37,612 bases of DNA from a bacterium. GTDB lineage: Bacteria > UBP15 > UBA6099 > JAJRTR01. Position numbers and translations under genes: made by a program. The stretch is taken from the NCBI GenBank assembly GCA_024278215.1, contig JAJRTR010000007.1, positions 1 through 37,612 of the forward strand, given 5' to 3'. How positions within the stretch are numbered: position 1 is the stretch's first letter; each line of letters opens with the position of its first letter. The notes under the pieces were generated by a model. It saw only the letters and a program-made list of their open reading frames with translations, was not told where the DNA came from and made no database searches. Below, piece by piece: positions 1 through 37,612 of the stretch.

Positions 1-451
1 CGAGCAGATTCTCGGCGTCACCGATTACAACGGCATCGACGAAGTCCGCCGTCGGCTCGGGGTTCGCGCTGATTGCCACACCGCCTGCGATCACGAGCGG
101 CAAGCCGGTTCTTCGTTCAGCCTGCTGCTCGACACCACCCGATTCCAACATGCGAACCATATTCACGTATCCGCCTTCAAAAGGTAGCGAAAACGCCACG
201 AGATCATAATCCGACAACGGCCTTCCGGCCTCGATCGTCCGAAGCTTCCGTTTCTTATTCAGTTGCCGGTCTGGCATGAATGACCGGTCGCATCTTACCT
301 CCTCCCTGCTGTTGAGCAGATGATAAATCCACAGGAAACCCAGGTTTGCCATGCCGGCTTTGTAATGTTCGGGAAAGCAGAGCGCCACTCGAAGCTGGAA
401 ATCTTCCCAGCGGCCTTTCTTTCCGTAGTCGTAGAGCCATTTCTCCGGCAT
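1..451 (-). CDS. B12-binding-type radical SAM protein, N-terminal part (cut by left edge)
   Basis: An open frame runs from an ATG at 451 to the left edge, giving 150 codons with no stop. The translation has the look of the N-terminal cobalamin-binding-like domain of radical SAM proteins of the TIGR03960 kind. It contains RVALCFPEHYKAGMANLGF near residues 21-39, SDYDLVAFSLPFEGGYVNM near residue 80, and LPLVIAGGVAISANPEP followed by DAVVIGDAENLL at the edge. In this family the glycine-rich segment precedes the radical SAM CxxxCxxC domain, which would lie outside the window. The start is uncertain. The ATG has AGGAG only one base upstream, and an in-frame TTG five codons earlier (466) follows directly on a TGA. 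It lies about 100 bp downstream of ftsZ on the same strand. The substrate is unknown. Confidence 0.75.
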   Translation of the reverse strand, partial: MPEKWLYDYGKKGRWEDFQLRVALCFPEHYKAGMANLGFLWIYHLLNSREEVRCDRSFMPDRQLNKKRKLRTIEAGRPLSDYDLVAFSLPFEGGYVNMVRMLESGGVEQQAERRTGLPLVIAGGVAISANPEPTADFVDAVVIGDAENLL

Positions 452-524
452 ACTCCTGAAATCCAATCAGTTTTCTTTTTCGCCGCTCCCTGTCGAATAG
501 TCGATCAAGCTTTAGCAACAGCTG

Positions 525-543
525 AAAACAGACTCACTGTTTT
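525..543. terminator. Short stem-loop after ftsZ
   Basis: AAAACAG and CTGTTTT form a perfect 7-bp inverted repeat around a 5-base loop, ten bases downstream of the ftsZ stop. Because the arms are A/T-rich at their outer ends, the transcript in the ftsZ direction would have a short U run inside the stem. It could be a weak terminator or attenuator between ftsZ and the radical SAM gene. The stem has only two G-C pairs, so its function is doubtful. Confidence 0.3.
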
Positions 544-553
544 TAACGGGTCC

Positions 554-1768
554 CTATCTATCTTTCCTCGGTTTCTTTTTCAGGAATGATGGTATGTCAA
601 GATCATCATCCACCGGGGAAGGTGTTTCAGTGACTTTTTTCGTCCATGACGGTTTGGGCTCATCCGGCATCTCTTCCATATCAAGTTCCGGGCTGGTTTT
701 CTGATCCGGACCCGGTTGAGGCCGCGGCACCGGTTGTCGCCGGGGAGCCTGGGGTTCAGGCTGCGGCAGCGAATGTTGCTTCTGCTGCGAACGCGGTTCG
801 GGACGCCTGTCCTGCACCTGCGAGTCGAATGCCGTCGCGATTACAGTCACCCTTATACCGTCTTTCAGGTCTTCGTCTATCACAGTTCCGAAAATGATGT
901 TCGCGTCTTCCGAGGCCGCTTCGTTTATAACTTCGGCGGCGATATTCACATCTGTAAGACTCATGTCGGGGCCGCCGGTTATGTTGAGCAGGATACCTTT
1001 CGCGCCCTTGATGGACGTTTCGAGAAGCGGGCAGGATATTGCTTCCTCCGCCGCGCGGCGTGCCTGGTCGTCACTGCTGCTGAAGCCGATACCGATAAGC
1101 GCGGTGCCTGCGTTCTGCATGATGGTTTTGACATCCGCATAGTCCAGATTGATGACGCCCGGCACGGTAATAAGGTCTGAAATGCCCTGCACTCCCTGCC
1201 TCAGCACATCGTCCGCCGTCTTGAAAGCTTCCACGAGCGCAGTGTCTTCATCCATTATGTCAAGCAGCCTGTCGTTCGGGATCACGATCAATGTATCGAC
1301 TTCGCGCGACAGGGCCTCAATGCCCTGCAAAGCAACGTTCATCCTGCGTTTCCCTTCGAAGGCAAACGGTTTTGTGACGACCCCGATGGTGAGAGCACCG
1401 AGATTTTTCGCGGTTCGCGCGACAATGGGAGAAGCGCCTGTGCCCGTGCCGCCGCCCATACCCGCCGTGATGAAGATCATGTCCGCGCCTTCGATAGACG
1501 ACTCGATCTCGGCTATGCTGAGTTCCGCGGCCTTGTGGCCGATCTCCGGGTCGGCACCCGCGCCGAGCCCTCGTGTCACTTTTCCGCCGATCTGGAGTTT
1601 TTCCTTTGCCTTGCTCACTTCCAGAACCTGGGCGTCGGTGTTGACCACTATGAAATCCACACCACATATACCGACCTCTATCATCCTGTCTACAGCGTTG
1701 CAGCCACCGCCGCCAACACCTACAACCTTGATTTTCGCAAACTTTTCAACCTTTGGCTCGAAGTTCAC
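554..1768 (-). CDS. ftsZ: Cell division protein FtsZ
   Basis: Bacterial tubulin homologue, a GTPase that polymerises into the Z-ring at midcell. The 404-residue product begins with the nucleotide-binding segment [13 protein letters not shown] (residues 17-29). It has the tubulin signature GGGTGTG near residue 105 and the catalytic T7-loop region with NLDYADV near residue 207. After about residue 315 comes a Pro/Gln-rich linker, and the protein ends in the conserved tail [13 protein letters not shown], the peptide that binds FtsA and other partners. The start is a GTG with a strong GAGGAGG ribosome binding site about seven bases upstream. It is the last division gene of the dcw cluster, 126 bp after ftsA. 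That gap holds a GC-rich GGCGCGCC palindrome (848-855 past base 1000) but no convincing promoter. Length and motifs are normal. Confidence 0.98.
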
Positions 1769-1894
1769 CTGGTACCTCCTCGAATACAGGGTATGTCCCT
1801 GTTGTCGGGCTCCAACGGGTGAAGCCGACTTACGGATTCCACGGCGCGGCGCGCCGAGTTTTCTATAGTTCTGATTCCTTTATCTTTGTTGTCT

Positions 1895-3141
1895 TCACTT
1901 CGAAAAACCTTTAAAGAATTTCGTTATCGTGTTGATTACATTGTGTATAACAGAATCCGACGGCGGCACTGCCGAGTAACCTGCACGCACCGAATGCTTC
2001 GCCGCCCACGACAGCATTCCGAAGGCTGTCGAACTGAATGTGTTGCTGATCTTATCGCTGAACGGACCATTGTATTTCGGACTTGCCACACGGGCTTTAA
2101 AACCGAGTATCTCTTCGGCCATCTCCGGCAATCCGTCCAGCAGCGCTGTTCCGCAGGTGATTACGACACCTGCGGGAAGCACCGTTGGCGGCAGGTTGTT
2201 CTCCATATCGCCGCGGATAATCCTCAGCAGTTCGGACACTCGCGGCTGGATCACCTGGCTGAGCATTCCTTTGGGCACCTGCGTTCTGTCCTCGCCGCCG
2301 ACATGATCGATTTCTATCGGGTCGCTGTCGTCGACGCCTTCCATGTATGCGCGTCCGTGCTCGATTTTCAGACGTTCCGCCTCCGCCCTGGATGTGCCGA
2401 AGTATACAGCTATGTCATTGTCGATATGTGCGCCGCCTACCGGAATCACCCATGAATTCAGCAGATAACCATCCTTGAAAACGGCGACATCCGTTGTGCC
2501 CGCCCCTATATCCAGCAGAACGATCCCCACCTGTTTTTCGTCGCTGTTCAGCACCGCTTCTCCCGAAGCGAGCCCCCCGAGCAGCAGGCCGTCTATCGGT
2601 ATGTCAAGTTTCAGAATGCACTTCGTAAGGTTATTTATAAAGGATGTCGAGCCGGTGATGATCTGCACCCCGACTTCGAGATTCATCCCGGACATACCCA
2701 GCGGGTCTTTTATTCCGCTCTGACCGTCGAGAGAGAAATCCTGTTCGATAATGTCAACAATCTGTTTTTCCGGCGGCAGCATCAGGTAGCGCGACGCTTC
2801 TATGGCTTTGCGAATGTCATCATGTGTCACTCCCCCGTGCGGGTCGAGGACAGGCGCTGTACCCCTGCTGCTGTTGGCTGCGATGTGCGATCCGCTGATG
2901 CTTATAAGCGCGCCGTCCATAACACGGTCGGCCATCTTTTCAGCTTCGCCGACAGATTCGTAAACCGCGCCGGTGACTGATTCGAGATCGACTACAAGAC
3001 CTTCTTCATGCCTTCGTTCGGCGAACTGCCGAGCCCGATTATGTTGAGATCACCGGAAGAATCGATCTCACCGATAGCCGTCAGCACCTTGGATGTGCCC
3101 ACGTCGATTACAGATAATGTTTTTACCTGTTCCTTTTTCAC
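1895..3141 (-). CDS. ftsA: Cell division protein FtsA, interrupted by a one-base frameshift
   Basis: Actin-fold ATPase that tethers FtsZ to the membrane. The N-terminal part is read from a GTG at 3141, which overlaps the TGA of the preceding sbp gene. It carries the first phosphate motif, VIDVGTSKVLTAIGE, but hits TAG at 2992-2994 after NEGMKKVL. The remaining frame starts immediately with VVDLESVTGAVYESVGEAE and continues through the second phosphate motif DIGAGTTDVAVFKDG to TITKFFKGFSK, an amphipathic C-terminal helix typical of FtsA. One extra G at 3000/3001 (GG to GGG) restores KKGLVVDLE and a continuous 415-residue protein of normal length. FtsA sequences usually have a glycine followed by a valine-rich stretch at this point, so the break is a clean single-base loss. 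Either the assembly has an indel or the gene is truly split. Confidence 0.93.
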
Positions 3142-3452
3142 TTTGCTTCCATTCCCGGATATCGCGAATTTGATATTGTGCTGAATATCGACAACATCAA
3201 CACCAGGACTACAAATGGCGCCAGCGGCGCCCCGCTCCATTGTTCTATCCATAACGCTGCGTAGCAGAAAAATCCCTTCTTCAATAATCCCGGGAGAATC
3301 TTCCTCTCCCGGTCCCTGATGGATGCCGTCAACTCATCTGCCAGTACAAGTGTGATGATAAAACCCGTAAGTCCGTCGAAAGCAAGGCCGCCCGCATGCA
3401 GCGAACTCGATAGCAGCAAACCGATTATCAGACCTGCGACGGTTTCAATCAT
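3138..3452 (-). CDS. sbp: Small basic protein, DUF1290 family
   Basis: A 104-residue membrane protein with three hydrophobic segments (about residues 3-20, 24-38 and 75-93) separated by a basic stretch (RDRERKILPGLLKKG). This matches the DUF1290/Sbp family found between DUF881 genes and ftsA in Bacillus-type division clusters. The ATG overlaps the end of the DUF881 gene by eight bases and has GGAG seven bases upstream. Its TGA overlaps the GTG of ftsA, so translation of the three genes is probably coupled. The molecular role of the family is not established. Position implies a link to divisome or envelope assembly. Confidence 0.85.
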   Translation of the reverse strand: MIETVAGLIIGLLLSSSLHAGGLAFDGLTGFIITLVLADELTASIRDRERKILPGLLKKGFFCYAALWIEQWSGAPLAPFVVLVLMLSIFSTISNSRYPGMEAK

Positions 3453-4380
3453 CAGGTGTCTCCGTATTCATTACTTCCGGCCCGTTTTCCTTCTTTTCCT
3501 TTTTCTCCGCTTGTTTTTCCACCGCTTCTTTCTTCTGTGCCGGTTCTTTGTTTATTTCGTTCGCTTTTTTCTTATCCTTTTCTTTTGCGTCTTTGTCTGT
3601 CTCGACTTTCGCGCCGACTTCTGCGCCGACAACGGTTTCCTCTTTTCTTTCCGGTTTTACTTCAACTTTTACCTTCACAGTTTTTTTCAATATTTTTTTC
3701 TTCTTCGGCGATGCAGTGTTTTTTTCGGTTTCCGGTTTCTTTTTGTTTGCCGTTGCCGCCGCTTTTTTCTTTTTTTCGGTTTCTTCCTTCGCTTTCTTTT
3801 CTTTCTTTACTTCGATGTGCATTTTTGCGCCGCCGTCATATGCAGGAATATCGAGTGTTTCGATTTTATCTACCTGTACCTTCAACTTTTCCTCGGCAAG
3901 CAGGTCTACCACTCCGCCCATCATGAGTATCGACTGCTTGAGCACTTCCGGGTCGCCCGTCGCATCTACGACATAGGGGGGTACCGTATTGCGACCGTTT
4001 ATGCTGATGGCAGGCCCGATGCACCTGATCTCCGTTACCGCAACTATCCTGTTGCCGTTTATCGACATCGCTTCGGCACCGGCGGCGAACAATTCGTTGC
4101 GAATCATTAGCAGGTCTCGCTCGTGAACGATCAGCCTTTCCGTCTTGAGCGGCCTGTTTCGTCTCCGCGTGGCGTCCGTGACGGTGATCCTGATGCCGGG
4201 ACCTGTGACGGGAGTCAGTCCGGCGAGTTTCAATACTTCCTCCTCGACCGGCAGTTCCGGTTTCTCAGGCTCGACCCAGGTCATGCCCCGCCATGAGATT
4301 TCAGGCCATTCTCCGCGCACTATATTGCCCGCGGCGAGACCAAGGACAAGAGCTGTCGCGAAGAGTAATATCCGTCTCAT
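3445..4380 (-). CDS. DUF881 family protein with long Lys/Glu-rich tail
   Basis: The first 25 residues are an uncleaved anchor or signal helix (RRILLFATALVLGLAAGNIV). The DUF881 domain covers about residues 50-175. It includes the characteristic VTGPGIRITVTDA, the helix RNELFAAGAEAMSINGNR, and the segment IRCIGPAISINGRNTVPPYVV followed by ATGDPEVLKQSIL, written here in two parts. DUF881 proteins (YlxW/YlxX in Bacillus) sit beside sbp and divIB in division clusters and have no settled function. From about residue 195 to the end the protein is almost entirely Lys, Glu and Ala, a low-complexity charged extension that ordinary family members lack. The gene is 15 bp after ftsQ with a weak purine-rich ribosome binding site. 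Confidence 0.85.
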   Translation of the reverse strand: MRRILLFATALVLGLAAGNIVRGEWPEISWRGMTWVEPEKPELPVEEEVLKLAGLTPVTGPGIRITVTDATRRRNRPLKTERLIVHERDLLMIRNELFAAGAEAMSINGNRIVAVTEIRCIGPAISINGRNTVPPYVVDATGDPEVLKQSILMMGGVVDLLAEEKLKVQVDKIETLDIPAYDGGAKMHIEVKKEKKAKEETEKKKKAAATANKKKPETEKNTASPKKKKILKKTVKVKVEVKPERKEETVVGAEVGAKVETDKDAKEKDKKKANEINKEPAQKKEAVEKQAEKKEKKENGPEVMNTETPDD

Positions 4381-4395
4381 GATTTTTTGTTTTTC

Positions 4396-5223
4396 TTATC
4401 CTTTCGCCGGTATGAACGAAGGTACGGAAAGCAGTTCAAAGTTGAGTCCCTCGAATTTTTCGCCGGCTTCTTTGAGTTTTCTGTAGACGATGGGTACAAG
4501 CATTAGCTTCTTTTCGATGTCACTCCCGTCGCCGAGCAACACGTAGGTTCCATCGCGGAGAATTACTTTTATTCCGCGATGATCGAACCTGATAATTCCA
4601 TATCTTTTTTTGAGATTCGCCCCATCCGTCCGATACATTCTCATCAGTATATCCTGATACGGGAACACGAGCTTCTGGCCGATATCCGCATGCTTTACGG
4701 CATCGCTGTGGATGCGGAGCAGTCGCGGATCGGAAACACCGCTCAGCTTCTCGAGTATGATCATATCGCTGTCCACGAGATAGTACTGCCTTCCGTTTGT
4801 GATGTATGCGAATGGCTGCCTCTCGTAAACTTTTATGCGTACCTTCGACGGGACGACCCTGTGCACTGAAACGCTTTTCACCAGCGGCTGACTCTCGATC
4901 GAGTGTTTTATTGTGCCGACGGGAAGCGTAAACAGATTTTCACCGATAGAAATCTGTGAGTCTTCATACATCTGTTCCGCATTAGCCCTTTTCACACCAG
5001 TTATTTCGACCACTTTCACCTTGAAAGCATCCACGTTCAACACAATAATGCTCGACATGCACAGGAAAAAGAAAAGCACCGCGAATACCCGCAGATATCT
5101 GGTCCTCTTCCTCTTTACCAGTCGTCTTTGAGGCGTCGCGATAGTGCGCTTCGTAGCAGCGTAATAAGCAGAAGTCCGATATTTCCGCCCCTGCTGTGAT
5201 CCGGTATTCCTGTGCATCGCCAT
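4396..5223 (-). CDS. ftsQ: Cell division protein FtsQ/DivIB
   Basis: Bitopic division protein that links FtsL/FtsB and FtsI to the Z-ring. The 275-residue product has a basic cytoplasmic N-terminus (residues 1-44) and one transmembrane helix (YLRVFAVLFFFLCMSSIIVL, about 43-62). A POTRA domain starts at VKVVEITGVKRANAEQMY and contains the usual SVHRVVPSKVRIKVYERQPFA-type strand. A beta domain ends in FEGLNFELLSVPSFIPAKG. The start is the ATG at 5223 with a purine-rich GAGGTGG upstream. It is 31 bp from murG. murC, murB and ddl, which often sit between murG and ftsQ, are absent. Confidence 0.88.
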   Translation of the reverse strand: MAMHRNTGSQQGRKYRTSAYYAATKRTIATPQRRLVKRKRTRYLRVFAVLFFFLCMSSIIVLNVDAFKVKVVEITGVKRANAEQMYEDSQISIGENLFTLPVGTIKHSIESQPLVKSVSVHRVVPSKVRIKVYERQPFAYITNGRQYYLVDSDMIILEKLSGVSDPRLLRIHSDAVKHADIGQKLVFPYQDILMRMYRTDGANLKKRYGIIRFDHRGIKVILRDGTYVLLGDGSDIEKKLMLVPIVYRKLKEAGEKFEGLNFELLSVPSFIPAKG

Positions 5224-5254
5224 ATCTTATCCCACCTCTGTCGTGTAATTTTCC

Positions 5255-6367
5255 TCAATTGAGGAACGGGGTTATTTCCTCCGCCATTTTCGCGGCAACG
5301 CCCGGCGTATAATGCTTCCCGGCTGTTTCCGCCATACTTTCGAGTGTTGCAGGACTCTCAAGCAGTTCGAATATTTCTTTGTCGAGTTTTTCTCCGGTCA
5401 TGTCGGCGTCCGCGATCATTTTCGCCGCACCCTTCGCTTCGAGTTCACGCGCGTTGTGGAACTGATGGTCAGCCGTGGCGAAAGGATAGGGCACAAGGAT
5501 CGCGGGTATGCCGATGGAAGTCACTTCGGCTATCGTCGTAGCCCCGGCCCTGCACACCACGAGGTCGCACGCGCAATAGGCTTCGAACATCTCGTGCAGA
5601 TAATCTTTCACGACCACCTTCAGCAACATATCATCGCCCGGCGCGATCTCTCTATAATGTTTCTTCGCGGCATCATAATTGTTTTTGCCCGCGAGGTGCA
5701 GTATCTGCACGTCGCTTCTGTCCCTGTTTAGGCTTGCAAATTCATAAGCCGCCGTGTTGATGGACTGCGCCCCCTGGCTGCCGCCGAAGATAAATACTGT
5801 TTTTCTCTCCAGATCGAGCCCCAGCATTTCACGCGCTTTTCTCTTATCCATTTTCTTCATTCCGTCGAACCGCGACGGATTGCCTGTAAATATCGCTTTA
5901 TCGCCGAATTCGCGGGCGGTCGTTTCGTAGCTGACGAAGACTCCGCGGGCAAATCGCGACAGCATCCTGTTTGCTTTGCCGACGACGGAATTCTGCTCGT
6001 GAATGAACACCGCCCTGCGGCAGAGCGCTCCGCCTATCACGGTCGGGAAGGAGCCGTAGCCGCCGAATCCCACGATGACGTCGGGATCGACTCGCCTCAC
6101 CATCGACATTCCATTTGCAGCTACCGCCATTATCTCGACTCCGAAAAGCAGGGTTTGCGCGGACAACTTTCGCTTCGGTATTTTTACGACACGAACCGGC
6201 TCAAACCCGAGTTCGTATCGTTCCGCGATTACCTGTTCCTGCCCGTCTTTTTTTCCCGCTATCAGCACTTGAATGCGGGATTGCATCTGTTGCAAGTGTT
6301 TTGCGAGGGCTATCGCCGGATATATATGGCCGCCCGTCCCCGCTACTCCCAAGAGTACTTTTGGCAT
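5255..6367 (-). CDS. murG: UDP-GlcNAc:lipid I N-acetylglucosaminyltransferase MurG
   Basis: GT28-family enzyme at the inner face of the membrane that adds GlcNAc to lipid I to make lipid II. The 370-residue product has the N-terminal G-loop GVAGTGGHIYPAIALA and a second glycine loop in FIFGGSQGAQSIN. The sugar-nucleotide-binding C-terminal motif is CRAGATTIAEVTSIGIPAIL followed by VPYPFATADHQFHNA. I chose the ATG at 6367 because GGAGG lies five bases upstream. An in-frame GTG at 6379 would put the ribosome binding site inside the gene. The open ftsW frame overlaps the first 167 bases, which is abnormal and discussed under ftsW. Confidence 0.96.
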   Translation of the reverse strand: MPKVLLGVAGTGGHIYPAIALAKHLQQMQSRIQVLIAGKKDGQEQVIAERYELGFEPVRVVKIPKRKLSAQTLLFGVEIMAVAANGMSMVRRVDPDVIVGFGGYGSFPTVIGGALCRRAVFIHEQNSVVGKANRMLSRFARGVFVSYETTAREFGDKAIFTGNPSRFDGMKKMDKRKAREMLGLDLERKTVFIFGGSQGAQSINTAAYEFASLNRDRSDVQILHLAGKNNYDAAKKHYREIAPGDDMLLKVVVKDYLHEMFEAYCACDLVVCRAGATTIAEVTSIGIPAILVPYPFATADHQFHNARELEAKGAAKMIADADMTGEKLDKEIFELLESPATLESMAETAGKHYTPGVAAKMAEEITPFLN

Positions 6368-7553
6368 GGCTTCCTCCACTTACCCTTGACCCGTGCGACG
6401 AGATATTGAGCAGAATGCCCACACCTATAAATGAGCAGACGAGCGACGCGCCGCCGAAGCTGATAAAAGGAAGCGTTGTGCCCGTCACCGGGACAAGCCC
6501 GGTCGCAACGGCCATGTTCACTATCGCCTGGAACGAGATCATCCAGACTATGCCGACCGCCAGGTAAGCACCGAGCGGGTCATTGCATCGATTCGCGATT
6601 CTGAGGCCCCTGTAACACACCAGCACAAACAGCAACGCTACCGCCGTCATCCCGATAAGCCCCAGTTCCTCTCCGATTATCGAGAAGATAAAGTCCGACG
6701 ACTGCTGCGGAAGATAGAATCTTTTCTGCAGCGAATTGCCCAGTCCCTGCCCGAAGACGCCTCCGTTGGCTATTGCTATCATTGATTGAATCTTCTGAAA
6801 TCCCGCGCCCATCGGATCGGAATCGGCATGTAGAAAACCTATTATCCGCCTGGCCCTGTAGCCTGCGCACATCACGAGTGGCACCGCCGCCGCAACTCCC
6901 GCGAGACCGATGCCGAGGAGATATCTTTTCTTTATACCAGCCACAAAAAGCATCACGAAAACGATAACTCCGACCATTGCCGTCATTCCGAAATCCGGCT
7001 CCATCATCAGCAACACGCTCATGATCGCAAGCACTATCATAGGCCATACAAGTATCCTTATATCGTTTATTTTTTTCTTGTAGTGATCGAGAAAAACAGC
7101 CATGAAAACGATAATTGCGATCTTGCTGGGCTCTCCGACGTGAATCAGAAATCCACCGACTGAAAGCCAGCGCCGTGCGCCGCCTATGCGCTCACCCATG
7201 ATCGGTGCGAGTATCAGCAGCACAATCGCCGCGCCCAGTATGACAGGCACGAGTTTGCGATAATACCTGTAATCGAAAACCGATGCCGCACACATCAGCG
7301 TTAGCGCAATAAACAGCCATTTCAACTGCTGTTTCAGAAAATACGTCGTGTCCGCCAGCAACGTATAGGAAAAGGCTCCGCTGGACGAAAAGATCATTAC
7401 AATGCCGATACAGGTGAGCATGATAATGAAAACAAGCAGCGAGAAATCGAACGAGTTTATGTCGTATTTCGAGGCGGCATCACTATCGCCCCAGAAGGTA
7501 CCGCCCGCAGGCGGTTTCCTTCGGTTAACTGTTTTTCTTCCGTTCGATTTCAT
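6201..7553 (-). CDS. ftsW: Septal peptidoglycan polymerase FtsW (3' end runs into murG)
   Basis: SEDS-family polytopic membrane glycosyltransferase that polymerises lipid II at the septum. Ten or so hydrophobic segments start at about residue 40. Family features visible are the EPDFGMTAMV loop, FIFSIIGEELGLIG, and the terminal block PFISFGGASLVCSFIGVGIL LNIS. The start is the ATG at 7553 inside the end of murD. The upstream frame (MEFCCCRRRRR) is an overlap shadow. After LLNIS the frame continues for about 65 hydrophilic residues inside murG, which is atypical. In the next frame NIS would be followed by RRTGQG and a TAA at 6380-6382, just before the murG ribosome binding site. That is the normal FtsW ending, so a one-base indel near 6400 is likely. 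Confidence 0.93.
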   Translation of the reverse strand: MKSNGRKTVNRRKPPAGGTFWGDSDAASKYDINSFDFSLLVFIIMLTCIGIVMIFSSSGAFSYTLLADTTYFLKQQLKWLFIALTLMCAASVFDYRYYRKLVPVILGAAIVLLILAPIMGERIGGARRWLSVGGFLIHVGEPSKIAIIVFMAVFLDHYKKKINDIRILVWPMIVLAIMSVLLMMEPDFGMTAMVGVIVFVMLFVAGIKKRYLLGIGLAGVAAAVPLVMCAGYRARRIIGFLHADSDPMGAGFQKIQSMIAIANGGVFGQGLGNSLQKRFYLPQQSSDFIFSIIGEELGLIGMTAVALLFVLVCYRGLRIANRCNDPLGAYLAVGIVWMISFQAIVNMAVATGLVPVTGTTLPFISFGGASLVCSFIGVGILLNISSHGSRVSGGSHAKSTLGSSGDGRPYISGDSPRKTLATDAIPHSSADSGKKRRAGTGNRGTIRTRV

Positions 7554-8898
7554 TTCTGAAAACCGTTCCTCTTTCCTCGTAATTTTCGTACAGATCGAAA
7601 CTCGACGACGACGGCGACAGCAGCAGAACTCCACCGGGCACCGTCATCTCCAGCCCCGTTTCTATCGTTTCCAACATCGTTTCAGTTCTCTTCAATTCGA
7701 TACCTTCGGTTTTTTTAAATTCGTCTGCGACTCTCCGAAGCCCCGGACCGAGCACGACCACTTTCGTCCCGCTCCGCACAATGGCTTCTTTCAACGGAGT
7801 GTAATCGAATCCCTTGTCGTCTCCATTCAGTATCAGAGTCACATGCCGTGAGTCGAAGGTCTCCATCGCCGCGAGCACAGCTTCAATATTCGTTGCCTTC
7901 GAGTCGTTCACAATATCGACGCCACCGATCTCTCCGAGCGATTCCAACCGGTGTGGAAGCCCCGCGAACGAGACGACTTCAGAACGTATATCTTCCGGCC
8001 CGGCGCCCGCCGCAATCGACGCCGCCGATACGGCCAGCACATTTGCGATGTTGTGGCTGCCCTTCAGCGCGACATCCTCTTCCCGGCAGATCGTGTGCCT
8101 GATGCCGTCCCATACGGCGACGAGACTGCCGCCCGACAGGAACGTGCCGCTGACGACTTCGAACCTGACACTGAACTCCGCTATTCGCGCACTGGTAATA
8201 TTCGCCATTGCTTCCACGAGCCTGTCGTCTCTGTTCAGCACCGCCGTCGATTCCGGCTTCATCTTCCCGAGCATACGCGCCTTCGCTCTCGCGTATTCCT
8301 CGATTGTCCGGTGTCTCGCCAGGTGGTCCGGCTGCACATTAAGAACAACACCTACCTGCGGACTGAATGTGCGGCAGAGTTCGAGCTGATAGCTGCTGAC
8401 TTCCACAATGTGCAGTGTATCTTTCGTGCTGCCCGTCGCCGCCTCGATGAACGGATGTCCAATGTTGCCGCTCACCCTGACGTCGTCACAGCATCGCTTT
8501 AGAATATTTCCCGCCATCGTCACCGAAGAAGTCTTTCCATTCGTTCCCGTGACGGCGACGATACGGCCCCTTGCGATCCGCGATGCGATCTCGATTTCCG
8601 ACACCCACTCGCCGCCTGCTCTGCGCACCGTGAGAAGCCTTTCGTCAACCGGCGCGAGGCCCGGACTTACGACGACAAGATTCGGCCTGAGATTCGCCGT
8701 TTCCGCAATGGGAATAAACCTTGCGCCGCTGCCCTCCGCTTCTTCAATCGCCGCGACCAGCGACGACAGGTCTTCACGCGCGTCGGTGATCCACACCTTC
8801 CTGCACATCGGTGAAAGAACTTTCGCACAGGACTTCCCGGTCATCCCGAGCCCTACTATCAGGACTTCGGCTTCGGCAAGATCAGTCACTCGTACCAC
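7525..8898 (-). CDS. murD: UDP-N-acetylmuramoylalanine--D-glutamate ligase MurD
   Basis: Cytoplasmic ATP-dependent ligase that adds D-Glu to UDP-MurNAc-L-Ala. The product (457 residues from the GTG at 8898) opens with the Rossmann-like LIVGLGMTGKSCAKVL. It has the Mur ligase P-loop VTGTNGKTSSVTMAGNIL and the substrate loop NVQPDHLARHRTIEEYARAK. The C-terminal domain contains GLPHRLESLGEIGGVDIVND followed by SKATN, and ends with SPSSSSFDLYENYEERG. The GTG was chosen because AAGGGAG lies eight bases upstream. A further GTG at 8889 is possible. The ORF overlaps the start of ftsW by 29 bases. Confidence 0.96.
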   Translation of the reverse strand: MVRVTDLAEAEVLIVGLGMTGKSCAKVLSPMCRKVWITDAREDLSSLVAAIEEAEGSGARFIPIAETANLRPNLVVVSPGLAPVDERLLTVRRAGGEWVSEIEIASRIARGRIVAVTGTNGKTSSVTMAGNILKRCCDDVRVSGNIGHPFIEAATGSTKDTLHIVEVSSYQLELCRTFSPQVGVVLNVQPDHLARHRTIEEYARAKARMLGKMKPESTAVLNRDDRLVEAMANITSARIAEFSVRFEVVSGTFLSGGSLVAVWDGIRHTICREEDVALKGSHNIANVLAVSAASIAAGAGPEDIRSEVVSFAGLPHRLESLGEIGGVDIVNDSKATNIEAVLAAMETFDSRHVTLILNGDDKGFDYTPLKEAIVRSGTKVVVLGPGLRRVADEFKKTEGIELKRTETMLETIETGLEMTVPGGVLLLSPSSSSFDLYENYEERGTVFRNEIERKKNS

Positions 8899-8911
8899 GA
8901 CATCGGCTCCC

Positions 8912-9868
8912 TTATGCGAACAATGCAAGCCCGGCGATTGAACAGGCGGCCGTTATAAGCCAGAACCTGCTTGACACCTGGGCTTCCGACCATCCGCCGA
9001 GTTCGAAGTGGTGATGTATCGGACTCATCCTGAACACACGCCGCCCTGTGAGTTTGAACGACGCGACCTGGATCACCACACTCATTACTTCCGCGACGAA
9101 CAACAGCCCGGCGACTGCGAGAAAAAGTTCCGTCCTCGTGACCACCGCCACCGCTGCCAGCACTCCGCCGAGGAACAACGAACCGCTGTCGCCCATGAAT
9201 ATCGCCGCCGGATTCGTGTTGTACCACAGGAAACCCGCGACCGCTCCGCACAGAACGCACAACAGCGGCACCAGCGCCGGATCGCTCGTCCTGTAGATAA
9301 GCACAATGTACGCCGCGCCGACCACGAGGAAACAGCCCGATAGAAGCCCGTCAACTCCATCTGTGAAATTGAGTGCGTTAATTGTGCCGACATATACGAA
9401 GATGACGAACGGCATAAACAACCTGCCCATACTCCATGCTCCGTCTCCGAACGGCACTTTAATCATGTCGGGCGCGACTCCCTGCCGGTTCATGAAATAA
9501 CCTAAATATGCGCCGATTACGATCTCGATTATTAACTTGTAGCGTGCACCAACCCCCTTCGTGTTTTTTCCCGTGAATTTCGACAAATCATCCACGAGCC
9601 CTATCAGAAATGAAAGAGTGCCGATCAGCAATACAAGTTTGACTTTCGGATAATGCCACCCGCCTACCACGATTGTCACTACGATCACGGCGACAAAGAA
9701 TCCGATTCCACCCATCATCGGCGTCCTGTTTTTCTTCTGGTGCGCCTCCGGCATCTCTTCCCTGATTGTCTGTTTCAGCCCCCAGCGATTCAGCAGCACT
9801 ATCAGAACACGCACAGCCGCAATGGACAACAAAAACGACAATCCTGTGATCCATGCGAGGTTCTGCAT
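8912..9868 (-). CDS. mraY: Phospho-N-acetylmuramoyl-pentapeptide transferase MraY
   Basis: Integral membrane enzyme that transfers phospho-MurNAc-pentapeptide to undecaprenyl phosphate, making lipid I. The 318-residue product has about ten transmembrane helices. It shows the family motifs GLVDDLSKFTGKN (Asp-rich Mg2+ site), NFTDGVDGL, FMGDSGSLFLGG and the loop MSPIHHHFELGG. It is slightly shorter than E. coli MraY (360 residues), as is common outside Proteobacteria. The ATG at 9868 overlaps the TGA of murF (TGATG), so translation is coupled. The stop is 13 bp before murD. Confidence 0.96.
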   Translation of the reverse strand: MQNLAWITGLSFLLSIAAVRVLIVLLNRWGLKQTIREEMPEAHQKKNRTPMMGGIGFFVAVIVVTIVVGGWHYPKVKLVLLIGTLSFLIGLVDDLSKFTGKNTKGVGARYKLIIEIVIGAYLGYFMNRQGVAPDMIKVPFGDGAWSMGRLFMPFVIFVYVGTINALNFTDGVDGLLSGCFLVVGAAYIVLIYRTSDPALVPLLCVLCGAVAGFLWYNTNPAAIFMGDSGSLFLGGVLAAVAVVTRTELFLAVAGLLFVAEVMSVVIQVASFKLTGRRVFRMSPIHHHFELGGWSEAQVSSRFWLITAACSIAGLALFA

Positions 9869-11247
9869 CAACTTTTTGCCGGCAGGCTCACTATCCTTTC
9901 AGTTCTCATTCCGCGGCTGCCCTTCACGAGCACAAGATCGCCGGGTTTGAATAGTTTTTCCGCTTCCGCCTCGAGTTCCTCGAAGCTGTCGAACGACAAT
10001 ATATTTTCATTTTCAAGAGCATTCGCTTCCGTCGCGCCCTCCGCTATTGCACGTGCTTCCCGGCCCATCGTGACTAGCGCGTCCACATTGCCCGCGACAC
10101 ATTCCATGCCGATCGAGTAGTGCTCTTCACGGCTGTGATCTCCGAGTTCGAGCATATCCGCCAGCACGGCGACACGGCGGCCTTTGTGGTCGAGCCTTCC
10201 GAGCAGGTCGAGCGCGAACCTCAGCGAGGTGGGATTCGAGTTGTACGAATCGTCGAGCACTATTATTCCGTTCGAGTGCCGCATGATCCGCATCCTTCCC
10301 TTTTCGTCGATCGGTTTTGCGAGTCCGTCTTGTATTTCGTCGATTCCGAGTCCGAGTTCCAGTGCCGCCGCCGCGCCCGCGAGCGCGTTATAAACACCGG
10401 CTTTCCCCGGCACAGTCAGCCGCGCCTCGAAACTCACGCCGCCCGCTACGACCGTCAATTCAGTGCCGTCGAGCGTGTATCTCACATTGCGAGCCGTGAC
10501 ATCGCCAGCTTCCATACCGAAAGTTACGACCTCGGCATCGGTCATGTCTTTCAACATGCCGGTCCATTTGTTATCAGCGTTGAGAAACACTTTGCCGCCG
10601 GGCTGCATGTTCTCGATGAGTTCGCCTTTTGACAGCGCGATCTCTTTTTCGGAGCCGAGAGTACCGATGTGCGTCTTCCCGCAATTCGTGATAATGCCGT
10701 ACTGCGGCATTGCGATGGAAGCGAGGTCCGCGATCTCGCCGCGCGCCCGCATACCCATCTCGATCACAAGGTATTCTGTCGAGGCGTTGACCCGTAACGC
10801 CGTGTGCGACACGCCGATCTCGTTGTTTTCGTTTTCGCGTGTACTCACTGTATTGTATGAAGACAGCAGGTTGCGAATAAGATTTTTTAAAGTGGTTTTT
10901 CCTCCGCTTCCGGTAATACCGATACGCTTCGCGCCGGGGCAGTTCATAATATTTGTTCTCGCAATATTCATATATGCGCGGAGAGGATCATCGACTTTTA
11001 AGACAGTGAATCGAGGCGGCAGGTCGGGAAGCTGCCGCTCGGATTTTGCCCACAGAGCGCCGGAAGCGCCCTTTTCGGCGGCGGTGGTGATATAATCGTG
11101 GCCGTCGAAGTTGGGACCACTGAGCGGCACGAAAAACAGGTCGCGGCAGTCGAGCCTCGTATCGGTGACAAGCCCGGCCACCATTACGCTGTGCCCGCTC
11201 CTCAAGAGTCGACCGTCAACGGTTTCTGTGAATTTTTCCAGCAGCAT
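9868..11247 (-). CDS. murF: UDP-MurNAc-tripeptide--D-alanyl-D-alanine ligase MurF
   Basis: ATP-dependent cytoplasmic ligase that adds D-Ala-D-Ala to the UDP-MurNAc-tripeptide. From the ATG at 11247 the protein has 459 residues and begins MLLEKFTETVDGRLL, the usual MurF N-terminus. It has the P-loop GITGSGGKTTLKNLI, the segment ENENNEIGVSHTALRV, and the C-terminal VLDDSYNSNPTSLRFALDLL and LADMLELGDHSREEHYSIG motifs. A TTG at 11256, three codons earlier and six bases after AAAGG, is a possible alternative start. The frame before that overlaps murE and does not look like protein. It is adjacent to the end of murE (10 bp gap). Confidence 0.96.
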   Translation of the reverse strand: MLLEKFTETVDGRLLRSGHSVMVAGLVTDTRLDCRDLFFVPLSGPNFDGHDYITTAAEKGASGALWAKSERQLPDLPPRFTVLKVDDPLRAYMNIARTNIMNCPGAKRIGITGSGGKTTLKNLIRNLLSSYNTVSTRENENNEIGVSHTALRVNASTEYLVIEMGMRARGEIADLASIAMPQYGIITNCGKTHIGTLGSEKEIALSKGELIENMQPGGKVFLNADNKWTGMLKDMTDAEVVTFGMEAGDVTARNVRYTLDGTELTVVAGGVSFEARLTVPGKAGVYNALAGAAAALELGLGIDEIQDGLAKPIDEKGRMRIMRHSNGIIVLDDSYNSNPTSLRFALDLLGRLDHKGRRVAVLADMLELGDHSREEHYSIGMECVAGNVDALVTMGREARAIAEGATEANALENENILSFDSFEELEAEAEKLFKPGDLVLVKGSRGMRTERIVSLPAKS

Positions 11248-11257
11248 CGGCTTCAAA

Positions 11258-12757
11258 CTAATACCTTTCCATAAGCAGGTTTCGCACGACTTCCCGGTCG
11301 TCGAAGTGGATCGTGCGATCACGAAATATCTGGTAATCTTCGTGTCCCTTACCGGCGATTACCACTACGTCGCCGTCCCTTGCGACATCAATTGCTTTCT
11401 TTATACCGGCGAACCGCTCGACCTCGATGAAATGCTTGAAATGCTTCGACGGATCAATTTTCACCATCGCCTGTTCGACACCGAGCACGATCTGGTCGAT
11501 GATCTCGGCGGGGTCTTCGGACCTCGGGTTGTCAGACGTCACAATAACGATATCCGCCTCGTGCGCCGCGACAGAGCCCATGATCGGTCGCTTCGCCTTG
11601 TCGCGGTCGCCGCCCGCGCCGAACACTACTATCAGCCTGCCGCGGCATATCTCCCTTGCAGCCCTCAGTACATTCAGCAGTCCGTCCGGACTGTGGGCGT
11701 AGTCGACAATTACCGTAAAGTCCTGCCGCCCACCCGCCGTGATTTTTTCGAACCTGCCGGGCACTCCCGAAACTCCGGCCAGCGATGCCTGTATATGTTC
11801 TGTTCCGATTCCCCGCGAAATGCCATAAGCGATCATCGCCATTGAATTGTAAACATTGAACCCGCCCATGAGCGGCGACTCGATGTCGAAGCCGTCGCGC
11901 TCCGCGCTTTCAACACGGAACCTTATTCCCGTATCCGAACATTCGACCGCGACGGCCCTGACGTCCGCTTTTTCGTCATTCACTGCATATCCAATGATGC
12001 GCCCACCGCTGCCTTCGGCTATGTCGCGGCCCCGCGCGTCATCCGTGTTGACAATCGCCACCGATTTCTCGTCGAGATACTCCGTGAAGAAACTTTTTTT
12101 CTTCTGGTAGTACTCCTCGATGTCGTTGTGAAAATCCAGGTGATCCTGCGACAGGTTTGTGAAAACACCCGCGTCGAACTTTGTCCCGGCAATCCTGTGC
12201 AGCGCCACAGCATGAGAACTGACCTCCATCGCCGCGTGCGTGCAGTTGCTTTTCGTCATCATCCACAGAAAATACTGCAAGTCCAGCGATTCGGGTGTTG
12301 TGCGTTTAACCGAAAGTGCTTTGTCCGCAATCCTGTTCTCGATTGTGCCCAGCATTCCTGTAGCTATTCCCGCCTGCCTCAGCAGATTGTCTATCAGGAA
12401 AACTGTTGTTGTTTTTCCATTCGTTCCCGTCACGCCGATAACTTTCAATTTTTCCGAAGGCCTTCCGAAATATTCCGCCGAAATCAAGCCCATCGCCCTG
12501 CGTGGATTCTTAACCCTTATAACATTTATGTCCGCCGGTGCCTCAACTTTTTTATTCACCACAAGTGTTGTCGCGCCCCGTGTCAGCGCTTCGGGAATGT
12601 AGTCGTGCCCATCAACATTAAAGCCGGGAATGCAGAAGAACAGTGAGCCCGGCTCGCATTCCCTGGAATCGAAACTCACAGAGCTCACACCCGCATCCAG
12701 CGTGCCGCTGTCGAGCACGAACTCTATTCCCTTTGTGATCTCGTCGAGTTTCTTCAT
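11258..12757 (-). CDS. murE: UDP-MurNAc-L-Ala-D-Glu--meso-diaminopimelate ligase MurE
   Basis: Cytoplasmic Mur ligase for the third amino acid of the stem peptide. The 499-residue product has an N-terminal uridine-binding domain (SVSFDSRECEPGSLFFCIPG), the P-loop GVTGTNGKTTTVFLIDNLL near residue 110, NLSQDHLDFHNDIEEYYQKK, and GAGGDRDKAKRPIMG. The substrate-specificity motif is DNPR near residue 409 (VTSDNPRSEDP). In characterised MurE enzymes DNPR goes with meso-diaminopimelate rather than lysine, so the wall is inferred to be DAP-type. The start is the ATG at 12757, 54 bp downstream of ftsI, with no overlap. Confidence 0.96.
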   Translation of the reverse strand: MKKLDEITKGIEFVLDSGTLDAGVSSVSFDSRECEPGSLFFCIPGFNVDGHDYIPEALTRGATTLVVNKKVEAPADINVIRVKNPRRAMGLISAEYFGRPSEKLKVIGVTGTNGKTTTVFLIDNLLRQAGIATGMLGTIENRIADKALSVKRTTPESLDLQYFLWMMTKSNCTHAAMEVSSHAVALHRIAGTKFDAGVFTNLSQDHLDFHNDIEEYYQKKKSFFTEYLDEKSVAIVNTDDARGRDIAEGSGGRIIGYAVNDEKADVRAVAVECSDTGIRFRVESAERDGFDIESPLMGGFNVYNSMAMIAYGISRGIGTEHIQASLAGVSGVPGRFEKITAGGRQDFTVIVDYAHSPDGLLNVLRAAREICRGRLIVVFGAGGDRDKAKRPIMGSVAAHEADIVIVTSDNPRSEDPAEIIDQIVLGVEQAMVKIDPSKHFKHFIEVERFAGIKKAIDVARDGDVVVIAGKGHEDYQIFRDRTIHFDDREVVRNLLMERY

Positions 12758-12811
12758 GTCTTTTATCCCAAGTTGATATGCCTGCGCCCGCCCGCGTGCA
12801 GAACGCTCTTG

Positions 12812-14539
12812 CTAATAAGCAACTACTCCGTTTTTTGTATTCGCGGACGGCGGCACATTCATTACCCAGAGGGACTTCTCCATAATTTCTTTAAAAACCG
12901 GCGCTGCAACTTCCGATGCGTAATACTGATTCTTCGGCCTGTCGATAAGAACCATGACAAGCACCTTTGGATTCTCCGCCGGGGCCATCCCAATGAAACT
13001 GGCACGGTATGCCTCCACGTAGCCGCTGCTGCCGAGTATCTTCGCAGTTCCCGTCTTCCCGGCGACGTTATAGCCGCTTATCTGCGCATTGACTCCGGTT
13101 CCTTCTTCGACTGTTTTGTTGAGGATGTACCTCATGATCTTCGCGGTCTCCGGCTTCAGCACACGCCGTATCCGGTGCGGCTCGAACTGAAAAACCGCCC
13201 TGTTTTTGCTGTCGACAACCCGCTCGATAATGCCCGGCTGCATCAATACCCCATCGTTCGCAATCGCTTCATACGCCATCGCCATCTGAAGGGATGTAGC
13301 GCTGAGCCCATAGCCGTAGCCGACTGTCGCAACTGTAACGTCACGCCAATGCTTCTGCCTCGGCATCAGCCCTCTTTCTTCGCCGTTTAATTCAAGATCA
13401 TATTTTTTCCCGAAGTTGAACTTATCGAGATAACGCCTTAGCCTCTTCTCTCCGAGTTTCATTGCGATGCGGGCGCTGCCCGTGTTATATGAGTGTGTGA
13501 CTATTTCCGTTACCGATTTCATAGCGGGCATATCCTTCGTCGTGTGCTCGTGGATTTTTCTGCCGTTGACTGTAAAATACTTTTCGCATCGGAACTTATC
13601 TTTGAAAGGATCAACAACACCCGCGTCTATGGCGGATGCGACAACAATAGGTTTCATCGTCGAGCCGGGTTCATTAACTATTGATATCGGTCGGTTCCTG
13701 AAACTCCTCTGGCTGTATTCGCTGAAATGATTCGGATCATACGACGGATAACTCGCCATCGCCAGAATTTTGCCGGTGTCGACTTCAATTACCAGCGCAT
13801 TGCCCGATTCCGCATCCGCGCTCTTTACACCATTCTCCAGCGCCGTTTCCGTATGATGCTGTATCACCTGATCGATCGTGAGCACAACATCCATCCCGAT
13901 ACGCGGCTCCTCACGCTCCATCGTGGAAAACGGCACATTGCGCCCACGCGCGTCTTTCTCGAGTAGGATGTAACCGCGTTCGCCCTTCAGGTAGTCTTCA
14001 CAAACGAATTCGATGCCTTCCATGCCCCTGTCAGAGCCCAGGAAACCAACTACCCCGGCTCCGAGTTTGCCTTTGGGGTACACTCTCTTTGTTTCCTTTA
14101 TAAAACCGATGCCCTGCATATTTATCTCGCGTATCCTGTTCACCGTATCCAGGTCCGCGCCCCGCTTGATCCAGATAACACCATTTTTCGGTTTCTGCGA
14201 GAGGACATCGGAGATGCTGCTCCGGGGTATTCTCATCGCGGCGGCAATTTTCTTCGTATAGTCGTCACGGTTTTCAGCAGTCACGACCGAGGGTGTAATA
14301 TAAATTGAAATACGGGGTTCGTTCATCGCGAAAACACGCTTGCCCGTACGGTCGAGTATGCGACCGCGCCAGCCCTGCAACTCGATCCTTCGCAACCCCT
14401 GCCGCGCACGCCGCGCGCGAAGCTCCGCTCCGCTCACCTGCTGGACTACTACCGTATGTACGATTACAACCACAAATAAACCGACGAGGGTGCAGAGTAA
14501 TATGTGAATTCTTTTACGTGTAACAGGAGGCAGGGACAT
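12812..14539 (-). CDS. ftsI: Division-specific transpeptidase FtsI (PBP3 class B)
   Basis: Class B penicillin-binding protein that crosslinks septal peptidoglycan with FtsW. The 575-residue product has a short basic tail, one transmembrane helix (about residues 10-32) and the PBP dimerisation domain with RGRILDRTGKRVFA near residue 60. The transpeptidase domain carries SxxK (GSTMKP, about 292), SxN (SYNTG, about 350) and KTG (KTGTAK, about 496). No PASTA domains follow, unlike Firmicute PBP2x. The ATG at 14539 has AAGG eight bases upstream. A GTG three codons earlier (14548) is possible. Sequence and length are normal. Confidence 0.95.
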   Translation of the reverse strand: MSLPPVTRKRIHILLCTLVGLFVVVIVHTVVVQQVSGAELRARRARQGLRRIELQGWRGRILDRTGKRVFAMNEPRISIYITPSVVTAENRDDYTKKIAAAMRIPRSSISDVLSQKPKNGVIWIKRGADLDTVNRIREINMQGIGFIKETKRVYPKGKLGAGVVGFLGSDRGMEGIEFVCEDYLKGERGYILLEKDARGRNVPFSTMEREEPRIGMDVVLTIDQVIQHHTETALENGVKSADAESGNALVIEVDTGKILAMASYPSYDPNHFSEYSQRSFRNRPISIVNEPGSTMKPIVVASAIDAGVVDPFKDKFRCEKYFTVNGRKIHEHTTKDMPAMKSVTEIVTHSYNTGSARIAMKLGEKRLRRYLDKFNFGKKYDLELNGEERGLMPRQKHWRDVTVATVGYGYGLSATSLQMAMAYEAIANDGVLMQPGIIERVVDSKNRAVFQFEPHRIRRVLKPETAKIMRYILNKTVEEGTGVNAQISGYNVAGKTGTAKILGSSGYVEAYRASFIGMAPAENPKVLVMVLIDRPKNQYYASEVAAPVFKEIMEKSLWVMNVPPSANTKNGVVAY

Positions 14540-14597
14540 TGCCTTCACCTTATAATGTATTTGCTTTTCAGCGAAGGGCGCCCCGTAGTCGACCTAA

Positions 14598-14999
14598 TCA
14601 ATACGGCCCGGGCGCCGCTCTCTCTCCCCGTGCGACGCTTCCGCTCGCGCCGCCAAGGTCAATATGCACAGAGCGTTCCGGCATCCTGTAGTTGTAGCCG
14701 GCTTTGCTCAGCATTTTTTCGATTCGCTCGTAACTTTTCATTTCTGCGACCTCGACTTCCAGTACCTGGATTTGTTCATCCAGTCTCATAGTCGCCTTAT
14801 TTATATCGTCGGACTCGATAAACTTGCGGTCAATTTCGCCTTTCACCCATACGCTGTATAAACTCAGAAATGTCACCACCGCCGTGATGGCCAGTATCCG
14901 GCCTGCCAACAATGCCGCAGCCCTGAAACCCGCATCCCCGTTTTTTTTGTCCCGGGCCGGTGTGTAAATATCGAAATTTCCCCTGTGTCTGTTAGTCAT
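14598..14999 (-). CDS. ftsL: FtsL-like division protein
   Basis: A 133-residue bitopic protein in the standard ftsL position between rsmH and ftsI. It has a hydrophilic cytoplasmic N-terminus of about 30 residues, then a transmembrane helix (AGRILAITAVVTFLSLYSVW, about 32-51). A heptad-like helical stretch follows (about 53-100: DDINKATMRLDEQIQVLEVE and on), and the tail is Gly/Ala/Arg-rich. FtsL sequences diverge strongly, so the call rests on topology, coiled coil and position. It begins four bases after the rsmH stop. Confidence 0.75.
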   Translation of the reverse strand: MTNRHRGNFDIYTPARDKKNGDAGFRAAALLAGRILAITAVVTFLSLYSVWVKGEIDRKFIESDDINKATMRLDEQIQVLEVEVAEMKSYERIEKMLSKAGYNYRMPERSVHIDLGGASGSVARGERAAPGPY

Positions 15000-15005
15000 G
15001 TTTCT

Positions 15006-15974
15006 TCATAACCTCTCGACCGATCTTAGTTGCGCGCTGCGTGCGCGCGGGTTTTCGTATATCTCTTCTTCCGACGGTTTTACAGATTTGCGGTTCACCC
15101 ATTTCACGAGCGGTTCACCGCTGCACATACATTCATCATGTGGAAGCTCACAACTGCATCCTCTCGCGGCGCGTGTAAATATGTCCTTCGTTATCCGCGC
15201 CTCAAGTGAGTGATAGGTCAGCACCACGATCCGGCCACCGCGCTTAAGTCTCCCGATTGCCGCGGGCAGCGACTCCGCCAGAGACTCCAGTTCCCTGTTG
15301 ACCCTCGATCTCAGAGCCAGAAAACACCTCGTCGCCGGATGCACCCTGCTCCTGCCCCGCTTCGACACCGATGCGATCACTTTCGACAGACGCCCCGTAG
15401 TCTCGATGGGAGACAACTCACGCTCCTCCACGATCTTCCTGGCGATCCGCCTCGCTCGCCGCTCGCCGAACCTGAAGAAAAGATTCAACAATTCCGCCTC
15501 GCTCGCCGCTGCAATGATGTCCGCCGCCGTCTCCGTGGATTCCGTTCCGTCATATCTCATATCCAGCGGATCGTCTCTCATAAAACTCAAGCCCATTTTC
15601 GCATCATCCAACTGGATGGAACTCAAGCCCAGGTCATACAACACACCATCCGCGGGCGGCAACTGAAGTTCGTCCCACACACGACCGAAATCCTTGAAAT
15701 CTGCATGAACAGCCTCGAAACGCGGAAACCACTCCAGCCGCTTTCTCACTATCTCCAGCGACCTCGCGTACCGGTCGAATCCGATCAGCCTGCCGCTTCC
15801 TTCAGCGAGCTTCCCTGCTATAAGTTGTGAGTGTCCACCACCTCCAAGTGTGCAATCCGCATATACGCCATCGGCTTTTATATCCAGCGCCGCCAGCGTC
15901 TCGCGCGGCAGAACCGGAATATGTTTATCTTCATCCTCCGTCATCATCGACTCTTTCTTCGCAACCCGGTTCAT
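15006..15974 (-). CDS. rsmH: 16S rRNA (cytosine1402-N4)-methyltransferase RsmH
   Basis: SAM-dependent methyltransferase that modifies C1402 of 16S rRNA at the decoding centre (formerly MraW). The 322-residue product has the N-terminal HIPVLPRETLAALDIKADGV, the SAM loop DCTLGGGGHSQLIAGKL, DGVLYDLGLSSIQLDDAKMG, and the segment GRIVVLTYHSLEARITKDIF near the C-terminus. The ATG overlaps the mraZ stop as ATGA. An internal ATG pair ten codons later (MMTEDEDKHIP) is an alternative start. Confidence 0.96.
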   Translation of the reverse strand: MNRVAKKESMMTEDEDKHIPVLPRETLAALDIKADGVYADCTLGGGGHSQLIAGKLAEGSGRLIGFDRYARSLEIVRKRLEWFPRFEAVHADFKDFGRVWDELQLPPADGVLYDLGLSSIQLDDAKMGLSFMRDDPLDMRYDGTESTETAADIIAAASEAELLNLFFRFGERRARRIARKIVEERELSPIETTGRLSKVIASVSKRGRSRVHPATRCFLALRSRVNRELESLAESLPAAIGRLKRGGRIVVLTYHSLEARITKDIFTRAARGCSCELPHDECMCSGEPLVKWVNRKSVKPSEEEIYENPRARSAQLRSVERL

Positions 15975-16510
15975 ACACCGAGTTCGTCCATGGCATCCTC
16001 GACCGCCGCATCATAATCTGTCTGGGATTCATACATCTCGAATGTCGCTTTCGCCCAGATCGTTATTTTGTGCCCTACTCCGGTGACCACAAGTTCGCCA
16101 CTCTTCTCGGTGTCGATTCCCGCAAATTCGCGTAGATTCCTATTCAGCAGTATCCTGCCCGACTTGTCGATCTCGCAATCCTGCGCATAGCCCAGAAGCT
16201 GCTGCCGTACCATGTCCACCTTCCGCGAATTCCTCATGCTGTTGATTTTCCTGATAAGCTTTCTCCACTCACTTACAGGAAACGCCCAGAGATGCCGGAA
16301 TTCCTTCTTGCCTACACCCCGTGTGACCACAACCCGCTTTCCCTCGCTACCCAGTTGCTCCTTCAACTGCCTGGGAAAACTGAATCTTCCCTTCGCGTCG
16401 ATCTTCGGGTAAGCATCTCCGTAAAGATACACAGATTCTTCGGAAGCGCTCAAAGGTCCGACAGGGACCTTATTGTCTTCCGGGTTGACCGGATTGTTGT
16501 TATCATCCAT
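15971..16510 (-). CDS. mraZ: Transcriptional regulator MraZ
   Basis: MraZ is an AbrB-like DNA-binding protein that regulates the dcw cluster through its own promoter. Two MraZ half-domains are visible, each with the DxxxR signature: KIDAKGRFSFPRQLKEQLG and IDKSGRILLNRNLREFAGI. The product is 179 residues from the ATG at 16510 (182 from a GTG at 16519). Typical MraZ is about 145 residues and begins only a few residues before the first half-domain. The extra 26 residues (DDNNNPVNPEDNKV and on) are low-complexity and may be untranslated. A GTG at 16432 (VYLYGDAYPKIDAKGR) would give a standard-length protein. No strong ribosome binding site decides the choice. Confidence 0.9.
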   Translation of the reverse strand: MDDNNNPVNPEDNKVPVGPLSASEESVYLYGDAYPKIDAKGRFSFPRQLKEQLGSEGKRVVVTRGVGKKEFRHLWAFPVSEWRKLIRKINSMRNSRKVDMVRQQLLGYAQDCEIDKSGRILLNRNLREFAGIDTEKSGELVVTGVGHKITIWAKATFEMYESQTDYDAAVEDAMDELGV

Positions 16511-16519
16511 ACTATTCAC

Positions 16520-17260
16520 GGGTCTTAAGAATTTTGTGCAACAAAACGGTTGTAAAAACCGACATTATTTAAAGCGGAGGAAGAAATAGATGAGTTTTGT
16601 AAAAGCCCCTGAAGATTTCATCGCCGCCATCCCACTTTATGGTTTTTTATGCCGCTTGTTACCATTTGATGCCTTATCTTGACACGTTATATATAACCCT
16701 GTCAAGGGGGAGTTAAACTTTTTTGATGATTTTTTTTCTTCGATAATAATCGATAAATGGAGTAAATCAACGATTTCGATAGCTGCTAAATTACGATTTG
16801 ATATAGTTAACCATATCTAACCAATTACAATGAACGCGCCGGATTTTAAGGTTTCAATAATCCGCAAAATACCATATATCGAGTTGCAACACTATTACAG
16901 CCACTATATATTGTGGCGTCATTCGTCTTCCAAATTTCGCGCAGAAGTCTATTCAAAACAGAATAATCTGCATTTTTCGTCTCAACTCGGGTAATTAAAA
17001 TTAATAAATTATTTTTTTCAGGTATAACAGCATTTTTTATTTTTTTGCATTTTGTAAAGGTGTGGGGGAACTCATCGGCATAATAATTGGGTTGTGTTCC
17101 CACTTCCGTTTTTGTATATTACTAATCTGAGTTTCTGAATTTTGGTCAGAATTTCACGAACATGACCGGAATTCCGCCGTTGAATTCCTGATAGTGTCTG
17201 CGGATAATCAGTGCTTTCTGCGAAAACACACAAGTTTTGGATATTTGAGATTGCACTTTT
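16520..17260. other. AT-rich intergenic spacer upstream of mraZ and the cupin gene
   Basis: No credible gene lies here. Two minus-strand open frames (17103-16846 and 17314-17072) have no recognisable domain and unusual composition. The spacer is much richer in A and T than the flanking genes. It must hold the dcw promoter on the minus strand, but I see no clean -35/-10 pair there. It also holds the palindrome at 16678-16706 and runs of T and A around 16719-16740 and 17005-17050. Confidence 0.6.
16678..16706. promoter_or_regulatory. Nested palindrome, possible operator or stem-loop
   Basis: CTTGACA (16678-16684) and TGTCAAG (16700-16706) are perfect inverted repeats enclosing the perfect 12-bp palindrome GTTATATATAAC (16686-16697). 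Either strand starts with a consensus-looking TTGACA, but neither has a -10 hexamer at 16-18 bp. A symmetric protein-binding site or transcript hairpin is more likely than a promoter core. Confidence 0.4.
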
Positions 17261-17289
17261 TTGTAAAACAATCAGGTTCCGTTTATAAT
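17261..17289 (+). promoter_or_regulatory. Sigma70-type promoter of the cupin gene
   Basis: TTGTAA (17261-17266, four of six consensus bases) and a perfect TATAAT (17284-17289) are separated by 17 bp. They place the start of transcription near 17296, about 36 bp before the ATG. The ribosome binding site GGGAG at 17322-17326 is five bases from the ATG. Confidence 0.7.
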
Positions 17290-17331
17290 ACCCGCATTGC
17301 AAAACGCCCAACACTATAATCGGGAGCAGAA

Positions 17332-18441
17332 ATGGTTAACGATGCAAACAGCGACATTGAAAGCATGATTCAAAAATGTATTAATAATGAAATGGATGTA
17401 AAGCAGGTCGCATCAATTGTGGAATCCGGCATGCGCTCGCTTCCGGCTATAGCAAAGTTGATCACACAGGATATGTCGATACGGAAGATAGAAGCAGTCG
17501 AGTCGGTACTCAAGGCTGTTCTGCTGGAACTTTTCAACAAAGGTTTAAGCGGGTCCGAAGCCCGCGAACTTGCGGAATTCCAGAAAAGAATCGGTTTTGT
17601 GATGAAATACAAGTCCTATACGATAAAAGCCGCCAATCCGCTGGGATATTCGATTTTTCTACAGAATGCACGTGAAGGTTTCAGTTTTCAGAGGCACATC
17701 ACGCATAAAACAGAGGTTTTTCATATACTTGAGCCGCTGCCCGGCGGTTTTGTTTTTCTGTGCGAATATGACGAATGGACAGATTGCTACGAAAAAGATG
17801 CTTTCGACAACTGGCTCGGTGGGAATCCGGACGCCCGTTTCGACCGCTTCCGTTTCGACGCGAAACCCGGCGACGTGTTCGTTATTGATAAATTAAATGT
17901 TGTCCATACTGTCGTCGGGTGCGTACTCGAAGAATTCGCCACTGTCTCCACCGACATGGTCGACAGACTCCACGACCAGAACGCGGGGAAGGGAATCCCT
18001 GAAAGATTCTGCCGTAAATTCGCGACGAAGAAACTTATGGAGACTAATCCGCCCGTTTCCAACAGGCTCGTGGACATCGCCGGGGGCAAACATATTATTA
18101 AGAAACTTGAAGCGGTAGGAATCAAAGGCGGGAAGAGAACATCCGTCGACTGCGCAGCGATAAAACTTACTTGGTATACCGTCGACGCAGAACAAAGTAC
18201 GGATACATTTGAAACCGGTGGCGACGCCCTGTCTCTTTATGTTACCAGTGGCAACGGCCGTGTGCTTATCGGCGACAGAAACGAATCAGCGAATCCGGAC
18301 ATTTCATCCGTTTCCGCGCAAAAAGGAGACCTGCTCATGGTCGCACCGGGAATGCACTATCAATTAATTAATGATGGCCCGGAACCATTCAGAATCTCCG
18401 AACACAGGCTCCCGTACGAAATCGCTCTGATTGTGGAATAA
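17332..18441 (+). CDS. Cupin-like protein of unknown function
   Basis: A 369-residue soluble protein. Residues 1-85 are helical and unlike any family I know. Two beta-rich stretches follow. The first (about 95-215) has FQRHITHKTEVFHIL and KPGDVFVIDKLNVVHTVVGC, written as a cupin pair: an HxxH-E metal-site motif, and PGD with a later histidine. The second (about 265-369) has GNGRVLIGDRNE and QKGDLLMVAPGMHYQLIND, again a beta-barrel pattern with a late histidine. Segments such as STDMVDRLHDQNAGK recall sugar isomerases of the cupin superfamily (D-lyxose isomerase or mannose-6-phosphate isomerase type). A sugar-binding or isomerase role is only a guess. It is a lone plus-strand gene with its own promoter. 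Confidence 0.65.
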   Translation: MVNDANSDIESMIQKCINNEMDVKQVASIVESGMRSLPAIAKLITQDMSIRKIEAVESVLKAVLLELFNKGLSGSEARELAEFQKRIGFVMKYKSYTIKAANPLGYSIFLQNAREGFSFQRHITHKTEVFHILEPLPGGFVFLCEYDEWTDCYEKDAFDNWLGGNPDARFDRFRFDAKPGDVFVIDKLNVVHTVVGCVLEEFATVSTDMVDRLHDQNAGKGIPERFCRKFATKKLMETNPPVSNRLVDIAGGKHIIKKLEAVGIKGGKRTSVDCAAIKLTWYTVDAEQSTDTFETGGDALSLYVTSGNGRVLIGDRNESANPDISSVSAQKGDLLMVAPGMHYQLINDGPEPFRISEHRLPYEIALIVE

Positions 18442-18453
18442 GAATTCTGTAGC

Positions 18454-18471
18454 GCCGCTTGCAAAAGCGGC
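18454..18471. terminator. GC stem-loop between convergent genes
   Basis: GCCGCTT and AAGCGGC form a perfect 7-bp stem with a GCAA loop, 12 bp after the cupin stop and immediately after the stop of the minus-strand UbiA-type gene. It is preceded by GTAGC, a context that recalls widespread small intergenic palindromic repeats. There is no U tract on either strand, so intrinsic termination would be weak. It could also be a mobile palindrome or an mRNA-end stabiliser. Confidence 0.45.
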
Positions 18472-19302
18472 TCAGTAGATAATAAACCCGAAAACAAGAG
18501 CCCAGGCAGCCACGATGCCGAGCAGCAATATGTCGGAAAGAACAGTTTCCAGGTGTTCGCGCCTTACATCCGCGCGGGCGACGACTATCGAGTACCTCCA
18601 GACAGCCGCAAGCACGAAAAGCGCTGTCACCCACATATAATCAGTGTTATATTTTTCATGCCCGACCCCTGAAAAACAATATGCCAGATAGCCGACGCCG
18701 GTCAGCGCCCCCGCGCACCAGAATGAGTACCTCAACATGGAAACACCGGATTTGTCGCTGTCGCCGGTGATGTGGAATATCTTTTTGCCGAGTACAACAT
18801 AAAGAGATAGGAAAAAAGCTACCGGGTATACCCACGGCGACACGGGCGCGTCGATGGCGACTGCGCCCGCGAAAACGCGCAGCATCATTCCCATGGAAAT
18901 AATCACCGCGCCTGCGAACGCGTATCTTTTAAGTGTAAATGTGTATATATACATTAGAACAGTATAGGTAAGGATAATCGACTGGAATGAGGTACCGAGA
19001 TATAGCGCGACCGCTGCCGCGCCGACGGCAGCGAACCCCGCCATAACGGTCATGCTCGATATGCTTATGGCCCCGGCGGCGAAAGGGCGGCGGCTCCGGG
19101 CGGCGTCCAGGCGGTCATGTTCGGCATCGTGCAGGTCGTTAACTATGTATATATGGCTCGCTATGAGGCAGAACCCCGCGAAAGCAACCATTTCCCGCAA
19201 CAGCAACGCTCGCGTAAATAGACCGCCGGAGAAAAACACCGGCGCAAGCACCAGTAGGTTCTTCAGCCAGTGCATGGGTCTCAGTGCGCGGATATGGTTC
19301 AC
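18472..19302 (-). CDS. UbiA-family prenyltransferase, decaprenyl-phosphate phosphoribosyltransferase-like
   Basis: A 276-residue polytopic membrane protein with about eight to nine hydrophobic helices. The N-terminus RALRPMHWLKNLLVLAPVFF and the first Asp motif VNDLHDAEHDRLDAARSRRP followed by FAAG are close to the family that attaches 5-phosphoribose to polyprenyl phosphate (as in mycobacterial arabinan synthesis). The region corresponding to the second Asp motif reads TLKRYAFAGAVIISMGMMLR. As I recall the family, an aspartate normally follows the basic residues here, and none is present. The rest, RVFAGAVAIDAPVSPWV, is conserved. The start is a GTG at 19302 after AGGGA. It may supply a lipid-linked sugar precursor for the neighbouring glycan genes, which is inference from context. 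Confidence 0.75.
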   Translation of the reverse strand: MNHIRALRPMHWLKNLLVLAPVFFSGGLFTRALLLREMVAFAGFCLIASHIYIVNDLHDAEHDRLDAARSRRPFAAGAISISSMTVMAGFAAVGAAAVALYLGTSFQSIILTYTVLMYIYTFTLKRYAFAGAVIISMGMMLRVFAGAVAIDAPVSPWVYPVAFFLSLYVVLGKKIFHITGDSDKSGVSMLRYSFWCAGALTGVGYLAYCFSGVGHEKYNTDYMWVTALFVLAAVWRYSIVVARADVRREHLETVLSDILLLGIVAAWALVFGFIIY

Positions 19303-19436
19303 TATAGCTTTTTCCCTGGAAAATCTGCTTGCTTAACACGAATACATAGAAAAAGTCCTTGTGGGGGCACAATGAATATGTTTATGTTTCAACACCCACG
19401 AGCAACTTGCAATATATGACAATCCATTTTTCTGAA

Positions 19437-20429
19437 CTATCTTTTTTTGGCGTACATGCGCAGCTTGTATCCGAGGTTGTTTTCACAGATAAACTGTGCG
19501 AGTTTTTTCTTTATCGCTTCCGGCTGGATGTAAGGTGACTTATATCTGCGTTTGACATTGTTTCCGATATAGGGATCGTCGAACTGGAGGTGGTTTGTTA
19601 TGGTGTCTATTTCACCCAGTTCGGTGCCGACCTTGAAGACTTTGAAACCATATTGATTGAGAAGCGTCTCGAGGCTGGCCGGAGTGAAATACCACAGGTG
19701 CCCCCATCCGAACGCGGCCGTCTTGCCGTGCATCATCCGGATTGCCAGGCTGTCACAGTTGGGCACGAGAATGACAATCATCCCGTTGGGCTTGAGCAGC
19801 CGGTGTGCCTGCTCGAGAATATCCCTCGGATTGGTGAGGTGTTCGAGCACTTCCCAGAGCGTAATGACATCGAAAGATTCCGGTTCGAGATCGAGTTCTT
19901 CGAGCGGTTTGCCGTAGATGTCGAGTCCGAACTTCTTTTCCGCCACCGCACGCGCCTTTTCGTTTAATTCCACGCCATGTGCATCCCAGCCTTTTTTACG
20001 CGCCAGATCGAGGAATATGCCGAGATTGCATCCGATGTCCAGCAGTTTGCCCGGCTCCGCGAACATCATCATGTCCTCGAGCGCACCGCGGAACTTCTTT
20101 GTGTCGTATTTCAACTGCCGCTCGGTCTGCAACACTTCTATCCAGTAATTCTGCGAGGGAAGCGAACGATACTGAGCGCGAATCTTGTCTTCGTCCAGTT
20201 GCGGGTTTATATAGAGCATTCCGCACTCGAGGCATTTAACATAAGTGAAGCCGTCTTTTTCGAAAGCGAAAGATGTGTCGTCGAGCCGGCATACAGGACA
20301 CTTGACATGGCGTTCGAGGCTCTTCTTCAGCTTGCCTGTGCGGCGATCAAGCATCATGCTTTTTTCTTTTTCCATCAACTCCCAGTAGGTATCGCGTCCC
20401 GTCTCTTTCACAAAATCATAAGTTCCCAT
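19437..20429 (-). CDS. Class I SAM methyltransferase with N-terminal zinc ribbon
   Basis: A 330-residue protein. The N-terminal segment has paired cysteines, CPVC (about residue 43) and CLEC (about 65), forming a zinc-ribbon-like element. The Rossmann methyltransferase domain then shows motif I LLDIGCNLGIFLDLARKKGW, the acidic residue in HGVELNEKARAVAEKKFG, and motif IV/post-I FDVITLWEVLEHLTNPRDIL followed by LKPNGMIVILVPN. Such proteins commonly modify sugars or other small molecules in surface-glycan loci. The start is the ATG at 20429 with GGGAG seven bases upstream. The open frame extends further (to 20492) without a ribosome binding site. The substrate is unknown. Confidence 0.8.
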   Translation of the reverse strand: MGTYDFVKETGRDTYWELMEKEKSMMLDRRTGKLKKSLERHVKCPVCRLDDTSFAFEKDGFTYVKCLECGMLYINPQLDEDKIRAQYRSLPSQNYWIEVLQTERQLKYDTKKFRGALEDMMMFAEPGKLLDIGCNLGIFLDLARKKGWDAHGVELNEKARAVAEKKFGLDIYGKPLEELDLEPESFDVITLWEVLEHLTNPRDILEQAHRLLKPNGMIVILVPNCDSLAIRMMHGKTAAFGWGHLWYFTPASLETLLNQYGFKVFKVGTELGEIDTITNHLQFDDPYIGNNVKRRYKSPYIQPEAIKKKLAQFICENNLGYKLRMYAKKR

Positions 20430-20659
20430 TTCAAAGCTCCCGATCTGTATTTTTATTGTCGTATTTCGTATTCGTGCGATTACCGCTTGCACTTTTCGTG
20501 CATTCTTCCTTTATCGTCCTTTCAGCTTTTCGCTCAACCACTATACATTATGTTTCGGATAAACTGCGCAGTTGGTTGAGTAAAACATAATAATACTTTT
20601 CAGGCAATGAGCCGACACCGTTTGCTTCGACGTCGGCCACAATGGAAAAGAAAAAGGAA

Positions 20660-21739
20660 TCACTCGCCGGCATCGCACATGTTTAATCGTTCGAGCACCT
20701 TTCGGACAACCCTGTCGGCGCCCAGGCCGTCAACAAGCGCTCTGCCTTTTTCCATCATTGACTGTCGCAACTCGTAATCATTGATTACAGTATCCAGAAC
20801 ATCGGTAATATGTTCGAAAGAGGGTTTGAAGCCGAGTTGCAGAACCGTACCGAGCTGCTCGAACCTTTCGGCTATCTTTTCCTGGTGGTCTACCGCGGGA
20901 ACGGAAACAGCGGGCGCGCCGCAAGCCGCGAGCTCGTACAATATCGTGCCGCCGCAGGTGATAACAAGGTCGGCATCGAGCATAGCGGCAGCCATATCCC
21001 GAATTGTCGGCACACATAAAATATCAAGTGTCGAATTCATCCGGTTCGGGTTCGACGAATACAGGCGGCTGACGAGCATCACGTCCGGCGAGTCAAGGAT
21101 GGATTCGAGAGCAAGCATCAGCCTTGGTACAACTCTTGAAAAACGGTGGCCGCAGTCTACAACAAGCACCTTGCCGACCTTCCTTGCAATTTCTCGAATC
21201 GTGTTGTGAGCGCACGCGAATTCCGGCCTGAGCAACACGTATTCGGGGCCGGACAGGATTTCCGTTCCGCCCTGGTTCTCATAATCAAGGTACTCGTGCA
21301 CAACACCCGCGTTGAGGAGCAAAGTGGTATCGAAGCGCCCCCTGGCAAAGTCGTCTATCTGCAATGACACCGGAGCCAGTTCGACAAACTCCTTTGCATA
21401 TTCCCTTGTGATTTTCGTCCAGTCCTTGAAGGCATAATCAGGTATATGTTCCGCCGGGTCCAACACAAGAATATGAGGATCAAAACGCCTTATTTCCGAT
21501 ACCGTTTTTTCGCATTTTTCCGGCATCCGGATGCGATTGAAACCGAACCCATCGCGGTCCAGAAAAGAATCCAGTCCCGGTATGTCACGCGACCAGAACT
21601 CGATCCGCGGGTCGGAAATATGACGCAAAAAAGCCTCTGCGAGCGACGCACATCTCGAAGCATGTCCGAACCCCACCGCTCCCGAGCCGTCCACCCTGAA
21701 AGCTATGCGTGTTCCGCTTTTTTTTGCCCTGTTTTCCAT
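20660..21739 (-). CDS. PseG-like glycosyltransferase-fold protein
   Basis: A 359-residue protein of GT-B (GT28-like) fold. The N-terminus IAFRVDGSGAVGFGHASRCA and the C-terminal motif DLVITCGGTILYELAACGAP followed by AVSVPAVDHQEKIAERFEQLG match the PseG family. PseG hydrolyses UDP-2,4-diacetamido-trideoxy-altrose in pseudaminic acid synthesis, but no other pse genes are in the window, so a different nucleotide-sugar substrate is equally possible. The start is the ATG at 21739 with AAGGA four bases upstream. It is probably part of a glycan set with the methyltransferase and UbiA-type genes, although gaps of 134 and 230 bp separate them. Confidence 0.75.
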   Translation of the reverse strand: MENRAKKSGTRIAFRVDGSGAVGFGHASRCASLAEAFLRHISDPRIEFWSRDIPGLDSFLDRDGFGFNRIRMPEKCEKTVSEIRRFDPHILVLDPAEHIPDYAFKDWTKITREYAKEFVELAPVSLQIDDFARGRFDTTLLLNAGVVHEYLDYENQGGTEILSGPEYVLLRPEFACAHNTIREIARKVGKVLVVDCGHRFSRVVPRLMLALESILDSPDVMLVSRLYSSNPNRMNSTLDILCVPTIRDMAAAMLDADLVITCGGTILYELAACGAPAVSVPAVDHQEKIAERFEQLGTVLQLGFKPSFEHITDVLDTVINDYELRQSMMEKGRALVDGLGADRVVRKVLERLNMCDAGE

Positions 21740-21922
21740 GCTATCCTTTCACCCACTTTCGCAAGTTATTCTGCAAAACCGTTCTCTGGGGTATTCACTT
21801 GTGACTTCCGGGGTATCATGTCATCAGGGTGAAGTAAAGCATTTATATCAAAAACGCGCGATTCGGGAAATATTCGAAGTTGCGGCATACGTGTCGTGTC
21901 GACCCTGATTACGGCACCGGCG

Positions 21923-24900
21923 TCAGTCCTGTTCGAGTTTCTGTTTGGCGATTTTGACCTGGAACCAAGCGCGCACTTCCTTGTCGAGTTTTTTCCAGCC
22001 TTTGGATTCCTGCGTGGCCCAGACTACGTAGTCTTTGCCGAGCTGCTGCTTGAGTTTTGTGTAGGGAAGTTTCTTGTATATCTTAAGGTCGCCGTAGCTC
22101 TCGCGCAGACTCTTGTCTTCGTCCATGTCCCAGTGGAATTCGACAAATGCGTTAGCGAGTGATTCCTCAAGCGATTTGGGGTACTGGAGCGGCACCATAA
22201 TGACGTGCTTTTCCCAGTCGTAGACGGCGACGCCGCTGCCCGGGAGCATCATGATCTTGGGTATGCCGTCTTTTTTTATGCGCGGCAGGCTTTCGTCGAA
22301 TATCTGCGGGTCTACTTTTGGCGAGAGGAAGAGTTCGAGTACTTTGGAGACTGCTGTTTTGTTTGCGATTTCACGGACGTTTACGAGCACAGCCATGGGG
22401 TCGACTTTGACTTTTTTCGCCATGAGCAGCGCGTATTTCTTTATCCTTATTATCTCGTTCTTGTAGGCTGTTTCTTTCTGTTTGATGGAAACGCCTTTCA
22501 TTTCGAGTTCGTGATCCTTGACGCCTTTCTGTTTCTTAGCGAGCATCGCCCTGTCGTTGAGTTCCTCTATGACTTTCCCCTCGAGTTCTTCGCCGAGGTC
22601 GAGGAATTGTTTGATCTGGTCGTCGGAGATGCGGCCCTTAATAGTGGTGAGAAATTTGCTGAGCTGATTTTTGAGAGCCTGTTTTGCGTTTCTGGCCTGT
22701 ACGATTTTCGCGCGCTCATCATTGGAGATGGACGCTCCGGATTTCATCTTTCGGTCGAGAACGGCGGTGGCTTTGACGAGTCCGTCGAGTTTCTGCACGA
22801 ACTGACCGGCAGCCTGGCCGCCGGGGAAGCTGCGCACCATCTCGTTGCGACCTGCGACTATCGCCTGTATCCTGTCCTGGGTGGCTTTTAGTTTTTGCTC
22901 GTAAGTCTTCAACTCTTCGATCATGGCAATATGCTTGTTGAAGCCGAAAGCTTCCTTGTACATTTCCTGGAGCGAGTCGGAGAGATAGATGTATTCGAGC
23001 CCCATTTCATCCTGTTCTTCGGGCGGCTCGAAGTTTTTGTCTTCCTCGATGCGGTTGAGAACATTGCCTTCTTTCGGGATGTATTGCTCGTCGAGAAGCC
23101 CGAAATTGATGAGTTTCAGCTCTTTTTCTTCGAGTGGGATGTGATTGTCCTTGACTTTAGGAAGTTTTTTCTGGACAGTTCCGATAACGATATCCCAGAA
23201 GAGGGCGTTGAGTTTTTCGAGGTTGTCGCGGTCGCTGGGGTCTTTCTTGAAAGCTTCCTGGATTTCGGCAATGGTTTCATCGTCGACGAGTTCGTCTTCA
23301 AGCCTGATGTTGTCGGGGATGTACATGAGTTCGAGCGAATGGCCATCCTTGAACAGTATGGCGGCCTCCTGTTCGGAGCGTTCGACGATGAACTGGAGGA
23401 CGCGCATAGCGTAGTCTCTTTCGTGCTTTGCTTTGCCTCCGTTGTCCAGGTCGAGCGTGATGAACATGATGGGGAAACATTCTCCGAAGTTGTGGATGCG
23501 TCCGAAAACGAATTCGTTCCATTTCGCCTCGCCGACTTTTGCCTGCTTGAGCAGCGCTTCGTGATCGTACTCGATGGCGCAAGCCCTGAACTGGTCGTTT
23601 TTTGGGTTCATAACAAAGTTGGCATGTTCGATATCGAGAGTTTCGAGCATCTCGAGTTTTGTGACGAAGTCGAACTTGGCGGGCGGTATGCCGCCGAGAG
23701 ATGAACTGCTTGCGGCGTCTTTTGGTTTGAAGCCGATGTCGGCGCAGAATTCGGTGAACTCGGCGTTGATTTCGTCGAATTCTGAAAGCAATTGACTGTG
23801 AAGTTCTTCCATCTTCTGCGCGGCATGTTCGGCTTCGCCGCCGAGGTTTGCTACTTCGTCGCGGAACTGTGACACATAAGTTTCAAGCAGCAGGATGCAA
23901 CTGTCGGGCGAAAGACCGAGCATATTCATGATCTGCGAAAGCTGGTTGGCAGTTTTCAGAAGTGTCTCGTTGAGCAGCGGCAGCCTCTTAGCGAAACTCT
24001 TGAGCACATGGACCATTACGGCGGGTTTCGCCATCAGGAACGGCTCGATCTTTTTCGCGGGAAGCGGCATAGCGTGTACTTCCGTGAGAGCACGCACACC
24101 ACAGCTTCTTTCCATGCCGCCGAACATCGCGTTTTCACTGAAGATGTCGCCCTTGCCCTTGATTATTTCGATGTTGCGATTGCCGAGATAAACTTCGAGT
24201 TTACCGGCGAGCAGGATGTACATTGTTTTGTCGATGCTCTTTTCGGGGCAGACAACCTGGCCGGGGTCGAATTTCACTAGACCGGGTCTCGGCGGCCCCT
24301 TGGGTTCCGGGGCTTCCGGCGGGCTCCCGGCGGCCTGCCCCGAGAGTATTCTGTTATGAAAAAGTTCCGTATGATTGTTGAATGGTGTTGAAACGGCGGC
24401 GTACATTTCCATCGGGACCGAGCCGTATTTGTCTACCATACGCCCCACCTGGTAAGGAAGTGCGGCTTTCAATTCTTTGACAAGTTTGTGTTCGGGCGGC
24501 GCTTCCTTCTTTTTTGCTTCATCTCCCGAAGCGGCTGCTTCGGCTTCGTATTTTTTGTTGGCCGCAGTCTGAAGCATTGTGGCAGCCTCGTATATGCCGC
24601 GCGTGTATATCTCGAGCAATCCTTTTGCTTTAAGAGAAAGCGAATCGCTGCGCGTGATGCTGTTGCTTGTCTGGCCGACACGCTGTGCGATGGTTTTTGC
24701 AAGCCCGAAACCGATCTTCGGATTGCCCGCTACCGTCTGCGCGAACCCTTTGCCGCGAAGGTTGATAACCATAACCTGCGCCGGCCCGTCTTCGCTGACC
24801 TTCATGGACGCCGAACGCGGTTCGCTCAATATCGCGCCGATCTCGCCGATAAACGACCCTGCCTGGTCGATCTCGCCGACGAGCATACCTTCGTTTTCGA

Positions 24901-25045
24901 CACGATCCTGGGCGACGAAACCTTCGGCATCAACAACAAATACTTGCAGTTTACCAGACCTCAGCACAAATATCTCGTTGCTTTCTTCGCCCTGAAGACA
25001 AAGGTATTCACCCGGTTGTAATGTCCTTATGTTCTGTGGCGCCAT
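21923..25045 (-). CDS. Large protein with two cyclic-nucleotide-binding domains, otherwise unknown
   Basis: A 1040-residue soluble protein. CNB domain 1 (about residues 8-125) has the GEYLCLQGEESNEIFVLRSG start and a phosphate-binding cassette FIGEIGAILSEPRSASM that keeps the Glu and Arg used to grip cyclic nucleotide phosphate. CNB domain 2 (about 255-370) is similar, with SENAMFGGMERSCGVRA. A helical linker with clustered charged residues joins them (about 170-200). The following 670 residues contain predicted coiled coils (about 395-430 and 715-870) and no domain I recognise. Two more globular parts are at 470-600 and 890-1040, the last with MMLPGSGVAVYDWEKHVIMV. No membrane segment, helix-turn-helix or GGDEF/kinase motif is visible. 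GGGAG lies eight bases before the ATG. Confidence 0.85.
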   Translation of the reverse strand: MAPQNIRTLQPGEYLCLQGEESNEIFVLRSGKLQVFVVDAEGFVAQDRVENEGMLVGEIDQAGSFIGEIGAILSEPRSASMKVSEDGPAQVMVINLRGKGFAQTVAGNPKIGFGLAKTIAQRVGQTSNSITRSDSLSLKAKGLLEIYTRGIYEAATMLQTAANKKYEAEAAASGDEAKKKEAPPEHKLVKELKAALPYQVGRMVDKYGSVPMEMYAAVSTPFNNHTELFHNRILSGQAAGSPPEAPEPKGPPRPGLVKFDPGQVVCPEKSIDKTMYILLAGKLEVYLGNRNIEIIKGKGDIFSENAMFGGMERSCGVRALTEVHAMPLPAKKIEPFLMAKPAVMVHVLKSFAKRLPLLNETLLKTANQLSQIMNMLGLSPDSCILLLETYVSQFRDEVANLGGEAEHAAQKMEELHSQLLSEFDEINAEFTEFCADIGFKPKDAASSSSLGGIPPAKFDFVTKLEMLETLDIEHANFVMNPKNDQFRACAIEYDHEALLKQAKVGEAKWNEFVFGRIHNFGECFPIMFITLDLDNGGKAKHERDYAMRVLQFIVERSEQEAAILFKDGHSLELMYIPDNIRLEDELVDDETIAEIQEAFKKDPSDRDNLEKLNALFWDIVIGTVQKKLPKVKDNHIPLEEKELKLINFGLLDEQYIPKEGNVLNRIEEDKNFEPPEEQDEMGLEYIYLSDSLQEMYKEAFGFNKHIAMIEELKTYEQKLKATQDRIQAIVAGRNEMVRSFPGGQAAGQFVQKLDGLVKATAVLDRKMKSGASISNDERAKIVQARNAKQALKNQLSKFLTTIKGRISDDQIKQFLDLGEELEGKVIEELNDRAMLAKKQKGVKDHELEMKGVSIKQKETAYKNEIIRIKKYALLMAKKVKVDPMAVLVNVREIANKTAVSKVLELFLSPKVDPQIFDESLPRIKKDGIPKIMMLPGSGVAVYDWEKHVIMVPLQYPKSLEESLANAFVEFHWDMDEDKSLRESYGDLKIYKKLPYTKLKQQLGKDYVVWATQESKGWKKLDKEVRAWFQVKIAKQKLEQD

Positions 25046-25370
25046 AGCTGATGCTCCCTTGGAATTATCTTTAACAACATTTATTTAAGCTTTTTGACTA
25101 TATCATTTCATGAATTTCGAGATATGCTTTTCTGGAACTACTATTATTATATATTTTCTTTATTATGTCTATGGAGCCTCTTGTAATAATCAGAACTTAT
25201 GAGTTTTGTACAACGCTGTCAGAAAAGTTTGGAATGCAAAAACGACAGTTTTTGCGAATTTTGTTTTTTATATTATGCCGTCTTTACACCTGCAACGACA
25301 CAGTCACTTCGTTCCATATTTTTTACACCATCTCCTGTGAACAATTGCAATAATCCCGAAGCCGCCGTCT
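25046..25370. other. AT-rich intergenic region
   Basis: This separates the start of the double-CNB gene from the end of the propeller lipoprotein gene, both on the minus strand. It should hold the promoter of the CNB gene. A TATAAT on the minus strand (25151-25146) lacks a -35 partner at the right distance, so I do not call one. No credible coding frame is seen. A 62-codon plus-strand frame at 25165 has no support. Confidence 0.5.
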
Positions 25371-26762
25371 TCACTCGGCCTCGACAAGCGCGAAAAGCTT
25401 TCCGGCGCCTGTGCCCACAAAAACCGTATTGTTCGCTAACGCCACCGAACCTCTTATCATGTGCTTCATCAGTTTTTTCCACACTACCGTTCCATCGGCA
25501 ATATTGACGGCATAAAGATAATCGTCATAGGAACCGACATAGGCGATATTGCCGGAGATGACCGGTCCCGCGTCGAAGCCGCCTTTTGTGGTGAACCGCC
25601 AGACGATCTCGCCCGTTTCGGCATTCAGCCCGGCAAGGTCTCCGTCGAATGCACCACCGACTACGACAATACCGTCTTTAACAGCCGGCGAGGCGGAAAC
25701 CTGTTCATCGATTTTCGTTTTCCATTTCATCTTTCCCGTTTCGCTGTCGAGCGCATAAACATTGCCGTCCCATGAGGTGAAATAAACCGTTCCGTCGACA
25801 ATCGCGGGCGTGGAATACACACAGTTACCCGTTTCATAGCTCCAGACGATCTCACCCGTTTCGGCTCTGACGACATAAATAAAACCGTCATTCGAACCGA
25901 AATAAACTTTGCCGTCGTATACGGTCGGCGCACCTTCGATCCAGTCCAGCGCCTTGAAAACGACACCGGTCACTTTCTGTTTGGGCAGTTTATGGAGTTT
26001 ATCGCCGGATGTTGTTTTATCGACCTCGCCGCCGGGCTTTTCGGCTTCGCCGCCGACCGCATTACTGCCGCCTGCCGCCTCATAGGGATCGGCGGATTCG
26101 GGATTCAGCTTCACAGGCATTTTCACAGCCGGTTCAAATGTGTTGATGTCTATTGCGTAGAGCCCCCTGTCGAGCGCGCCGAAAAAGATGTTCTTTCCAT
26201 CCGTCGCCGCCGCGCCCTTTATTCCGCGCGGAACAGTGAACGTTCTTTTCTGCTCACCGGTTTTCAGGTCGAGACAATAAAAATTTCCGTTCATCGAACC
26301 GATGTAGACATTACCGTCGATAATCAGGGGTGAAGCTATCACAGCGTCGCCCGTCTCGAAATGCCATATCGGCGCGCCTGTTTCCGCGTTCACGCCATAG
26401 ACGGAACCGTCCATCGAGCCCGCGACGACAACATCGTCCGCTGCTACGGGCGACGATCTGAAGGCGGCGCGCCGGCCCGGAGGCGCGGCTGTGTCGGGGA
26501 TGTCCACTTCCTGCTTCTTGTCCGCCCTCGCTCCGTAGGCCTCGAAAGTCCACATAACTGCAAGCGGCGGCGTTATCTCTTCATCGGCGACACCGGTCGA
26601 CTGCTCCGCATTGCCCCGAAACGAATTCCACACCGCGTCGCTTCCCGCATGTTCTCCCGGTACAGGTGCCTTATCGCCTGCACATCCGGAAATCGCCACA
26701 AGCGAAAAAACGAAAACCACAACAGGTAAAGTATGCTTCCTTAATGTTGTTAGATATATCAT
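25371..26762 (-). CDS. PQQ-repeat beta-propeller lipoprotein (BamB-like)
   Basis: A 463-residue exported lipoprotein. The signal peptide ends in the lipobox AISGC (about residues 22-26). The mature part begins SDAVWNSFRGNAEQSTGV, a typical first propeller strand. At least six PQQ-like repeats follow with the recurrent AxxG..W.. and DGxVYxxSxDGxxYAxxxxTG patterns, for example DGSVYGVNAETGAPIWHFET and DGTVYFTSWDGNVYALDSET. An insert of about 35 residues near 240 (NPESADPYEAAGGSNAVGG and on) interrupts the repeat. Proteins of this kind act as scaffolds, such as BamB in outer-membrane protein assembly, or bind ligands. The start at 26762 follows AAGG. The longer upstream frame lacks a ribosome binding site and would spoil the signal peptide. 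Confidence 0.85.
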   Translation of the reverse strand: MIYLTTLRKHTLPVVVFVFSLVAISGCAGDKAPVPGEHAGSDAVWNSFRGNAEQSTGVADEEITPPLAVMWTFEAYGARADKKQEVDIPDTAAPPGRRAAFRSSPVAADDVVVAGSMDGSVYGVNAETGAPIWHFETGDAVIASPLIIDGNVYIGSMNGNFYCLDLKTGEQKRTFTVPRGIKGAAATDGKNIFFGALDRGLYAIDINTFEPAVKMPVKLNPESADPYEAAGGSNAVGGEAEKPGGEVDKTTSGDKLHKLPKQKVTGVVFKALDWIEGAPTVYDGKVYFGSNDGFIYVVRAETGEIVWSYETGNCVYSTPAIVDGTVYFTSWDGNVYALDSETGKMKWKTKIDEQVSASPAVKDGIVVVGGAFDGDLAGLNAETGEIVWRFTTKGGFDAGPVISGNIAYVGSYDDYLYAVNIADGTVVWKKLMKHMIRGSVALANNTVFVGTGAGKLFALVEAE

Positions 26763-26831
26763 TAGAAGTACCTTTGCGATTGTTGCCGGTCTCCACCAAC
26801 CTTTGCGCAAACCGGAGATTTGTTGTTCACT

Positions 26832-26861
26832 ATTGTACCAGTGCAGAAGGAATATTTTCAA
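26832..26861 (-). promoter_or_regulatory. Promoter of the propeller lipoprotein gene
   Basis: On the minus strand TTGAAA (26861-26856, five of six) and TACAAT (26837-26832, five of six) are 18 bp apart. This puts the transcription start near 26825, about 63 bp upstream of the chosen ATG. It lies back to back with the promoter of the acyl-CoA synthetase gene. Confidence 0.6.
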
Positions 26862-26887
26862 CATTTCAAGAAAGTGCAGGCCTGGTA

Positions 26888-26916
26888 TTGCCAATGAAAA
26901 GACCTGCTACTATAAT
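26888..26916 (+). promoter_or_regulatory. Promoter of the acyl-CoA synthetase gene
   Basis: TTGCCA (26888-26893, five of six) and a perfect TATAAT (26911-26916) are separated by exactly 17 bp. The predicted start, near 26923, leaves an 84-base leader before the ATG at 27007. No riboswitch-like structure is obvious in that leader. Confidence 0.72.
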
Positions 26917-27006
26917 CTGTGACCAGATAATGACGCCAAAACAAACTTTAAGATGGTCTGAAAACTTGTCTGCAGGAGACAAAATCCAAAATATAGAGAA
27001 GAACCT

Positions 27007-28866
27007 ATGTTGAATGAAAAGATAGCGAAATCCGCGAACATCCCCGAGTCAATGATGAGAGCTGCCGACCTTTACGGTGAAAGCCCGGCGCTGTACTACA
27101 AGAAATTTCCCGGCGACAAATACTCGGGCAAGTATTCTTTCAAACAGATGGCCGATATACAGCGTGTAGTCGGCACAGTGCTGGTCGAGGAATTCGACTT
27201 GAAACCGAAACAGAAAGTCGGCTTCATTTCCGAGAACCGGCCGGAATACAACCTGGGCGATCTCGGTACGTTATGCGCGGCGGGCATATCATGGGGCCTC
27301 TACGACTACGACGTTAAAACCCAGGAGGTCGTCGAGTACAAGCTCAACGACAGCGAGACGTCCATCCTGATAACAAGCCCGGATTTTCTCGATAATGTCA
27401 GAACGGTTTTCAGAGGCGGCAACACCCCTCTCAAGAAAGTAATCGTCATGGATATGCCGCATAACAAAATCGATTATCTTCCACACGAAACACCTTTCTC
27501 CGACATATTGAAAAACGGCATCGAGGATGCCGACCTCATCGAAAACAGGCTCAGCACCGTCAACAGGGACTCTGTCGCGCGTATCATTTATACTTCCGGC
27601 ACAACAGGCAGGCCCAAAGGCGTCATGCTCACCCACGGCAACCTGCTCTCGAATGTCGAGATGTCATCTAAACTCCTTGACATTACGCCCGGCGAACGCC
27701 TTATATGTTTCCTTCCCGAGGCACATTCGTTCCAGGGATTTGTAACCCTCGCCACACTGCTCAACGGCGGTCAGATGTGGTATTCTCATAAAAAAACGAT
27801 TCTCGACGATATGAAACTCATCGAGCCGACACTTTTCGCGGGCGTACCGCTCGTCTATAAACGCATCGCCGAAGGCATGAGGTCAAAAGTTCTCGAACTC
27901 ACTAAAGGACAGATAGACCTTGCCGCAGACTACTCGAAAAATCCGATCAAACAACTCATCAGGTCTAAAGTGCTCGGCCCCATCATCCGCAAAAAAGTCG
28001 GGCTCGGCAAAATACTCCGCGCTGTCTCCGGTTCCGCCAAACTCGAGCAGGAACATTTCAACATGCTCAACAATATCGGCTTCACCGTGCTCGAAGGCTA
28101 CGGAATCAGCGAAACATCGCCCGTGATTTCATGCAACGAACTCGATAACTTCAAACCCGGCTCTGTCGGACGTCCGATACCCGGTTGTGATGTAAAGATA
28201 ATGTCGCTCGACACAGACGAATACGGCAAGCGCGAGGAAGTGCCGCAGGGCGAAGAAGGCGAAGTGCTCGTCAAGGGCCCGAACGTTTTCAAGGGCTACT
28301 ACAACGATGAAGTGAAAACAAAAAAAGCATTCTATGAAGGCTACTACGAAACCGGCGACCGCGGCCACATGGACAGCGACGGATTCCTCTATATCCACGG
28401 TCGCTGCGGGCTCCAGGTGAAGATGGCAAACGGCGAATTCGTCGACCTCGACCAGCTCGCCGCCAACATTCTTAAACATACCAGCATCATACAGTCCGTC
28501 GCCATAGACTGCGAACTCAAGCAGTTCGTCATCGCTATCGTTTCCATCGACTGGGAACCGGAATCAATCAGGGAACTCGCGGACAAAATGGGAATACCCT
28601 TCAGTGGCGATGTCAACGAATTCGCGAAAAACCCGGCTGTTATCGACGCGATCAAAAAAGAGATCGAAGAGAAGGAACCCGATTTCGGACACCCCAAAAG
28701 CCCCAAAGTACCGAAGAAATACCTCATCGTCACACCGATGTCGCCCATCACAGGCGAGATAACATCCACACTCAAGTTCCGCGTCAGAAACATTCTCAAG
28801 AAGTATGAAAAGCAGCTTGAAAAACTCAGAAACTCAGACGATAAGTTCATGGTCGCTATGGACTGA
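27007..28866 (+). CDS. Long-chain acyl-CoA synthetase (AMP-forming)
   Basis: ANL-superfamily adenylating enzyme that activates fatty acids as acyl-AMP and then acyl-CoA. The 619-residue product has the P-loop motif RIIYTSGTTGRPKGVMLTHG (about residues 193-212). It also has SGSAKLEQEHFNMLNN, VLEGYGISETSPVISCN, the A8-type YETGDRGHMDSDGFLYIHGR, and a C-terminal ITGEITSTLKFRVRNILKKY matching the TxTxK end of long-chain enzymes. The hinge region after HGR reads CGLQVKMANGEFVDLDQL, where family members usually have K-E-x-I-K-x-x-x-G-E. This is similar but changed. It is monocistronic with its own promoter. The substrate chain length cannot be told from sequence. Confidence 0.92.
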   Translation: MLNEKIAKSANIPESMMRAADLYGESPALYYKKFPGDKYSGKYSFKQMADIQRVVGTVLVEEFDLKPKQKVGFISENRPEYNLGDLGTLCAAGISWGLYDYDVKTQEVVEYKLNDSETSILITSPDFLDNVRTVFRGGNTPLKKVIVMDMPHNKIDYLPHETPFSDILKNGIEDADLIENRLSTVNRDSVARIIYTSGTTGRPKGVMLTHGNLLSNVEMSSKLLDITPGERLICFLPEAHSFQGFVTLATLLNGGQMWYSHKKTILDDMKLIEPTLFAGVPLVYKRIAEGMRSKVLELTKGQIDLAADYSKNPIKQLIRSKVLGPIIRKKVGLGKILRAVSGSAKLEQEHFNMLNNIGFTVLEGYGISETSPVISCNELDNFKPGSVGRPIPGCDVKIMSLDTDEYGKREEVPQGEEGEVLVKGPNVFKGYYNDEVKTKKAFYEGYYETGDRGHMDSDGFLYIHGRCGLQVKMANGEFVDLDQLAANILKHTSIIQSVAIDCELKQFVIAIVSIDWEPESIRELADKMGIPFSGDVNEFAKNPAVIDAIKKEIEEKEPDFGHPKSPKVPKKYLIVTPMSPITGEITSTLKFRVRNILKKYEKQLEKLRNSDDKFMVAMD

Positions 28867-28932
28867 GCCGGCAGTTTATCACAATGACGGCGACGATTCA
28901 GCATTCTGCGCCGCTTTAGCTTCAACACAACA

Positions 28933-28961
28933 TTGCACCGCAATTTCATAAATGCTATAAT
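28933..28961 (+). promoter_or_regulatory. Promoter of the ribBA-ribH operon
   Basis: An extended -10, TGCTATAAT (TATAAT at 28956-28961), is preceded at 17 bp by TTGCAC (28933-28938, three of six). Transcription would begin near 28968. The leader is short (at most 84 bases) and has none of the conserved blocks of an FMN riboswitch. Confidence 0.6.
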
Positions 28962-29051
28962 CCGTTCTGTTCCGCGAGGAACTTACATATTATGATTAAA
29001 TCACAGGGAATGCCGGGGAAAGTGGGAACTATCGACCCGGAGGGTGGCAGG

Positions 29052-30302
29052 ATGTTTGAATTCGCAACGGTAGAAGAAGCAATTGAAGATATGAAAACCG
29101 GAAAAATGATTATCGTGGTGGATGACGACGACCGCGAGAATGAGGGCGATATTGTTGTCGCGGCAGAGCGATGCACCGCTGAACACATAAACTTCATGTG
29201 TAAATATGCGCGCGGCCTGATCTGTGTGCCACTTACGATGGAGAGGTCCGATCAACTCGAACTGGGCCTGATGGTCAACGATAATACCGAAAAACACAAC
29301 ACCGCTTTCACGGTAAGCGTCGACGCGCGGCGCGGCACAACTACAGGCATTTCGGCGCAGGACCGCGCGCGAACCGTCCAGGCGCTCATTGGCTACGAAA
29401 CACGGCCCTCCGACCTGCTGCGGCCCGGCCACATCTTCCCGCTCGTCGCCCGCAAAGGCGGCGTGCTCACACGTGCCGGCCACACCGAAGCCTCTGTCGA
29501 CCTCGCAAGACTCGCGGGCCTGACCCCCGCGGGCGTGATCTGCGAAGTTATGAACGAAGACGGCTCGATGGCAAGGCTGCCGCAACTTTTCGATTTCGCA
29601 AAAGAACACGGCATGAAAATATGTCAGATACAGGACCTGATACAGTACAGGTCGAGAACGGAACGGCTCGTGCGACGTGTCGGAGAGGCGATGCTCCCCA
29701 CCGAATTCGGCGATTTCAGGGTTATCGCTTTCGAGAGCACCGTGAGGAAAGAACGAAGACATCTTGCACTGGTCCTCGGCGATTTCCTGCCCGACGACGT
29801 TGTGATGGTCCGGGTCCACTCGGAATGCCTCACCGGCGATGTCTTCCATTCGCTAAGATGCGATTGCGGCGATCAACTGCACGAAGCGATGCAAATGATC
29901 AGCAATAAAGGGAAAGGTGTTCTGCTTTATATGCGCCAGGAGGGACGCGGCATCGGACTGGGCAACAAGATAAAAGCTTATGGACTTCAGGACAACGGCC
30001 GCGACACCGTCGAGGCGAATGTCGAACTCGGATTCCCACCCGACCTTCGGGATTATGGAACCGGCGCACAGATTCTCGCAGACCTGGGAATCAAAAAGAT
30101 TACTCTGCTCACTAATAATCCCCGTAAAGTTGTCGGGCTACAGGGATACGGCATCGAGATTATCGAACGTTGTCCGATTGTGATAAAAGCACGTCCGCAA
30201 AACGAAAATTACCTGCGCACGAAAAAGGAAAAAATGGGGCACCTGCTGGATGTGCAGTGTACACGCGCAGCCTCCTCCGCCCCGACCGAAGGAGATAAAT
30301 AA
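29052..30302 (+). CDS. ribBA: Bifunctional 3,4-dihydroxy-2-butanone-4-phosphate synthase / GTP cyclohydrolase II
   Basis: Two entry steps of riboflavin synthesis in one protein. The N-terminal RibB domain (residues 1-205) has [28 protein letters not shown] and [17 protein letters not shown]. The C-terminal RibA domain (about 206-405) has [20 protein letters not shown] with the three zinc cysteines, [20 protein letters not shown] and [13 protein letters not shown]. The start at 29052 follows GGAGG by eight bases and gives [14 protein letters not shown], the usual N-terminus. An upstream in-frame ATG at 28992 also has a GAGGA and would add 20 residues. It is one base from ribH. Confidence 0.96.
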
Positions 30303-30303
30303 C

Positions 30304-30768
30304 ATGGGAAAGTCTTATGAAGGAAAGCTCTTAGCGGATGGACTCAAGCTGGGTATTGTCTGCGGAAGATTCAACGATTTCATAACCAGCCGCCTGCTTG
30401 ACGGCGCGAAGGATGCCATTGTGCGCCACGGCGGAAGCGAAGACGACATAGATGTCGCATGGGTGCCCGGCGCGGTCGAAGTCCCGATTGTCGCGAAAAA
30501 AATGGCCGCCTCGAATAAATACGATGCCGTAATCTGTCTCGCCGTCGTCATCAGGGGCGGAACACCTCATTTCGACTATGTTTGCAACGCCGTTACGAGA
30601 GGCGTCAACACTGTCGCGCTCGAAACCGGCGTGCCGACCATCTTCGGCGTGATCACTTCCGACTCTATCGACCAGGCAATTGAAAGAGCAGGCACAAAAG
30701 CAGGCAACAAAGGCTTCTCCGCCGCTCTGAGCGCTATCGAAATGGCCAACCTGATGAAAGAATTCTGA
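30304..30768 (+). CDS. ribH: 6,7-dimethyl-8-ribityllumazine synthase
   Basis: Condenses the two RibBA-derived intermediates to lumazine, the penultimate riboflavin step, and usually forms icosahedral or pentameric assemblies. The 154-residue product has [35 protein letters not shown], the active-site loop [29 protein letters not shown] and [20 protein letters not shown] lies about ten bases before the ATG. The open frame extends upstream into ribBA but has no ribosome binding site there. ribE and ribD are not in the window. Confidence 0.97.
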
Positions 30769-30772
30769 TTCG

Positions 30773-31270
30773 TCAACCGAACCATTTTGTGGCAAGGTCG
30801 ATTGCGAATTGCCCGACCAGCAGCACGATATAGTATCTGACTACTTTTCCGATGAATGAAACAACGAGGAAGTTGCGGAGGTCTATTTTTAAAATACCGG
30901 ACGCAACCGATGTAAGCGACACCGGCGGCACACTGATTATATTTGAAACCAGCACTACCGCCTCGCGCACATTGCCCAGTCTGCCTGTATCGAAACTCTC
31001 GATTTTGTTCTTCACTTTGACGCTCATCTTCATAGCGCCGCTGCCCATCGAGTAATATATCCAGCTCCCCGGCACACTGCCCGCCGCAGCCACGACCGGA
31101 AGCAGCCACGGGAAACTCGTGCTGTATTGCGCTATGTCAATCTGCGTGCCGAATATATTGAATGTCATCATGTCCATATTCGCCAGCACAAGCAGCGCCA
31201 GTTCCGACGGCAGAAAAAAGAACACGCTCGAAATGAACGCGCATATCGGGGCGAGAATATATGCAGCCAT
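30773..31270 (-). CDS. YqaA-like VTT/SNARE-associated membrane protein
   Basis: A 165-residue integral membrane protein with hydrophobic segments at about residues 4-32, 50-70, 98-120 and 130-155. The DedA/VTT-type pattern is visible in VAAAGSVPGSWIYYSMGSGA and VSLTSVASGILKIDLRNFLV. The family is linked to lipid scrambling or transport, but small YqaA members are uncharacterised. The start is the ATG at 31270. The frame upstream to 31348 falls within a palindromic element. It converges on ribH with a four-base gap and no room for a terminator. Confidence 0.7.
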   Translation of the reverse strand: MAAYILAPICAFISSVFFFLPSELALLVLANMDMMTFNIFGTQIDIAQYSTSFPWLLPVVAAAGSVPGSWIYYSMGSGAMKMSVKVKNKIESFDTGRLGNVREAVVLVSNIISVPPVSLTSVASGILKIDLRNFLVVSFIGKVVRYYIVLLVGQFAIDLATKWFG

Positions 31271-31297
31271 TGTACCTTTTCTTAAAACACAGTCCGG

Positions 31298-31478
31298 AGA
31301 GCCAATTGCAAAATTATGATTCGGCTGCGGTCGACTGCAACTGTCCATAGCTGCGTTGTCGGCACAAAATCATCCTCAACGTACTCGGCGAGTACACCTG
31401 CGGGGATTTTGCACCTCCGCCTTGCTTCTGAAAAATTTCGTTCGACCTCGCTACGAACATAACTTCGCAATTGGCTCT
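31298..31478. repeat. 181-bp full-length palindromic element
   Basis: The ends (31298-31318 and 31458-31478) are inverted copies of a 21-base sequence containing AGAGCCAATTGC and TTATG, matching at 19 of 21 positions. Similarity continues inward (TTCG, GGTCGA, CAAAATC). The exact centre, 31388, is a perfect GTACTC-GGC-GAGTAC hairpin (31381-31395). The whole element could fold into one long imperfect stem. It has no coding frame of its own worth calling and resembles a miniature inverted-repeat element or a REP-like palindrome. No target-site duplication is clear. Confidence 0.7.
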
Positions 31479-31504
31479 ATTTATTGTCAGGCAGCATACT
31501 CCAA

Positions 31505-31720
31505 CTATTTCATGGCTTCGGCCAGATGTCTCGCAATTGGTTTCGCCAGTTTTTTTGATATGTCGGACATCTCAATGCCTATCACTTTTCCGTCTTCGCC
31601 ATATTCCAGCCTGACATTGTCCTCTACTTCTTCCGAATGCAGTGAAAAACCGCTGCCGAATGAAATATAAAGAATATCTACATCTTCATCAAACCAGACT
31701 TTTACTTTATTCTTACCCAT
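31505..31720 (-). CDS. DUF2283 family protein, antitoxin-like
   Basis: A 71-residue protein. VKVWFDEDVDILYISFGSG and LEYGEDGKVIGIEMSDISKK are the DUF2283 hallmark, a small beta-rich fold that often pairs with DUF4258 genes as a putative toxin-antitoxin unit. The ATG at 31720 has GGAGGGG about five bases upstream and overlaps the end of the upstream DUF4258 frame by 19 bases. A longer frame to 31765 is a shadow. Confidence 0.8.
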   Translation of the reverse strand: MGKNKVKVWFDEDVDILYISFGSGFSLHSEEVEDNVRLEYGEDGKVIGIEMSDISKKLAKPIARHLAEAMK

Positions 31721-31989
31721 CTCGTCCCCTCCTTCTTTTTCAGTTCTTTCTCCAGGTTTCGGCATGGGTATACCGTAACGATCTTAATCACGTTCTCCAT
31801 TTTTATAAACGGAACTACGAGGTTGGTTTCCACACCGCCAATTTTCACTTTCCTTAATGCGACCATTGTCCGGTAGGCCAGATCGTAGTACACGTAATCA
31901 GGCGCATCGACCGCTTTCTCTATCTCTTATTTTCTGAGCCCGCGTTCTCGCAGTTTGAGTTTCGCGTGTTTTGAATATTCTATCTTCAC
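31702..31989 (-). pseudogene. DUF4258-family toxin-like gene with an in-frame TAA
   Basis: Reading from a GTG at 31989 gives MKIEYSKHAKLKLRERGLRK, the canonical DUF4258 opening, then a TAA at 31929-31927. The same frame continues with EIEKAVDAPDYVYYDLAYRT through NLVVPFIKMENVIKIVTVYP to EGTRWVRIK, ending at 31702. Total length, 95 codons, is normal for the family. Only one codon is wrong: a single T for G or A at that position would restore Glu or Lys. It overlaps the DUF2283 gene, the usual pairing. The gene is either inactivated or the base is a sequencing error. A restart at internal codons is possible but would lose the first helix. Confidence 0.7.
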
Positions 31990-32343
31990 TTGTGTTCCGG
32001 TTTATCCGGGAATCTTTCCTTTCGTCCCGATCAATAATCACCATGTATTTTACTTCCACGACTATGTTATCCATATTTTTCATTATACCCTTCAAAACAC
32101 GCAGGGGCAAGATAACTCAATGGTTCTTAAAACCGCAAACCGGCCGGGCGTTAGGGTTAGCTCCCTGCCAGACCGACCGGCGCTTTGGGTTTTATTCGGG
32201 CGGCGAATCATGTCCGCCGCCACGGGAATGAGACTGGACTTTTCACGCCCGCTCCGAAGGTCCACCGGGATTCTTCGGATTCCGGCTTTTGTGTGTCCTT
32301 TCCCCCGTGTTCTTTGTGTCTCCGTGTTTGATCTTTAGTTTTT
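31990..32343. other. Intergenic region between DUF4258 gene and inverted-repeat element
   Basis: No gene is supported. A minus-strand frame from 32110 shares its second half with the DUF4258 frame in another phase. The segment 32280-32340 contains CCCCCGTGTTCTTTGTGTCT-like sequence resembling one arm of the adjacent inverted repeat, perhaps an older copy. The segment 32140-32240 is GC-rich with several short inverted repeats (for example GGCGGCG and CGCCGCC around 32200-32222). Confidence 0.4.
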
Positions 32344-32428
32344 TTCAACACAGAGGCACGGAGGGCACAGAGAAATTCTTGGAAAATTCAATTTCTTCCC
32401 CCTGTGTCCTCTTTGCCTCTGTGTTGAA
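32344..32428. repeat. Imperfect inverted repeat of the CAACACAGAGGC type
   Basis: The left arm starts TTCAACACAGAGGCA (32344-32358) and the right arm ends TGCCTCTGTGTTGAA (32414-32428). The arms remain similar over about 35 bases, through GGAGG/CCTCT and CACAG/CTGTG blocks, around a 12-15 base AT loop. Sequences of this sort recur between genes in many environmental genomes. It abuts the truncated end of the Avd remnant. Confidence 0.65.
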
Positions 32429-32443
32429 CCTTTTAATCTTTTT

Positions 32444-32545
32444 TCTCGTTCCAAGCGTGTATCGCTTGTTTTTCGGGAATCGCGCCGCCCGTTCCATCAG
32501 CCATTTGGTCACGAGATACGCTTTTTCAAGTGCGACTGCTTCGGT
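32444..32545 (-). pseudogene. Remnant of an Avd/four-helix-bundle gene of a diversity-generating retroelement
   Basis: The minus-strand frame reads EAVALEKAYLVTKWLMERAA followed by RFPKNKRYTLGTR, then passes into the inverted repeat and becomes unrelated. The pattern K-x-Y-x-L-x-x-W-L, then R-F-P-K-x-x-R-Y-x-L-G is the first one and a half helices of the bAvd/four-helix-bundle family. In DGRs this gene lies between the target gene and the template repeat and reverse transcriptase. The family is normally about 110-125 residues, so roughly two thirds is missing. It lies on the same strand as, and 157 bp downstream of, the putative DGR target gene, the expected place. Proteins of the related S23-type four-helix family are an alternative source. 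Confidence 0.6.
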
Positions 32546-32611
32546 TGAAATTCTGAAACACCTGTCTTTCTGAAAAAAAAATCGCGAGCAGGGACTCCGC
32601 CCCTGCACCCC

Positions 32612-32701
32612 GACAAAGGACAAAGGACAAAGGACAAAGGACAAAGGATCAAAGGATCAAAGGATCAAAGGATCAAAGGATCAAAGGATCAAAGGATCAA
32701 A
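32612..32701. repeat. Tandem repeat of GACAAAG then GATCAAAG units
   Basis: Five perfect copies of GACAAAG (32612-32646) run directly into six perfect copies of GATCAAAG (32647-32694) and a partial seventh. The array touches the stop codon of the large lipoprotein gene (TGA at 32704-32702). The change from seven- to eight-base units by insertion of T shows two rounds of slippage expansion. There are no spacers, so it is not a CRISPR array. Confidence 0.95.
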
Positions 32702-35700
32702 TCAGTCCTGGGCACAACGAAAGCCGTTCTGGAGGTACGAGTAGGTCGGATAGTACCCGTAGCGGTTGGACGCCCGCACGCGCCTCGGGTAGTCGCCCCA
32801 CGAGCCGCCCCGCAAAACACGGTAAGTACCAGACGTCGGACCTGTGGGATCAGTTGTCGGACTTGATGAATAGTAACTTGAACTATACCAGTCGTTCACC
32901 CATTCCCATACGTTCCCCGCCATGTCCATGGCTCCGTAATAGCTCGCCCCGGACGAGTAACTGCCCACTTCCGTTGTGTCTCCGACACAATATGATCCGT
33001 TTTTGAAGTTCGCCAGCGAACACGTCGGGGCCGTGTCGGCCCACGAATAGATATTCTCGCTCGGACTTGGTCCACGCGCCGCTTTCTCCCATTCGGCTTC
33101 GGTGGGCAACCGACCGCCGATCCAGCCGCAGTACGTGCTCGCTTTGTTCCAGTCAACGTATATCACCGGGTAGTTATCGTACGTCGCATTGCCATAATAT
33201 GACGAATGAGTATAAGATGCCGAGCTTGACGGCGCGGAGCACGTGCCCGTGTCCACGCAGGCTTTATACTGCGCGTTCGTCACTTCGTACTTCTGTATCT
33301 TGTACTCGGAAAGCGTCACCGTATGTTTGGGCGATTCTTCGCTGTAGCAATCCGTATCCGCGGCGGCGCAGCCCATGACGAAGTCCCCGGCGGAAATGGT
33401 CAACCATGCGTTGGTGTCCTTTGCGTCGTTCTGGCAGGTGGCCGAGCATCCGTCGCCCCCGGTGGTGTTGCCGTCGTCGCATGTCTCTCCGTTGCTTGTG
33501 TCGGTGGTGGAGTAGCCGCAGAAGGAGACCGTTCCCGATGCCGTCTGGCAAGTGGCATTACATACGTCGCAACTCGTCTGGCCATAGGTGCAGGTTTCTG
33601 TAACGGTGTTGCCGTCGTCGCATGTTTCGCCTGATTCGGTCACGCTATTACCGCAGACGGACGTTGTGGTTCCGTCGCACGTGGCGTTGCAGTAGTTTGG
33701 CTGGCCGTTGTTCGAGCCGTCGTCGCAGGTTTCGCCCTGTTCGGTGGTTCCGTTACCGCATACCGGCCCGCTCACTCCATAGTCCTGGGCACACCGAAAA
33801 CCGATGACGTTGTACGCGAGGGTCGGATTGTGGTTGTTGCGGTTGGACGCCCGCAAGTTCCCCGAGTTGACGTCCCACGAGCCGCCACGAAGAACACGGT
33901 AAGTACCGGACGTCGGGCCCGGAGGATCAGTCGACGGACTCGATGAATAATAACTCACATCATACCAGTCGTTTACCCATTCCCATACGTTCCCCGCCAT
34001 GTCCATGACGCCGTAATAGCTCGCACCGGATGCGTAGCTTCCCACTTCCGTTGTGTCACCGACATTATAGTCTAAGTTCGCAAGCGATGACGTCGGAGCC
34101 GTGTCGCCCCAGGGATATATGTTCTCGCTCGGACTCGGCCCGCGTGCCGCCTTCTCCCATTCCGCTTCAGTCGGCATCCGCCCGCCTATCCAGCCGCAAT
34201 ATGTACTCGCCTGGGTCCAGCTCACGTATATCACCGGATAATTGTCATAAGTCGCATTGCCGTAATATGACGAATGAGTATAAGATGACGTGTCTGACGG
34301 CGCGGTGCACGTTCCCGCGTCCACGCAGGCTTTATACTGCGCGTTCGTTACTTCGTACTTCTGTATCTTATACTCGGAAATCGTCACTGTGTGTTTGGGC
34401 GATTCATTGTTGTTGCAATCCGTATCCGCGGCGGCGCAGCCCATGACGAAGTCCCCGGCGGAAATGGTCAGCCATGCGTTGGTGTCCTTTGCATCGTTCT
34501 GGCAGGTGGCCGAGCATCCGTCGCCCCCGGTGGTGTTGCCGTCGTCGCATGTCTCTCCGCTGCCGGTGTCGGTCGTGGAGTCGCCGCAGAAGGAGACCGT
34601 TCCCGATGCCGTCTGGCAAGTGGCGTTACATACGTCGCAACTCGTCTGGCCATACGTGCAGGTTTCGGTAACGGTGTTGCCGTCGTCGCAGGTTTCGCCA
34701 GACTCGACCAGGCTGTTGCCGCACACGGAACCGGTCATACCGTCGCAGGTAGTGTTGCAATAATTTGGCTGACCGTTGTTCGAGCCGTCGTCGCATGTCT
34801 CTCCGTTGCCTGTGTCGGTGGTGGAGTCGCCGCAGAAGGAGACTGTTCCCGATGCCGTTTGGCAAGTGGCGTTACATACGTCGCAACTCGTCTGGCCATA
34901 CGTGCAGGTTTCTGTAACGGTGTTGCCGTCGTCGCAGGTCTCGCTGTTAACGGTATCTGTGTTTCCGTCACCACAATAGGGGCCGTTTACTACTGTTACC
35001 TGTGCACTGCCGGAAATTGTTCCGGATGTGGCAGCGACAGTACCGACGCCTTCTGTGATTGCGGTGAACAGACCGCTGGAGTCGATTGTACCGACGCCGC
35101 CCGTGACACTCCATGTTATAGCCATGGTGGCAGTTGCTGTAACGGCCATGCCGTAAGTGTTTTTCGGTGTGGCGGTAAATTGTGCTGTCGCGCCCACCGC
35201 GACCGTTGTGGTGGCGGGTGAGACGTCGATGATTGAAACCACAGACCCGGTGTTCTCGTAGTCCAGCACATCCTGTATGTTGATGTTCCGGTAATCGCAG
35301 CCCGAGTTGTGGAACGCATCCACGGCGGCGGTCAGGTTGTCTATCTTATCCTGAGACACCCTGGAGAGAATCACGCCTTCGCGCGCGGCCAGTGCCACGG
35401 CAGCGTCGGCGATTACCGTGGTGCGGTAATCTGCCGTGCCGCGGGTTAGTTCGCCCTCGCGGATTTCCGGGATAATACACTTTATTGTATCGGTGGCACC
35501 ATCGGGCCATGTTGCAATCGCGGTCATGAGGTGGTTTACGCCGATGGGCACTTCGAGCATGGAGACCTTACCGTGACCGCCGGAGGCGTCGATTTGCGTT
35601 GTCGCCGTTACTGACGGGAACACGGAATCATCTTCAGCGTAGTAACCGGTGACAGTGACTATTATGTTGATAGTGCCTGTGGCTGCTGTTCCGTCGTCGC

Positions 35701-35860
35701 GGTCGGCGGTTCGGCTGTTGAAGTGAAGCTCGAACGCAGCATTGCCGTGGCCGGGCGTGGCGGATATTGAGGGTGAAACGCCGCCACCGCCTCCACCGCC
35801 ACAACCACACAGAATAGCGAATACAGCGAGCACTACTGTTATCATCAATGTTTTTTTCAA
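32702..35860 (-). CDS. Cys-rich lipoprotein with two C-type-lectin/FGE-sulfatase domains, putative DGR target
   Basis: A 1052-residue surface lipoprotein. The TTG at 35860 is the start because AAGGAGG lies eight bases upstream. It gives a signal peptide with lipobox LCGC (residue 20) followed by seven glycines. Next come a region of unknown fold (about 30-205), a Big2-type Ig-like domain (about 210-290, VSPATTTVAVGATAQFTATP), and DUF4215-type Cys repeats (recurring ETCDDGNTVTETCTYGQTSC). FGE-sulfatase/C-type-lectin domain 1 follows (AKDTNAWLTISAGDFVMGCA to GFRCAQD), then more Cys repeats and FGE domain 2 to the C-terminus. Both FGE domains keep EYKIQKYEVTNAQYKACVD, RxPTEAEWEKAARG and MDMAGNVWEWVNDWY. 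The closing segments after GGSW are variable-region-like. A ligand-binding surface role is more likely than formylglycine synthesis. Confidence 0.85.
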   Translation of the reverse strand: MKKTLMITVVLAVFAILCGCGGGGGGGVSPSISATPGHGNAAFELHFNSRTADRDDGTAATGTINIIVTVTGYYAEDDSVFPSVTATTQIDASGGHGKVSMLEVPIGVNHLMTAIATWPDGATDTIKCIIPEIREGELTRGTADYRTTVIADAAVALAAREGVILSRVSQDKIDNLTAAVDAFHNSGCDYRNINIQDVLDYENTGSVVSIIDVSPATTTVAVGATAQFTATPKNTYGMAVTATATMAITWSVTGGVGTIDSSGLFTAITEGVGTVAATSGTISGSAQVTVVNGPYCGDGNTDTVNSETCDDGNTVTETCTYGQTSCDVCNATCQTASGTVSFCGDSTTDTGNGETCDDGSNNGQPNYCNTTCDGMTGSVCGNSLVESGETCDDGNTVTETCTYGQTSCDVCNATCQTASGTVSFCGDSTTDTGSGETCDDGNTTGGDGCSATCQNDAKDTNAWLTISAGDFVMGCAAADTDCNNNESPKHTVTISEYKIQKYEVTNAQYKACVDAGTCTAPSDTSSYTHSSYYGNATYDNYPVIYVSWTQASTYCGWIGGRMPTEAEWEKAARGPSPSENIYPWGDTAPTSSLANLDYNVGDTTEVGSYASGASYYGVMDMAGNVWEWVNDWYDVSYYSSSPSTDPPGPTSGTYRVLRGGSWDVNSGNLRASNRNNHNPTLAYNVIGFRCAQDYGVSGPVCGNGTTEQGETCDDGSNNGQPNYCNATCDGTTTSVCGNSVTESGETCDDGNTVTETCTYGQTSCDVCNATCQTASGTVSFCGYSTTDTSNGETCDDGNTTGGDGCSATCQNDAKDTNAWLTISAGDFVMGCAAADTDCYSEESPKHTVTLSEYKIQKYEVTNAQYKACVDTGTCSAPSSSASYTHSSYYGNATYDNYPVIYVDWNKASTYCGWIGGRLPTEAEWEKAARGPSPSENIYSWADTAPTCSLANFKNGSYCVGDTTEVGSYSSGASYYGAMDMAGNVWEWVNDWYSSSYYSSSPTTDPTGPTSGTYRVLRGGSWGDYPRRVRASNRYGYYPTYSYLQNGFRCAQD
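32726..32797 (-). other. Putative DGR variable region 1 (C-terminal lectin domain)
   Basis: Twenty-four codons between GGSW and GFRCAQD-stop, translating as GDYPRRVRASNRYGYYPTYS then YLQN. Against the second copy, all but two of the 23 base differences lie at first or second codon positions, mostly in NNC codons (TAC, GAC, GGC, CTC against AAC, GAC, CAC). That is the footprint of adenine mutagenesis of AAC-rich template codons. Position at the end of a C-type-lectin-fold domain, followed by GFRCA, is standard for DGR targets. Confidence 0.65.
33803..33874 (-). other. Putative DGR variable region 2 (internal lectin domain)
   Basis: The equivalent 24 codons of the internal domain translate as DVNSGNLRASNRNNHNPTLA then YNVI. 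It is rich in AAC/AAT codons (Asn at seven positions), so it looks closer to an unmutated template than region 1. The invariant part RASNR and the NPT segment match the known layout of DGR variable regions (N-rich blocks around LRxxNR). It is internal rather than C-terminal because of the module duplication. Confidence 0.65.
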
Positions 35861-35943
35861 TTGAACAACCTCCTTTTTATAACCATGAATACCGCCTTCA
35901 TAACCTTCACGCAAAAATATATGATTCATACCTTTACATTCAC

Positions 35944-36990
35944 TCACGGTTCAACATATACATCTAATTCAAACTGTCCTGTCTTATAATCTTCCAGCGA
36001 CATCTCGACGATGTCGTTCGTCAACTGCTCGTCCATAACGTCATCATTGATCGTGTCGACAGCGGCGTCCGCCGCGTCAGTGACATCCATCTCCGTAGCA
36101 TCAGCCTCAACGTCAACCGGTTCCTCTATAACCGTAATATCTTTATCAGTGGATTCTCTCATTTCTGTTCCCGTTCCAGTTACAGTTCCGGATTTGGGTT
36201 TTCCCACAGCCTCACCATTTTCACCGGCAGATTTTTTATCATGCTTCATGATGCCCTTGCCATGTTCCGCACCTTTACCCTTGCCCTGCGCTCCTCTGCC
36301 TCTCTTTCTCTCCTCCTTGCCCTTCTCCAGTGTTTTTCCCCCATGAGATTCATTTTTCACCTCTTGGGCCTGTTCATGCGCCTTCTGTTTCATTTCAATC
36401 GGCATAGGCACAGCTCCACCAACTACCCCTGTGGAATCGACTGTTACAATGAAATCCGGCATGACAATAGTCTCTACGCCACCCGCCTCGACGTAAATCT
36501 CGCCAGCGGTAACACCGAAGGTTGAAATCCGGTCCGCTGACACATCCACAAAAAGGTCCGTGCCACGCACGCCCGCAACAGCGGTAGGCGTTCTTATCGT
36601 AAATGAGGATTCCACAGAACGCAGCTTGCCGACATGCGCGTTTATATTGCCTTTTGCAATAACGAACCCTGAATTTTCGTTTCCGTTACTATCACGCTCA
36701 AGCCGGGAAATGTCGAGAGTAGTCAGCGCTTGAATCTTCAACACATGTCCGTTGCCCCATAAAAGAAGGCACGACGATGACGGCCCGGTTCGCACGGTCG
36801 CACCGACAGACAACTTACCGCCCGCGGCAACTTCGGTCCACTCCGCCCCGGCTGACGTGCGTGCCTCAACCACGCCATCTACTCTCTGTACTGTCACCAA
36901 AGTCTGTTCGGCAACCGCCGCATTGATTCCGAAAAGAATCACCATGGCGACCACCGCCGCTATCATATTCAATTTCCATAAGTTTTTCAT
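35944..36990 (-). CDS. Exported FecR-domain protein with charged C-terminal tail
   Basis: A 348-residue secreted or periplasmic protein. It has a Sec signal peptide with likely cleavage after AAVA (about residue 27). A FecR domain (about 35-160) contains LSVGATVRTGPSSSCLLLWG, the middle GFVIAKGNINAHVGKL, and FTIRTPTAVAGVRGTDLFVD. The latter block is the best-conserved part of stand-alone FecR proteins. From about residue 200 the chain is hydrophilic: Lys/Glu/Gly-rich, then an acidic Asp/Thr segment to the end. It is not next to a sigma factor or TonB receptor, so it is probably not an iron-signalling FecR. It lies 83 bp upstream of the start of the Cys-rich lipoprotein gene on the same strand and may be co-transcribed with it. 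Confidence 0.82.
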   Translation of the reverse strand: MKNLWKLNMIAAVVAMVILFGINAAVAEQTLVTVQRVDGVVEARTSAGAEWTEVAAGGKLSVGATVRTGPSSSCLLLWGNGHVLKIQALTTLDISRLERDSNGNENSGFVIAKGNINAHVGKLRSVESSFTIRTPTAVAGVRGTDLFVDVSADRISTFGVTAGEIYVEAGGVETIVMPDFIVTVDSTGVVGGAVPMPIEMKQKAHEQAQEVKNESHGGKTLEKGKEERKRGRGAQGKGKGAEHGKGIMKHDKKSAGENGEAVGKPKSGTVTGTGTEMRESTDKDITVIEEPVDVEADATEMDVTDAADAAVDTINDDVMDEQLTNDIVEMSLEDYKTGQFELDVYVEP

Positions 36991-37471
36991 TTGTTACCCC
37001 GCCTTTCATTTGTCGCAAAAACTTGATTCGTGTGTAAAAAGCCGCGGATGACATTTGTCAACGGACAATAAGCGACGATAGCGAACTCGTAAAGAGCGTT
37101 TTTGCGTATTTCCGACGACTTTAGAAAAACACCTGTGTTGAAAATGACTAATTACACGCGAATCAAACTTGCGTATTTATAAAGAATTCGTGTTTTTGCC
37201 ATTTATTTTCTCTCCGAGATCCGATACCTGAGTTTTTTGTCCCCAGCTTTGCAATACTAACATGTGTACAACAAACATATCTTTATGTATATGCTTGTTA
37301 TGCATTTCGTTGCGTTTTGATCAACTTTCAGAGTATTTTCGCACAGAATACTATATTCAACTATTGATTAGTATTCGCATTTTATCAAAATTCATGATAA
37401 TTCAACAGTATTTCGTAAAAAAACTTCAGAGTGGCTCGTGTGCTTTATCACTATTCGCGAAAAACACATGT
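36991..37471. other. AT-rich intergenic region upstream of the FecR gene
   Basis: No gene is supported. The small plus-strand frame at 37262-37504 is Ile/Cys/Ser-rich with no domain. The region holds a candidate promoter for the FecR gene near 37033-37061 and several homopolymeric A/T stretches. Confidence 0.5.
37033..37061 (-). promoter_or_regulatory. Candidate promoter of the FecR gene
   Basis: On the minus strand a perfect TTGACA (37061-37056) is followed after 17 bp by TTTACA (37038-37033), which matches only three of six -10 bases. It would start transcription about 40 bp before the ATG at 36990. The -35 is strong and the -10 weak, so the call is tentative. Confidence 0.35.
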
Positions 37472-37612
37472 TCAGGACTCCTGATCTGGAGGAAAAGAGT
37501 TTGACACCAGTTCGTAGACGAGGCGAAGGTTTGTGTTGGGATAACGGGTCTGTGATTCGTTGAGAGTTTCGATCAGGGTGAGCAATGCGTTGTCTGAGGA
37601 GTGATTTGTGAG
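37472..37612 (-). CDS. C-terminal fragment of an unidentified protein (cut by right edge)
   Basis: A minus-strand frame is open from the right edge to TGA at 37474-37472, giving 46 residues: LTNHSSDNALLTLIETLNES, then QTRYPNTNLRLVYELVSNSF and PPDQES. The composition is protein-like, and the LNxTxxxxPxTxLRLVYEL pattern recalls the C-terminal ends of some IS-element transposases. I cannot name a family with confidence. The rest of the gene lies outside the window. Confidence 0.45.
   Translation of the reverse strand, partial: LTNHSSDNALLTLIETLNESQTRYPNTNLRLVYELVSNSFPPDQES

What the first reader, a model, noticed from the sequence alone, without database searches (positions are those of the whole stretch)
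32702..33910. Two hypervariable lectin-domain segments with the footprint of a diversity-generating retroelement
The protein carries two C-type-lectin/FGE domains, each ending GGSW-24 codons-GFRCAQD. I compared the two 24-codon segments by hand (32726-32797 against 33803-33874). They differ at 23 bases: 21 at first or second codon positions, and 15 with an adenine in one copy. The RASNR block and the flanking Cys repeats are nearly identical. Region 2 is AAC-rich, as expected of a template-like sequence. Established DGR biology (adenine-specific mutagenic retrohoming into lectin-fold targets) produces this pattern. Two variable regions inside one Cys-rich lipoprotein, one of them internal, is unusual. 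No reverse transcriptase or template repeat is in the window, so the diversifier would have to act in trans or has been lost.
Basis: partly seen in the sequence, partly recalled or inferred. Interest (0 to 1): 0.85.

Follow-up and report, generated by a model that had tools for sequence, protein, structure and literature searches.

The report
Orphan hypervariable twin-domain surface protein
A predicted bacterial surface lipoprotein carries two copies of a binding loop that look as if they were rewritten by a known gene-scrambling machine (a diversity-generating retroelement), but neither that machine nor its template is in the assembled genome, so it either acts from somewhere unassembled or has been lost.

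Summary
One 1081-aa Cys-rich predicted lipoprotein (32702-35947, minus strand) has two FGE-sulfatase (C-type-lectin-fold) domains. Their 24-codon GGSW...GFRC segments differ at 23 bases, 21 at codon positions 1/2 and 2 at position 3 ([13,8,2]). The rest of the two domains shows the opposite pattern ([21,11,53]; Fisher P=3e-6). Third positions match far better than codon usage predicts (2 mismatches observed, 15 expected). The pair ranks 2nd of 371 homologous FGE domain pairs for this signature. The segments align, in register, with variable regions of homologous FGE genes in Chloroflexota that sit next to DGR reverse transcriptase, Avd-like gene and template repeat. Differing bases are enriched at those templates' adenines (17 of 23; P about 6e-4). 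A homologue in another family of the same order shares the third-position pattern.

No DGR reverse transcriptase, template or Avd-like gene was found in this 95%-complete genome; its only RT is group-II-intron-like. So this is an orphan DGR-type target, not a DGR. Extreme diversifying selection is the main rival; for this one pair alone it is only weakly excluded. Tandem FGE targets with several VRs in one ORF have precedent: a new member of a known kind.

The parts
32702..35947 (-). 1081-aa Cys-rich predicted lipoprotein with two FGE-sulfatase domains
   Evidence: Open frame; PF03781 x2, 362.5 bits, DUF4215 49.7 bits, weak Big_2; AILCGCGG lipobox-like motif at 35795-35818 read from the sequence
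33782..34498 (-). FGE/C-type-lectin-fold domain 1 (internal)
   Evidence: 83% identical to domain 2
33803..33874 (-). Variable segment 1 (DVNSGNLRASNRNNHNPTLAYNVI), internal
33782..33802 (-). GFRCAQD block after segment 1 (position of an IMH), two third-position differences from the other copy
32705..33430 (-). FGE/C-type-lectin-fold domain 2 (C-terminal)
   Evidence: FGE fold; closest solved relatives are FGEs, and DGR variable protein TvpA (2y3c) also matches
32726..32797 (-). Variable segment 2 (GDYPRRVRASNRYGYYPTYSYLQN), C-terminal
32705..32725 (-). GFRCAQD block after segment 2 (position of an IMH)
33470..33727 (-). DUF4215-type Cys repeats (CDDG motifs) linking the two FGE domains
35944..36990 (-). 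FecR-domain protein immediately upstream, ORFs overlap by 4 bases, likely same operon
   Evidence: PF04773 38.8 bits

Best explanation
The gene encodes a surface lipoprotein with two tandem, probably non-catalytic FGE/C-type-lectin-fold binding domains, each ending in a DGR-type variable region. After the domain was duplicated, each segment was rewritten by adenine-specific mutagenic retrohoming from an AAC/AAT-rich template. That changes first and second codon positions and resets third positions to the template, giving two different ligand-binding surfaces on one protein. Shown: the substitution pattern, its register with known templates, the fold family, and the absence of RT, template and Avd-like gene from the assembly as far as searched. 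Inferred: that a DGR made the changes, and that it now acts in trans from an unassembled or mobile locus or has been lost recently. I do not file the locus as a DGR, because two defining parts were sought and not found.
For: Segment differences [13,8,2] against [21,11,53] in the rest of the domain, P=3e-6. Third-position mismatches 2 against 15.2 expected. Rank 2 of 371 pairs; the top pair is two FGE genes of one Chloroflexota MAG ([14,7,0]); Nitrospira orthologue pairs show no such contrast. Cross-family comparison with G003:C44: third-position difference 3/24 in the segment against 48% in the rest, P=3e-4. Homologous FGE genes in G046 and G049 (51-53% identical by alignment) lie beside a DGR RT (GLPIGNLTSQ motif), an Avd-like gene and a template GGSWNNNNNNVRSANRNRNDPTNTNNNIGFRC in register with these segments. 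17 of 23 differing bases lie on adenines of that template, P=6.5e-4.
Against: No DGR RT in the genome: the DGR-RT profile hits only the group-II-like RT at 50 bits, against 515-647 bits for true DGR RTs. No template at up to 3 mismatches by three patterns covering the whole segment. No Avd-like gene. None in phage, plasmid or viral collections. The adenine register test restricted to positions 1/2 is weak (P=0.035). The two copies differ at two bases just after the segment, where an IMH should be conserved. No population data.
Confidence: 0.78

Rival explanations
1. Ordinary duplication followed by extreme diversifying selection on a ligand-binding loop, with point mutations only and no retroelement.
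For: For this pair alone a selection-only simulation gives P(<=2 third-position differences) of 0.06-0.11 at omega 10 and up to 0.38 at omega 1000 with kappa 4. The loop is also more variable than the rest across the FGE family.
Against: At omega 3 P is 0.004-0.006. It does not explain low third-position divergence against a homologue from another family whose domain is 48% different at third positions, nor the coincidence with template adenines, nor why pairs with this signature are homologues of known DGR targets.
Confidence: 0.14
2. A dead relic (a sub-case of the best explanation): the DGR that served this gene has been lost and the segments are now fixed.
For: No RT, template or Avd-like gene in the 95%-complete genome or, by the searches run, in order relatives. 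Two bases differ in the IMH position. A third copy of the domain, at the start of contig C155, is a broken, truncated gene.
Against: Third positions in the segments have drifted little (2/24 against 53/208), so the last rewriting was recent relative to the duplication. MAG assemblies lose DGR loci: in G048 the DGR RT is cut off near a contig end.
Confidence: 0.4
3. The segments were exchanged as cassettes by recombination or transfer between FGE paralogues or phages.
For: A phage-like contig of the same bin (C29) carries an array of RGGxW...GFRxVR cassettes.
Against: No donor segment matches in the genome, phage or plasmid collections. Cassette exchange would not by itself spare third positions while changing most codons.
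Confidence: 0.06

Closest known systems
Chloroflexota FGE-target DGRs
   Same: Homologous FGE domain with a 24-25 codon variable segment in register; DGR RT, Avd-like gene and template adjacent
   Different: Here RT, Avd and template are absent from the assembly, and two variable segments lie in one protein, one of them internal
Marichromatium purpuratum 984 DGR target MarpuDRAFT_1558 (PMC3521204)
   Same: Several VRs in one ORF made of tandem FGE-sulfatase paralogues
   Different: Three VRs with a DGR RT nearby; here two VRs linked by DUF4215 Cys repeats and no RT found
Thiohalocapsa PB-PSB1 DGRs with remote targets (PMC10907252)
   Same: Some targets lie at loci without complete machinery and are best explained by trans action
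   Different: There the acting RT and template are in the same genome; here none was found
TvpA, Treponema denticola variable protein 1 (PDB 2y3c)
   Same: DGR variable protein with FGE-type C-type-lectin fold; sequence E=3.5e-19 and fold TM 0.73
   Different: Single domain and single VR; in its DGR the components are known (own knowledge)
Formylglycine-generating enzymes (PF03781; e.g. 2q17, 6muj)
   Same: Fold and family
   Different: The two Cys of the FGE GGSYLCHDSYC motif are missing in both segments, so catalysis is unlikely

Membership tests
Diversity-generating retroelement (complete element) | DGR-clade reverse transcriptase | tested here: not met
   Only RT is group-II-like: TIGR04416 236 bits and QGGPLSP instead of LPIGNLTSQ; DGR-RT profile 50 bits against 515-647 for true DGR RTs
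Diversity-generating retroelement (complete element) | Template repeat matching the VR except at adenines | tested here: not met
   BLAST and three patterns with free sites at all variable positions find only the segments themselves and the G003 homologue; limited by a 207-contig assembly
Diversity-generating retroelement (complete element) | Accessory protein Avd (common, not universal) | tested here: not met
   No PF05635 match in G000; matches adjacent to the DGR RTs of the control genomes
DGR target (variable protein) | C-type-lectin/FGE fold with the VR in the ligand-binding loop | tested here: met
   PF03781 x2; model pLDDT 77.8, FGE fold, TvpA match; segments aligned with VRs and templates of control DGRs
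DGR target (variable protein) | Variation confined to codon positions 1/2 at template adenines | tested here: inconclusive
   Codon-position part met: [13,8,2] against [21,11,53], P=3e-6. Adenine part only indirect because the gene's own template is unknown: 17 of 23 differences on adenines of a homologous template, P=6.5e-4 overall, 0.035 within positions 1/2
DGR target (variable protein) | Conserved IMH after the VR | tested here: inconclusive
   GFRCAQD block conserved but two bases differ between the copies; no clear GC-rich hairpin just downstream of either copy
DGR target (variable protein) | A-linked variants within the population | not testable with these tools
   No reads available
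Formylglycine-generating enzyme | Two active-site Cys in GGSYxCHxSYC | tested here: not met
   Neither segment has a Cys there

The most novel reading that the evidence does not exclude
A DGR carried on an unbinned mobile element rewrites, in trans, surface lipoproteins of hosts from different families of this order, so that host genes hold only the target and depend on the element for diversification.
Probability: 0.2. Interest if true: 0.72.

Novelty: new member of a known kind. Interest (0 to 1): 0.48.

Why it matters
It adds a little-known bacterial order (seven held genomes) to those with DGR-type targets and shows that such targets can be recognised without RT or template, from third-position sparing between duplicated domains. 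Scans that start from the RT miss such genes. If the machinery acts in trans from a mobile element, host surface proteins would be diversified by a passenger, which is testable.

Tried and rejected
The C160 RT as the diversifier: group-II-intron-like, wrong motif. BLAST hits of the segment on C151: repeat proteins whose frames read WGDYD. RTs of G001 and G004 are group-II-like. A template in the MAG of the strongest control pair, L078/L092: only the two segments themselves were found and no RT, so that pair supports the signature but is not a full positive control. A downstream hairpin as in BPP-1: only weak TGATC/GATCA pairing inside a simple tandem repeat after the stop.

Full report
What is there. 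The gene on the minus strand, 32702-35947, is open for 1081 codons. Pfam finds two FGE-sulfatase domains (PF03781), DUF4215 Cys repeats and a weak Big_2 domain. A lipobox-like AILCGCGG follows a hydrophobic stretch. A FecR-domain gene lies directly upstream, its ORF overlapping by 4 bases.

The pattern is real. The two segments differ at 13, 8 and 2 first, second and third positions; the other 208 aligned codons of the domain pair differ at 21, 11 and 53 (Fisher P=3e-6). With the amino acids fixed and codons drawn from the gene's own usage, 15.2 third-position mismatches are expected; 2 are seen.

Controls. Among 371 pairs of homologous FGE domains (60-99% identical outside the segment), this pair ranks second for third-position sparing. 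First is a pair from one Chloroflexota MAG ([14,7,0] against [32,22,86]). Nitrospira orthologue pairs keep the segment and show no contrast. A homologue in G003, in a different family of the same order, has 3 third-position differences of 24 in the segment against 48% elsewhere (P=3e-4). Pure selection cannot easily give that; for this pair alone, however, very strong selection could.

Link to known DGRs. Homologues at roughly half identity in Chloroflexota MAGs sit beside DGR reverse transcriptases with the LPIGNLTSQ motif, an Avd-like gene and a template repeat. Their templates (for example GGSWNNNNNNVRSANRNRNDPTNTNNNIGFRCSR) align without gaps with both segments. Of the 23 differing bases, 17 fall on adenines of that template (P=6.5e-4 over all sites; P=0.035 within positions 1/2).

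No machinery. The 4.55-Mb genome (95.2% complete, 207 contigs) has one RT, group-II-like. A DGR-RT profile finds nothing better in it or in the six order relatives. Template patterns covering the middle, left and right of the segment find only the two segments and the G003 homologue beyond chance-level matches. No Avd-like gene. No match in phage or plasmid records; three viral matches are chance. The canonical downstream neighbourhood holds a simple tandem repeat, then unrelated sequence and riboflavin genes. The gene's upstream side reaches the contig end after about 1.7 kb.

Fold and function. The C-terminal domain is predicted as an FGE fold (pLDDT 77.8, pTM 0.83; the segment itself is modelled with lower confidence than the core). 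Best solved matches are FGEs; the DGR variable protein TvpA matches too. The paired Cys of the FGE motif are absent, so a binding rather than catalytic role is likely (inference).

Verdict. A DGR-type target with two variable regions, orphaned in the assembly. Precedents exist for several VRs in one ORF of tandem FGE paralogues (PMC3521204), for multiple VRs in one ORF generally (PMC6642488) and for trans action (PMC10907252). Whether the system is active, remote or dead cannot be told here; reads or a closed genome would decide.

Noticed in passing
L041 (G000:C29) 2642-4178: Phage-like contig (terminase and portal-like ORFs, DNA methylases) with an array of RGGxW...GFRxVR segments, three repeated at 156-bp spacing, next to an FGE domain whose C-terminal part lies in an overlapping ORF; looks like switchable C-terminal cassettes.
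   Followed up: partly
G000:C155:57-689 (L007, L042): Third copy of this FGE domain (84% identical over the aligned part) with an in-frame stop upstream and its end lost before the variable segment: a broken paralogue.
   Followed up: partly
L078 and L092 (Chloroflexi MAG WAS_Bin_29): Two FGE genes whose segments differ at 14, 7 and 0 codon positions, the clearest such footprint seen, in a 1.9-Mb MAG where no RT or template was found.
   Followed up: partly
32625-32703: Simple tandem repeats (GGACAAA, then GGATCAAA) directly after the stop codon of the gene.
   Followed up: no
G000:C151 about 57388-62234 (L014, L017-L020): Very long open frames of FG-GAP/VCBS-like repeats (GDYDGDGDLD), likely a large surface protein.
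   Followed up: no
L313 (G046:C201) 1432-2583: DGR RT frame of a control locus is interrupted by one in-frame TAG near 2073 although target, Avd-like gene and template are present; possibly inactive or a sequencing error.
   Followed up: no
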